Source: Amia ocellicauda
Taxonomy: Eukaryota; Chordata; Actinopteri; Amiiformes; Amiidae
NCBI RefSeq assembly: GCF_036373705.1
Contig: NC_089855.1
Location: 4,502,501-4,566,500, forward strand
Reading direction: 5' to 3'
DNA: 64,000 nucleotides
The notes under the pieces were generated by a model. It was not told where the DNA came from, made no database searches, and saw only the letters and a list, made by a program, of their open reading frames with translations. Within the stretch, counting starts at the first letter, position 1. Each line of letters begins with the position of its first letter. Position numbers and translations under genes: made by a program. This document shows, piece by piece, positions 1 to 64,000 of the stretch.

Positions 1-396
1 AGCTTCCACGTGGACAGTCAGGGCAGACACCCACCTTTGCTCTCCTGTCTTCCATCCACTCGGCCCCCGGGCGGGGCACCTGGTCACTCGCCTCATGCGC
101 TGCCCAGTCCCATCTACTGCCCAGAGAGAGCCACCACCTCCCACTGCACCATTGCGCAACTGCTGCGCATTTCTGGTCTCGCTGTTCCCTTCTGTGCTCT
201 CATCTCTTTGTCTGCTCTCCAGTCTGCCTCCTTCTCTGCTGGACCAACCAGCCTTTATCCACCTGGGGGTCAGTGCGGTTGAAGAGTTCCAGAGACTGTG
301 TGTGGTATGTCCCAAAGGAGTGCAAGTGATTGGCTGGGTAGTAAAGCAATGATAAACACACACATGCAAATAATAAAGAAATAAGGAAACAATATA
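1..396. other. Unassigned GC-rich then AT-rich flank
   Basis: No gene is supported here. The first 280 bases are C-rich with open frames on both strands, but these have low-complexity composition and no recognisable domain. The last 100 bases are AT-rich and end at the TA target site of the transposon that follows. Confidence 0.4.
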
Positions 397-1610
397 CACT
401 CACCTAAAGGATTATTAGGAACACCATACTAATACTGTGTTTGACCCCCTTTCGCCATCAGAACTGCCTTAATTCTACGTGGCATTGATTCAACAAGGTG
501 CTGAAAGCATTCTTTAGAAATGTTGGCCCATATTGATAGGATAGCATCTTGCAGTTGATGGAGATTTGTGGGATGCACATCCAGGGCACGAAGCTCCCGT
601 TCCACCACATCCCAAAGATGCTCTATTGGGTTGAGATCTGGTGACTGTGGGGGCCAGTTTAGTACAGTGAACTCATTGTCATGTTCAAGAAACCAATTTG
701 AAATGATTCGACCTTTGTGACATGGTGCATTATCCTGCTGGAAGTAGCCATCAGAGGATGGGTACATGGTGGTCATAAAGCGATGGACATGGTCAGAAAC
801 AATGCTCAGGTAGGCCGTGGCATTTAAACGATGCCCAATTGGCACTAAGGGGCCTAAAGTGTGCCAAGAAAACATCCCCCACACCATTACACCACCACCA
901 GCAGCCTGCACAGTGGTAACAAGGCATGATGGATCCATGTTCTCATTCTGTTTACGCCAAATTCTGACTCTGAATGTCTCAACAGAAATCGAGACTCATC
1001 AGACCAGGCAACATTTTTCCAGTCTTCAACTGTCCAATGTTGGTGAGCTTGTGCAAATTGTAGCCTCTTTTTCCTATTTGTAGTGGAGATGAGTGGTACC
1101 CGGTGGGGTCTTCTGCTGTTGTAGCCCATCCGCCTCAAGGTTGTACATGTTGTGGCTTCACAAATGCTTTGCTGCATACCTCGGTTGTAACGAGTGGTTA
1201 TTTCAGTCAAAGTGATTCAAGCTGATAGAAGAGCAAGTCGGCCCATTCTCCTCTGACCTCTAGCATCAACAAGGCATTTTCGCCCACAGGACTGCCGCAT
1301 ACTGGATGTTTTTCCCTTTTCACACCATTCTTTGTAAACCCTAGAAATGGTTGTGCGTGAAAATCCCAGTAACTGAGCAGATTGTGAAATACTCAGACCG
1401 GCCCGTCTGGCACCAACAACCATGCCACGCTCAAAATTGCTTAAATCACCTTTCTTTCCCATTCAGACATTCAGTTTGGAGTTCAGGAGATTGTCTTGAC
1501 CAGGACCACACCCCTAAATGCATTGAAGCAACTGCCATGTGATTGGTTGGTTAGATAATTGCATTAATGAGAAATTGAACAGGTGTTCCTAATAATCCTT
1601 TAGGTGAGTG
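397..1610 (-). mobile_element. DD36E Tc1/mariner transposon, copy 1 (broken)
   Basis: A full-length 1,214-bp element lies between TA dinucleotides. Its 29-bp terminal inverted repeats begin CACTCACCTAAAGG and are identical at both ends. It is the sister of the copy at 33086-34306, with only about 8-9 substitutions, so both inserted recently. The transposase frame on the minus strand is broken twice. Seven bases are missing near 971 relative to the sister, and a 22-bp block at 1214-1235 is inverted, creating a stop. The element therefore cannot code for its own transposase but keeps both termini and could be moved in trans. Confidence 0.93.
429..1462 (-). pseudogene. Broken DD36E transposase
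   Basis: Three consecutive minus-strand frames (1462-1217, 1210-887, 938-429) together cover the 346-residue transposase that is intact at 33118-34158. The N-terminal frame carries the helix-turn-helix region, the middle frame the first catalytic Asp (WSDES), and the last frame the second Asp (QQDNAPC) and catalytic Glu (NPIEHLWD). The breaks are the 22-bp inversion and a 7-bp deletion. The catalytic triad itself is unmutated. Confidence 0.92.
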
Positions 1611-1612
1611 TA

Positions 1613-2830
1613 TATAAGAAAGTGAACAATTGAAAATTACAGAAATAATAAAATAGTGAAAAACCCAGCTGTCACCATCTGTGACAATAATAATAAATAA
1701 TGTTTCCCCTCCGTGGACTTTGACAGTTGTACAACTCCAATTCTCCATTGAAAGACACTACTGGTTCCAGTGCTGCATTGACAGAAATGGACAGCAACAG
1801 ACAGCTTCAGGCATGCGCACAGGTGCCCCCCGGACCACACTTCGGTGGATTCCCACCCCAGACCGCACTTAACACAGGGTGAACACAGGGTGCCCTTTTT
1901 CTGACTTGAGCCCATGCCCCCCACAATGTCTGTGCACGCCATTGGATTTCTTTAACGTACCTTTGGACTATTCAAACCAGAGTATATTAACCTACTAGAT
2001 TGACTTTTCCCCTCAGCAAGAACAAGTCTCCTGCCCTTTGAGCCCAGGCTTTGCAGGGAGGGAGGCGGGGGCAGAACCAGGGGAGGCAGCGCCAAGGGAG
2101 GCGGCGCCACTGGAGGTGGAGTCAAGGGAGGCGCAGTCACAGGGGACGGCACCGAGGGAAGCTGTGGTGGCGGTGCTGTGGAAGCCTCGGGAGGCATGGA
2201 AGCCTCAGGAGGTGGAACCGTGGAAGGCAGGTTGGGAGGTGCAGGGCCAATGGGAGTAGAGGGAAAGATCAAACGTGCACATGGCGTGGAGGAATGTTGA
2301 AGGGATAATAGGAGGATAGCAGGGAGAAGGGAAGGAAAAGGTAGGAAAACAGTGGCAGCCTCTAGTGGGGATAGAGGGAAAGGGCTTGGAACCATGACAA
2401 CAATGGTCTATAAAGTTAAGTTTAGCCCATTACAGTAGCTAGCTACAGTAGTCTAGCTACAATTACAACGGTGGCAATCATGATGAGCTATGTACATTTC
2501 TCTCATAAATCAACAGGCAATTTCAAAAGTTTCTACATAAGCTAGATTCTTACCCTTACTCCTCTTTTGGAAAAATCCAAAACTACCCAGTTGTTTTTGC
2601 CATTTCTCCTCTAGTCTCTTCCTGCTGACTCTCTCTTCCCGCTGTCACTCTCAGTGTCACTCAGCGGGACCCATCAGACCCACACCCTCAGACAGAGTTA
2701 GTTGGAGCTAGAGAGGTTCACTGACATGCGAGAGACATTGCATTTATTTTGACAGACTATTACAGCATGTTTAAAAAAATCACACATTCACACACATTAC
2801 GTTTTTTTGGTCGAGATATTAAAATTATAT
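1613..2830. other. Unassigned, with a purine-rich tract
   Basis: No gene is recognised. Positions 2040-2260 hold a GGAGGC-rich imperfect repeat that gives a proline-rich open frame on the minus strand (2395-1952). This is best read as low-complexity DNA, since the frame has no domain and no splice context. Confidence 0.4.
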
Positions 2831-2833
2831 TCG

Positions 2834-2954
2834 GGGCTACACTCAAAAGGTTCGGGGCTGCAGCCCCGGCAAATATGGCTGGTGACGCCGCTGCTCTTGA
2901 CAGAGGTTATGTTGAGCAATAACGGGGCATTCACAACTCTATCTGGTGCCTTGG

Positions 2955-3001
<47 letters not shown>

Positions 3002-3206
3002 GGTCAGGGAAGGAGTTGTGTGAAGTAAGCGGTGCATTCGATGGCAAGACGTGCAAGTAGACATCTGTATATAATCGCGCAGCAATGCCGTTATGGTAAA
3101 AAATCGGAGTACAGATATATTATTGGAATTGGATCAAAAGACCCGGGGCTAGTACAGAAAACCCAGGGCTTAAGCCCCGGAAGCAAAGGCCTAATGACGC
3201 CACTGG
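2834..3206 (+). repeat. Two dispersed repeat ends around a (GT)n tract
   Basis: Two similar segments, at about 2834-2893 and 3139-3206, share a palindromic GGGGCT...AGCCCCGG core followed by (G)TGACGCC(G/A)CTG. Both read the same way. They look like ends of a dispersed fish transposon family, but I cannot name it. Between them is a (GT)n microsatellite at 2956-3001. Confidence 0.45.
2956..3001. repeat. (GT)n microsatellite
   Basis: About 23 uninterrupted GT units. Confidence 0.95.
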
Positions 3207-4037
3207 TATTAAACAATAAGATTCATAGAGTACTATACATATTAACAGCAGAATCAATATTTAACCTGGTTTTTAGTTTTACATTTCCCATGCTGTCATA
3301 ACTTTCAGCAAAAAATAGTAAGATGAAGAATTAGGATACAATAGTGTTATAACAATTTAATAAGGTTATCCTTTGTTGTAAAAGTAAAATAAAGATGTTT
3401 ATACTAAATTATAAACCCCATGTATATTTACTTCATAAGCATCTACAAAGTAAGTAAATATGTATTTTTTACAATAGATATTCCTTGAAGAAAGTCACTA
3501 TTAATCTCATAAAATGTTCTGTAATATTATTTATCTTTCAAGTCGGAAGCACTGCCCAAGGGGGAGGGGTTTCTGTGCACTGCCGTAGGAACCCAATCGA
3601 AATGTCACTCTATCAAAGCTGCCATTGGCCCCTGTGCTCGTCACTCAGAACAGGTCCCTTCCCACTTCCTGTTCTATAAAATGTGATGTCATCACAGGTT
3701 TGTCCTCTTTTTCCGTTTCGCTGGACTCGTGAACATAAGCTCTCTGTGTCTGTGTTTGTAATAAACATTCAAACTGCATATTTCAGTTGGCTGGCTCACT
3801 TCATAGTGTTGTTCACCACCGTTTTCGCTACACATCGTCTCTGTCTTGTGTGTGTTTAGTTATTATTGATAGCTAATCCCGATTCTGTCATATCCGTGCA
3901 CCGGAGGTCTCCCTGCGCTTTTGGTTTCAGTTTTGTTCACAAGAAGAGCCTTATATATTCTGACTGCAGCGAAACAGCAGCCCAGACCCTGACCCCCCCC
4001 ACCACTGGAGTCTGAGGGCAGCCAATCTGCCATCTCT

Positions 4038-4919
4038 ATGGACAAGGACAGCAGACAGGTAATCTGGGAGGAGGACCTCATGGAGGGGGAACCAACCTCT
4101 TCCCCCCCCACTTCATTGAGCAACAACACTTCCCCTGTTCCTGTAAGTCAGGACCAGGAGTTTCGGGTAGTTATCCAGAGGGTCGTGGACTGCTTGCAGA
4201 TTCCTTGGCCCTCTGACCCTGCCCCCTCACACTCCAGATTCAAGAGGGAGCACCAGCCGCAGCAGCCCACACGGGCCCTCCCGCTGCTGCCGGACCTCCT
4301 GGATGACCTGAGAGCCACCTGGGACCATCCGACAAAGGCGGGTGGGGGAGGCCTATGCCAGAACCCAGGGTGCGGCTGAAGTGGGCCTGGTGGACTTCCC
4401 CCGAGTGAACTCCACATTCGCTGCGCTGGTCTCCTTAACGTGACTTGGCCTGTCCTGACGCAATGTTGTGTGATGGAGACCCTGCTCCGGAGGGCCTACG
4501 AGGCTGGAGCCCAAGCGGCTCGCCTGCGTAACACCAAAAGCCTACTGGCCCTTTACCTGGCCCAGCTGGCTGAGGCCCTAGACCCAGTCACTGCATCACA
4601 GGCCCTGCCCCCTATCAGAGAGATAGCGGTGGCGGCCGACCTGCTGGTAAATGTGATGCGTCACGGCGCAAGGGCAACTGGACGCTCCTTGGCAGCTCTT
4701 ATGGTGGCACGCCGCCAGCTCTGGCTGTCACAGGAAAGACGAGTGCCTGTCACGAACAGTACCTGCCTCCTAGACGCGCCCATATTGCTTTACTTTTGGT
4801 CCTTCCATGAAGGAGATACTGACACGCCTTCCCAGGAGAGGGAACAGTCCCTGCAGCGAGCCAGGGTCTACCCGGTTACACTCTCGGCCCAGCCTCGCAG
4901 GCAGCCTTCAGGAGTTTGA
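4038..4919 (+). pseudogene. DIRS Gag-like fragment
   Basis: Two plus-strand frames (4038-4379 and 4440-4919) show the DIRS Gag layout: an acidic/proline-rich N-terminal part, then a helical region with LLRRAYEAGAQAARL and SLAALMVARRQLWLSQ, and a short LLDAPI segment. A frameshift lies near 4380-4440. In DIRS elements this protein is thought to form the particle. It sits directly upstream of the RT fragments. Confidence 0.75.
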
Positions 4920-5249
4920 TGTCTCTCGACCTTGGCTCCCAGGCGGCGGTCCAGGGAGCAATCCTGCCCCCCTGCTGATCTTCGAACCGGCAGGCAGGTG
5001 CCTTTTGCGGCAGCCCGGTGCCAGGCCTTACGACCTATCTGGCATGACATGCATCAGGAGGACGGCTGGAAGACCTCCGCCCCCTTCCCCTCCTACGCCT
5101 CGACTCTGTGACATTCCAGCGGTCTCTGGCCCACCCGTACACCTCCCAGCAACTCCAAACTATAACAGTTGGCTACTCCCTGTAGTTTCAGGTCCGTCCA
5201 CCCCTCTTCTGAGGCATGGTGTGGCCGTGAGTGAGGGACCCATTACAGT

Positions 5250-6511
5250 GTATGGCACTTCACGTCTAGATCGCCGCTCTCCTGGAGAAGCGAGCAATTT
5301 GCGAACCGCCACCTCAGGGTGATGCGCTTCAGCATGGCTCAACCTGCAAATCATGTCCCAGGCCATCAGGCCCGGCGATTGGTTAATTTCAGTGGATCTG
5401 ATAGTTGCTTACTTTCACATCCCTATTGTGCAGGTGCACAGGAAGTTCCTCCGCTTCGCCTAAGAGGGCCGAGCATTCGAGTTTGCTGTTCTGGCCTGTC
5501 ACTAGCCCCACGTACTTTTTCCAAGTTCATGGACATCGTGTTCGGGGCTCCACGTCTTCAATTATGCGCTGGCGCCAGAAATAGTTGACGCTATACACGT
5601 GTGTCTCTCCCTCTTCTGACTGAGAGCTCACGTCAGGGTGTCCCCTTGCCAGAGGCTGCTGGGCCTTCTAACGGTAGCATCACAGACCCTCCCCATCAGC
5701 CTCCTCTGATTGAAGACGCTGCAGCAGAGGTTCGAGTCTTTACAGATGCATCCTCGTTGCGATTATGCACGCCGAGTCACAGTCACTCTGCCCTCACAAT
5801 TTGACCCTCGGTGTGCCCCTGGGTAAGTCTACCACAGAGCAGTCATGACGACAGACACTTCCAAGCAAGGTTGGGGAGCAGTCTGCGACGGACGTGGAGT
5901 CAGCAGCAGGTGGATGGAGCCTGCACTGGCCCTGCATATTATCATCCTGGAGTTACAAGCAGTACTCCTTGGACTGTCTCATTTCCTGCCATTCCTACAG
6001 AGAGACGTGCTGGTTTGGATGGACAACACAGCGGTGGTTGCCTATATCAACAGGCAAGGGGGTCTCTGGTCATGCAGACTGTATTGTCTAGCATGCCGCC
6101 TGCTTCTGTGGGTGCAGCCATGGTTCCGCTCCATCAGAGCAGTTCACCTCCCAGTCCTGTCCAACACATAGCGGCGGACCTCCTTTCTCGGGGAGGCCCT
6201 CCGTTCTCAGTGTGGTGCCTCCACCAGTTTGTGATACAACAACTGTGGAGCCGGTTTGGCAGGGCGGACGTGGATCTCTTTGCCTTGGCAGAGTCCACAT
6301 ACTGCCCACTATGGTTCTCCGTCCGAGTCCGCTCAGGAACCCTAGGGATTGACGTGCTAGCCCACATATGGCCGTGCTGTCTCCTTTACGTTTTCCCACT
6401 ATTCCCCCTGGAGAAGGTCAGGAGAGAACGAGTGACAGTTCTGCTGATAGCCCCACAGTGGTCTCGCAGATTCTGGTTTGCAGACCTGATTGCCCTACTC
6501 CAAGGAGAGCC
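5250..6511 (+). pseudogene. DIRS reverse transcriptase / RNase H fragments
   Basis: Overlapping plus-strand frames (5319-5588, 5845-6171, 5811-6515) carry RT and RNase H segments: a decayed copy of the RT block around the DAYF region, FGLALAPRTF-like residues (SGLSLAPRTFSKFMD), the RNase H core, and the typical DIRS C-terminal region. At least two frameshifts and an internal loss between 5590 and 5840 make it non-functional. Confidence 0.85.
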
Positions 6512-8930
6512 TTGAGGGTGCAGAGGTGTGGTCCTGGTCTTGTGGATGCCCAGCTGGTGGCACATGGCTGAGAACACCAGCGACTCATAGTTGCCACCCT
6601 GATTGCTGTGGATCTCCATAGGAATCCCAAAACAGGTGATGAAGCCTTTAATCAAGGCCTCCATAACGGTCTCAGCCTCCTGGTCCGGCAGAGCATAGGC
6701 TTCTGGCAACTTCATGAAATAATCAAGGGCCACTAGCACAAAATGATTTCCCTTGTCAGACTGGGGAAAGGGCCCTAGGATGTCAACCCCGACCCACTCC
6801 ATGGGTCCGCTGACCAGAAACTGTTGAAGGGCTGCATGGGTCCGGCCTGTGGGTCCTTTCTGGGGCAGTACAGCTGTGGCAGTGGTGGCAAAAGTCTGAT
6901 ACATCTCTTTTACACTTCCCCCAATAGAAGCACTGATGCAGGTGGTGCAGACTTTTTGTGACACCAAAATGCCCAGCCTCTGGGGTGCCATGATGAGCTT
7001 TCAATACTGTCCCTCTTAAGGTCTTGGGGACCAGCACCTGCCACCTCACTTCGCCTGTGGCTGGTTCCGTCCAGCCCCGCTGCAGAACTCCATCTCGAAG
7101 GGACAGATTTTCCCACTGCAACCACAACATTTTTGTGGATGGGGAGTAAAGGGCTATTTCATCCCACAGGGGTCACTGTTGCTCTTTCAGCCACTGAAGC
7201 ACTGGTTGTAGATCCACGTCCTGCACCTGTTGACACCTCCACTCCTCAGTCAGTCAGTTCCCAGCAAACAATTACTTTGGCGTGGCGAACTTCAGCCCTT
7301 GGGGTATCAACATCTCCAGGAGATCTCAACTCTTCCTCCAGAACCTCTCTCTTCTCACAATAGCTACAACCATCTCTATTACAAGGTCAGCGGGATAGAG
7401 CATTCACGTTGGTGTGATGGCTTCCCCCCGATGCAGGAGTTTAAAATTCAGAGCCTGCAGCTGTTTAATCCAGACCTTCTGGTTCTTTGAAAGTCATTAG
7501 CCACTGCAGGGCAGCATGGTCTATCCTCACAATGAAGGGCAGGCCAAGGATGTTTGTGCCTGAAGTGCCAGACTGTGGCAACCACAGCTAGGAGCTCCCT
7601 GCTGGTGACACAATAGCAGCGTTCGTTTGGGCACTCCTATGACCTCAGCCTGGGCCAACACAGCTCCAATCCCTTCATTATTGGTGTCGGTGTCCAGTAT
7701 AAATGGCAGGTTAGGGTCTGGTGGAAAGAGTACTGGAGACTGTGACAGGGCCTGCTGTAAAGTGTTAAAGGCTGCTTGTTGTTCTTCTGTCAACATGAAA
7801 GGCTTGTTTTTGCGTAGGAGCTTATACAAGGGAGCTGTAAGAGAATTTGATATGCTTGGTTTTTCAGTCAATCTAGTTGAACTGAAAACTCATAGGCCAA
7901 TTGGTTTCTCTTTTAAGATTCTTTTTACAGGGAAGATGTGGTCAAGTCACAGATGTGCAATTATCATTTATTTGTGACAAAAATAGCAAACTAATATCAT
8001 TCAATTATATTACTGAAAATAAGTAATATTAAGCTTCTGCTGGATTACAGAAAGAAAACAGATAATACCAATTTTCTTCTTCCGTTCTCCTTTCTCTTTG
8101 TCTGTTTCTTCTGTTATAAGATTTTTCTTGAACCAATCACATTTTGCCAACATCACACCATATTTCAGTATGGCAGTAAGAAACCTAACTTTGGCCTCTT
8201 TGAGGTGTCTGACCTTGTACTCTTATCTCTAGTTTAACTGCTAGGAGTTCACCTTGGAATCTCAGGAACTACGCAAAAAGAGGGAGATGTGGATTTTCCT
8301 GGATCAAACCAGACAGCAAGATATTCCCCATAGAAAAATACATTCTAACAAATAATATCTTACAGAGCCGCTATACTGGAGAAGCCCCTCACAAACCATT
8401 TATAGTAGGAGGCAAGGCCCAGGAACCTCCAAAGCTGCCACTGGTCAGTGGGAGTGGGCCATTATGGAGTCATTTTGTCAGTCACAGTGCTTATTCCCTC
8501 TCCACCAATCCAGTGACCTAAAAATTTCACCTCCCTCTGCATAAAGCGGCACTTATTGGGGTGAAGCTTCACTCCAGCTGTGGCTATTCTCTCCAGCACC
8601 CTCCTGAGTGCACACAGGGCCGACTGGAATGATGCACCATGCACCAGGAGGTCATCAAGGTAAGCCAGGCACTCTTGCCATGGGATGCCAACCAGGAACT
8701 TCTCTATTAGCCGCTCAAAAGTTGCAGGGGCATTGCAGAGTCTGAATGGCATGACACGGAACTGCCATAGACCGCTGCGGTTTTGGACTTTGCAGAAGGT
8801 GACAGGGGCACTTGCCAGTAGTCACTCTTCAGGTCTAGTGAAGGGAACCAGGATGATCCTGCTACCAGGTCCAGCATTTCATGAATGCGGGGGAGGGGGT
8901 ATGAATCTTTGTGTGTCACCTCATTTAGTC
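6512..8930 (-). mobile_element. Decayed Ty3/gypsy element (RT-RNaseH-INT order)
   Basis: This is a minus-strand pol remnant in conventional order. RT is at 8930-8365 (THKDSYPLPRI, then the catalytic YLDDLL box as AYLDDLLVH), RNase H at 7871-7527 (AAFNTLQQALSQSPVL...ILDTDTN), the zinc-binding H2C2 region at about 7130-6850, and the integrase core to 6512 (GVDILGPFP...VALDYF). It begins abruptly inside RT at 8930 and ends inside the integrase at 6512. Stops and frameshifts occur throughout. About 0.5 kb of foreign AT-rich DNA (roughly 7845-8365) interrupts it between RT and RNase H. Confidence 0.88.
7845..8365. other. Insertion inside the gypsy element
   Basis: Gypsy pol coding similarity stops near 8365 and resumes near 7860 on the minus strand, while the DNA between is AT-rich and has no coding resemblance to pol. 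Boundaries are approximate and I could not identify the inserted family. Confidence 0.5.
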
Positions 8931-10600
8931 TTGTTTTTCCATTTCCCTATATTGTTTATTCATGTTTCTTAACATTATCAACATGTAATAAAATAAACTC
9001 TGTAAGAGACCATTTCCACTGTCAATTTTCCTAATGATATACTTAACACTAGTTAATAAAAGTTATCAAAAGTAAATGTGCTATACAAACACAAAATTGT
9101 TGCATGTTGTATATTATTATATAATGATATAATATTAGCTATATATCACATTGTATTTTAGTGCTTGAGAACCCCATATGCCTTGGATAAGGACTTCAGC
9201 CAAATAATAAATTAAAACAGTGCATTTTTCTTCAATTAACTCCTGATGCCCTCTTGGTACAATTTAAAAATGTTTGTTTCATTAGCCACTTGCAAGTCTG
9301 GGGGTACATGAAAGATGCCTGTTGTTCAAAGCTTTTCTTCAATTGTTCTCTGGCAAGAATTACATTCAGCAGCTGATTTTAACAATGCCGCATTTGTAAA
9401 GTAAAATAATCTATAATCAGAGGTAGAGCAGCAGCCATTGATATCACTGTAAGTAACAGGGATGACGAACCTTTGCTTACGTTGCCAAGGGTGCCAATGA
9501 TAAATTAGGGAATTAAAATTGTATACAGTTTTAAAAGTTTATAAAACAATATGAATATGTATTTATTGTTGTATTTAAATTATTTTGCAAACATGCCAAC
9601 AAAACTAACAGCAAATCAAAATACAAGATGTATATAGATTGAATCCACCCCGTCCCCACTACCACCACCATCACTCCGTTGTCTGGAAAGCACAAGAGCT
9701 CCAGTCTGCTAATGGGACTTCTGCTGCTCAATATAAAGTTGAATAAAGTGAGACACCAAGAAAAATACTGACAAAAAAGATGATAAATATGCAGGTTATT
9801 TTCGTCCCTTGTTACATTTTTGCTTACAGATGATATATTATTGTTTATTTACAGATATAAAAAATATACATTTCATCACGTATGAAGTTTAAGGATTATA
9901 GTGTTAAAGTACATTAAAAATAAACAATCACAAAGCATTACACTGCAGCAGAGGGACTCATGGATGGTGACATCACACACGTACACTCCTCACTTACTTT
10001 CTATCACACACAGCACACACACTGCTGGGAGTCCAACACAAAGTCTCACAGATTCCCCATTGCCCTGCCATTACAATACAATAAGTAGAAGTTGTTCATT
10101 TGGGTGCATCAGTAACCCTTCCATGTTTAGATTTTTGTTTGCACTTTCAATGTGTACCAGTGTACCTTCATTTTTTTCAGCTTGTATTTAGCCTACTTAA
10201 AAATATCTACTGCTTTTAAATTTTGTAAAATAAACGAGTGGCATTTATTTAAAAAAAAAAGACAAATTATGTTCTCGTATCAAACTACTGTAAAATGCTG
10301 TACTGTACTCTACAAATCAAATGCATCATTTATTTATTTATTGAGAATTTAGAGATTTATTTGCCCACTTTATGGGAGTGTTAAATATGAATGATTGTGT
10401 GCACTCTCTACACTGAAAACGTCAAACCTTGCACTCTCTACACTGAAAAAGCTTGCACCATGTACACTGAAATCAAGACCACATAGGTGATGTCAAAATA
10501 TAAGTACTCCCGCGCAGTCCAAGTTTTAGTTAAACAGGAAACAAGTTGAGCTGCCACTGTACTTTTAATAGAAAAACTACTATCAGAAATAATACATTCA
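8931..10600. other. Intergenic, no gene seen
   Basis: AT-rich DNA without credible frames or clear repeat ends. Short frames here have no domain signature. Confidence 0.5.
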
Positions 10601-10800
10601 GGCAGCACTGTGGAGTAGTGGTTGGGCCACTAGACTCATAATTGGAAGGTTGTGGGTTCAGTGGGTGGTGCAGTGCTGTTGTACCCTTGGTCAAGGTACT
10701 TCACTTAAATTGCTCCAGTAAATTGCCCAGCTGTATAAATGGGTACAAATGTAAGTTGCCCTGGATAAGAGTGTCTGCTAAATAACAAATAATGTAATGC
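10601..10800 (+). repeat. tRNA-derived SINE with L2-like tail
   Basis: It begins GGCAGCACTGTGGAGTAGTGG (A-box-like region), continues through a B-box-like GGTTGTGGGTTCA and the body CCTTGGTCAAGGTACTTCAC...TTGCTCCAGTAAA, and ends with the L2-type tail CCCTGGATAAGAGTGTCTGC. The same family recurs at 16752, 21701, 28029, 44470 and 48221. Confidence 0.85.
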
Positions 10801-13797
10801 AATTAAGGCTCAAATACTGTGAAGAGGAGAGCAACACAAAGGCTGACACACAGCACTGTCAATGGGGAACTCTGTAGTTTATTTCAGTCAACTGGTGGTA
10901 GCCCTACAAATGAGTTTAGCAACCCAACAAGTACATACAAGTGGAATACAAGGTCAAAGTGGTATGTAACTAACCTGTGTAATACAGCAAAGCACTGGTT
11001 TATCATGCATTTGCTTTTTATACATATGTATGGCTATGTACTGTAGCCTTATTGTATATACAATTAATATAGTTGTTTAAATGTGTTGTTAGGCTATAGA
11101 TTAAAACTGGCTGAAACACAAGCCAAGTATCCAAGCTTGTGTCATAAATATAATATATATACATTTCACTTCTCGTGTTTCTTTTACCACTATTTTTAAA
11201 TATTTGGAAATATATGTCTTTTTTTACGAGAATAAGCATTGGTGATTAAAAACCACCCTGTACCCTCAACATTTGTTACCTATATCCTACACACATGCAC
11301 AGATACTCATGTGCACAGGGCCACATGTGTGAAGAACAGGAAACAAAAACGGATCTAACCTGGTTTCCGAGAAATGAGTCTGAAATTTTGAAAACAATAC
11401 TGCATTTAACCTTTTTTAAATGGTAAACCACAACTAATCTGAATTCCTTACATATCAGGTAAGTTATATCTCCAGGCTAAATCAAAACAGTAAAGATTTG
11501 TGTCACAGCCCCATCAGGCACCATGGGCATGGCACAGTGGTCACCACTCACATCATGCCTATACCAGCATGGGAACAAAATTTTATTTGTTATTTTTGTG
11601 AGACATCTGAGACTCTGAAGACTTTCTGTTCTTATTATCTCTGCTGTTCACTTAGTAGAGATTATTCATTCCATTGATATAAGGAAGTGGCCCAGTGGAC
11701 TGACACACAAGAAATACAAGAAATACCAGACAGAAACTGCAGATCTGCACAGTGTTTGCAAATGTACAGCCATGCACCTGTAAGACAATGCACACATAAC
11801 TTACCCTCCACCCTCTGAACACACACTTCCTGTACCCTGAAGTGTTGAATAATACCAAGAAATGTTTCTCTTCTTTCACCCTGCCAAAGTATGAAGTTGA
11901 AAACCACTTTTCACAAAAACTGTGCTACTTTCGTATACACTGGCTTAGGTTTCGTTTCCGTAAGGGGTGGTGCTGACGGTATGTGGAGCGTGGGTGGTGG
12001 GGGAACTGACAGTTTGTCAAAATGCCCGAAAATAGATGCTGCATGGTCCTATAGCCTGCATGTTACTTCTTCTGTATATCTGTGAATTTAAAATGTCTTT
12101 GATCATAAGATTTTCTGTTTGATCGTAACGTCCCTTGGACATGCACATAGATGGGGAGGTCAGTATTGGGGGTGGGGAGCAGGGGACAATTTTGAGCCAG
12201 GCATACATTATTGGGTGGACAATTTAAGGTTCTCTCAACCTTGGGGGGGACATATCCCCCCTTTCTCCCCCTTAAACTGGGTCTATGTATATGTAGCTGT
12301 CTCAGGCCACTATTTAGTTCACATTAATTATATTTGCATTTTTCACTTTGCACATTTTAATTGTGTTCTCTAATGCTAGTCTTTGTGTTCAATTAATTGG
12401 ATCATTTAAATTATTATTTAAATCCCCAGTGTTGCCAGTGACGGGTATGGCCTCTCTTGGAACAGTGCAGCTAAGAGGAGGTCCACCACAAGCTTTTCCA
12501 GAGTATTTCTGGCGTATAAATACAGCAAACCTCACCCACATTTGATATTATTATTGTCTAAACATCTACCATCTTAACTGAAATGTGTCCAGATTTTCCT
12601 GGAACCCCCCAGGCCTAGATGGTCTTTGTGGTCATTAGGCATGCCCACTCCTCACTGTTGTAGAGAATAGAGTAACCAGATGTAATATGTTGAAATCAAC
12701 GTTTATTGCTTTACAAAATACAATGATTAAGAACAGTCTAAGATATTGAGACAGACATATACAAAATAATTGTGACAACAGGTTAAAAAAGAAGTAGTCC
12801 TGGATACTTGATAACATTTACAAAAATAAACTATATATAAAATATACTATATATATATAAAAACTAAACTATATATAAAATATATTAAAACCTTTTTTAA
12901 AAGTAAAGCTAATAGAAAAAGTAAAGGATATTTTAGATGGATGCAAAACCTTTTCTGCAGTTACTGGTATAATCACTTTAATTAACATAACATAGACATA
13001 GCATAAGAAGACATACAGTGTGTATATGTAACTGTGCAGTCAAGTGCAGTAAGCCATGCAGTTGGGTGAATTTAACACACAGGGTGGAATAACATGTGCT
13101 ACAAACTCATGTATACCTCTATTAGCTTCAAAGTCAAACTGTAACGATCCTTTGTTTAAAAACCTGACATTCCAATTTCTTTTCACATTCCCCCTGTAAA
13201 ACAGAAAAGGAACATTCATGTTTTATACATATTTAATTTGTTTATTGTGACACAAAGATAGTTTATTTTCAAATAAATAGCAAGTTCCAAATAAGGTAAT
13301 TTGTGCTTTTTTAGTTATTACAATAGACAACGCAAGTGAGTGAAATATTGAATACATTGTAAATGCTAATAACATCCATATATTGTAACTACTGAATGTG
13401 TCTTAGAATTTTGCACAGCAGTGTATAGACACAAATGCACACACTCACCTTTTAATATGCTAGATGTGCTGTTGTGTTAATATCCATGAAGCACCAACAG
13501 AACAGAAGAGGAGGATCCAGTAGGATAAAAAAGTACAAGAGCTTGAGTTTTGCTGGGCTACATAATTACAAGATGAAGAAGTACAAGTTCAAGAAGCACA
13601 GTTTAAAATGTTGTTAGACAGGGTGAGACGTTATAGCATGATATCAGTGGATATTTAGAGTAATAAGTAAATACCAAGTAATGATTTACCTTTAAAATAG
13701 AGAATACTACCTAAAGAGGCATGGGGCATCACTCATTATCATGGGAACTCAGGACCCAAGCCTGAAGGGGAGTGTTTCACAAAAGAGATATCCTAGT
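10801..13797. other. Intergenic, no gene seen
   Basis: AT-rich DNA with no credible coding region. A palindromic TTGGGGGGGACATATCCCCCC motif at about 12240-12262 looks like the end of a dispersed fish repeat that I could not name. 12830-12890 is an ATATA-rich tract. Confidence 0.45.
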
Positions 13798-14178
13798 CCA
13801 GGGGTACTCAATTAGATCAACCTGTGGGCTTATTTGTGAATTTTGTAACAGTGGGTGGGCCGTGCACAGAAATTTGACCCAAAAATAGAAACTTGCACAT
13901 AACTTTAACCAAAAACATATAGGCTGTTGGGTAGAAAGGCAGTAGTATTAGTGTTTTTAATTTCATTAAGTTTATTAAATTGTCTATAAAATATAAATAT
14001 TACATTTGTTTGTGTCAATCTAATGGGAGAGGTGGCATTGTCGTTCATTGGCCAGCTTTGTGAAGACTGGTTTGTAGGAGTTTAGGGCAAGGCGCAGGTA
14101 CTGCTGGAGATGCTCATCTGTGACGCGATTGCGGTGTTGGTGTTTTATAATCTTCAAACCCAGTCACACAAGACAAAC
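13798..14178 (-). mobile_element. hAT transposon 3' end with transposase C-terminus
   Basis: The minus strand from about 14175 to 14029 encodes the last ~45 residues of a hAT transposase of the GTF2IRD2/ZBED-like (Charlie-type) group, with the HRNRVTDEHLQQYLRLAL motif and a stop after QCHLSH. Below it (13798-14028) is a 3' untranslated stretch with the family's typical GGGCC-containing end. Nothing upstream of the C-terminus remains, so this is a 5'-truncated fragment. A related fragment lies at 51715-52250. Confidence 0.75.
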
Positions 14179-14252
14179 CTTGTGGCTGTTCCTACTATGG
14201 AGATGGAATAAATGCACCAATAGAAAGCTACATAAACTTATTGAACTTAATA

Positions 14253-14264
14253 ATATTAACAATG

Positions 14265-14308
<44 letters not shown>
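14253..14308. repeat. (AAT)n microsatellite
   Basis: About 18 AAT units in AT-rich DNA. Confidence 0.95.
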
Positions 14309-14309
<1 letters not shown>

Positions 14310-14475
14310 CAATTTCCTAAATATTCTAGCAATCAGGGTAATTATTTCCTTGTGTATTTTTTAATAATCATTTTCAAATGCAAGATTATACAATGCAGTA
14401 CGATCAGCAAATATGATCATTATGATGATGTTAGGTAGGTAGGTATGTAGCCTAATGTAGCATATTATATATACA

Positions 14476-14549
14476 GCTCTGAAAAAAATTAAGAGACCAC
14501 TCCAAGTTCAGAAATCAATGTTAAGTGGTCTCTTAATTTTTTCCAGAGC
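14476..14549. repeat. Short palindromic foldback element, copy A
   Basis: The inverted arms GCTCTGAAAAAAATTAAG...GACCACT and AGTGGTCTC...TTTTTTCCAGAGC surround a central CCAAGTTCAGAAATCAATG. The sequence resembles Tc1-family termini and forms a near-perfect hairpin. A copy in reverse orientation lies at 15778-15853, on the other side of a Tc1 body. Confidence 0.8.
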
Positions 14550-14589
14550 CGGCCAGGACGGGGACTCAGAACTCGGATCTCCCGCATCA

Positions 14590-15775
14590 CTACTGCTGAC
14601 TACTTCTTCCCAAAATAGTTCTTCCATAGTTTGGAGCTGTGCTTTGGGTTACTGTCCAGTTGTAGGAGGAAACTGACTCCAATCAAGCGCCGTCCAATCA
14701 TGGCATGGCATTGCAAAATGGAGTGATAGCCTTCCTTCTTCAAGATCAATTTAACCTTGTACAAATCTCCCACTTTACCACCACCAAAGCACACCCAGAC
14801 ACTCACATTGCCTCCACCATGCTTGGCAGATGGCATCAGGCACTCCTCCAGCATCTGTTCATTTGGTCTGCATCTCACGAATGTTCTTCTTTCTGAACAC
14901 CTCAAACTCAGATTCGTCTGTCCATAACACTTTTTTCCAATCTTCCTCTGTCCAGTGTCTGTGTTCTTAATCTTTTCCTTTTATTGGCCAGTCTGGGATA
15001 TGTCTTTTCCTTTACAACTCTGCCTAGAAAGCCAGCATCCTGAAGTCGCCTCTTCACTGTTGATGTTGAGACTGGTGTTTTGTGGGTACTATTTAATGAA
15101 GCTGCCAGTTGAGGACCTGTGAGGCGTCTGTTTCTCAAACTAGACACTCTAATGTATTTGTCCTCTTGCTCAGTTGTGCACCGGGGGCCTCCCACTCCTC
15201 TTTCTATTCTGGTTAGAGCCAGTTTGCGCTGTTCTGTGAAGGGAGTAGTGCACCGTGTTGTACGAGATCTTCAGTTTCTTGGCAATTTCTTGCATGGAAT
15301 AGCCTTCATTTCTCAGAAAAAGAATATACTGACGAGTTACAGAAGAAAGTGCTTTGTTTCTAGCCATTTTGAACCTGTAATTGAACCCACAGTTGCTGAT
15401 ACTCCAGATACTCAACTAGTCTAAAGAAGGCCAGTTTTATTGCTTCTTTAATCAGCATAACAGTTTTCAGCTGTTCTAACATAAATGCAAAAGGGTTTTC
15501 TAATGATCAATTAGCCTTTTAAAATGATAAACTTGGATTAGCAAACACAACATGCCATTGGAGCACAGGACTGATGGTTGCTGATAATACGCCTATGTAG
15601 ATATTCCATTACAAATCAGCCATTTCCAGTTACAATAGTAATTTACAACATTAACAATGTCTACACTGTATTTCTTATCAATTTGATGTTATTTTAAGGG
15701 ACAAAAAATTTGCATTTTTTTCGAAAACAAGGAAATTTCTAAGTGACCCCAAACTTTTGAACAGTAGTGTATATA
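14590..15775 (-). mobile_element. Tc1-like transposon, decayed
   Basis: Three minus-strand frames (15415-15170, 15195-14908, 14905-14600) spell out a Tc1 transposase from the start methionine MARNKALSS through the paired-like DNA-binding region (STVKRRLQDAGF) to the part before the second catalytic Asp (decayed as QLDSNPKHSSKLWKNY). The last quarter, with the third catalytic residue, is gone, and frameshifts separate the pieces. One terminal repeat is visible at 15705-15775 (CCAAACTTTTGAACAGTAGTGTATA); the other end is lost. Confidence 0.88.
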
Positions 15776-15777
15776 AA

Positions 15778-15853
15778 GCTCTAGAAAAAATTAAGAGACC
15801 ACTTAACATTGATTTCTGAACTTGGAGTGGTCTCTTAATTTTTTTCCAAAACT
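15778..15853. repeat. Short palindromic foldback element, copy B
   Basis: This is the reverse orientation of the element at 14476-14549: its centre TAACATTGATTTCTGAACTTGG is the exact reverse complement of the other copy's centre. It abuts the terminal repeat of the Tc1 element on one side and another Tc1 remnant on the other. Confidence 0.8.
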
Positions 15854-15865
15854 GTATATATACAG

Positions 15866-16115
15866 TACTGTTCAAAAGTTTTAGGCAGGTGTGAAAAAAT
15901 GCTATAAAGTAAGAATGCTTTCAAAAATAGACATGTTAATATTCTATATTTATCAATTAACTAAATGCAAAGTGAGTGAACAGAAGAAAAATCTACATCA
16001 AATCCATATTTGGTGTGACCACCCTTTGCCTTCAAAACAGCATCAATTCTTCTAGGTACACTTGCACAAAGATCTTCATTGTCAAACAGTGGAATATAAG
16101 TAAAATATACCATTT
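15866..16115 (-). mobile_element. Tc1-like transposon remnant (3' end)
   Basis: It begins with a terminal repeat (CAGTACTGTTCAAAAGTTTT) and contains the last ~25 codons of a Tc1 transposase on the minus strand (VPRRIDAVLKAKGGHTKYGF). The rest is missing, and the sequence passes into another Tc1 remnant near 16120. Confidence 0.8.
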
Positions 16116-16119
16116 TATA

Positions 16120-16750
16120 TATACTCAGCAAAAAAAGAAACATCCTCTCACTTTCAGCAAACTTAACATGTGTAAATATTCGTATGAACATAAAAAGATT
16201 CAACAACTAAACCATAAACTGAACAAGTTTCACAGACATGTGACTAACAGAAATGGAATAATGTGTCCCTGAACAAAGGGGGGGTCAAAATCAAAAGTAA
16301 CAGTCAGTATCTGCTGTGGCCACCAGCTGTGTTAAGTACAGCAGTGCATCTCCTCCTCATGGACTGACCCAGATTTGCCAGTTCTTGCTGTGAGATGTTA
16401 CCCCACTCTTCCACCAAGGCACTTCCAAGTTCCCGGACATTTATGGGGGGAATGGCCCTAGCCCTCACCCTCCGATCCTGCAGGCCCCAGACGTGCTCAA
16501 TGGGATTGAGATCCGGGCTCTTCGCTGGCCATGGCAGAACACTGACATTCCTGTCTTGCAGGAAATCACGTCCAGCGCAGGTGTGTTTGTGCCCATAGAC
16601 GACGTTGTTGCCGGTGATGTCTGGTTAGGACCTGCCTTACAATAGGCCTACAAGCCCTCAGTCCAGCCTCTCTCAGCCTATTGCAGACAGTCTGAGCACT
16701 GATGGAGGGATTGTGCGTTCCTGGTGTAGCTCGGGCAGTTGTTGTACCTG
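16120..16750 (-). mobile_element. Tc1-like transposon with internal deletion
   Basis: The minus strand encodes an N-terminal piece with the TVCNRLREAGL motif (16740-16570), then jumps to the C-terminal piece containing the catalytic SPDLNPIEH motif (about 16510) and ends near 16290 with RCTALLNTAGGHSRY. The central third, with the first two catalytic Asp residues, has been deleted. The right end is cut by a SINE at 16752. The left terminus is near 16122 (TACTCAGCAAAAAAAGAAAC). Confidence 0.82.
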
Positions 16751-16751
16751 T

Positions 16752-16915
16752 GGCAGCACTGTGGTTGGGTTGTAGTAGTGGTTCAAATCCTGGGTGGGGC
16801 AGTGCTGTTGTACCCTTGAGCACTTCACTTAGATTGCTCCAGTAAAATGCCCAGCTGCATAAATGGGTAAATTGGCTTAGATAAGAGTGTCTGTTTTAAA
16901 AAAATAATGTGATGT
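16752..16915 (+). repeat. tRNA-derived SINE, partly deleted
   Basis: Same family as 10601-10800 (GGCAGCACTGTGG...GTTCAAATCCTGGG...GTTGTACCCTTGAGC...GATAAGAGTGTCTG), shorter in the head and tail. It interrupts the Tc1 remnant just upstream. Confidence 0.8.
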
Positions 16916-17368
16916 AAGGTCTGATATGTTGTTACATGTGGTCCTGCCACTGTCTTAGGTGGCCACATCATGTCCTAAGACATGTTCACATGAGCAGAGA
17001 CCCTGGGCATCTTTCTTTTGGTGTTTTTCAGAGTCACTAGAAAGGTCTCTTTAGGTCCTAAGTTTTTATAACTGTATAACCTTAATTGCCTACCATCTGT
17101 AAGCTGTTAGTGTCTGTTGGTGCATGTTCATTAATTGTTTATGGTTCACTGAACAAGCATGGAAAACAAGATCTGTAAAGTTATTTGGATTTTTACAAAA
17201 TTATCTTCAAAATACAGTGTCCTGAAAAAGGGATTTTACATTTTGCATTGAATTAATGATGCCATTAACATTTGTATGTATTGCATTTCCATTGAGTTTT
17301 AATTGTTCCAATGTACATTTGTATTAGGCTGCATACATATATATATAAAAACCTGATCATACGTTTCT
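16916..17368. other. Intergenic, no gene seen
   Basis: No coding or repeat structure that I can support. Confidence 0.4.
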
Positions 17369-17569
17369 ATTCTAACCTGTCACAGGCTCTCTGACATCTG
17401 ATTGGTTACTTGCCACATGACAAATGTGAACCCACTGATTAGGTGATGTATTCAGAATTCCAGGTCTCTGGGCTGTTACTGTACTTAATCCTGGCTTCAA
17501 GAAGTAAATTACCCAATCAGACTCAATAAGACAAAATCAGATATCAGGGAGCCTGTGACAGGTTAGAAT
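17369..17569. mobile_element. 201-bp MITE with ~34-bp inverted repeats
   Basis: The left end ATTCTAACCTGTCACAGGCT and right end AGCCTGTGACAGGTTAGAAT are perfect 20-bp inverted repeats. The pairing extends inward through CTCTGACATCTGATT against AATCAGATATCAGGGAG with two mismatches. There is no coding capacity. The superfamily is not assigned, because no target-site duplication is evident. Confidence 0.82.
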
Positions 17570-18311
17570 TAGTTGTATGTGCTTCCTTGACGAATTGAAT
17601 AATGAATGCTTTTTTTGTATTAATTAATATTATTTTATGTCAACTAGTCGGACATTCTGAAAGCATTCGACGCCTATTGAGTACCACTGTGCTACGCCAA
17701 TAGCCCACCTGTAACACAACAACAGAGGCCAGACGCATGTGTCACACAGGCTACTGAAGGCTCAACTGAAGCCAGCCAGCAGGCAGTAGTTTGTGCAGTC
17801 CAGTGGGACAGGCACTGAATCGATATATTGAATTAATATGATAATATTAAGACAGAGAAATTCCTTTTGAGCACACAAGTCAAACAGAACTTCCTGGTGA
17901 ATGTCAAAAGAAGGCTGAGTAGCTGTGTGCTGTACTAGTTAAAGCAGGCAGAGCAGGGGTCTGCCCGACTGACAGCACATAGAAGGCCTATAGGCAGCTT
18001 TGTTAGACAATGTATTCATGAGTTCCAATGGTAAACAGTGATGCTCCATCCCCCTTTTGGTAGTTTTCTTGATTTGAAAGGTAAATATAGCTACTTCATT
18101 CACTTGGCTGCTCAATGATTAGATCATAAGATTGGCAAAAGCATTGTGCCAAATTTACAGAGTGATTTTTTAAGCTTATGGTTGCCACCAAATGCAATTC
18201 CAAATAATAATAAGCATAACTCTGATTGTTGTCCTCTTAATTTGCTTTTCATTGGCAAAATATTAAAGACTAAATAAGCCTTACATTTTATAAATCGTTA
18301 ATGGTACTTAC
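17570..18311. other. 3' side of the Ig receptor locus, no exon seen
   Basis: A transmembrane or cytoplasmic exon for the minus-strand Ig gene would be expected here. I found no frame with a hydrophobic segment bounded by phase-1 splice sites. Confidence 0.35.
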
Positions 18312-18641
18312 CTGGCACAATTAAAGTTTTTCCAGATAGAAAATGAAGCCTCTTGTCTGTCTCTTGGGCACAGTAGTATGTTCCAGCGTGCTCTAGTTTT
18401 ACACTGGTGATGTTTAAAAACACATAATCCTCTTGTCTGCTGGTGTCTAAAGAACTGTCAGGATCTTCAGTGTGAAAAACAGGCATGGGAAGATTTGTTT
18501 CATAGTAAAAAGTAAAAATGGCAAATGGAGGATTATTATCAGACTGTTTGTACCATGAAATGTCCTTTCTATCCAGTGGACAAAGAGAAGTAAATTTGTT
18601 TCCAATGGCAACCTGGACTGCCTGATGACCGGAGCCCTCTC
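18312..18641 (-). CDS. V-set exon B of the NITR-like gene
   Basis: A 330-bp exon with acceptor TTTTTAG and donor GTAAGT, phase 1 at both ends. It encodes a complete V domain of about 110 residues: first Cys in FTSLCPL, core Trp in DISWYKQ, the HAGTYYC motif, and a J-like end FLSGKTLIV in which the usual FGxG glycine pattern is altered. One N-glycosylation site (NIT) lies just before the second Cys. Confidence 0.7.
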
Positions 18642-19195
18642 CTAAAAATAAAATAAAATTGTCATTACCTGTATTTTCATAGTGAAAGGAAATCAAATAC
18701 ACAGAATCTCTTCATGAGGATTGGGTGTGTTTTTCAGTCAAAGCAGAGAGCTGTTATTTATAGACTGTTGTGTTTCAGCTATTATGGATAACTGTTACAT
18801 GCGGTTACAAAAACATTAATATTGTATTGCTAGTATTACAATGTATGTGTTAGTACTTACTGTTTTGATGAGCTGTCTTGTGTTGTCCAGATTTCTGAGA
18901 TTCTGCAAAAAGAAAAAACAAAAAGGAAAGATAAGATAAATAGTTCTACTTACATTGGACATGAAGAGCAAATAAGTGCACACATTTTAATTAATTATTT
19001 GTAAACTAAACTTAACTAAAAATAAAAAGATAGTTGGAAAACCATAACCCCACAGAACATCCCATCCTTTTCTTTGTACAATTGTGTGAATGTGTGTTTA
19101 TTTGTTAACATTTGTTACAAGAATGATTATTAGTTTATTTTGGATTGCAACATGTCTTAATGTTTATAGAGCTTCTTCTGAATGCAATGCAATAA

Positions 19196-19265
<70 letters not shown>

Positions 19266-19364
19266 ATTACATCATATTATTATGATTATGATTATTATTA
19301 TTATTATTATGTATTTATTAGCAGATGCCCTGATCCAGGACAATTTACTGTTTACCCAAGAAGC

Positions 19365-19437
<73 letters not shown>

Positions 19438-21215
19438 CTTTTTTATTTGTAATAATTTTCTATTTTTAGAATTTTGCCTAAGGTTATATACTATGTGTTT
19501 ATATACAGAGACTGCTGTGGCCCAAAACCCACACACAAAATTTGTAGCCAAGCACTATAATGCCAGATCTGGCACGTAAAATAATATAACCATGTCAAAA
19601 TATTTTCACTGAGCTCTTAATTAAATATGTATCAGAGAATATACTCACTTTTTACTCCTTTTCCAAATATAAATATGTCATCCTTTTTTGTAGCACAGAA
19701 GTATGTGACATTGGGTCTTGGGTCCTCGTTTAGCTCATCTTTCCTAATTAGCACAGGATGTTGATTGGGAAGTTGTCGGTACCATAAAAGCTCTCCTTTC
19801 GTCTCTTGACAGTTAAGCTGCTGCTGATAATCCATTTCATTGGTTATCTGGGTATAGCAGGATCCTGATTGAGGCACCAAAATCTTTATTTTATTTCACT
19901 ATTTTTTAATAACGTTTGACATATATTTGACTATTTATTTACTGTATTTTTCTTGTTTAAACACTGAAACAAAATCACAATTATCATGTGTATTGCTGAA
20001 ATAAGACCACTTTCTCAAATGACACAGAAAGGGTATGATCTTACTAACTTGCTCTGTGTGGTTTACATGTTAGCACAGTAAATCATGCAGTAACATCATC
20101 CATCATATTAGCAAGCCATTGTGTCTAGACCCTTCACAACACTTCTGGTCATAACCAAGTTGCCCAAGATGTCTGTACCTCCTGGAGTGAGAGAGTGAGT
20201 GGAGATTATTCATCACCCTCTCACAGGCTGACAGAGACCTCTAAGTAATAAACAGATAAAGACAAGACTATATGAGCCCCATCTATTCTTGATCCAGTAG
20301 ACAGACAACATGCTCTTGTACAATGACGACAGGAACTGGCGACATCATGTGGAGCATGTTCATATCATTAGGTTTCAGTGGTAACCTTGAGGTTACAGTT
20401 CGGAGATGTAATTTGATGTGAATTGTGAATACAAAACTGAGGAACAATTAACTTAATACATTTTTTTTAAGTTGTGTGTGTTTATATATGACATATTGCT
20501 CTGTTTCTCATAAACAACTTTTCCTGCAATTGAATTCTATGTACATCTTAAGTACTAGCACTTCCTAAACTACGTATTATTAGTAGTAGTTACTGAGTAA
20601 AATGAAAGTCAGCAAATGCACTGTGAACACATTTTATCAAACATTTCCTGAAGTACAGTGCAAAGCAGGCAAGGTGATTAATAAAGCTTAATAAATTATA
20701 AGCCTTTTAGGTTACAATTCAACATAAATAATTATCACACCCTGGGCTTTATCAACATACTGAAGCGGTGCAATTAGTGTCACGGAAGATCATAAAATTT
20801 GCTCAATTAAATATTATTTCGAAGTTACTGATTTGTTGTTTTTTCGTTGCGTTTTTATGTATTTTGATTATATGTTTGTTATTGTATGATTTTTTTTGGT
20901 TGATAAATCATGTGTTGTTAAAGAGCCCCACACTTACGTGCTTACCTGATTTATTCACTCTCAACCAATTATATAGGCTAAAGACTTACACACACAGTGC
21001 AAAAACCTTATTTTGTTATTGAATCCATAATTGAGTTAATTATTGCTCTTTTACTCAGAAACAAATATTTCTGAATTTGAATTCTATGCATTCAATGTAA
21101 CTTAATTTTTAACAAACATAAACAAAAAAAACTAAATATATATATATATATATATATAGTACTTACGGAGTAAGATGACAGCCAGCAAATGCACTGTGAA
21201 CCACCTGCAGTCCAT
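18312..21215 (-). CDS. V-type immunoglobulin receptor gene, NITR-like (partial or decayed)
   Basis: Four minus-strand exons fit together, all joined in phase 1 as in Ig-superfamily genes. They are 21215-21167 (signal peptide starting MDCRWFTVHLLAVILL), 19864-19649 (Ig domain A), 18902-18861 (14-codon linker) and 18641-18312 (V-set domain B). The sum is 637 bases with no stop. Domain B has the V-set hallmarks: Cys in SLCPL, the WYKQ motif, an HAGTYYC second Cys and a J-like FLSGKTLIV strand. That combination is known from fish novel immune-type receptors and from TCR V regions. No transmembrane segment, ITIM or ITAM is visible downstream. It may be a gene fragment, a pseudogene, or continue beyond the repeats. 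NITR is my best guess; another V-type receptor is possible. Confidence 0.6.
18861..18902 (-). CDS. 42-bp linker exon of the NITR-like gene
   Basis: The sequence between acceptor TTTTTGCAG and donor GTAAGT is 42 bp, phase 1 on both sides, and encodes a polar linker (SQKSGQHKTAHQN). Its tight splice signals and matching phase support it as a real mini-exon between the two Ig exons. Confidence 0.5.
19195..19262. repeat. (AAT)n microsatellite
   Basis: More than 20 AAT units, followed by degenerate ATT/ATTATG units up to the antisense SINE tail at about 19315-19362 (TTAGCAGATGCCCTGATCCAGG). The array probably grew from the AAT-rich tail of that SINE. Confidence 0.9.
19368..19434. repeat. (TA)n microsatellite
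   Basis: About 33 TA units in the intron between the linker exon and Ig exon A. Confidence 0.95.
19649..19864 (-). CDS. Ig exon A of the NITR-like gene, shortened
   Basis: A 216-bp exon with acceptor CCTCAATCAG, donor GTGAGT and phase 1 ends. It has Cys in LNCQE, Trp in LLWYRQ, TYFCA and a J-like FIFGKGVK. Only about 30 residues separate the WYRQ and YFC motifs, whereas V domains normally have about 50, so strands C' to E appear to be missing. The domain may not fold, which argues for a decaying gene. Confidence 0.55.
20587..20630 (-). pseudogene. Remnant of a duplicated signal-peptide exon
   Basis: This stretch (TTACTGAGTAAAATG...AGCAAATGCACTGTGAA) matches the real first exon and its donor at 21161-21205 at roughly three bases in four. 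A shared TTGAATTCTATG box lies about 50-85 bases away in both. Here the donor GTAAGT has become GTAACT. It is probably a relic of local tandem duplication. Confidence 0.5.
21167..21215 (-). CDS. Signal-peptide exon of the NITR-like gene
   Basis: The ATG at 21215 starts MDCRWFTVHLLAVILL, a short charged start followed by a hydrophobic core, then a GTAAGT donor after one base of the next codon (phase 1). This is the standard first-exon structure of Ig receptors. Confidence 0.6.
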
Positions 21216-21700
21216 TCTAGCTGTTATTATTATTATTTTTTGTATGTACGGCATTCAGAAATGATGCCTTTTGAAGACAGAACTTTTATGATGCACTTAG
21301 CAATATCCCCTGTCTTTGATGTTGAAGCAGACAAAGGCATAGCAGTTTCCGGTAAAATACTTGGTATCACAGTCTGTCTCCACAATGATAGCACTTTATA
21401 ATAAGGTCAGAGTAGAAATACTTTATATAGCCTTAACAGATAATTCAATAATTGATGTAGAAAAACAAACAGCTACCTTATTAATGCCTTTAGTCATAGT
21501 TTATAAAGCACATTACTAAGGATTTAATTACCACTTTATAACCATTAATAAATACAGTTGTAAATTGTACAAAGGCCATTCAGAATTTTGTTGATTAAGG
21601 GAAATTGCACACAGGAAGCAGTGATTATGCAAGCAAGTTATAATTGTCATAATTAACTCTATACATTTAAGCAAAAACACTTTACTAACCTAATTTATGT

Positions 21701-21787
21701 TGTAAGTTGCCCTGGATAAGGGCGTCTGCCAAGAAATAAAAAAAATAAAAAAATAAAAAAATAAAAAAAAAATAATAATAATAATAA
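21701..21787 (+). repeat. SINE tail with A/T-rich end
   Basis: The L2-like tail GTAAGTTGCCCTGGATAAGG, then GCGTCTGCCAAG, is followed by a long AAATAAAAA/AAT-rich tail. The SINE head is absent. Confidence 0.8.
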
Positions 21788-22130
21788 TTTCCTAATTAAT
21801 AGAATATTAATAAAAGCATTTTAATTTTACTTTTGTTCTAGCCATTTAATTTTAACCTAGTGCTGAAATGATGCTTCATTAGATTAATTAATGCATATAC
21901 ATGCTTTTAATCAGCTACCAGTAGTATACCGTAGAAAGAACTTTAGGAACTAAGACGATGGGGCTAGACCACTCACTATTGGATTCCTCTATTACCCCTG
22001 CCTCCAACATTCTTTGAACCTCTGCTCCTATTCCGGCCCTGCATGCTTCTGGGACCCTATAGCGTCTCAAGTTCACCTTTTTTCCTGGTTCTGTGATTAT
22101 ATCATACATCACCATGTGTGTCTTTCCTGG

Positions 22131-23379
22131 TTATTTTAATGGTAGGTGTATTTTAACAGTGAGAGACAGAATAACAACAACAAAATCCAGAAACACGCAT
22201 TTCAAAAAAGTTATAAATTGATTTGCTTGTTAATGAGTGAAATAAGTATTTGAAATGCGTTTTTCTGGATCTTTTTGTTGTTATTTTGTCTCTCACTGTT
22301 AAAATACAATCATGAACTCCAAACTGTTAAACTTATCTGAACTTCGTCGCAGAGAGGCCTCTCTGGCTTCGGGCTCAGATAACAGCACACGGCACGAGGT
22401 CCGTGTGGTTGGAACAAAGGCAGTCCGGTTCGGCTTTGTCCAATAACTTCCACTCAGTCGATGCACCTGGAAGTTGGGGTTTCGCGAAAGAAGAGTCGTT
22501 TCCAAACAGAATTTCCACTGGTTTGAAGGCTCCAAGGTTGTGCACAAAATCTTCTTTGCAAGCAGGGTTTTTCCACCGTAGTTACTTGAAGACAAAGTCT
22601 TTGAGGAAAGCAGGGCCCTGTTCGTTTCCATTGGTCAAGTTTCTTAAGACTCAAATAGCTTTTTAAATGACTGACCACTTTCGTATTCAGTCGACTTAGT
22701 CAATTGTCCAGCTGTAAAACTCCACTGATCAGATGGGTACAGGCGGGCAGCGCAGTTTCTAAAGTTCTTCAACTGAATAAAGTTCTTTAAAGAATTCTTT
22801 GTACGGCTCAATCTCCTTCTCCCAGTTTAACTCGTCTGTTGCCGGCAAAAACTTAGTTGGTTCCTGGTTCCAGTTCTGGCAACAGAGCTACAGGTTGAGT
22901 TGTGGCAGCGAGTTACTGGTTCAGGTGAGAGAGAGAGAGTTGCTGTGCGTTACCCTTTATATGCCTGTCAGATCAATAGGTGATTGGTTCTTGAGTTTGT
23001 GAGATTGGATTTCGGTTTCAGCTCCCAGTGTCCTATTGGAGGGAGGCTTGATTTATGACTGATGTCAATCCATGCCATCTTTGGAAATGCCGGTTGGCCC
23101 GGGTTCATAGCTCTGTGCCTGGATTTCGGCTCTCGTCCATTTCAAAGAGTTTTTATTACCTACAGGCCCCCTTCCCCAGACATCTCACAGCAGGGATTCC
23201 AAGCTATTTGGCCCATTCTCGGTGCCATCCTCCCAAGACTGCAACTTTGATGTAGAACAGTTCACATGCTGATGAGCTTAGGAAATCTGATAACTTTGGG
23301 GAAGAGGTCTTCTTTAGATCAGAGTTCAGCTCAGAGCTAAAATGCTCTTATCAAAATACACCCCCCACTTAACACTACA
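22131..23379. mobile_element. 1.25-kb insertion in the Gmr1 pol gene
   Basis: The segment is flanked by CTGG at 22127-22130 and 23380-23383. Removing it with one CTGG rejoins the pol frame without any change. On the minus strand it starts TGTAGTGTTAAGTGGGG, like an LTR, but the other end (TTAAAATAA) is not the usual CA. It contains the foldback at 22148-22307. It may be a solo LTR altered at one end, or a composite. Superfamily unassigned. Confidence 0.65.
22148..22307. repeat. Tc1-derived foldback
   Basis: Two ~59-bp arms (22148-22206 and 22249-22307), starting GTATTTTAACAGTGAGAGAC and ending with its near-perfect inverse, flank a 42-bp loop. The arm sequence resembles the terminal region of a common fish Tc1-like family. 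Confidence 0.8.
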
Positions 23380-23383
23380 CTGG

Positions 23384-24326
23384 TCTCCCTGAGAAGACGT
23401 CCCTATTCTTCTCTACAAATCTTTTCACTTCCTCGGTCTGTACTGGAGAAAGTGTGGCGGCAATATTCACCTCAGGGGATCCTAGGGGTTCTGTTGGGAA
23501 AGTAAGTATGGACACTAATGTCTCCTTGTCCTTCCAAACTTTGACCAAATTAATATGATATTCTTGCTCCAGTGGCTGACAACTTGGCTGCCGGACCCTA
23601 CAGTTGACTTCCCCCACGTTTCTCGAGCTATGTCCAAAATTCCTGGGGGTGTCTTCCATACCATAGTTTAAATGGTGAAAACCCAATTGAGGATCATGGC
23701 ACCTCACATATAGCAAACATGAGGTAAGGTAAAAGAAAATCCTCCTATCTTTGTCAATGGCTTTTCTAAGCATTGACTTCAAGGTTTTATTAAACCTTTC
23801 TACCAGGCCATCAGTTTGTGGGTGGTACACGGAGGTCTTTAATTGTTTTATTTTAAGGAGTTTACAGAGATCAGCCATTACTCATGACATGAATGGGGTA
23901 TACTGGTCAGTCAAAATTTCCCTTGGAATTCCTACTCTACTAAACATGAGCATAAGCTTCTTTGCAATTCCCATTGTATGTAAGGGAACGATTAATTGTA
24001 CGATTCTGGATATTGGGTTGCATAATCCAGTATTACCAGAATGTACTGGTGCCCCCTAGCAGATTTTGATAATGGTCCTAACAAATCCATTGCAATGCAA
24101 TCAAATGGTGTTTCTATAATGGGCAATGGGACCAGTGGGCTCCTGATGGGAGGTTTGGGAGTTGTCTGTTGACACTCAGGACATTCATTACAATGTTTGA
24201 AAACCTCCTATCTCTGGATGAGCACCTAAAATATGGCCATGTGCTAAGTAAAGCATTGTTCTTCTGTATTTCGAGGGTACCATAAATGCTCAATTACTTC
24301 AACCCCTATTTTGTCTACCCGGTACA
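23384..24326 (-). pseudogene. Gmr1-like integrase fragment
   Basis: The minus strand shows the zinc-binding region (CNECPECQQ at about 24185), a decayed catalytic core, and the block DGLVERFNKTLKSMLRK (23811-23760) followed by the C-terminal YHINLVKVW motif. It then runs directly into the pre-RT linker (VKRFVEKNRDVFSG). About 60 residues between the core and the C-terminal motif are deleted. The integrase-to-RT linkage shows the non-standard pol order directly. Confidence 0.85.
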
Positions 24327-24330
24327 ATAC

Positions 24331-25245
24331 TGTGACGGTCTCACTAAGTTGGGCGCCCGGTGTGATAAAAGCACACCAGAAAAGACAGATAGTAAAGTGT
24401 AAGTAAGAAATCGTGGAACGTCATCAGGACACAGGTATAGTGAGAGTGAGAAAAGACAAAAGAAAGATCACATGACCTGTACCCTGTGCCGGCTAACCAG
24501 AGCCTAAGACCAATAGGGTTAATAACTACACAACAGATTTTAATTTTTTAATTGATCAGTAGTTTAAATAAAGAAAACAAAGGAAAATACAATAACAAAA
24601 TTAAAAGTTGAATTCAACAGTTACCTTGACTAAACAAACACAGTCCCGGTCAAAACTAAACAAAGGAGTTCAATGAGGTATTGGAGGAGAATCAAAATCA
24701 AAATGAGCATATTTACATCACAAAACAAATATTCAATGTCACTTTCCAAATAATGTATGATGTATTATTTCCCCCCACCGGTTGAGCCCAACCTAAGTTT
24801 AAGGCACAAATAGGGAATAAGAGAGAGAAAAAGAGAGAGAGATGTATGATAGTGTGTGTGGGTATATGTGTGTGTGAGAGAGACAGCACAAGTGCACCTG
24901 CAGAAAACTGACAAGAATAGCGAACTCCAGAGAGCAGTGTGATGAAGATAGCAGACCAAGCCTTTAATGTGCAGGCCCTATAACAAACACACACACACAA
25001 AGCAGAAACATCCACACACAGACAGCACATACCAGAGAATAAACAAACTACAGATATAGTATTAATGTAAAGTATAATAGGGAAATAAGCCTAATAAAAG
25101 AGAAGAAAATTTAAGAATTAAACTTCTAAATAGAGATATGAGAAATTGGGTTTTTAGTTTGGCAGTGTTAGGCCTAGAAAATACAAGATGCACAGAAAAG
25201 AAGAAAGAAGACATGACAAAGTCATGACAAAGAATAATTATGATG

Positions 25246-25305
<60 letters not shown>

Positions 25306-25700
25306 GCAGAGAGGCACAGGGAATGGTAGCAGCAGTTCAGGGAAGAAAATATAGAAACAGAGTCAAACCAGACGCCAAGTAGAGAGTGCCAGTCCATGAT
25401 CCAGTCCGCTCCCCATTAGCAGAGGTCCTCTTCAAAAGACTCGGAGCCGGGATACGCAGACAGCGTTATCACCTCGCCCTCTCACCTACACGTCCCTGGG
25501 CTGAGTGGTCCGTCTGGAAAAAGGGTCTCACCCGTCTCCACGTTCCCCTCACTTTTTGTTCCTCTTCTCTCCTTTGACACACCTTTTCCTCTTTTGCTAC
25601 CCCCGCCCTCTACGGGTCGTAGTAGGAACATTTTATAGACTTCACGAAATGCAAAAAGTAAACTGCCTTAAAGTGACAGGGGCGAATGCAGATCGTCACA
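24331..25700. mobile_element. Solo LTR (1,370 bp) with 4-bp target duplication
   Basis: It starts TGTGACGGTC and ends GATCGTCACA (TG...CA termini) and is flanked by ATAC at 24327-24330 and 25701-25704. Removing it restores the Gmr1 reading frame across the junction. It has no coding region, so it is best read as a solo LTR left by recombination of an unrelated LTR element. It contains an (AAT)n array at 25245-25304. Confidence 0.85.
25245..25304. repeat. (AAT)n microsatellite
   Basis: About 20 AAT units inside the solo LTR. Confidence 0.95.
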
Positions 25701-26244
25701 ATACGTTGTTTTTCATCATCATATATGGGTAATTGTTTGGCAAATATTCAGAATTTACAGGGACCCCATCAATGACCTTCACATTCTCGTCAGCACATTG
25801 TAATGTAAGGTCTTGTGCTTGTGCAGTTCCAAAATTTGTGAACACCTCTATATCAAGTAAGTCTATTCTGTCTAGCTCTCCATCACCTACTTCGGAAAGA
25901 AACCCTTCACCACTCGTGCTGGGTTCTTCATTCCTATTCTCAACTTCAGTTTCAGTGTCAGTGCTAGGTATAGCCCTTTCTTCTTCGCTTTCAGTGTTTG
26001 GGTAATTTCTTCCACCAATAACTTCACTTGTGGCTTGTGTGCACCACACCCCTTTCTAACTGTGGTTGTTGGATAGTGGCTGCTTCATACCTTTTAACCT
26101 CTGAGGGTAAGCCGCCATTTTCCGGATTCTTTCCCAATTCTGAAAACATAGGAAAATATAATCTTAAAATAACATCATAAGTCATGGTAGGTACCACACC
26201 AACCTCATATTCCAAAGACCGTAAAGTGGTTTGGTTGTTGACTG

Positions 26245-26670
26245 ATACGGAGAAATATTACTCCCTCAATAAATAGGCGGACAAGGAATACTCAGGACCA
26301 GATTTAACTGAAATAATACCAAAATAGTTTATTCAGCTACAACGAAGCACTCCGGAGATGGTCAGTTGGCAAGACACATCTAAAGTTTTTCTATAGAACA
26401 TGCTATCATATACGAGATGACTCCTTTTGGTTGTTGGACAACTAGATGATTTCAATGAGGTACCCCAAACTTGATCACACACTTCTCCTTTGTCTTCTGT
26501 TTTCACTATGGCCTTGGATGAAAATGTTTTTCTAAAAATTAGCTACACAGAACTACTGCAGCTGGCCACTGCAGAGCAATACACAAAGCTTAAATTCATA
26601 CATGGGTTACACAATCTTGCTGCAACATATATTTGGCATTCAGGCAGAGAACTGTCCTGCATCATTTACC
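26245..26670. other. Insertion between protease and linker of Gmr1 element
   Basis: Pol similarity breaks after the protease region (near 26670) and resumes near 26245 at a stretch leading to the VGVVPTM motif. The inserted DNA has no recognised feature, and its ends are approximate. Confidence 0.45.
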
Positions 26671-26723
26671 ATTGCAGTGGGATATTTTTGAGTATCTCCA
26701 TGGATACATGTTATACTCATGTC

Positions 26724-27645
26724 TCAGCCTTTATCCAATTTCTTAGTAGCTACTAACTTTTTAGCAACCAGGGTAATCATGCTGCCTGAATCTAAAATTG
26801 CAGTCCCTACTTTCCCCTCTACCTTCACCTTACACATATGTTTATGTTCCGGAGGTATTCCAAAAGAAATAGCCATAACAACTGGGCAAGCATTCAACAA
26901 TGGGTTGTTTCCCGGGGACTGTTCCACTGTTCCTGCAGTATAAAACCGCTCCACAATGGCGACAAGAGTGTCGGCAGATGCTGCCTCATTCTGACTAACC
27001 CAGCGCTGGACCTCTTTTGGCAGGCCCCGTTGGAAGTGATCCTGAACAACAGTCTCAATGATAGCCGCTGGGGTGCTGGTTTCAGGTTGTAACGATTTTC
27101 TGGCCAGGTGTATGAGGTCGAACATCTGGCTCCGGGGTGGTTAATCTGGTCGATAGGTCCACTGATGGAACTGATGAGCCCTCACTGCCCTGGTCATGCC
27201 CAGTCAAGTCAGAATCTCTGCTCTCAACATCACATAGTCCTGTGCATCTTTAAGTTCCAGGTTTTAATAGGGTTTATGGGCATCTCCTGCCAGGTAAGGG
27301 GCAAGGAGCCCTGCCCATTGGGCCTTTGGCCATTGTTCCCTCTCTGCTGTCCTCTCAAATGTGGTAAGATACACTTCCACATCGTCCTGCAGTGTCATCT
27401 TCTGCAGATAATGGTGTGCGCTTTTCTGAGGGTTTGTAATCATCATCAACTGCCAACCCTTGGATAGTCTCTTTTAGATCTTTGTTCACCTTCAATTGCT
27501 CCTCACAAAACAGCTTGTTGCTTTTCTGCTGAGCTCACACTCTCTCCTGATGCATTCGTAAGGCATCTTAAATGCGCTGTCAACTGTGTCTTGGTTGCCT
27601 TTTGTTGGTCACAACTTGAAGCAGGGCCCTCACGACGGCATCCAT
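26724..27645 (-). pseudogene. Gmr1-like Gag with SCAN-like domain and protease
   Basis: The ATG at 27645 starts MDAVVRALLQVV. After stops and a frameshift the frame resumes at 27449 ([21 protein letters not shown]) and again at 27125 (MFDLIHLARKSLQPE...LPKEVQRWV). This helical region corresponds to the Gag segment from which vertebrate SCAN domains are thought to derive. It is followed by the retropepsin motif AILDSGS at about 26780. Broken, non-functional. Confidence 0.8.
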
Positions 27646-27709
27646 TTGAATTATTATTATTTATAAAGCACTGGTATGGGTCTAACGATTGCCTGCATTC
27701 TCCACCATA

Positions 27710-28010
27710 TGTGACAAAGCGGTTCTTTAAGAATGTGCAGGAGACCAGTCTTCAAACAAAATACTTTTAATAATACCAAAACAAAAGAAACAAGGCTCTA
27801 GGGCCAAAACAAACCACAAATCTCCCAAACCTCATGAAAACAACTCCACAGCCCAACTCAGTTGCCTTTTCCCAACTCTGCTGCCTTCCCCCAGTTTCTT
27901 CCCTTTTACACCTGGTGGATGATTTGTAGATTACCACCAGGTGGACTCATTAAGGAGGAAAATGGCTGGGACATTTTGACATCTGTAGTCCACTTGTTTT
28001 TAAGCAGCCA
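27710..28010 (-). repeat. Probable LTR of the Gmr1-like element
   Basis: On the minus strand this segment ends with CTTTGTCACA at 27710. After two bases it is followed by TGGTGGAGAATGCAGG, a plausible primer-binding site, and then Gag. The outer boundary is estimated, because the flank is a SINE. Confidence 0.5.
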
Positions 28011-28028
28011 CTACTCAATTACTACTCA

Positions 28029-28165
28029 ATTTCTTAGGAGACACCCTTATCCAGGGTGACTTACAATTGTTACAAGAAATCACATTTATACAGCTGGGCA
28101 CAATTAAGCCTGTGCTCCAGAGTCCAGAGTCCAGAGCCCTAACCACTACACCACACTACTGCCCA
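28029..28165 (-). repeat. tRNA-derived SINE, antisense
   Basis: Antisense copy: tail complement CTTAGGAGACACCCTTATCC at one end, tRNA-like head complement (GCCCTAACCACTACACCACA) at the other. The middle is shortened. Confidence 0.8.
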
Positions 28166-28529
28166 CAAAGCCACCTTTCCACAGGACACATTCCCATTAA
28201 CACCTCTGCCCTCACATATCTCCCATTGAGCACCCTACCCCTTAGACTATCACAATATATAGCATACAGCATATACTGTTAACTACATAATGTGCATTGT
28301 ATCTACCTATCACAATATCAGTGCAACTAGTTTTAATACATTGACCTATACAACTTTAAAATATCATACGTATGAATACTAATCATAGTAAATATATTTA
28401 ATACTGTCAAAAATGTTCCCAGCTTTTTTATTTGAAAGTGTTTGAGCACTCTTCTGAGAACATATTGAGAAAAGGCGTATCCTCAGATTACCTCAGGAGA
28501 CATGAATAAGTGAAAGTGTCAAGGACTAG
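28166..28529. other. Intergenic, no gene seen
   Basis: AT-rich spacer with no credible frame. Confidence 0.4.
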
Positions 28530-28620
28530 CTAGAATTCTGTTCCAGGTGGAGCCAGTGGTGTGAATTGGTGGCACCTAGACAAAAGGAACTTTAAGCTTC
28601 TGTTGAGACCAAGAAGTAAA
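28530..28620 (+). repeat. 5' fragment of the CR1-like LINE
   Basis: This matches the leader of the LINE at 53385-53470: CCAGGTGGAGCC...GTGTGAATTGGTGGCA...TAGACAAAAG...CTTCTGTTGAG. Only the 5' end is present, the reverse of the usual LINE truncation, so later deletion or rearrangement is implied. Confidence 0.65.
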
Positions 28621-29094
28621 CAGAAGGATTTACAAGTTGCCATAGACAGACACAGGACAGTACAGGTGAGAGGCAGCCATCTTGTTGTGTTCCTACCCAG
28701 ACTGCCAGCAGAATCGGCCCGACACTGGCATGTTATTGGCACTGTTGGTTCGTCATTGCAGTCGCCGACCGGCAATCAGGCCATCATTGGTCTGACAGCG
28801 GTGCTGTCGCTTCATGAAAACACAAATCAGTATCGGCGATATCACTCCGGCCTGATTCTGGCAATACTGTTCTATATATTTAATTAAAAAAAATATATGT
28901 TATACATATACATTACGTTACTTTTAAATTTTATTTTAGGATGTTTTTATGAATAAAAAAAATTAAGTGAGTTGTCAGTTTAGTGAAATTGTTATTTAGT
29001 TACTTCAGAGTTCTTCCAGTCCAAATTTTCACATCCGATAATGTTAAGCATGTATAAATTTTGTCATGTATCTCAAACGTAACAAGTAAATTAA

Positions 29095-30121
29095 AGGGGT
29101 CATGAACTGTCTTTTCTTATGTTGTACTGTTCTCTGAGGTCCACTCAGTTATCAAGATTTTTACATCAAAAAACATCATAATTTAGAAGTAATAGGCTAT
29201 TTTCTGTCCTGTTATGACCCCCCTCATCGGAACACACTGTTTGAATAGGCGTGGCGGATTGTAGACTCGGAAGTAAACGCCCACTGGTATGACTGGCTAA
29301 CAGTTTTGCATATTTAAACATTTTCAACTCCCCCGTCAGTATACATGTGAATTGTTTTGAAAACTGCATGTATGTTTGACAGCCTACATCCTTCAGAGAT
29401 GGACGCTGCTGTGATTTAGGTTAAAAACGCATAAATACTCAGTACATATCAAACGATCTGTAATAAAAGACAAAGCAATAGTGACCATGTAATAAAAACA
29501 GTTACTCACACTTGTGTGGTGCGACATTACTGTCGGATCCAATATAGTCGGCACAGCATCGTCTTTTAGTTTCAATCTTTCTGAAAATCCTGTGTTGAAT
29601 TGTGTCTTTTTTGTACACGAATCCGCAGTAAAATGAAGTGAACGAAGGACCAAGTTCTTACTGACAATCTGGAACTTCATTCAAAATAAAGTTCATCCAC
29701 TCTTTTCTAATGTTGGGATCAGAAGGAAGGCAATGCAAAGACTGTGTTTTTCCACAACTTGGCAATGCACAGCATCTTGTTGTCTTCGGTGCCATCTTTA
29801 TCGTTTGGTTTTTGCATAGACCTGCATTTGCCTCTCTCGTTATTTACCTACTATATGTGTGAATCGGTGGGCGGGGCTAAACAGGCAGTAATGTAGAAGC
29901 AGGCGTTGATTTTCTGCGGAGGCGGGGTTTAGCCACACTATTACGTAATAAAGTGGCACATTCCAAATCCTGTCGTTTTTGCAGATTGGCTCCAATATAA
30001 GCTGTTTTTAGACTAACGAGAAAGTTTTGAGTTCTGAAACTTACAGGATGTTTTTATAGTACAATGACCTCTTATATGTCAAAAGATCAAGGTAATTTTG
30101 ATTTCTCAGTTCATGACTCCT
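29095..30121. mobile_element. Kolobok-like DNA transposon (TTAA target, THAP remnant)
   Basis: The terminal inverted repeats AGGGGTCATGAACTG and CAGTTCATGACTCCT (one mismatch) are flanked by TTAA at 29091-29094 and 30122-30125. The minus strand contains a decayed THAP zinc-finger domain. TTAA targets together with a THAP domain point to the Kolobok superfamily; piggyBac shares the target but lacks THAP. At 1,027 bp it cannot encode a full transposase, so it is non-autonomous. Confidence 0.82.
29540..29795 (-). pseudogene. THAP domain remnant of the Kolobok transposase
   Basis: The ATG at 29795 gives MAPKTTRCCALPSCGKT with the first zinc-ligand Cys pair, followed by CLPSDPNIRKEWMNFIL containing the invariant Trp. 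A frameshift near 29665 leads to SLHFTADSC, and the domain closes with LKLKDDAVPTIL, the family's AVPTIF-type box. The third zinc ligand Cys before SLHF is replaced by Arg. DNA binding is therefore unlikely. Confidence 0.78.
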
Positions 30122-30231
30122 TTAAACAAAAATAAATCAACTGATTGTTACTTGCTCTATATCCACTACTACACCGGCTTTTATTTTATAAGTACACACA
30201 TCGATTACTTACATGTATAAAACTGCTGACG

Positions 30232-32811
30232 CTTGTAGCACCAGGGTGCATTATCCTGCTGAAACAGACCAATGCCATCAGGGAATACCGTTTCCATGAA
30301 AGGGTTACATGGTCTGCAACAATGCTTACGTAGTTGGTACGTGTCAAAGTAACATCCACATGAATGGCAGGACCCAAGGTTTCCCAGCAGAACATTGCCC
30401 AAAGCATCACACTGCCTCCGCTTGCTTGCCTTCTTCCCATAGTGCATCCTGGTGCCACGTGTTCTCCAGGTAAGCGACTAGGGTTGGGTATTGTTTGAAT
30501 TTTATTGATTCCAATTCCGATTCCGATTCTGCTTATCGATTCCGATTCTTATCGATTCCCAGTTTCGAGTCCAATGTGGTAACAAATATCAAGTCAAATG
30601 TTTTGATATCAAACACATTTATTCTATGTCTTATTTTACAAAACATTTAGTTGCAGCTAAATACCATGATCAAAAATCAACAGGCTACATAAACGTTTTT
30701 AAGAGCTGTATGTGTGCAAAACTGTTAAATTAACACTAGAAGCGCCGACATTTCGAACTACCTACAAGCGCCGGTCATTGTAACCGATAGCTGTTTAACA
30801 GCTGTGATATGATAATCAAAGGCAAACCATCGTATAAAACTCATGTTTTATTCATGAACATCAAATCCAAAATTTGTATAGCACAAATTGATTTAAATTG
30901 ATATATGATCATAAAACATTAATATTGCTATGAATAACAAAGCAATTTTTTTTTCTAAACGCACACTCTGCAGTCAAAACATGAATAACTATATAGCCTA
31001 CAATAAGCAAAAAGCTCAAAAACGGCATACAATAAGATCATGAAAACAGTGCAAACGTAAATATTGGAATAATGCTCAGAAGCAATATTTTCTAGTTCAA
31101 AAATAAATATTGCATTTATCAAAACATAATTGTACACTAAAGTAAACATTTTCAACACTGTAAACTTTATTTTCAACATATACTGCTTTTATTCACTGTA
31201 GCTTTGTAATTCCATAAACTATTTACTATATATTTAGCCTGTATACCTGACAGCTCGTACAGTCCACACAGGACACGTTTCTGCACTTTCCCTGCAGGAG
31301 CTCGTCCCTCACACTGCATTTTGACAGCCCTCTCCAGGTGAACACTTTTACTCCACAAATATACAGCATTGCAATGAATGCTCCTCCGCTGATAATGTCC
31401 CTGAATCATTACTTTGCGTGCGATGTGCTGTGCTATTGCTCTCTGTACTGCAGTGGCAATCGCGTATTGATCAGTGGAGTAAAAGCACTCGGTGCCATTT
31501 GGACCTGCATTTCACTCGCAGTGTTTTCACAGCACTGGCACAAACCCACAAATCATCACTGTCATTCCCAGTATCACTGATCCCCTGAATCAGTCATGTT
31601 CATATACACGGCATGTCTATTTGCTGGTAATCACTGTATCCACTCAATCTGAGTACAGCTGTAAGAAAACACCTGTAATGATGTACAATGCGTGTGTTTT
31701 TCAAGCACATGAAAGACTGCAGACGGATAGAGATCACCACTTGAGTGCCAGACTGACTCTATTGTAAAGAGCAGATAGGATTATGAGTTATAGGCCTATT
31801 TGAGTCCTTATGTATTTAAATGACTGGTCAAAATAAACAAATGTTGGCTGTTCTAGGTAAATGTTTTTATAACTTATTTATTTTTGCATGTATGCAGCTA
31901 AAACGCTGTAGGCATGTATAAAACATAGTTAGGAAAAGTCACGAACGGACATGCGCAGTGTATTACATATATTACACTTCGCTTTTTCAGCTTTTGTCTT
32001 CACAAAGTGTAGCCATCGCCACTGAGGTTTACATGATGATGACGTAGATTAGAGAGGAAGCTCGGGTCCTCACAAATGAACTGTAAAAAATATCCAGTTT
32101 ATCTGAAAATGCGCACACAGGAATCGATAAGCGGAAACAAATTTTTAATTTTATAGCAAGTATCCGATTCCTCACCTTAAGTATCCGATTCCAGAATTGG
32201 AATCGATTTAAGATTCCCAACCCTATAAGTGACGCACACACACCCGGCCATCCACGTGATGTAAACGAAAACATGATTCATCAGACCAGGCCACCTTCTT
32301 CCATTGCTCCGTGGTCCAGTTCTGATGCTCATGTGCCCATTGTAGGCACTTTCAGCAGTGGACAGGGGTCAGCATGGGCACCATGACTGGTCTGGTCAAC
32401 AATCTGAGCTACAGTAGCTCGTCTGTTGGATCGGACCACACGGGCCAGTCTTCGCTCCCCACGTGCATCAATGAGCCTTGGCCGCCCATGACCCTGTTGC
32501 TGGTTCACCGCTTTTCCTTCCTTGGACCACTTTTGATAGGTACTGACCACTGCAGACCGGGAACACCCCACAAGAGCTGCAGTTTTGGAGATGCTCTGAC
32601 CCAGTCATCTAGCCATCACAATTTGGCCCTTGTCAAAGTCACTCAGATCCTTACACTGCCCATTTTTCCTGCTTCTAACACATCAACTTTGAGGACAAAA
32701 TGTTCACTTGCTGCCTAATATATCCCACCCACTGACAGGTGCCATGATAACGGGATTATCAGTGTTATTCACTTCACCTGTCAGTGGTCATAATGATATG
32801 GCTGATCAGTG
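30232..32811 (-). mobile_element. Tc1-like transposon interrupted by a hAT element
   Basis: The right terminus is at 32811 (TGGCTGATCAGTG before TA). Transposase pieces on the minus strand run from the N-terminus (32571-32329, GHGRPRLIDARGERRL) to the region before the second Asp (32290-32234, then 30470-30232, ending FQQDNAPW). The hAT element at 30479-32225 splits it. The left part with the catalytic Glu and the left terminus are lost. Confidence 0.85.
30479..32225. mobile_element. hAT transposon, non-autonomous (1,747 bp)
   Basis: The termini TAGGGTTGGGTATTG and AAGATTCCCAACCCTA are inverted repeats. The flanks TAAGCGAC (30471-30478) and TAAGTGAC (32226-32233) are an 8-bp target duplication with one C-to-T change at a CpG. 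The ends also contain repeated CGATTCCGATTC-like boxes near 30505-30560 and 32120-32205. No transposase frame is visible. Confidence 0.87.
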
Positions 32812-33085
32812 TATATTACATACATATTTCATACCTTCTTTGCTGCTTGAAGTTAGATAGCATCTGTCAATCCACCTGTGCTTTCATTTGAGCTATATAA
32901 AAGAAAAAGAAAATAAGTACTGGTAATTAATATATTGCACTTTACAAGCTAAATCCTTTACCATTGTCTAGATTACTTTTGACTTGTCCTTATAAGATAA
33001 ACTAAATACATGTTTATGCTTAATTAATCACAGGTTCAATTGGACCAACATTATTAATTCAAAAGTTTAATATTTACAGAACATA

Positions 33086-34306
33086 CACTCACCTAAAGGA
33101 TTATTAGGAACACCATACTAATACTGTGTTTGACCCCCTTTCGCCTTCAGAACTGCCTTAATTCTACGTGGCATTGATTCAACAAGGTGCTGAAAGCATT
33201 CTTTAGAAATGTTGGCCCATATTGATAGGATAGCATCTTGCAGTTGATGGAGATTTGTGGGATGCACATCCAGGGCACGAAGCTCCCGTTCCACCACATC
33301 CCAAAGATGCTCTATTGGGTTGAGATCTGGTGACTGTGGGGGCCAGTTTAGTACAGTGAACTCATTGTCATGTTCAAGAAACCAATTTGAAATGATTCGA
33401 CCTTTGCGACATGGTGCATTATCCTGCTGGAAGTAGCCATCAGAGGATGGGTACATGGTGGTCATAAAGGGATGGACATGGTCAGAAACAATGCTCAGGT
33501 AGGCCGTGGCATTTAAACGATGCCCAATTGGCACTAAGGGGCCTAAAGTGTGCCAAGAAAACATCCCCCACACCATTACACCACCACCACCAGCCTGCAC
33601 AGTGGTAACAAGGCATGATGGATCCATGTTCTCATTCTGTTTACACCAAATTCTGACTCTACCATCTGAATGTCTCAACAGAAATCGAGACTCATCAGAC
33701 CAGGCAACATTTTTCCAGTCTTCAACTGTCCAATGTTGGTGAGCTTGTGCAAATTGTAGCCTCTTTTTCCTATTTGTAGTGGAGATGAGTGGTACCCGGT
33801 GGGGTCTTCTGCTGTTGTAGCCCATCCGCCTCAAGGTTGTACGTGTTGTGGCTTCACAAATGCTTTGCTGCATACCTCGGTTGTAACGAGTGGTTATTTC
33901 AGTCAAAGTTGCTCTTCTATCAGCTTGAATCAGTCGGCCCATTCTCCTCTGACCTCTAGCATCAACAAGGCATTTTCGCCCACAGGACTGCCGCATACTG
34001 GATGTTTTTCCCTTTTCACACCATTCTTTGTAAACCCTAGAAATGGTTGTGCGTGAGAATCCCAGTAACTGAGCAGATTGTGAAATACTCAGACCGGCCC
34101 GTCTGGCACCAACAACCATGCCACGCTCAAAATTGCTTAAATCACCTTTCTTTCCCATTCAGACATTCAGTTTGGAGTTCAGGAGATTGTCTTGACCAGG
34201 ACCACACCCCTAAATGCATTGAAGCAATTGCCATGTGATTGGTTGGTTAGATAATTGCATTAATGAGAAATTGAACAGGTGTTCCTAATAATCCTTTAGG
34301 TGAGTG
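33086..34306 (-). mobile_element. DD36E Tc1/mariner transposon, copy 2 (intact)
   Basis: A 1,221-bp element between TA sites (33084-33085 and 34307-34308). The 29-bp terminal inverted repeats are perfect and begin CACTCACCTAAAGG. It contains one uninterrupted 346-codon transposase and nothing else. Structure, size and near identity with copy 1 (397-1610) indicate recent activity; copy 2 has every feature needed to be autonomous. Confidence 0.95.
33118..34158 (-). CDS. Tc1/mariner transposase, DD36E type
   Basis: An uninterrupted 346-residue transposase that would cut and paste its own element at TA sites. Residues 1-120 form the paired-like helix-turn-helix region (QLLGFSRTTISRV at about 30-42; a second motif at 85-115). 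The catalytic triad is Asp155 (WSDES), Asp246 (FQQDNAPC) and Glu283 (NPIEHLWD). Thirty-six residues separate the last two, as in the DD36E (Incomer) family rather than classic DD34E Tc1. The ATG starts just inside the terminal repeat region and the stop is 32 bp from the other end. No key residue is missing. Expression from flanking promoters is possible but not shown. Confidence 0.93.
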   Translation of the reverse strand: MGKKGDLSNFERGMVVGARRAGLSISQSAQLLGFSRTTISRVYKEWCEKGKTSSMRQSCGRKCLVDARGQRRMGRLIQADRRATLTEITTRYNRGMQQSICEATTRTTLRRMGYNSRRPHRVPLISTTNRKKRLQFAQAHQHWTVEDWKNVAWSDESRFLLRHSDGRVRIWCKQNENMDPSCLVTTVQAGGGGVMVWGMFSWHTLGPLVPIGHRLNATAYLSIVSDHVHPFMTTMYPSSDGYFQQDNAPCRKGRIISNWFLEHDNEFTVLNWPPQSPDLNPIEHLWDVVERELRALDVHPTNLHQLQDAILSIWANISKECFQHLVESMPRRIKAVLKAKGGQTQY

Positions 34307-34308
34307 TA

Positions 34309-35081
34309 TATACACAGTAGAAAACGCACAAGACAGACACATACAGAGATAGAACAAAAGTCCTTTCAAGGTCTGCCCGGGTCACTACAATATAATCAAA
34401 ATCAAAGTGAAAACCCAGAACAATATTTTAGTTCAGATCAAGTATTTTTACATGAAGATTTATTACACAAGTGCATCTAGCATCGGTGAGTAGATTATTT
34501 TCATATTCTTTGACAATTAGTAACTGTTTAATATAATTTATTTACAGTTAATATCACAAATTTAAAATATTCAAATGAAGTGTATCAGGAAAAAAAGATA
34601 AATTTGAATGTTCTTCTCAAGAAGAAAACAGACCGACTATTAGAACTGAGAATTAACATCCCTGTTCCTCTGTCAGTGATTGCCAGTGTAGAGAGCAGGG
34701 CTGTGGGGCCAGACAGCAGGGCTGGAGAGCAGGGCTGTGCAGAACCTGAGGGCTGTGTTCTCTGTGCACCCGGGGCTGCTGGGTCTAAGCCTCTTACACT
34801 GCACTCACTCTGTGCAGGGTGTGCCAACCTGTCTAGAAACAGCTCTGGTTACACAGTAAAGCACTTTTGAGTGTGGACTCTCCATCCAGGCCAATTATCA
34901 GATCAATTAAGGAACTAAGAGAACAAAAACTATCAGGATTTTAGGCCCCCATATCCAAGGTACTGGATCAGCTCACTGCCTGAGTAATTGATGCTAGAGT
35001 GAAAAGACTGTGCCAAAGTTAAAAGCAAATTAAAACAATATAAATCATTGAATTAAGTCAAAAATAAATGCATCTATCTAT

Positions 35082-35116
<35 letters not shown>

Positions 35117-35890
35117 TTTGCTTACAAAACAAAGTGATTAGGTCATTGCTGCTTTAAATATGAAAACCACACTTGCTGCAGCATTGGATGTTTTGCACTC
35201 TTGTACTAATTAGTGTTTGAAACTCATTATCTAATTAAATTTTCACCCAGATGAAGACAGCATATAGTTTGGTATTTGCAAATACAATATCTTTCTTTAT
35301 TTTTGGTAGCTGTGTTAATCAATTTACATGGCGGCTGTGACAGTAATTGAGCCCAGGATTTCTTATTGAGTGAGAGTTTGTTGAGCACTGTGATATTGAT
35401 TATTTTTGTCGAGGTTTTACAGATCAAATATTACCTTTCCTCATTCTAGAGCGTTTGAGACCTTTGACCTTGAGACACTGACAGTGTGATTTACTCCCAG
35501 GGTAGCGTAACTGAGTTTGACTTGACAACTATAGGCCTCCCTTCATGCTTCACACCACCACAAGTGCATGAATTCATATGAACCCTGTCTGTGTGGCACA
35601 TGCCTGCTGTCATTGTAAAGCCCCTGATGTGATTTTATTTTATTTAGTCCTTTATTACTGCACTGGCCATGACCCAGTCTGATTATCTACAAAAAGGATA
35701 ATCCTGACCAATTAATACTGGTAATACTCCAGTGGAAAGACAATGCAACAGAAATACATGATATCCCTCTGTGTGGACATCAGCTCACTGCCCTGCTCTG
35801 GATAGACAAGTACCTGGAGGTGCAGAGAGAGGGGGGGGTGTTACCTAAAACGGTAGCATGTAGAGAAGACAGGCGTGTGCTCTGCAATGT
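34309..35890. other. Intergenic, no gene seen
   Basis: No convincing frames. 34690-34830 is a CAGGGCTG-rich short repeat. A (TTTA)n array lies at 35073-35119. Confidence 0.45.
35073..35119. repeat. (TTTA)n microsatellite
   Basis: About 12 TTTA/ATTT units. Confidence 0.92.
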
Positions 35891-35898
35891 AGAGAGAT

Positions 35899-36075
35899 CA
35901 GTGGCGATTCTAGAGTATGTAGGGGCCCCAGGCAAAATATTTAATGACAGAGTTTTCTCCGGTGAGAGCGGGGGGCGGGGGTTGGGGGGTGACGGTGTTT
36001 TCTCTTTGGGGGCCCCCTTCCAGCTTGGGGCCCCAGGCAATTGCCTGGGTTGCCTACCCCCTTTCGACGCCTCTG
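35899..36075. mobile_element. 177-bp hAT-type MITE
   Basis: The ends CAGTGGCG and CGCCTCTG are inverted repeats with one mismatch. The flanks AGAGAGAT at 35891-35898 and 36076-36083 are a perfect 8-bp target duplication, diagnostic of hAT. The interior has G-rich and C-rich segments (GGGGGCCCCC near 36008) and no coding frame. Confidence 0.85.
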
Positions 36076-36274
36076 AGAGAGATCACACATCAGCACTCAA
36101 CACTGAGCCTGTTATTGGTTTTGTTGTCATCAGACCCAAGCCCAGTATAGATGCAAACTGTGCTGCTGTGCTGTAGGTGTGAGAGCCCACAGAGAGACTA
36201 GTTTTGAGGATATTTCATGGAGTCCATTTTGACCCCTGACAACAACTATAAAGTCTCATAAGAAATAACACACC

Positions 36275-36340
36275 CACTCTATGGAATCGAACCCCTAACA
36301 CTATGTTACCAGCGGTGTTTCCTAACCACTATACCAGGAA
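36275..36340 (-). repeat. tRNA-like fragment (SINE head or tRNA pseudogene)
   Basis: The minus strand has TAGTGGTTAGG (A-box-like) and, about 30 bases on, GGTTCGATTCC (B box). The order and spacing fit a tRNA-derived sequence, but the arms do not pair well enough for a functional tRNA. Confidence 0.4.
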
Positions 36341-37012
36341 GTACATACGAAATGCTCCCTGTGAAACCTTTATTAAGTAGCCTACTAATGCTGCCAACTG
36401 TCTGAATTAGGTGTAGCCTGTAGTCTGTATGAGTGAATTATTCGAATTCATTTAAAATAAATTGAGGAATTGAGAAAAATGTGTGTTTATATGGGGTTAC
36501 AGCAGTCTGTTACATGTACTTTTTGGACATTAATAATACAGCACTTACGAGACTTTATAGTTGTTGTGACGTGTCAAAATGTTCTCAGAATCAGTCGTCC
36601 CTCCCCAGCAGCGCAGCAGCCTGCGTCACAATTCCAGCACCATCGATCGGACCCGCCCCCTCGCTGATGGACAAGCATTAAAAAGAAGATAACTCAAACT
36701 GAAAGATCGCGTGGCAAACAGCGCAATAAATTAATTGATTTTTGAATTGATTCATTGGTATATGAATTCATGTATTATTTAATTTTCGAATTGACGAATG
36801 AATGTATGAATTAAATATTTAATTTTTAATCGGTTGCGGCTTCCCCGCGACCCTCATCAGGATAAGACGTTTTGAACATGGATGATGGATTTTGACCCTT
36901 AAAATGCTCCACATGACAGGACAATTTACAACACAAACTACTATCCATACAGTCGACCAGGAGGCAGCGCTACTTCGCAGCCATGCGATCAACAAGGAAG
37001 TCATTGGTTTAG
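36341..37012. other. No gene seen; GC-rich patch before a possible promoter
   Basis: 36590-36670 is GC-rich. An inverted CCAAT box (ATTGG) lies at 37003-37007, just before the ISRE-like site. I see no coding exon. Confidence 0.35.
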
Positions 37013-37022
37013 TTTCACTTTC
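37013..37022 (+). promoter_or_regulatory. ISRE-like interferon response element
   Basis: TTTCACTTTC is an exact match to TTTCNNTTTC, the reverse complement of the IRF/ISRE core GAAANNGAAA. It lies 6 bp after an inverted CCAAT box and 38 bp before a good donor site (GCG|GTAAGTG at 37060/37061). It could drive a 5' non-coding exon spliced to the B7-like gene whose first coding exon has an acceptor at about 38528. The match is direct; the link to the gene is inference. Confidence 0.4.
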
Positions 37023-37477
37023 TTCTGACGGGAGTTTCCAGTTTGCAATGATCGTTTGCGGTAAGTGAACGTGTGGTTGAGAAAACGTTTTAAAAGTGTA
37101 ATGTAAATCATTTACTATAAACCTTTACATTTAAGTCGTATTGTGGTGTCAATAATAGTTAAAAACATCAATATAATGATGTAGTTGATTTGTGGAGGGT
37201 TACCTACCCGGTACTTCCAATGTGGGAAACGAAGCCGAGGCCACTGACGGCTCTGGAAGACCTACAGCAGTGTTTCATGACTGAGAAACTGTCCGTGTGT
37301 CAACAATTGCCCAGAAAAATAACCATATACATCCCGCTTGTGGAAAAAGCATGTGGGAGACTGAAGAGATGTGGCAGGATATGTTGTGGTCCGATTTCAT
37401 ACACACTCGGATCTATTTGTCCTAAATGCAAACCCAACACAGCAGATCTCCCGGGCACTGCCACCTCTACTGTGCCG

Positions 37478-37585
37478 CACGCTGGTGGGGCAGCATCTAA
37501 CTGGGAGGCTTGTCAGGGTAGAGGGCACGATGGATGGAGCCAAATACAGGCACATCCCTGAGGAAGACCTGCTTCAACAGCTTGT
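37478..37585 (+). pseudogene. Tc1-like transposase scrap
   Basis: A plus-strand frame contains LTGRLVRVEGTMDGAKYRHI followed by EEDLLQ, a pattern typical of the central part of Tc1 transposases. Neither the flanks nor the rest of the frame (37190-37640) resemble a transposase, so only a short relic remains. Confidence 0.45.
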
Positions 37586-37640
37586 AACAGCTGGCCATTG
37601 TGAGCCCCATCGGAGGACAACACTGCGAGCGACAGCCTGA

Positions 37641-38527
37641 CGTGGAGAGGACTTGTGTGCTATTTTAATCTGTCTGCTTTACGTGATTGGAGACTGTGTA
37701 ATAAATAGTGTTTCTGTTAAGAAATTATAGGAAGAGCGACATTTTATTCAGACAATATAATAATATTAATACATATTTGCGATGTATTATTATTTATTAT
37801 TATCATCAAGATATGTGCCAGATATGACTTTTTAAACGGCACAACGTGGCTCCATTAACTTATTACTCTCTCTACAGGTTTGTAATTTTTTTTACTATTT
37901 TTCCGTATTAATGATGTATTATTCCCATCCTCCCTAAACCTGCGCCTATTGCTGTATTTATGTATCCATTCATTTATTTTGTAAACGTTCACCTTCACAC
38001 TGATTGTCTCCGTGGGGCTGTATAACACCCTGAACACCGCCAGCTGTTCATACAGTCTTAATACATTATTATCCTTCAGTTTATTTGAAATGATCAGGGC
38101 ACTGCACCGGTCCTGTGAAATCCCTGTTGGGCAGGTTTTTTATCGGATATGAACAGTAAGCAGTCATTGTTTCTGTCTGTGGACTTCACTCCAAGCTGCT
38201 AATAAAACTAATTTCGTCGTGATCGCACTCGGCACTTCATAATGTAGCGGATTAGTATCTGTTTCTCTTCCCTGTCTGTCTACTTGTCAATCACACCTCC
38301 CTTCTGAAAGCGAAGTGTTTCCTTCGTGGGCGTGACGAGGGGGTGAATACTTCCTATAGCCACTGTAACAGAAGAAAATATGCAGAATAGACCACTGTCA
38401 TGACATTGATATACATCACCCGCTTAAGTGCAACAGCTGCCTAATTGCCTAAAATAACTAGGAATTAAATAGAATTTGTACCCTGTTTTGCAGTGCTGTG
38501 ATCACTGTTCTGTTTCTTGATGTTTTT
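37641..38527. other. Upstream/intron region of B7-like gene 1
   Basis: No coding frame is supported. The region ends with a pyrimidine-rich stretch and TTTTTAG acceptor just before the first coding exon, so it is probably intronic to a 5' untranslated exon. Confidence 0.4.
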
Positions 38528-38533
38528 AGGGGG

Positions 38534-41500
38534 ATGTCGTGGTATTTGATGATTGCAGCTCTCCTCATCTGTGCCACTGACAACAGCAGCACAGGTATGT
38601 TCTGCACCGAGACAACCATGGTCAAAGATTTTCTAATATAAACATACATTTTTAAGAGTATAGTTCATGTATATGAGTGAAAAATGTATGCACACATGTT
38701 TGCTGTCTCCAGCCTCTCTCACAACTGTAGCTGTTGCCTCTTGTCTCCACTCAGCTGCAGATCTGGTCTCTTCCAGCCCAGACTCGGCACAAACAGCAGC
38801 GCAGACACTCGCTCCTCTCGCACAGAATAGGCACACATCCACACCACTGCCAAACACTGCGCCCGGGCTCCTTCTCTTTAATAAATGGATGGACACATTT
38901 ACTTCTCCAGGCTGCAGCTGTGGCCTCTGTCTCTGTCTCTGGATCTGATTTAATGATTGTGGAGAGTCGGACGTTAGGCCCCCGCAGGAACAGTGGGGTC
39001 GCTGTGATCAGAGATATATAGGGGTACCGGTTCCCACTGGGGTAAGAGTAGTTTGCAACCAGACTCCGCCCAGTTTTGTTTCAGTAAAGAGGTCTGACAG
39101 TAAACCTGTTGCACTTACCCTCTTATAATCTGTTGTTTTTTAACTGGCAAATCCAGCTAGCTCGCTCAAAAACAATACAATACAATATAGACAAGCACAT
39201 AGTGTCCTTTAGCTGAGGTCAATAGAACACAAATTTAATGTTATATCCAAGTAAAGTATAGTTTAGAACTAAAAAGGAATACATACATATTTAAATGAAT
39301 CTTAAAAAATATTAAAGAGGTTGCATTAATCTAAAAACAAATAACTAAAAATAATAATAATTAGGTAAACAAATGCCTGCATCATATCCTTGTATATTCA
39401 GGAAACTGGTCACATTTAAACATAATACATAGTTAAAAAATAGCACATTTTAGATAACTAGTAAACATCTCTGCCCACATAGCGCCCTAAGCAAGCTACT
39501 GTATACAATTTTCACAAAAAGAAAACTATCCCACAGTCTCTGTATGTGTGGCTGTGCTCATCACTGAACTCTGTGCTCTTCTCTCCAGGCAATGACTGCA
39601 TTGTTGGGGTCATTGGGGAAGCCACTGTCCTGCCCTGTCACTACACAGGAGAGGAGAGACTGGAGCAGAGAAACATTGCCCTTGAATGGAGGACAGACAG
39701 TGTTGTTGTGCACAGCTTTGTTAATGGAGAGGATGTGCTGAATAAACAGGGCAAGAACTACCACAATAGAACCCATCTCTTCAAACAGCACCTGGAGAAA
39801 GGGAATTTCTCTCTGCGACTCTCAGATACAGGGAAGGAAGATGAGCAGCACTATAAGTGTCTTTATTATTCTAAAAGTATTAAGAAAACCATACATCTGA
39901 ACAAAATGTGCCTCTCTGTTGCAGGTGAGGGATGTTCTCTTATCTCAGTCCTTTGGTTCAGTGCTTCATTAGCAGAGACATGTGGGTTTAGACACAGCGC
40001 TGCCATCAGCGCTGCAGTACTGTAGCTGATCAGGACACACGCTGCACAAGCTCACACGGAATAATGTGAAGAAAAACACTTGTCTGTTCAACCAAACTAC
40101 TTAAGAGTCTCTCGTTTATATTGCTGGGTTTTTACTAGAGCAGTTCTGCTCAGTTACCCAAACCCTGTGGTTCCCAGTCCAGATCACAGGAGCTACCTGT
40201 GGATGTACTGCACAGATTATATGATGTATTTTAACCGTTTGTGTTAAATTATTATACAACCTTTATTGATACCCAGTATAACGGTGCCCTGCTCCTCTCC
40301 ACAGCCCATTACTCAGAGCCAGGGCTGCACAGAGTCCCAGTCCCAGAGGGAGGAGACGCCCAGTTCAGCTGCTCCTCCTCGGGGGGCTTTCCTGAGCCCA
40401 GGGTCCACTGGCTGCTTAACTCGCAGCGCCCCCCTGTGGACATAGTGAACACAGTCTATACTCAGGACCCTGTCACTGGACTGTACAGAGTCTCCAGCCG
40501 CCTCAATATCACAGTCAACATCACACAGGACATCACTGTGAGCTGCACCATTGAAAACCCCCGACTCAACGAGAGCAGGAGCTCAGCCACCCATCATTGT
40601 AAGGGTTTGTGGTTCATAACAAAATAAAATGCTTTGTCTGTATGCCTAGTTGCCCACATACATTAAAGGTAAATTCATCATAAACTACTAACTTTTCTTT
40701 GTAATAGAAGTTTAGTTCATATGGGAAGTGCACAAAACTTCATAATAGATGCATTAATAAAAGTAATGTTTAAAAAAATGTATTAATTTATGCTGAGTAT
40801 AAGGAAATGCCTAAATATACTAAATTCAGTAATCATGGTTTCGGTATATCTGTTATTAAAATCACCGCTTTTGAAGTCAGTAAGTCTAAGTCGACATGCC
40901 ATGACATCACACACCAGGTGCAGAGCTGCAAAATTAGCATGTTGTTTTTAACAGAGAGAAAACTAGAACCCAGAGGGGATATAACTCAGGCTTTGTCCAC
41001 ATTTCTATTACTGTAATGAATAAATAACAAAACCCAACTTCCACACTGAGAGTCTGTTTGAGGTCTGCTGATCTGGCAGTTCAGGTATGGAGGGACAGGA
41101 TCTGTGCTGAACTCTTCTTTCACTTTGATTTCAGATCACAGACAAACGGAGGATCAAAATGAAGGATCAAACTCTCTCCTGATAGCTGGAATAGTTGTTG
41201 CAGTGGCAGTAGCTGTAGCCGTGGCTGTCATTGTCTTACTGAAGAGGAGGTCATTGTGTAGGGTTTGTGGGAGACATCTACAGCATAACCAGAGTAAGTG
41301 AGCTGTGTGTGAATCATCTATTAGTGTCCGTGATGCACTGTGACACTGTGTTAATGTGTCAGTATGGGAGCTGCATTGTGTGTGTGTGACAGGTGCAGTG
41401 TGTCAGGGTGTGTGCGTGTCTGTGTGTGAGTGTGTGTGTGTGTAGTTTATCAGTGGGACCCCAGGACAGTGGGGATGTCCTGAGGAATCCTGCACACCCC

Positions 41501-43850
41501 TCTGCTGCCCCTGTCCACACACAGCACAGCTGTATTGGGGATGTTTCCCTTCATCAACACTGTCTTCACACTTTATCACCCAGTCTTCAGAACGCATATT
41601 GGGTCCAGTTATAAACGCACTCTGACCGCCCTGTCACAGAGCCCAGTGTGGGAGTGCTGTGTTCATTTCCACACCAGTACAGTGTTGTAGTGTTACATAC
41701 AGGACAGAAGAAGGAGGAGAAGGCCTGGTTTAGTGTCTCTGACAGCTGAGATCATCAGTGTGTCTGCTGGCTCTGAGGGAGGGGATCCTATTGGCAAAAC
41801 TGAGACACAGGGTCTCTGTCATGTGAGCAGCTGACCCCAGTTCAGCCCCACTCACACCCTCAGACACAGAGCTGAGAAAACTGCTTCCACTCCTGATAGT
41901 GTCTCAGTGTGACTCCAGCTTCACTACAACACAGGGCAGCTGGGTCACCTGACTGTCGCTGCTGAAGTCTCTGCAGCATGAAGACTGCCTCAGTGCCTGA
42001 TGAAGCAGCAAACTGAGAGTCTCTTTCACAGACGTCTGATGCTGTGTATGTGTTTTCTCCACAGGAGGAGCCAGAGATGAGGCTGTTCCTATGAAATGGC
42101 CAGACAATGACCAGGGTAATGTAGTTGTCTTTACTGGACAGTCCCACAGTAGCTCTCTGTAGTGTATTTCTCAATAGGTAGTGATATTACAGGGTCACAT
42201 TAAGACTCAGAGGTGGTTGATGGCGTCTCCCCTGTGTGCTGCTCCGCTCTGTAGGACAGCTCTGATGGGGGTGTAGCAGCTCATTCTCACACACAATACG
42301 TGTGATCACATTATTCTCAGCAGGCTGCGACTCCTGCTGGTCGCTTCCAGCAGCCACTTCACTCCCGACGCTCTGACTGCAGCACCAGCGGCCTCACTGG
42401 TACAGAGACGCTGGTATTGAGTTTACACTGTGAACCCCATCAGCAGGAACACTGACAGTGTCTTCACAGAGCTCTGATCGTGTTTGTGTTGTTTCCTCAG
42501 CAGGGGGAAACCCAGTTCAGGGGTTGCAGTGACAGTAGCTAACGATGATGAAGGTAATGTAGTCGCCTCTGCTGTATAACCCTGAGCAGCCCTCTCCCCT
42601 GTGCAGAGACGGACAAGCCTGTCTGCAGTGCTACTGATGGAGACACTTCAGAGCTGCTCTCACATGTTCCATGTTTATTTTTTAATTGCGTACATTACAC
42701 AGAGGCACAATTACAGATTAAGCATTTTGTAATGTGTGTCGCCACCTAGTGGATGCAGACAACTACGCCACCCCCTTTATATCAGTAGGAGAGGGGGACA
42801 CATGCATTCAAAGCTGTATATAAATGTCCCTGCAAACAGAGTTCAATTAAAGATTTAATTAAGGTGAGGAACAGTTAATATATTTTATGTATAAATGGGA
42901 ACAACCCCAGGCACAGTCAGTGCATACAATTTAATACAAATGCATATAAGATAATCTATTTGTTCCTGTTAACTATGAAGGCAGTCCACCACCAAGCACT
43001 GGGGAAAAGGACAGAGCTGCCACAAGCAATTATATAAAGAAAATATGCATACAATAACCAGTGCAAAATGATCCCCACAACCACAAAATGTGCATTTAAA
43101 GTAGAGCCTTTATACTTATAATAATCATGCTCAAACTGCAAACAATCTCAAAGCCAACCATCATGACTCTCATTCTCGCAGTGATCGGAGGTGAACTGCC
43201 TCCAGACAATATGTCACCTGAGAAGTTCATAATAAAACTATTAAAAGTATCCACATACAATCAGTCAAGGCAATGGTAAAACTATACAAGAAAAGCAGTC
43301 GAAGCAATGATAAAACTACAAAAGGAAACAAATACAAGAGTCTACACAACCCTGATACATGTCTTGTCTTAAGCCCCTGGATCTCACTCACTGGAAACCA
43401 GTTTAAAATATGTTCCCAATCCCAGTTCACAAGAAGCTAATGGTTTAATTTATAGGAAAGCACTTTTGCTGTGTAGTTTCAAGTTCTTATTCTCTGTCCA
43501 TATCTTCCAGGCGTCCTCAGTCACAGCACAACCACACAGTGGATTCATATTTGTAATACATACATTTTCTTTCTGTTGCGTAAGTGGCAATATAACCCAG
43601 CAGAAGTAATTTCCTCATATAGTACATTGTTGTGTCTGTGCTGACATTGCCTCCCTTTGGCAGCACAACTTGCTAAGTCTGTGTGTGTGTGTGTATGTAT
43701 ATATGTGTTAATGTGTGTAACTGTGAGATGAATGTAGGGAAGGCTGACCATGTTTGTTTCCTCACTGCAGCACAAGAAGGACACGAGATGGAGGAATTAA
43801 ACCCAATTTTTCCTAAAAAGTTTGACCTCAGCCACTCATGCCCAGCTTAA
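38534..43850 (+). CDS. B7/CD28-ligand family protein (ICOSLG/HHLA2-like), gene 1
   Basis: Six plus-strand exons join in phase 1: 38534-38594 (signal peptide MSWYLMIAALLICATDNSST), 39589-39924 (V-set), 40305-40598 (C-set), 41135-41293 (transmembrane), 42065-42115 (tail) and 43771-43850 (tail, stop TAA). The product is 326 residues. The V-set has TVLPC, an LEWR Trp region, NRTHLF, NFSLRL and DEQHYKC; an extra Cys at each edge (NDC, KMC) could form a second disulfide. The C-set has FSCSSSGGFPEPRVHWL and VSCTIENPRLNE. A V/A-rich membrane helix is followed by KRR and a short tail without ITIM. B7 proteins sit on antigen-presenting cells and tune T-cell activation through CD28-family receptors. ICOSLG or HHLA2 is the nearest match; exact orthology is uncertain. 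Confidence 0.82.
42504..42553 (+). pseudogene. Duplicated tail exon of B7-like gene 1, one base short
   Basis: This 50-bp exon-like block, between a CAG acceptor and a GTAATGTAGT donor, parallels the 51-bp exon at 42065-42115: both have TCTGAT about 30 bp upstream and the same donor GTAATGTAGT. One frame reads SSGVAVTVANDDE, resembling the neighbour's tail sequence, but phase-1 splicing enters the wrong frame and meets a stop. One more G in the G-run would restore the frame. It is therefore likely skipped, or gives a shorter tail if used. Confidence 0.5.
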
Positions 43851-44469
43851 CCTCAGGGACTTTTCTTCTGTTCTCAAGGTCTGTTTAAACACATGGAGAA
43901 TATTGTAACGGTGCTTGTTGAGCTGCATATTAACTCATGATCGCTTATGTGTTTATTATTGTTACTGCTGTGCCAAGATGAGCTCTTGAATGATTAGTTA
44001 CCTTTTAAATGTGGATGCTGTGGGTCCGGGTGGTTGATCTCTCAGCACCAGAGCTTTGGAAATGAATTCTTATGAAAGAGAACTTCCATTCTCTACACAT
44101 AGCAGATGATGGGATTCAATATAACTCATCTGCACGACATCATGTGTCAGTCCAGAGACTCCCTGTGTTTGTGTCGGCTCTATTGGCTCAGTGAAACTAC
44201 CTGTGTCAATAATGCTCATTATAATATGACGGGAGTTTTTTTTTGGCTGGTTTCACAGATTGATTAGCACTAGACTTGGACAATCTATCTGAAATAACAG
44301 AGTAGTGCTCATCTGGTCTGTGACACCAGTCCTTTATGTTCTGTAATTAGACTGAGTTTGTTCATCTGAGATACACATTCATGGATTTTTACTGCAGAGT
44401 TTTTAAATGTGTGTTTTTAACATGTAATTTTTCTCAGTAGAGATGTTTGGAAACTGTACCATTTAGTAC

Positions 44470-44525
44470 TGACAGTACTGTACCTTGATTGCTCCAGTAA
44501 AATAAACAGCTGTATAAACAGGTCA
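44470..44525 (+). repeat. SINE body fragment
   Basis: GATTGCTCCAGTAAAATAAA followed by CAGCTGTATAAACAGG matches the middle of the SINE family seen at 10601-10800. It lies in the 3' untranslated region of B7-like gene 1. Confidence 0.65.
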
Positions 44526-44579
44526 TTGTTTGTATGAAACATGTTTTATTCTATCTTTATTTTTGTATAAAAATATTAT

Positions 44580-44585
44580 AATAAA
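44580..44585 (+). terminator. Candidate poly(A) signal, B7-like gene 1
   Basis: AATAAA lies 730 bp after the stop codon and is followed within 40 bp by a GT-rich stretch (GTGTGTTGTGTATG), the usual downstream element. Position and context fit; no transcript evidence. Confidence 0.45.
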
Positions 44586-44589
44586 ACCT

Positions 44590-47130
44590 TTGTATCAGAC
44601 AGGTACAGTGTGTTGTGTATGTATGTATATTTCAGAATAGTGTGTATTTTATGACCTATATCACACACCTGCAATCTCTAATCCCAGTCAGCTTCAGCAT
44701 CTCGTCCAGCATCGTGTCCAGTGACCGTCCGGCTTCACTCCTCTGAGCTCTGAGACCCGCTGCACGGCTCCCTGTTCATAGACAATGCTGGCAAAGTTTC
44801 TCTTAATAAGTTTTACCATTTGAATTACAGATAACACATTGATGAACTCTGTACACATACATACCGATAGACATGTCTGCTCTTTGCTCTGCTCGGTCAC
44901 ATTTCAACTCATTGTGTCATCTTTGTTGTTTTCAGTAACTGTGATAAGAGTGTAGTTGTTAACATGAATAAATCCACAGTGATTTAATGTTGTTGCTCTT
45001 TTTAACTGTCTGATCGAGGCAATGTCTACTTGATACCTCGCAGCACAGATTATACAAGCATTTCTGAATCCTCTCCAATATAGTTTGATTTACCCAGTCC
45101 TGTGTCTTTCATGTGAGCCACAACAGTGTTTTTGTGTTTTGTTAACACATGTTTTATGTCATGTAGCAGATTAGACACAGAGAGAGCAGTATTTTGTATA
45201 GATGGGAAAGAAGAAAAATGCTTTTTGTTTGTTTAAATGCAATTTTAAAAGGAAAAGCTTAATAAACACGTGAAGAAACCCTCTTAAATTGACGAAAACA
45301 GCAGCGCAGGAGTTGTGTTGCAAATGGAAAAGAAGTCTTTTAATCAGGCTGGGCCGGAAGAACAGAGAATGCGATGCGGTCTCGGGTTCAAACAGCTTTT
45401 CTTACAGATCTCTTGTAGGTTTGCATTTTTATAAAGTTCTAAACAAAAGGCAAAGAGTATAGAAGCACAAGAGACGAAGGCTAATAGGACACTCCATTGC
45501 AACATCTGCGCGCAGCAGATTGGACTCCACCATTTTGGACTGTGAATCCAGTAAAAAGTCCCTCCAACAAATTGCTGTATAAAAGTACAAACAAAATTAT
45601 AAATATTTTATCGCCATATATTGAATGCCTCTACCAAAATAGCATGTGTTAAACAATTATATATATAGATATATATAAAATACTATAAAATATTCATACA
45701 AATTATTTACTTGCTTAATCCATTTGTTAAAGAATCAAAGCAGAAATGTGTAAACCATTCATTCAGAATTTAATTTATTAAACAACGAAAATGACAAACG
45801 ACATGATTTACTGATGACTGATGAGAAATGTTCTATTGTGCTTCTGATCTGGCTCTGAGTTTCTGCGAATTTGGCTGCGTAAAATGTGATGAATTCTGAT
45901 CTGTATATATAGTGTAACCATGTAGGTAAGTGACTTTTTGCACTACTCCTTGTCACACACCACTCCCCTGCACTCACTCACAATCTCCATACAACGGATA
46001 AACAGCTTCCTTCCCAGGCCAACCCACACATATTTGGAAAAATATTAATTAAAATCAATTTACAGCAATACAACAAGGTATTACTGTCAATTAACAGACA
46101 ATAAGACTCACTCCTAAATGGATAATGTGATAGGCACTCACTATCCCTGTATTTAAACAATGAGACTCTTACGTACTGAACTGACGTTTCTTTGGTGGCT
46201 TTCTCCTTAACTCCAAGTCCAGTGGGGGTGGTGGGTTAGGGGCATTAACCCTTGTGGCCACTGCATCCCATTTCAATCCTGCATGGCTACAAGATAATCA
46301 AAAAGATAAACTGATACCTTTTATTGGCTGATTTTTTTCTAAAAGCATTTTCTATTTGATTGTGATATGTTTTTCAGTATATACATACACATTAGATGGC
46401 CTCTTAAACTGGCTGGGTGAAAATGTGCGCTACACATCCTGTAGCTCTGATGAGCGGCTGAGAGCTCATCCCCATCAAAGATGCATTCCTGAGGTTCTGC
46501 ACCCACCCTGCACATTCATTCATTCATTTACCTTATTTACAATTTCAATATTACAACTAACAAGAGATACTGAGAAGAAAAAAACAAGGCTACATTAATT
46601 CTAAAGCAGGAGGGTAAGTATAGGCTACAGGCAGACTATGTAGTCTCACATTGGGTACTGTAATGTATCATTCTTTATCACCTTATAACAAAGTGGTGTC
46701 CTTAGCATGTCTTACAGACAATAATAGGTTATCAATTAATTGAATTCGGCCACTGTATTTAATTGAATAACCCCATTCTTACTGAGGCACATCCATATGA
46801 ATCGAAATGAATATTATGTTTTAAGGCTACTGTAGTGTAGGACCTGCAGTTTCTAAAGGAAGATACAGTACAGTAGTAGCAAAAGAAACGTGATGTCAGC
46901 AGGTGTACTAGCGCTAGCATCGCTCGCACTTGAAAATACTTTCTACACTTTTGTGAATAATTACCTGTCAGGATCTTTGTGAAACGGTGAAAGGCAAGAC
47001 TGTTTACTATAGAACTGATAGTTGTTGCAGTTCATTGATGAACATGACTTTCTGTTGTTTTTCCACTTCGACTTCGCCTGTCGAGCTCATGGTGTCGGTA
47101 CAGGTTGTGTGCTGTAACTGTGTCCCACAG
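44590..47130. other. Intergenic between the two B7-like genes
   Basis: No gene seen. 45271-45572 has an LTR-like look (TTTTTATAAAG box, ends AACAGCAGC...TCCAACA), but no target duplication could be confirmed. Confidence 0.4.
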
Positions 47131-47144
47131 TCCAAAATGGCGGC
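47131..47144 (+). promoter_or_regulatory. YY1-like site in a promoter-like region
   Basis: TCCAAAATGGCGGC contains the YY1 consensus AANATGGCGGC. About 170 bp on, GCATTCTGGGATGC (47300-47313) holds the reverse of the ZNF143 core TCCCAGAATGC, and GACGTCAC (a CRE half-site) is at 47280. The cluster suggests a promoter, possibly of a transcript I cannot see. Confidence 0.35.
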
Positions 47145-47599
47145 AAACCTCTTTGCAAAAGGTGCATAATGTCCAATCAGCAGAGGGCAGTGTCCCGGAT
47201 GTGCATGTGGATTGGCTCAGCCCTCGCTTCTCTACTTCCTCTTCCTTCTTTGGAGGGTGGAGTTACCAAGCATTGGGGCGACGTCACTGCTTCCTCCGCA
47301 ATGCATTCTGGGATGCGCAAAGGACTGTGGGGGAGAGAGTGGTTCAACGTGTTTTGCACATAGAGCCAGAAAAGTGGGTGCGCAGGGGGAGAGAGACAGA
47401 CAGACAGAACTATACAACAACATTTTACATATTCAATTAAAATAAATATATATACATATTAATATATATTTGAATATTTATGCAGAGCTGATATGTCATT
47501 TATTGTAGGCCTATTTAAATTTGACAAGACCTCAGGTCTTTCAACATGTAATTAAGCAATTATACTGACATGACCCTGCGTGTCTCTACTGCTGGAAGC

Positions 47600-47776
47600 G
47601 GCAGGACCAGTTGAGCGGTGAGGCGCGGCCGAGGCAGCCGGGGAGGGAGCAGCGGCTCGGGGACTCTGGAGGATCAACCGGCTGTCTGCAGGAGCGTTTG
47701 ATCTCCTTTATAATACAACAAATAACGAAACTGGGTGAGAAAATCTGTTTACTGGACTGCACCGCAGCGTGGCCAG
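47600..47776 (+). promoter_or_regulatory. CpG-rich region, possible 5' exon of B7-like gene 2
   Basis: A CG-rich patch (GAGGCGCGGCCGAGGCAGCC...) is followed by potential donors GG|GTGAGA (near 47734) and CCAG|GTTAGTGG (near 47776). The first coding exon of gene 2 has an acceptor at 48734, so a non-coding first exon here is plausible. Inference only. Confidence 0.35.
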
Positions 47777-48220
47777 GTTAGTGGAGGAGGATTCAGTGGT
47801 TGTGTGTGAAACAGCAGCGTCAATCATAGTGAACAGGACATGAGTAATGATGTTCAAACAGGAAGGGCAGGTGAGCAGGCCTCGATTCAGACGCTGCTGT
47901 CCGCCAGACGGGCCGCTCCTGTGGGAACATATTTCTGCCCAAGCGTGTCCCCTACCATTTATCTTGTCATGTAAATATGTCGTGTTTGTCTAAAGGAAAC
48001 CTGAGGTCGGTTCATTCATCCCTCTCAATCTCATTCATATTAGTAGTTATGTTAACAGCAGTAGTTTTCAATGGATCAAATAAATAATCTGGGTGATGGT
48101 TTGTGATATTATTCCAGGTTGATGTATCTATGTCATATTAATGTATAACTATAGGAAGAAAACCATGGTAGTGCCACTGCAGTGGGTTTCCCCCTCAGCA
48201 GGAGGGCCCCCTGAACATTC
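47777..48220. other. No gene seen
   Basis: Probably intron upstream of B7-like gene 2. No frame or repeat supported. Confidence 0.35.
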
Positions 48221-48425
48221 CTACTACTACTACTACTCAATTTCTTAGCAGACACCCTTATCCAGGGTGACTTACGATTGTTATAACATATCACATTTGA
48301 CCAATTTATACTAGGTATTAATCTAGGTACAGTCCCTTGGATACAACAGCAGTGTCCCCCACCTGGGATTGAACCCATGACCTCCACTCCAGAGTCCAGA
48401 CTTCTCCACCCTACTGCACACTACA
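48221..48425 (-). repeat. tRNA-derived SINE, antisense, near full length
   Basis: The minus strand reads from the head (GTGTGCAGTAGGGTGGAGAAG) through a good B box (GGTTCAATCCC) to the tail CCCTGGATAAGGGTGTCTGC and AGTAGTAGT units. It lies just upstream of B7-like gene 2. Confidence 0.85.
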
Positions 48426-48739
48426 GTCCAGGGGCAGTGTGGGGGGCTGGGGTATCAGAGCCTGGTCCACCCCGGGTCACAACACACGCGACTCCTCAGT
48501 GTTTCCAGAATGAATAAACAGATCGGTATGTTTGACATGCTCAAACTGGAGGAAGTGCAACAACTTTCTCCACAGTAATTTTTGTGCCCAGAAAATATTT
48601 CACCGAGCTGTGACCCCAGCGCCTCACCCCAGTGCAGTGCTGCACACACCGAGCTGTACTCTTGTCAGTGTAGATGAGGGGGTCTGACAGATGAGTAGCT
48701 GTTTAACCCCAACTCACACTGCTCTCCTCCGCAGGGGGG

Positions 48740-50654
48740 ATGCTTCTGATCTGGAGAGCCATGCTGCTGCTGGGCTGCGTGGACTGCTGCCTATCCACAG
48801 GTATGACCTACACACACTGATGTCCTACACAGGCCTGCCACATTGAAATGAGCACTGAGCTAATGTGTGTGGCACAGTGACAGGCATGAAACAGAGCAGG
48901 CACTAGCACAGCAGCTTCTGACCCCACTGTGTTTAAAACCTTGCAGGACAGCCCTGTGTTGTGGGGGTTGTTGGGGGATGGGCGACGCTGCCTTGTGTGG
49001 ATCACCATGCAGAGGACCTGGAGATGGGGAATGGCACCGTTGAGTGGAGGAGCAGCCAGGGCGCCATGGTGCACAGCTCAGTGTCGGGAGAGGAGCCCCC
49101 CTACAGCGGGAGAGCCCAGCTGCTCGCTGCGGACCGCCGCTCCGGAGACCTGTCCCTCCGGCTCTCCAGCATCACCCTGGCAGACGCGCAGGACTACCAC
49201 TGCTACCGCAGCACCGCCGGGCAGCAGACAGCAGAGCGGCTGTGCCGGGTGTGTCTGACTGCAGCAGGTCAGCTCCCGCACTGAGGGGACACCGGTGGTC
49301 TCACTCACAGAGGAAATACAGTCCAGATAAATACACACCTGAAGAATGGCTGTGCCAAATCTCAGGAGTTTCACTTTCAGATACAGTAGTGTGGGGCTGT
49401 GTGTTATAATTGTACAGTGTGGGGAGTGTTACTGTGGGGAAGTGCAGTTGAAATAGGATTTGTGGTTCAGTTGTTTGAGAATTAAGGAGGAGACCTCTGA
49501 GCAATAAACCACAATGATCAGCTGATTGCAGCTGTATATTAACACTGACACTAATGTGCTGATGGAAAGTGCGACAGTGACCTCACACTGCTCTCCTCTC
49601 TACAGCCCGTTACTCAGAGCCAGAGCTGCACAGAGTCCCAGTCCCAGAGGGAGGAGACGCCCAGTTCAGCTGCTCCTCCTCGGGGGGCTTTCCTGAGCCC
49701 AGGGTCCACTGGCTGCTTAACTCACAGCGCCCCCCTGTGGACACAGAGAGGACACACCACACTCAGGACCCTGTCACTGGGCTGGTCAGTGTCTCCAGCC
49801 GCCTCACAGTCAGTGTCCACTCCACACAGGACATCTCTGTGAGCTGCACCATTGAAAACCCCCGACTCAACGAGAGCAGGAGCTCATCAGAGAGGAGCTG
49901 TAAGGATATGCGTCTGTGTGTCTGTGTGTGTGTCCATGTCCCTCTCAGGTCCTGTCAGCTGTGGTCCAGTCCAGTTCTGCTTCAGTAAGGCTCCCTCTCT
50001 GTGTGTTCTGAACGCAGGCTGTAGAGATATTACTTTGTAACTGATTAGTATGAGTGAGTGTTCTTGATCCCTTTAACACACATGTCCAGGGCTGTAACTG
50101 CACGTGCTCATGGGAACTGGTGTCTGACTGTCCTGCTGGGTGTCTGTGTGTCCAGACAGCGTTCAGGCCCATGGCTTGGGGGTGAAGTGGGTGTTCAGCG
50201 CGGCACTGTGTGTGGCTGTGGCTGTCATGGTGGCAGCGACCCTGTGCTATCAGATCAGCCTGGACAGGAAGTCCATGAGGAAGTCGCGGACATGGACAGG
50301 TACCTGTGCCCTCTGCATCACCCGCACTGCAACAGCAGCAGCTGGATAACCAGGACCTGTGACTGTGTGTCAGCTTGTGAAAACTCTGCAGATTGATTCA
50401 AGATACCAGTGACACTGGAGAGGGCATTCAGCTTGGCTTAAATTCAGCCTCACAGCTGTTTCTGTATTAGGGGTTTCAAGATCAATGGATGTTCAGCCTC
50501 AGTGATGGTCTTTTCTCCCCAATAACCTTCCCGTCTCTCTCTGGTCTCTGCAGAGGAGTTGAAGGGCGGTGGCAGCAGTGGCAGCCTGGAGGAGTGGGGG
50601 GGGATGATGGTGGACACAGAGCTGCTGGACAGTCTGACCGAGACGGACGTGTAG
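48740..50654 (+). CDS. B7/CD28-ligand family protein (ICOSLG/HHLA2-like), gene 2
   Basis: Five plus-strand exons join in phase 1: 48740-48800 (signal peptide MLLIWRAMLLLGCVDCCLST), 48947-49267 (V-set), 49606-49899 (C-set), 50156-50299 (transmembrane) and 50554-50654 (tail, stop TAG). The product is 306 residues. The V-set has ATLPC, VEWR, YSGRAQLL, DLSLRLSS and DAQDYHC; like gene 1 it has extra edge Cys residues (QPC, RVC). The C-set is nearly identical to gene 1's, including GGFPEPRVHWLLN and CTIENPRLNE. A membrane helix (FSAALCVAVAVMVAATLCY) leads to a basic, then acidic tail ending ELLDSLTETDV. Exons 1 (61 bp) and 3 (294 bp) equal those of gene 1. It is a tandem paralogue, likely also a T-cell co-signalling ligand. 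Confidence 0.83.
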
Positions 50655-50994
50655 CAGACAGGACGGTCCACACCCCCCCATGGAGGCCGCAGGGAGGACG
50701 AGTAGTTCAGGGCACTGATTCCAGCACACTGTCTATTTCTGACCAGGTGACGGGCCAAGCCGGTGTTGCAAGGGCCCGGCAGCTGTGAGAGGGATGAGTT
50801 GAGGCCCTAGCCCCTCCGCGCTACACCACGGGCCAGATGGGACACATTGACACAGTTCACTCAATGCAGTGCTGTGGGCTCCATGAAACATCTCAGGCCC
50901 TTCATCTCACCGGGCTTCTGTTCTTAGAAAAGTGTCTGTCCTAGTCTGGGCTGTTTTCAGTGGGCTGTGTGCGTTCGCAGATGCCTGCTTTTAA
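50655..50994. other. 3' flank of B7-like gene 2
   Basis: Probably 3' untranslated sequence. No close AATAAA is seen; the first is at about 51655. Confidence 0.4.
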
Positions 50995-51310
50995 TAACAT
51001 AAGAAAGTTTACAAATGAGAGGAGCACCTCATCGCGCTTGTTTAGTGTCCATGAATAACTAAGTGATCAAGGATCCTATCCAGTCTGTTTTTGAATGTTC
51101 CCAAATTGTCTCTTCAGCCACATCGCTGGGGAGTTTGTTCAGGTTGTGACGCCTCTCTGTGTGAAGAAGTGTCTCCTGTTTTCTGTCTTGAATGCCTTGA
51201 AGCCCAATTTCCATTTGTGTCCCGGGTGCGTGTGTCCCTGCTGATCTGGAAAAGCTCCTCTGGTTTGATGTGGTCGATGCCTTTCATGACGTTGTTCATG
51301 ACTTGAATCA
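50995..51310 (-). mobile_element. CR1-like LINE 3' end
   Basis: The minus strand encodes the C-terminal end of a CR1/L2-type ORF2 (MKGIDHIKPEELFQISRDTR followed by a decayed HFFTQR-type motif). A 3' untranslated end follows with an AACATAAGAA tail unit. It is the same family as 56080-56410 and 60144-60255. Only the 3' end is present, the usual LINE truncation. Confidence 0.82.
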
Positions 51311-51714
51311 AGTGCCCACCTATTACATAATATAGATTGGATACATCAGAGCTTACCGCCTCCGGTCCTATAGTTAACCTGGCAATTGCATCCTACATTA
51401 ATCTTTGCAGTTTTAAGAGTGATTCAATGTTAATGGAGTGCGTGTGGAAAGTGTTACCCGAGTAAAAGTGCTGCAATACGGCATAGTTGTTGGGTCTGAG
51501 GGTGGCACTGGTGCAAGGACCTCCTGTTTCTGATGCCGGTGGTGAGAGGGTTCTCCTCGAGGCCTGGCCCCGCCCAGCAACACGGCACAGCAGCAGTCAG
51601 TGCCCTCAATCAGTTGCTCTGTTTTACTAGTGCAGACTCCCATCAGAACGAGGAAATAAAGTACACTGGGATTGCGCTGAGAAAACACAATAAATTACAG
51701 CCATTATTTCAGAG
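51311..51714. other. No gene seen
   Basis: Spacer between a LINE end and a hAT fragment. No supported feature. Confidence 0.35.
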
Positions 51715-52250
51715 TCAAGCTTTCGGTTGGCAGATTACCATTGCCGTCATTGCGGAAAACCCTGCTTCGCAGAGACAGGATGTTGGAAACAGAAGCAATG
51801 TTTTCAGTGCTTTTGTGGCTATCTCACGATATTCAGCCTTGATTTTAATCCAGAAGGTCGGCAGAAATTAAGTTATCTCAAAATTATTTTAAGGCCACAG
51901 TCATTTGCAACCTCAAGGAGTTGATCTTCTTCCTGCACAGACATGGACGATTCAACTGGAACTTTCACAAATGCTCGAACTCCGTTGACAGCGAAGCTAG
52001 GTGATCGCGTACCAGCTGGGAGAAAGACGGCCCAGTCTCTCCCAAAATCCCGGCTAATGTTTGGAACATGTCAAATATGCCCCTGTCCACTCGCCGTCCC
52101 CACAGTTCCATTTAAAGACAGATGTCATTCTCCCCTGAAGTGACAGATTTAGTTTGTTGAGCAGGTTGAATGTCGCACAGGTAAGCGAGTTTTGCGACCC
52201 ATTCCTCGTCATTGAAATGTGCTGCCAGTGGTGACTTTTTTGCAAAAAAA
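51715..52250 (-). mobile_element. hAT transposase C-terminal fragment
   Basis: The minus strand carries scattered pieces of a GTF2IRD2/ZBED-like hAT transposase in the right order: HFNDEEWVAKLAYLCDIFN and LNLSLQGR near 52240-52140, a decayed middle, then EIATKALKTLL and CEAGFSAMTA near 51830-51740, the hAT dimerisation region. Stops and frameshifts throughout. Confidence 0.78.
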
Positions 52251-53380
52251 CATGCAGAAACAACTCCAAACAAGATATGAGATTTCCCTATGATTTCCTT
52301 CCTTAAATTGTTACAATCAACAAATCATGGCACTAGAAGCACCACATTCATCCCATAGGTTTAATATTCATCTCCTCATTGATTGTGTTGTTGCTCCTCA
52401 TGAAATCTGTCAAATTCAAAAGGACACAACATATTACAAGTCAGAGTTCAGTGAATATCACAATCGTTGTGTTGATTGTTGCAGGTCTGTTGTTTTTTTA
52501 TCTAGTTGTATCACTCATTTCCTGTCTCCTTACTTTTGAGTTGAAAGGAAAGAGTGTGTACCTAATAAAGCATAATTACACATTGTTTTTGAACTTCATT
52601 TTGTACTAGACTTTGTTCTCCTTTGTCCATTAAAAAAAAAAACATCTGAAACCAAACATGTACAATTAGATAAATTAAGTTTAACAGAAACAATAGTATC
52701 AGTATTACTTTGCATTCTTTATCGCCGGACTATTGAAAATAACAAAGACAAAATTGGAAACGTTTCAGGTTTTCATCATTACATTTCAGTGAAGAATTGC
52801 ACTTGGAAGATCACTTTTGAGTTCCTTCAAGGTAAATCACAGCAGTATATATTAGAAAATAAATCGCACAGCAGATATCTTGCAAAGCTAAACCCAACTC
52901 CTTCCCTTGCACCCCACCCAAAAATCTGGCAGAGAACAAACTTAAAGTTAAGTTAAATGTGTAAACCTCCATCTGCCGGCCACTTCTCCTCTCCATCACC
53001 CTATTCTTCCAGGATGTGTTCTCTTTACCTGTGCCAAGTCCAAGAGCATCGATCTCCTGTTTGATTAGTTACAACAGCAAGCTGCAATGATGTAAAATTA
53101 ATTGCTTGAGCCCCTGTAATTCCCAATTCGACAGCTCATTTTCAGTTCATACCCAGCCACCTGCTACTCTCGAATGCAGGCAACACCTCCACCGTGACGA
53201 GTGACTGAGTGGAATTAAGACAGTGATTTATAGGGCATGTTCACTCCCTTTGATTCACAGGATTATTGACAGGCTTTCCTAGGCCAGACCAGTTTTCATG
53301 GAAGCTCTGAAATGTAATTGAAGGAGATGTTTGACGTGTTTAGATCCTAAAAGAAGTTCCTTGCAGGAAGACAGCAGGAT
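52251..53380. other. No gene seen
   Basis: AT-rich spacer. Short frames are not supported by composition or domains. Confidence 0.4.
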
Positions 53381-54087
53381 TTCTGTTGCAGGAGGAGCCA
53401 GGTGGAGCCTGTTAGGTGTGAATTGGTGGCAGGTAGACAAAAGCTACTTAAAGCTCCTGTTGAGGAAGAACTGCACTGTTTCTCTGTGACAAAAAGTTAA
53501 GCAGTTGACTAAGGAACAGGAACCAAGAGACGAAAAAAAATAAAACTGTAACCTTTAGAAACATGTGGCCACTACAGTGTCAGGTTTGCAGAATGATTGC
53601 CTTTCTGGATTAACTCATTCAAGAAGGTTTCATTTGTGAACGTTGTCAGCATGTTGAAGTCCTAGAGATCAAGGTTCATGATCTTGAGGCCCAGCTTGCT
53701 GATCGGCACTGTATTAGTGATATGGAAGAATTGGTCAATCAGCCCATGAGAGAGATGGTGTGCACGCCAAAACCTAGGAGAGTGGAGACCTCAGAGCAGG
53801 ACAGCGTAGAGAATTGCTGGGTTACAGTAGGTCGTAACCGCAGAAAAGGGCGCGATCAACCCCTAGAGACATTTCAAGAACTAGAAATGCCCAACAGGGT
53901 CCAACTGCTGGACACTGAGTTGGACAGTGACAGCTCAGAGGGTGATGGGAGGGCAGTTGAGCACCAGAGCACCATGGTGCCCACTCCCCCCAGAACAGGG
54001 AGGCAGTTATAGTAGGAGACTTGATTCTTAGAGGTGTAGATCACACAGTGTGTACTAGTGATAAGGTGACCCGCATGGTATCTTGCC

Positions 54088-55605
54088 TAAAGCCCTGCAC
54101 GGGCCTCAAATCTAGGCCCTAGCCTGGCCCTGGCCCGAGACGCTCAGGCCCCAGCCCAGCCCTGGCCTGACAGCTGATAACAATTCTCGGCCTGAGTCCG
54201 ACTGGAGCCCGTGTTTTTTTTAATTTTATTTTTATTCCCCATTACACAGTCTATACTACTGTTGCAGCCATTAAAATAGTTCAGTTTTTTTTTAATGGCA
54301 AAGTATTTATATGCATTTTTCGTTTCTTTATTAATTTAGAAAAATGTTTATAGCATTTTTTGTTTGTTAAATTAAAGTTTTTGCTTTTTAAAGTGATGAC
54401 CAAGCGGCCAGCGGACGACAGTGAGTTGTTCACGTTTGATCAATTTAGCGTCTCAAATCAACACTTGACTTGCCTACAATAAAATCCATAGATATAAAAC
54501 ACTTCAAGCATATCACACAATGTTAGTTTAAATATTCATTATCACCACCACAGTAAAAAGGCATTTTTGACAAGCTGACCAGGCTGCTCTGCTGCTCGCA
54601 ACGGGCTGTACGATCTAAACACATCAAATAAAACACGCAGGTTGTCTGACCTCAAAAATCAAGGCGTCACACAGGACATGGTCATTCTTATGTCCACTAG
54701 TTTCCAACAGTTAGACTAGTGAAAATGAATTCCAATCAAATGAAAAACAAGACAGTCTCCTAGTCTTAACACGGACCAGCCAGAAGATCAGTCTTACAGA
54801 GCATCGTGGAGAACAAGCACAGCGTCCACGGCGGAGGTTTCAGTCAGTCCTGCTTCTTCTCTAACTCTTCCAGCTGCGCTGAAGGCGCTGCTGCTGCCGC
54901 TGGCGGCGACACCAAGCCCGTGTGTCACCAAAGCGCTTTTTCCTGAGGTCGGCGTGTTTTCTCAATGGTTTGCAATGGGAGCCGCGTTTTTTCACGCAGA
55001 GCTGCGCGTTTTTGTCTGGTCGCCGGGTAAAACGCTGCGCTCGTCACTGTCACTTTTTACCCAGCCGTCCAATCACAGTGGAGGAGGGGCGGGACAAACG
55101 TCCTCTCTCTACGCGCTTCAGTCTTCCCTTGTGCCGACATTGTACAGTCAGTATTTGTTAGCAACACAAACTATCTGCGATATTAGGCACTTCAACACAT
55201 GACTGCCGCGGATATTCCGTATCAAAGCACTGAAACAGCGCTGCGCATCCAAAGCGCTGTGGAGCCTCGCAGCCGCGCTTTCAGCTGCGGAAAACGCTTC
55301 GGTGACACACCGGCTAACACCGTGCGAGCCGGTCTGCGCAGGCGCAGTAGCAGCTCTCCATGGGAAACGTGTGTGCGTGTGTGTGCGTGAGCAGACTGTG
55401 TCATGCGTGTCAGTGTGACGGGTTATAAAACATAGTTTATTTTAATTAATTAATGTCTAAAATATAAAAAGGAGGAGGTGCCTAAAACAGGCCCGATGCC
55501 CGGCCACGTGTGAACTATGACATGAAAATTAGCCCGAAGCCCCCTGGCCCGAGGGGTGTAAATAAGTCGAGGCCCGTCGTGCTCGGGCTGAAATGCAGGG
55601 CTCTA
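54088..55605. mobile_element. hAT transposon, non-autonomous (1,518 bp)
   Basis: The ends TAAAGCCCTGCA and TGCAGGGCTCTA are inverted repeats with one mismatch. The flanks ATCTTGCC at 54080-54087 and 55606-55613 are a perfect 8-bp target duplication. Removing the element and one duplicate restores the LINE frame. GGCCC-rich subterminal repeats occur at both ends. No transposase frame; it contains a further nested element. Confidence 0.9.
54915..55315. mobile_element. Nested inverted-repeat element inside the hAT element
   Basis: AGCCCGTGTGTCACCAAAGCG at the left pairs with CGCTTCGGTGACACACCGGCT at the right (two mismatches). The ~400-bp interior is CG-rich, unlike the surrounding AT-rich hAT body. 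It is probably a MITE of another family; no target duplication can be called. Confidence 0.65.
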
Positions 55606-56410
55606 ATCTTGCCTGCCTGGTGCTCAGGTTGCAGATCTCCCTAAACTAGTAGACGGGCTACTGGCCAAAGCCTGGGGCAATCCACTGGTCATGGTCCACA
55701 TTGGAACCAATGACATAGGAAAAGGTAGGACAGAGGTTATGCAAGACAAATTTAAAGAGTTAGGAAAGAAACTAAAGAGCAGAACCTCAACGGTAGTTTT
55801 CTCTGAAATACTTCCGGTACCACGTGCATGGCCAGGGAGACAGGCAGAGATTAGAAAGTTTAACACGTGGTTGCAATCTTGGCGTAGAGAGAGGGACAGG
55901 AAAAATTGAAGAGGTGGTGGGGTAGCATTATATGTCAGAAATGACATTGAGGCAGAAGAACTCAAATTAGATCCCATTAACGAAACAGAATCTTTGTGGG
56001 TTAAACCTTTGAACAAGAGATCTGGAGGATTAGTGGTAGTGTGTTACAGACCAAAAATGGAAGCATCTTAGAAAAATAAGAAGATGTGGCAAATGTTCAT
56101 GAAAGGCATCGACCACATCAAACCAGAGGAGCTTTTCCAGATCAGCAGGGACACACGCGCCCGGGGTCACAAATGGAAATTGGGCTTCAAGGCATTCAAG
56201 ACAGAAAACAGGAGACACTTCTTCACACAGAGAGGCGTCACAATCTGAACAAACTCCCCAGCGATGTGGCTGAAGAGACAATTTGGGAACATTCAAAAAC
56301 AGACTGGATAGGATCCTTGGATCACTTAGTTATTAATGGACACCAAACGAGCACGATGGGGCGAATGGGCTCCTCTCGACTGGACACTGTCTTATGCTCT
56401 TATTTTCTTT

Positions 56411-59400
56411 TTTCTTATTTAAAGAGCTGATGTTTTCAATTTAAATTCACACTGGCATTTGAAGGTAATGACTGACAAAACAAAGGGGAACCTTGTAAAA
56501 GTTGGTTAAGCCTTGTGTGTGTATATATGTGTGCGTGTGTTTAAATGGCATAAAGGTTTGTACACAAAGAGAAACTTGAAACAGTGAATGATATTCAGAC
56601 AAGGAAATGCATCAGCCTGAAAAGTATAATCAAAATTATGTTTACAAGACACTTTTATATTCATGTCTCCCATACGTGTCAAAACTGAAACCCATCTCGA
56701 CTCTGTGAATTACTGGGAAAACAGCTTTGTGAGAAAACCAAGTTGCTCTGATAGTCTAGCTTTTGAAATCTCCACAGCCTTTTCTGTCGAAATGTTGTAG
56801 AAATGTAGTTCAGAGTCTGCCTGACAAGAGCAGTGAGTATCAGCATGTCTTGCAAGGTTAGGTGTGAAGCTTTTTAGTTCAGATTAATGCTGGACCACAT
56901 TGATAAAAGTCATGTAATTCCCAGTCTTTGCTATTCTGCACTGAGGGAAATGAACAAAGACTTTCAATATAAAATATAATTTTGTTTCTAATCCACTAGA
57001 AACATCAGCAAACGTTGAAATGATAGAGCTTCAAGTCAAAGGCCTTTTGGTTTAGTACAATGATTTCTACCTTCATAAAATATCAATTTGGCACCTCTGT
57101 TACACTCAGTACACATGTGATTCACCCAGTACACAGTTCTAGGTCCTGATTTATCCTACCTCTCTGAAGTTTCTGGACACCTCTAACACCTCTATCCTTT
57201 TTTACTTGTTTTTATTGCATCCATTAACATTCTGTGGCCTTTGTAATTAAGTTAATATTGACTGAAATAAGTACATGAACAAAACAGACACTGGAATTTA
57301 CTACAAACACATCTAGAGAAACTTGTAAAACCTTGCCCAGTAAAGTCTTCTGAAGTTTTTACATATTTTAATAATTCATAACCACAGACCTGCCTCAACT
57401 AGAAAGGTAAAAACGTCTTCCTATCGCCCTGTAATCTCGAGTTCACAAATTGGCCCTGAGTGAGGAATGACCTGCTCTAATGGGATAATAGACTGAAACA
57501 CACTGACCATCCATGTTAATCGTCATGTGCACCAACAGATATGTTTTTGCTCAGGTTAGCTGTGTGCAGTATTTAATCTCAATATATCACACGTTTAGGT
57601 CTCGTTGACTGCATTACACATCATAAGTTTCCAAAGTTTATACAAAATAACATTGGTTTATGTTTACTTAGTTTTGTCTTGGTCATATGCATGCCCAAAT
57701 AAAGACACATTCCCTGCAATGTGAATATATGGTGAAGATTTCCCTGGATAAAGATCTTACTCTCATTGCTTTTCCAAAGTCTGTAAACTTCATTTCAGCA
57801 GCTCTGTAGCCTGAAGCTCAGTTTCCTTCATCAACTCAAATCACAGAACATAGAGGAGCAAAACAAATAATTACAAAAATAGGCACATTGGTTTGGTTTA
57901 GGATTGAAAAACAGAGGAAAAAAATATAAAACAAGTGCCAGGATTGAAATCAAACCTTGGCATTTTAGACTTGGCATCAACGTCTTTGCCTTAAGGTCAA
58001 GTATGTCATTGTCAGCTGCGAGGGATGATAGCCTGCAAGCAGTGATACAAAACTGCAACTGTGACTGCGACAACCGCAGACAAGGTGCTGGTCATGCAGG
58101 AGTTGTATAACTCTTAGAAAACAGTGTGAGATTCACTAACAATTCACAACAGCATAAACTGAATATAAATGGGATTCTAGGGAATTTTACCAAAATGCAT
58201 AGTTGCTTATGAAATACATAATCTAATTCAAATACCAGGAATGTGCAACAGGATTTTCTGTTGTTGGTGTTGTTGTTGACTTATGACAGGTACCAATAAA
58301 GCCTACAACATTTCAGTGTTGGGAACTGATGTATTATATCTTAACCTTTTAACTTGGACTGAGAATTAAGTTATTGAAAATGATTGTTCCCATTAGAGTT
58401 TTATTTTCGTAAATGGAAAAGTTGCTAAATTGTAGACACAGGATCACGACACAAGGGTATCTAAACCTGACCAAATCAAATTAACAACCACAGGTCATGT
58501 ACAGCAATGTTGTATTTGTCTTTTGTGTTGTTCAGTGAATTAACTAGTTTGATACTTTAATGTGTACAGCATTAACTGTGTTGTCCCAGCGTCCCCTGGT
58601 GATTATTAATACAAAATGTACTTCAACAGAAGTGGCTGTTGCTTCAGATTGAGATGTAAACCTTGTTCTAGTCAACACTGCTTGTGGAATTGATATACCA
58701 AATAGTGGAACAATAGATTCAATTGATGAGCTTGTACTGCTCAATACTTAATGATAGCAAAGGACATGGAAAGTCATGTGTGTATCCAAGTTAACCGTCC
58801 ACAAAACTCGGACACGTCCGCCAGTGGAAACGGGGCATAAGAGTTCAAGAATGTGCAGTGTGATGTTTGTAACAAAGAAACATACATTGTATAATTCAAA
58901 TAAGCTGTTTTTCAAGGCAGCAGCACTTCTATCTTTACAAACAGACTTTTAGATCATTTTTCTTTATTCAAATAAAGTTTATTACTTAGATTTATTCTCA
59001 CAAGTTGGAATAATATTATTTTATGCAAAAAAGCATCTAAAGGTAACAAAGGTACAGTGAGGGTGACTAAAATTAAACTGAGTAGAAATACAATTGGTTG
59101 TACTTCAACAATTACAACACTACATAGACATAGATGTGTACAAGTACAAGCCAGTAATTGCTCATTTTACAAAGTTATTTACATTGTTTAACCATAATTG
59201 TCTTCTTCAGAAACAGTGATCTGGGATTAGGCAGTGTAGTGCAGTTCAAATGCTGTTGACGTGAACTTTGTGTTTTTGAGACATATATGAACTCTGCAGA
59301 GCTGTAAAGCTATATGCTAGGAAGCTACGTTAAAAATGAATCTGGAGTGAAACCACATTAACCAATAAAATGTTAACTTCATGCAAGTTCTGTGTAATAA

Positions 59401-59887
59401 CCTGATTTATGCTGAAATGTCAGTAAAAGCAGAATAAACTGAAAAACATGCATCACTATAATGTATTTTTTCTGAAAAGGAACATCAAAGTAAAAGCTGT
59501 ACCCTACTGTCTTATGTATGATAATGAACAGGCTTCAGTGCAACCGGGGAAGAAGTCAACTATGTGCATATAATGAAGACATCTTTTCATCCTCAGAAAG
59601 ACTGGCATATTCTGGGAAAAAAGGAAAAAAACATTTTAAACCCATAATAAAAAACACATACTACCTGTATTCCGCTCGTGCACACAATGAATGAACTATG
59701 ACTATTTGTTGGAACATTGAAACTATTTTCCAAATAAAACTGGACACCCCACTTCTGTGAAATCCTGCTTCATACATATTCAGTGTGGGAAGCAGCTGTT
59801 TGGCTCTCCTCTTGTGTGATACCGGACCATACCCCATCGGTGGGAAACAGATTATTGACACATAAACAACAGCTGTGATCTTGTTGG
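56411..59887. other. Downstream flank of asb11, no gene seen
   Basis: AT-rich single-copy-looking DNA. Near 58963-58996 several minus-strand AATAAA signals (TTTATT on the plus strand) occur about 0.9 kb after the asb11 stop and could end its transcript. Confidence 0.4.
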
Positions 59888-60012
59888 TTACCTGTAGAGG
59901 AGAAATTCCTTTAGCCGCTCTGGGAGATCTAAGCTGGACATTCGGTGGAGCCGCGATCTCCCCAGGCATTTGCGTATACAGAGACGGCACAGCTGAGACA
60001 GGGCGGTGGGAC
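59888..60012 (-). CDS. asb11: SOCS-box exon of asb11
   Basis: A 125-bp terminal exon with no internal start codon. Acceptor GTCCCCAG precedes GT CCC ACC; phase 1 matches the GTATTA donor at 60353. It encodes GPTALSQLCRLCIRKCLG, then a basic stretch and LPERLKEFLLYR-stop. In the Cul5 box the usual LPxP proline is Arg. Confidence 0.92.
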
Positions 60013-63000
60013 CTGGGGACCAGAGGAGCAACAGGAGGGACAGACAGGCCCACGATTAGCACGTGGGAGCAGAACACACACTGAATATCACGACAGCTGT
60101 TTCTACACAATATTTCTCAGCTCCAAAGAAGGATACATTCCCTGATCCAAGGATACTGGATAGGATCACTTAGTTATTAATGGACACCAAATGAGCACGA
60201 TGGGGCGAATGGGCTCCTCTCTTTTGTAAACTTTCTTATGTTCTTATATGTTCTTCTGTGAGGTTCGCAAGGTGATGTTTGCAAGAATAAAGTATGCTGA
60301 AAGCTTTTCCACCCCAGGATGAGAAAGTATAGATGCTGTTAAGTAGATAATACCTTCCCGTAGTAACAGCGCTCTCTCCACGGTGCTGTTTGGTGCCGCC
60401 AACTCCACTGGTCTCTTCCCCTCACTGTTTCTGCTTTTCACATCTGCTCCGTAATCGATCAGCATCTCCACCAGGTTGGCACTGGATTTCCGGGCAGCCG
60501 CGTGGAGAGGGGTGTCTTGGAGTCTTCCCTGGTGGACATTCGCTCCTGTGTTTTGTGAAACAAATGTGACTTTATATTGCTGCGCCTTGTTTATCATATG
60601 TATTAACAACATGCATTGTAACAGCAGGTCAAAAACAGGAATTGCAACCTTCGGAAGCTGATATCTCACTGTTTACAGACAATGTTCATATCTGTCTTTT
60701 AATTTATGTATTTAAGTGATGAATGTAAGCTGACAAATCTTGAAGATGTCTCTAACAATAATATGCACGTTTACTACAATAACTCTTTCTTTCAATATTG
60801 AATACAACCCTACAGCTCTATCACTGCCAATTTCATGTCAGTTTAAACCCAATACCATGGAATAGACTTTTCTGATTTGCACATAGAATGTCTGTAGTAA
60901 TACTTTATACTACATAATACTTTATTAATTTCAAGTTAAAACAGGGAAAGACACCAACCTAGCTGCAGCAGCTTCCTCACACAGTCCGTCCTCTGAAACG
61001 TGCAGGCAACATAAAGAGGGGTCCCCATCTGAGGATGCTCTTGGTCAATGTTCACTCCATTTGTCAGTAAAATCTCCATACATTCTCTGTGGCCTGGTAG
61101 AGCAAACAAACCAATATCATACATTTACACATCTTAAATAATTGATAGTAATGAAGTGTTTCTACTGGGTGATTTTCTAAAGGCTTACATATTGCAACAG
61201 GGAAATTGACAAAGACCTGGTATAGTTTTGTGTGATTTAATTCATTAATCTCTTCCATTTTACTGTAATTCACTGTCGGTTGGATATGACCAGTGAATTG
61301 CATTTCGTCCGTTCGCTCCGGCGATCCCCCAGGTGTCCATTGATCTTCATCTGTTTTAGGAGAAGCTCACGATCTCCTCTGGTCCAGGAGAAACTGTGTG
61401 AAGTGCTGTTAACACTTCATGTCCCCGGCCTGGCAGTGAGGTGTCAGCTTGGTACTCTGACATGTCCTCTCTCTCTCCCTCTCATGAACTGGCAATGCAA
61501 AGAGTCTTTTACTGATTAGATGTGTTGTGTGCAGCCGGGGGGATCGCTGTTCCTGCTGTGCGGCACTTTACTGTGAATTGGCAGCACACATAATGACTAA
61601 ATAGATATGTCTCTCTAATTTATTTACTTTAATCATTTCATACATCTTTGATTAAGGAATATAACTGACTGTTCTATATTTAATGTATCTGTAGTGTATT
61701 CCTCCTTCTACTTTTCAGCATTTTTCTTTCATGAATTAAACCCAATGAATAATGAACATGACTGAATCCAGTTAAATGCATAAGAGATGCTTCCCACTAC
61801 TACATTAGAGAACAAAATCAAGAAGAGCATCCTTCCTAGGGGTGGCAGTATTATTCTTCCACAAGGGCTTGACCCTAATGAGAAACTGACAGTCACCGCA
61901 AAGCCTTGGTTAACAATAAGTGACAAACTATTCCCCAGGGTTGATTACCTTTGAGCATCACAAGCACAATGTATCGACTGGATGATTAAAAAGCTTTCAG
62001 TAGTATTCCTTATGTGGTAAATTGGGACACCCAATCCTGGCAGCACACATAATTCAATAATGGATAAGGGCATCTGCATATAAATGTGATAATAATTACT
62101 CCTCCTAAACTGCATTGTGATACAGTTTCTCACAAGGATTTCCCTTGAAATGGAGAGGGAAGTTCTGCATCAATAAATTAATGTGAAAGAAGTTGGACAT
62201 TTTGGAATCTAGTTTTATTTGTGTAGATTAAATATATCTATTATTAAAAATGTGATTGTTATTTGACCTGTCCTGTGCTGTATGTTTTTTAAAATGATAA
62301 AGCAAATGTTTTATATATATTCTAAATGTCCTAACTGATATATGTTATCTCCACCTTGCCAAGTACCATATATCATTCGATTTAATTTATCTGGGCTAAT
62401 TCTGTTTGTTTAAGAAACGCAAAAGCATCTTCACTATCACATCCAAGACATTATTTATCTGTCTATATATGTCTATGTAAGCATTTGTTGCATTTTTTTC
62501 TGCCCACCAGGAATAATCAGGAAATAATTACTTTAAATTATGATATCCCTTCCAGATGGAGAAAGAATAAGACAAACAGCCGAAAGGATCATGCATTCGT
62601 ATCACTCAGACATAGGACACTGTCTCATACCACACCTCGTTTTGTGGCTTCGTGAATTGGCGATGCCAGCTGGCAGTCCACCTGCGGGCTCGGCCCGTAC
62701 TCCAGAAGCACGTTGACGCAGGCTGCACTGCCGCTGCAGCAGGCGTTGTACAGAGGAGTGATGCCGTCGATCGTGACCGAGTTCACCTGAGAAAAAGAGA
62801 CGTCGAGAGATAAAGCCACATTAACCACTGCCGGAAATTCAACCGGACCAAGTAATAAGTTGGAACACCCAGCCACCTATGGCAAGCCACATTATCATTT
62901 AGAGATATCTTTAAATGCATTTCAATACATCATCAAATATTTAGAGATATCTCTCAATCATTTACAGATATATTTATATAATTTAGAGATATCTCTAAAT

Positions 63001-63892
63001 AAACAGAAAGTCATTTGCAGATATTTCTAAATGATTTGCAGATATCTTTAAATCATTTAAAGATATCTGCAAATCAGTTAGTGGTATCTCTAAATGTACT
63101 TTTAAATAAGATATCTTTAAATGATTTGCAGATATCTCTATTTGACTTGCAGGTATCTTTAAATGAATTAAAGATATCTCTAAATGATCCATCGAAAGTG
63201 ATGTAAGACACACAAGACCTACTACACCTTAAAGTCCAAAGTAAATTGAATTCTGGAAATGAAATGTGTGAGGTTAAACTGAGATTTTCTGATAGGAATA
63301 CGCCTTGTCATCTTCCTCTCTAATGCAAACCCACCATAAGGTACTGAGTTTAGTTTTGTGTTGTGCTCAGCAGGTAGGCTTAGGTTAACACCAGTAAGAC
63401 GTGTTGGTTGAATAGATGTGAATGTCTGTCATTAAGTGCTTACATTGGCCCCATTTTCCAGCAAAACCTTGGCACAAGCAACATGTCCCCCGAGACAGGC
63501 ATCGTGGAGCGGAGACACCCTGTCAATGGTAACAATATTCACATTAAAACCCTGGGGAAGGAAAAGAAAGAGAGAGTTAATTCATTGCATTTGAATCACA
63601 ACATTATTCAATGAACTGTATTATGATTTGTTTTCTTCAGCGTTAATCATATAGTTTAGTTGCTGAAGGAAAAATGGCATTCTTTGCATCTGTTAAAATA
63701 AAACACACAGACCAGTAGATACTCTCATTAATCACGGAGAGATGATTGACTTGTTTAGTTTGCTGTAGTTTACGTCACTAGTACATTATATGCCAGGATC
63801 CTTCTACTGTACCTGTGCGATCAGGGTCTTGAGGGAGAGGAGGCGACCCTGGAAGGCAGCTTCGTGAAGAGGGGATCTGTCCGCCCAGGAGC
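59888..63892 (-). CDS. asb11: Ankyrin repeat and SOCS box protein 11 (3' part)
   Basis: Six minus-strand exons are present: 63892-63813, 63551-63444, 62786-62636, 61093-60959, 60545-60354 and 60012-59888 (stop at 59890-59888). They join in frame to 262 residues; the first exons lie past the window's end. Ankyrin repeats run in order from WADRSPLHEAAFQGR through RVSPLHDACLGGHVACAK, GITPLYNACCSGSAAC, ASPIHEATKRGHRECMEILL, GTPLYVACTFQRTDCV and DTPLHAAARKSSANL. The last exon is the SOCS box: LSQLCRLCIRKCLG binds Elongin B/C, and the LPERLKEFLLYR end corresponds to the Cul5 box. The exact motifs separate it from asb5 and asb9. ASB11 is the substrate adaptor of a Cullin-5 E3 ligase; the zebrafish protein acts on Delta-Notch signalling in neural progenitors. 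No defect is visible. Confidence 0.93.
60144..60255 (+). repeat. CR1-like LINE 3' end in an asb11 intron
   Basis: It matches the last ~100 bp of the LINE at 56290-56400 (GGATAGGATC...CACTTAGTTATTAATGGACACC...GGGGCGAATGGGCTCC) and ends in TTATGTTCTTATATGTTCTT, an 8-base tail repeat typical of CR1-like elements. Confidence 0.82.
61100..62635. other. asb11 intron
   Basis: Intron between the 62786-62636 and 61093-60959 exons. No further exon or recognised repeat. Confidence 0.6.
62900..63195. repeat. Palindromic minisatellite in an asb11 intron
   Basis: About 14-15 imperfect ~20-bp units of the form AGATATCTCTAAATGATTTGC, in which each AGATATCT is itself a palindrome. Both strands are open through it, giving repetitive frames (ISLNDLQ-like units on plus, ISANHLEI-like on minus). 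These frames are by-products of the repeat, not genes. Confidence 0.88.
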
Positions 63893-64000
63893 CTGTGAAG
63901 ACAACACACAGTTCAGGACAGGCCAATGGACACAGAAATGGCTGTGGGAAGCATCTCTTACACTGACGTATTTTAATCTATATATTTTAATTTGAAAATA

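Follow-up and report, generated by a model that had tools for sequence, protein, structure and literature searches.

A repeat-free 22-bp micro-inversion shared by eight transposase-truncated copies of an Incomer-like DD36E transposon in Amia ocellicauda

The window, a stretch of 64,000 nucleotides (C6:4502501-4566500), carries two closely related Tc1/mariner elements, the features of which are collected in Table 1. With their TA dinucleotides, the elements extend over 395-1612 (copy 1) and 33084-34308 (copy 2), and both possess 29-bp perfect terminal inverted repeats (TIRs). Copy 1 measures 1218 bp including both TAs, and its two ends show 31 perfect terminal bases when the TA is counted. Outside the block described below, 8 substitutions separate the two copies over about 1.2 kb, and copy 1 has a 7-bp deletion relative to copy 2 between 968 and 969, not mentioned in an earlier, sequence-only reading of this DNA. 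That reading had placed the young element in the DD36E group, and the assignment was confirmed on copy 2, in which D155, D246 and E283 form the catalytic triad and 36 residues separate the second D from E. Residues 119-346 of the copy 2 transposase match the catalytic domain of Sleeping Beauty (5cr4, E 6.7e-42), and the first helix-turn-helix match covers residues 11-47 of the intact frame. The triad spacing, the TIR length (within 22-32 bp, in both window copies) and the TA target site are those of Incomer/DD36E elements; a transposase of about 346 aa with two helix-turn-helix parts and a DDE domain is found in copy 2 only, copy 1 being truncated. Judged from its sequence, the family has the features of Incomer/DD36E, the assignment being made by triad, length, TIRs and TA.

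Table 1. Coordinates of the two DD36E elements and of the inverted block in the window
Feature	Position	Strand	Remarks
Incomer/DD36E Tc1-mariner element copy 1, inverted allele	397..1610	-	TA at 395-396 and 1611-1612
Copy 1 left terminal inverted repeat, 29 bp	397..425	+	
Copy 1 right terminal inverted repeat, 29 bp	1582..1610	-	
7-bp deletion site in copy 1 relative to copy 2	968..969	.	frame shift
Inverted 22-bp block	1214..1235	.	exact reverse complement of 33910-33931; 1213-1236 equally valid
Leftover N-terminal transposase frame of copy 1, 81 aa	1217..1462	-	stop inside inverted block
Incomer/DD36E element copy 2, normal order	33086..34306	-	TA-flanked
Copy 2 open transposase frame, 346 aa	33118..34158	-	HTH_23, HTH_Tnp_Tc3_2, DDE_3 Pfam matches; DD36E
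Normal-order counterpart of block	33910..33931	.	

Other repeats and frames were also seen in the window. Long inverted arms at 51068-51289 and 56097-56319 (98-99%, about 4.8 kb apart) are perhaps the ends of another DNA transposon, and 69-bp inverted arms, 99% complementary and 1.2 kb apart, lie at 14481-15846. Two integrase-core frames on the minus strand, at 6386-6991 (rve, 3.9e-9) and 23375-23878 (rve_3, below its cut-off), are likely retroelement remains. At 39546-40025 (+) there is a V-set immunoglobulin-like frame that narrowly misses the Pfam cut-off, and at 60244-60669 (-) an ankyrin-repeat frame.

The block in copy 1 is the exact reverse complement of its counterpart in copy 2, with the same flanks and no change in length, as the sequence-only reading had claimed. 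When the two copies are compared, 18 of the 22 positions differ in forward orientation and none (0/22) after inversion, which excludes chance. The next bases outward (T at 1213, A at 1236) also fit an inversion, so a length of 22 or of 24 bp is equally good. The block agrees with the definition of a definite micro-inversion given in the part of PMC8755829 drawn on here, namely an exact reverse complement of at least 17 nt with no length change. Exactness, which had been presented as unusual, is itself usual, since 45 of 59 human-chimpanzee cases described there are exact (PMC8755829). The effect on the coding sequence stands: copy 2 is open for 346 aa, and in copy 1 the frame is 81 aa long and runs at its end into the inverted block, which encodes the final residues.

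To count the inverted allele, the window's own assembly (988 Mb, 385 contigs) was searched with a 39-base pattern across the block and both junctions, allowing up to 3 mismatches. Eight matches were obtained, every one with 0 mismatches, by a search blind to copies that lack one junction or carry more than 3 changes there. They lie on four chromosomes, at 3.438, about 3.461-3.462, 3.545 and 4.504 Mb on C6 (the last being copy 1), at 29.529 and 29.567 Mb on C5, at 45.378 Mb on C1 and at 36.100 Mb on C18, and the edges of the block are identical in all of them. The normal-order block in the same frame gave 16,619 matches (at most 3 mismatches), and backwards-read control patterns of the inverted and the normal-order form gave 0 matches each in the assembly. 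The inverted allele thus occurs in other genomic copies, and an event inside copy 1, as first proposed, is ruled out: L053, a copy on another chromosome, has the inversion, the 7-bp deletion and all 5 substitutions by which copy 1 departs from the majority. Assembly error in copy 1, named at the outset as the finding that would overturn the inversion, is very unlikely in view of identical junctions at eight places of the assembly sequence. More generally, an assembly or sequencing artefact, which would have to produce the same junctions at 8 places on four chromosomes next to different linked markers, deserves practically no credence. Among 61 further, uninverted copies scanned (49 + 12), a small sample, no other inversion of 10-60 bp was found.

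The eight inverted copies were compared with 39 uninverted copies, marker positions being columns of the element alignment with the 7-bp deletion collapsed. Besides the block, no substitution or indel common to all eight was found in this comparison. Three marker sets were recognised. Set I comprises copy 1 and L053 (C18), with 63A, 387C, 507G, 645G, 753A and the 7-bp deletion. Set II comprises L047, L049 and L051, with 641T, to which L049 and L051 add 315T and 426A. Set III comprises L050 (C5) and L052 (C1), with an 11-bp deletion, 589T, 790T and 991G. Patterns requiring an exact context, and therefore blind to copies altered next to the marker, gave genome counts, inverted copies included, of 25 for 387C (22 uninverted), 19 for 63A (16), 40 for 641T (39), 44 for 426A (42), 7 for 991G (5) and 4 for the 11-bp deletion (2); 790T with a normal left junction was found in 150 copies, all uninverted. 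Single SNPs were rejected as lineage markers, each recurring in uninverted copies, and therefore only the co-occurrence of markers was used.

Among exact-context matches, 3 copies in the whole genome combine 63A with 387C, and all 3 are inverted. The pair 426A and 641T was matched in L049 only; L051 also has both, but changes next to 641T keep it from matching that pattern. The 5 uninverted 991G places are all distinct from the 2 uninverted 11-bp-deletion places, and none of these seven is among the 790T places listed, in which the contigs concerned are all covered. When 20 of the 22 uninverted 387C copies were fetched, 63A was present in 0 and 507G in 2; the 11-bp deletion, 589T and 790T were absent from both of the uninverted 991G copies fetched (2 of 5). 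The joining of marker sets only in inverted copies favours descent of each set within the inverted copies. The marker 507G was by judgement taken as recurrent, since it sits in a CCA repeat and is found in uninverted copies of two samples (2/39 and 2/20).

The 790T copies are unevenly placed. Among those listed, many normal-order copies lie on C10 at 40.8-44.1 Mb and on C20 at 35.1-35.8 Mb, and many others on small contigs such as C188, C219, C230, C241 and C252, as if one element copy had been amplified with a larger repeated region. In L053, four substitutions within 8 bp (alignment columns 872-879, about 25 bp from the block) are absent from its sister copy 1 and possibly record a second small copying error.

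The 7-bp deletion was rejected as a marker of the inversion. Its junction has 36 genomic matches, 2 at inverted copies and 34 at uninverted ones, on several backgrounds. The 7 deleted bp start with TCT and a further TCT follows; the deletion is probably a recurrent microhomology deletion between TCT repeats. From the 36 places 30 were extracted (L009-L038), two of which (L016, L024) are inverted copies already in the set; L010, L026 and L027, split or gapped, were left out of the alignment, and L087 and L088 are partial copies. A further 13 copies (L054-L066) came from a ranked list in which 40 of 604 candidates were scored. The query for that list carries 753A, and the presence of 753A in these copies is therefore a selection effect.

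The flanks of the inverted copies were compared over about 4-5 kb for seven copies and over a shorter stretch to the left of copy 1. The only near-identical pair is L047/L048 (C6, 3.433-3.467 Mb, 24 kb apart), which agree at 98.9% over 5.8 kb rightwards from the left end of the element, the adjoining left flank being unmatched. Through these two copies, part of the C6 cluster is owed to local duplication. What L047-L049 and L048/L051 have in common is limited to diverged stretches (86-91%), as expected of dispersed repeats, and in L051 and L053 the element is embedded in simple repeats on one or both sides. In L048 the left part shows the set I markers 63A and 387C, the right part the 641T, 645A and 646A of L047. 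The left part has 3 differences to copy 1, 9 to L047 and 4 to the nearest uninverted copy; the right part has 4 to L047, while copy 1 and four uninverted copies each stand at 5. The mixed markers and the changed left flank are best read as a crossover between two elements, which makes L048 (C6, about 3.461-3.462 Mb) a probable recombinant of two inverted elements, the margins of these counts being small.

The three sets lie close to one another, I and II within 0.96 Mb on C6 and II and III within 37.7 kb on C5. With the sets placed independently along a genome-length line, both proximities arose by chance in about 5.5e-6 of 2 million draws, with thresholds taken from the data and L047/L048 counted once. 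One way to account for neighbouring sets that have no common marker near the block would be a single origin followed by short-tract ectopic gene conversion, which would have carried the block from one sublineage into adjacent elements of another. That elements do recombine is suggested by L048. Conversion of this kind would place the block beside marker sets known from uninverted copies, and a whole marker set was seen in none of the uninverted copies: the pairing of 63A with 387C is confined to inverted copies, neither fetched 991G copy has the other set III markers, and the remaining uninverted 991G and 11-bp-deletion places coincide with none of those set III markers for which places were available, the listed 790T places among them. 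Two of the 20 fetched uninverted copies, which combine 387C with 507G, are the exception. On this evidence, gene conversion is regarded as unlikely.

To place the inverted state on the history of the element, a maximum-likelihood tree of 65 copies was built with the block removed (L054 and L070 left out). The best tree needs 3 changes of state, and its starred branches force at least 2. In 200 bootstrap trees, 0% place the eight inverted copies on one side of a branch, and the 5-95% range is 3-5 changes. In 500 label shuffles the mean was 7.7 changes and none was as low as 3; the clustering of the labels is real, though near-copies alone cause that. Holding the eight copies together costs 12.7 log-likelihood units (AU p = 0.0545; 0.0568 without L048), which nearly rejects one clade. 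A starred branch (95/88) unites copy 1 and L053 with the uninverted L078, the three having 387C and 507G in common. A single origin is weakened by this grouping, by the 3-change tree and its AU value and by the lack of a shared extra marker; it is favoured by the identical edges in 8/8 copies, by the proximity of the sets and by the low expected rate of micro-inversion given below. If the block were a mobile allele, moved between neighbouring lineages by gene conversion or arising repeatedly at a repeat-free fragile site, the element tree and the history of the block would disagree; the odds are clearly against this combined reading.

The sequence around the block was inspected for a cause of the flip, which the sequence-only reading had ascribed to template switching or to a cut-and-flip repair. 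No perfect inverted repeat longer than 2 nt was found with inner edges within -5..+4 of the block, and in register at the edges there is the T/A pair only (1 nt). Elsewhere in the element such repeats are common, 848 of 1,131 test positions offering one of 3 nt or more. A gapped comparison of the flanks gave nothing above 3 matching bases, a score as low as at any position, and DNA folding revealed no hairpin tendency at the site (z = -0.15). On these grounds a template switch steered by a hairpin or by inverted repeats next to the block was set aside as unsupported; a switch with 1-2 nt of homology or a two-break flip remain candidates. The first choice is an error of copying that needed no more than 1-2 nt of homology, by template switch or microhomology-mediated break-induced replication, and two-break flip repair is the alternative; from the sequence the two cannot be told apart.

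How often such an event would be expected was estimated from ape rates, at which micro-inversions are about 2e-5 as frequent as substitutions (2e-13 vs 1e-8; PMC8755829, as far as its text was available). Uninverted copies carry about 8 substitutions each (median of 32 rows, leaving out L022, L037, L054-L057 and L060, whose counts were taken as inflated, their mutated block being unmasked). For 16,619 copies this amounts to about 1.3e5 substitutions, with shared ones counted more than once, and hence at the ape rate 2-3 micro-inversions are expected in the whole family and three at one site are not. If the site were fragile and the same inversion had arisen independently in two or three copies, this would agree with the 3 changes on the tree and the AU value against one clade, and micro-inversions that recur in the absence of stem-loops have been described in birds (PMC3123225, in the portion available). 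The site here lacks both a hairpin and any inverted repeat longer than 2 nt, the edges are the same in every copy, the sets lie close together and the expected rate per site is tiny on the ape figures (PMC8755829), and such recurrence is considered quite improbable.

In all eight inverted copies the transposase frame is cut short. It stops by residue 81 of 346 in each: six keep 80-81 aa, L049 ends after 6 and L050 after 32 residues. The ends are retained, the outermost 10 bases including the TA being intact at both ends in 8/8 copies, and L048 has one change inside its left TIR. The copies thus share one lesion, have usable ends and occupy several insertion sites, L047 and L048 partly one site, as is expected of a transposed defective subfamily. 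Since all eight frames are truncated, these copies were presumably moved by the transposase of other copies. They are also clustered, four within 1.07 Mb on C6 and two within 38 kb. This arrangement would fit local hopping of the kind described for Sleeping Beauty in frogs, where about 80% of re-insertions fall within 3 Mb according to the section of PMC3271037 used here. A selected or functional role of the inverted form, such as inhibition of transposition by an 81-aa DNA-binding product, could be imagined from the six copies whose 80-81-aa frame covers the first helix-turn-helix match. Eight copies against 16,619 are no sign of success, and the frames of 6 and 32 residues in two of the eight speak against such a product, which makes this role very doubtful.

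Taken together, the data are probably explained by a single micro-inversion followed by passive, trans-mobilised spread with local hopping. The 22-bp block would have arisen once, during the burst that produced the more than 16,600 copies of the family, in one Incomer (DD36E) element close to the majority sequence. With a truncated transposase and usable ends, this element and its descendants could then have been moved in trans, often to nearby sites. The outcome would be a small subfamily of defective elements, with 8 copies known and one of them (L048) probably recombined. The flip is probably an ordinary rare mutation hitchhiking on moving copies, and not an error or a new mechanism.

The block is a new example of known things and overturns no known biology; what remains of interest is the missing edge repeat and the mismatch between the distribution of the block and the element tree. 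A limited literature search found no report joining the words microinversion, transposon and subfamily. An exact micro-inversion free of repeats serves as a natural barcode for one defective transposon lineage in a burst of more than 16,600 copies, by which trans-mobilisation, local hopping and recombination between copies can be gauged.

Defective Tc1/mariner copies with a broken transposase and usable ends are mobilised in trans to several insertion sites. The inverted copies resemble them in all three respects and differ in being marked by an inversion, not by a deletion or point change. Compared with Incomer (IC) of Rhinella marina (1225 bp, 346 aa, 29-bp TIRs, as given in the part of PMC6875036 drawn on here), the present family agrees in its length of about 1.2 kb, the 346-aa transposase, the DD36E triad, the 29-bp TIRs and the TA target site; unlike Incomer as described there, copy 1 and 7 other copies carry an inverted block and a truncated frame. 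As in the homoplastic micro-inversions of birds, which are known without stem-loops (PMC3123225, same portion), there is no stem-loop at the site; recurrence was shown across species in birds, whereas here one origin is favoured, though unproven. In size and exactness the block (22 or 24 bp, exact) is like the human-chimpanzee micro-inversions (17-33 nt, 45/59 exact), and it differs from them in its edges: by the account in the available text of PMC8755829, all 59 definite cases there are flanked by inverted repeats 3 nt or longer, which in two cases fall outside -5..+4, an observation and not part of the definition, whereas the edge repeat of the present block is at most 2 nt.
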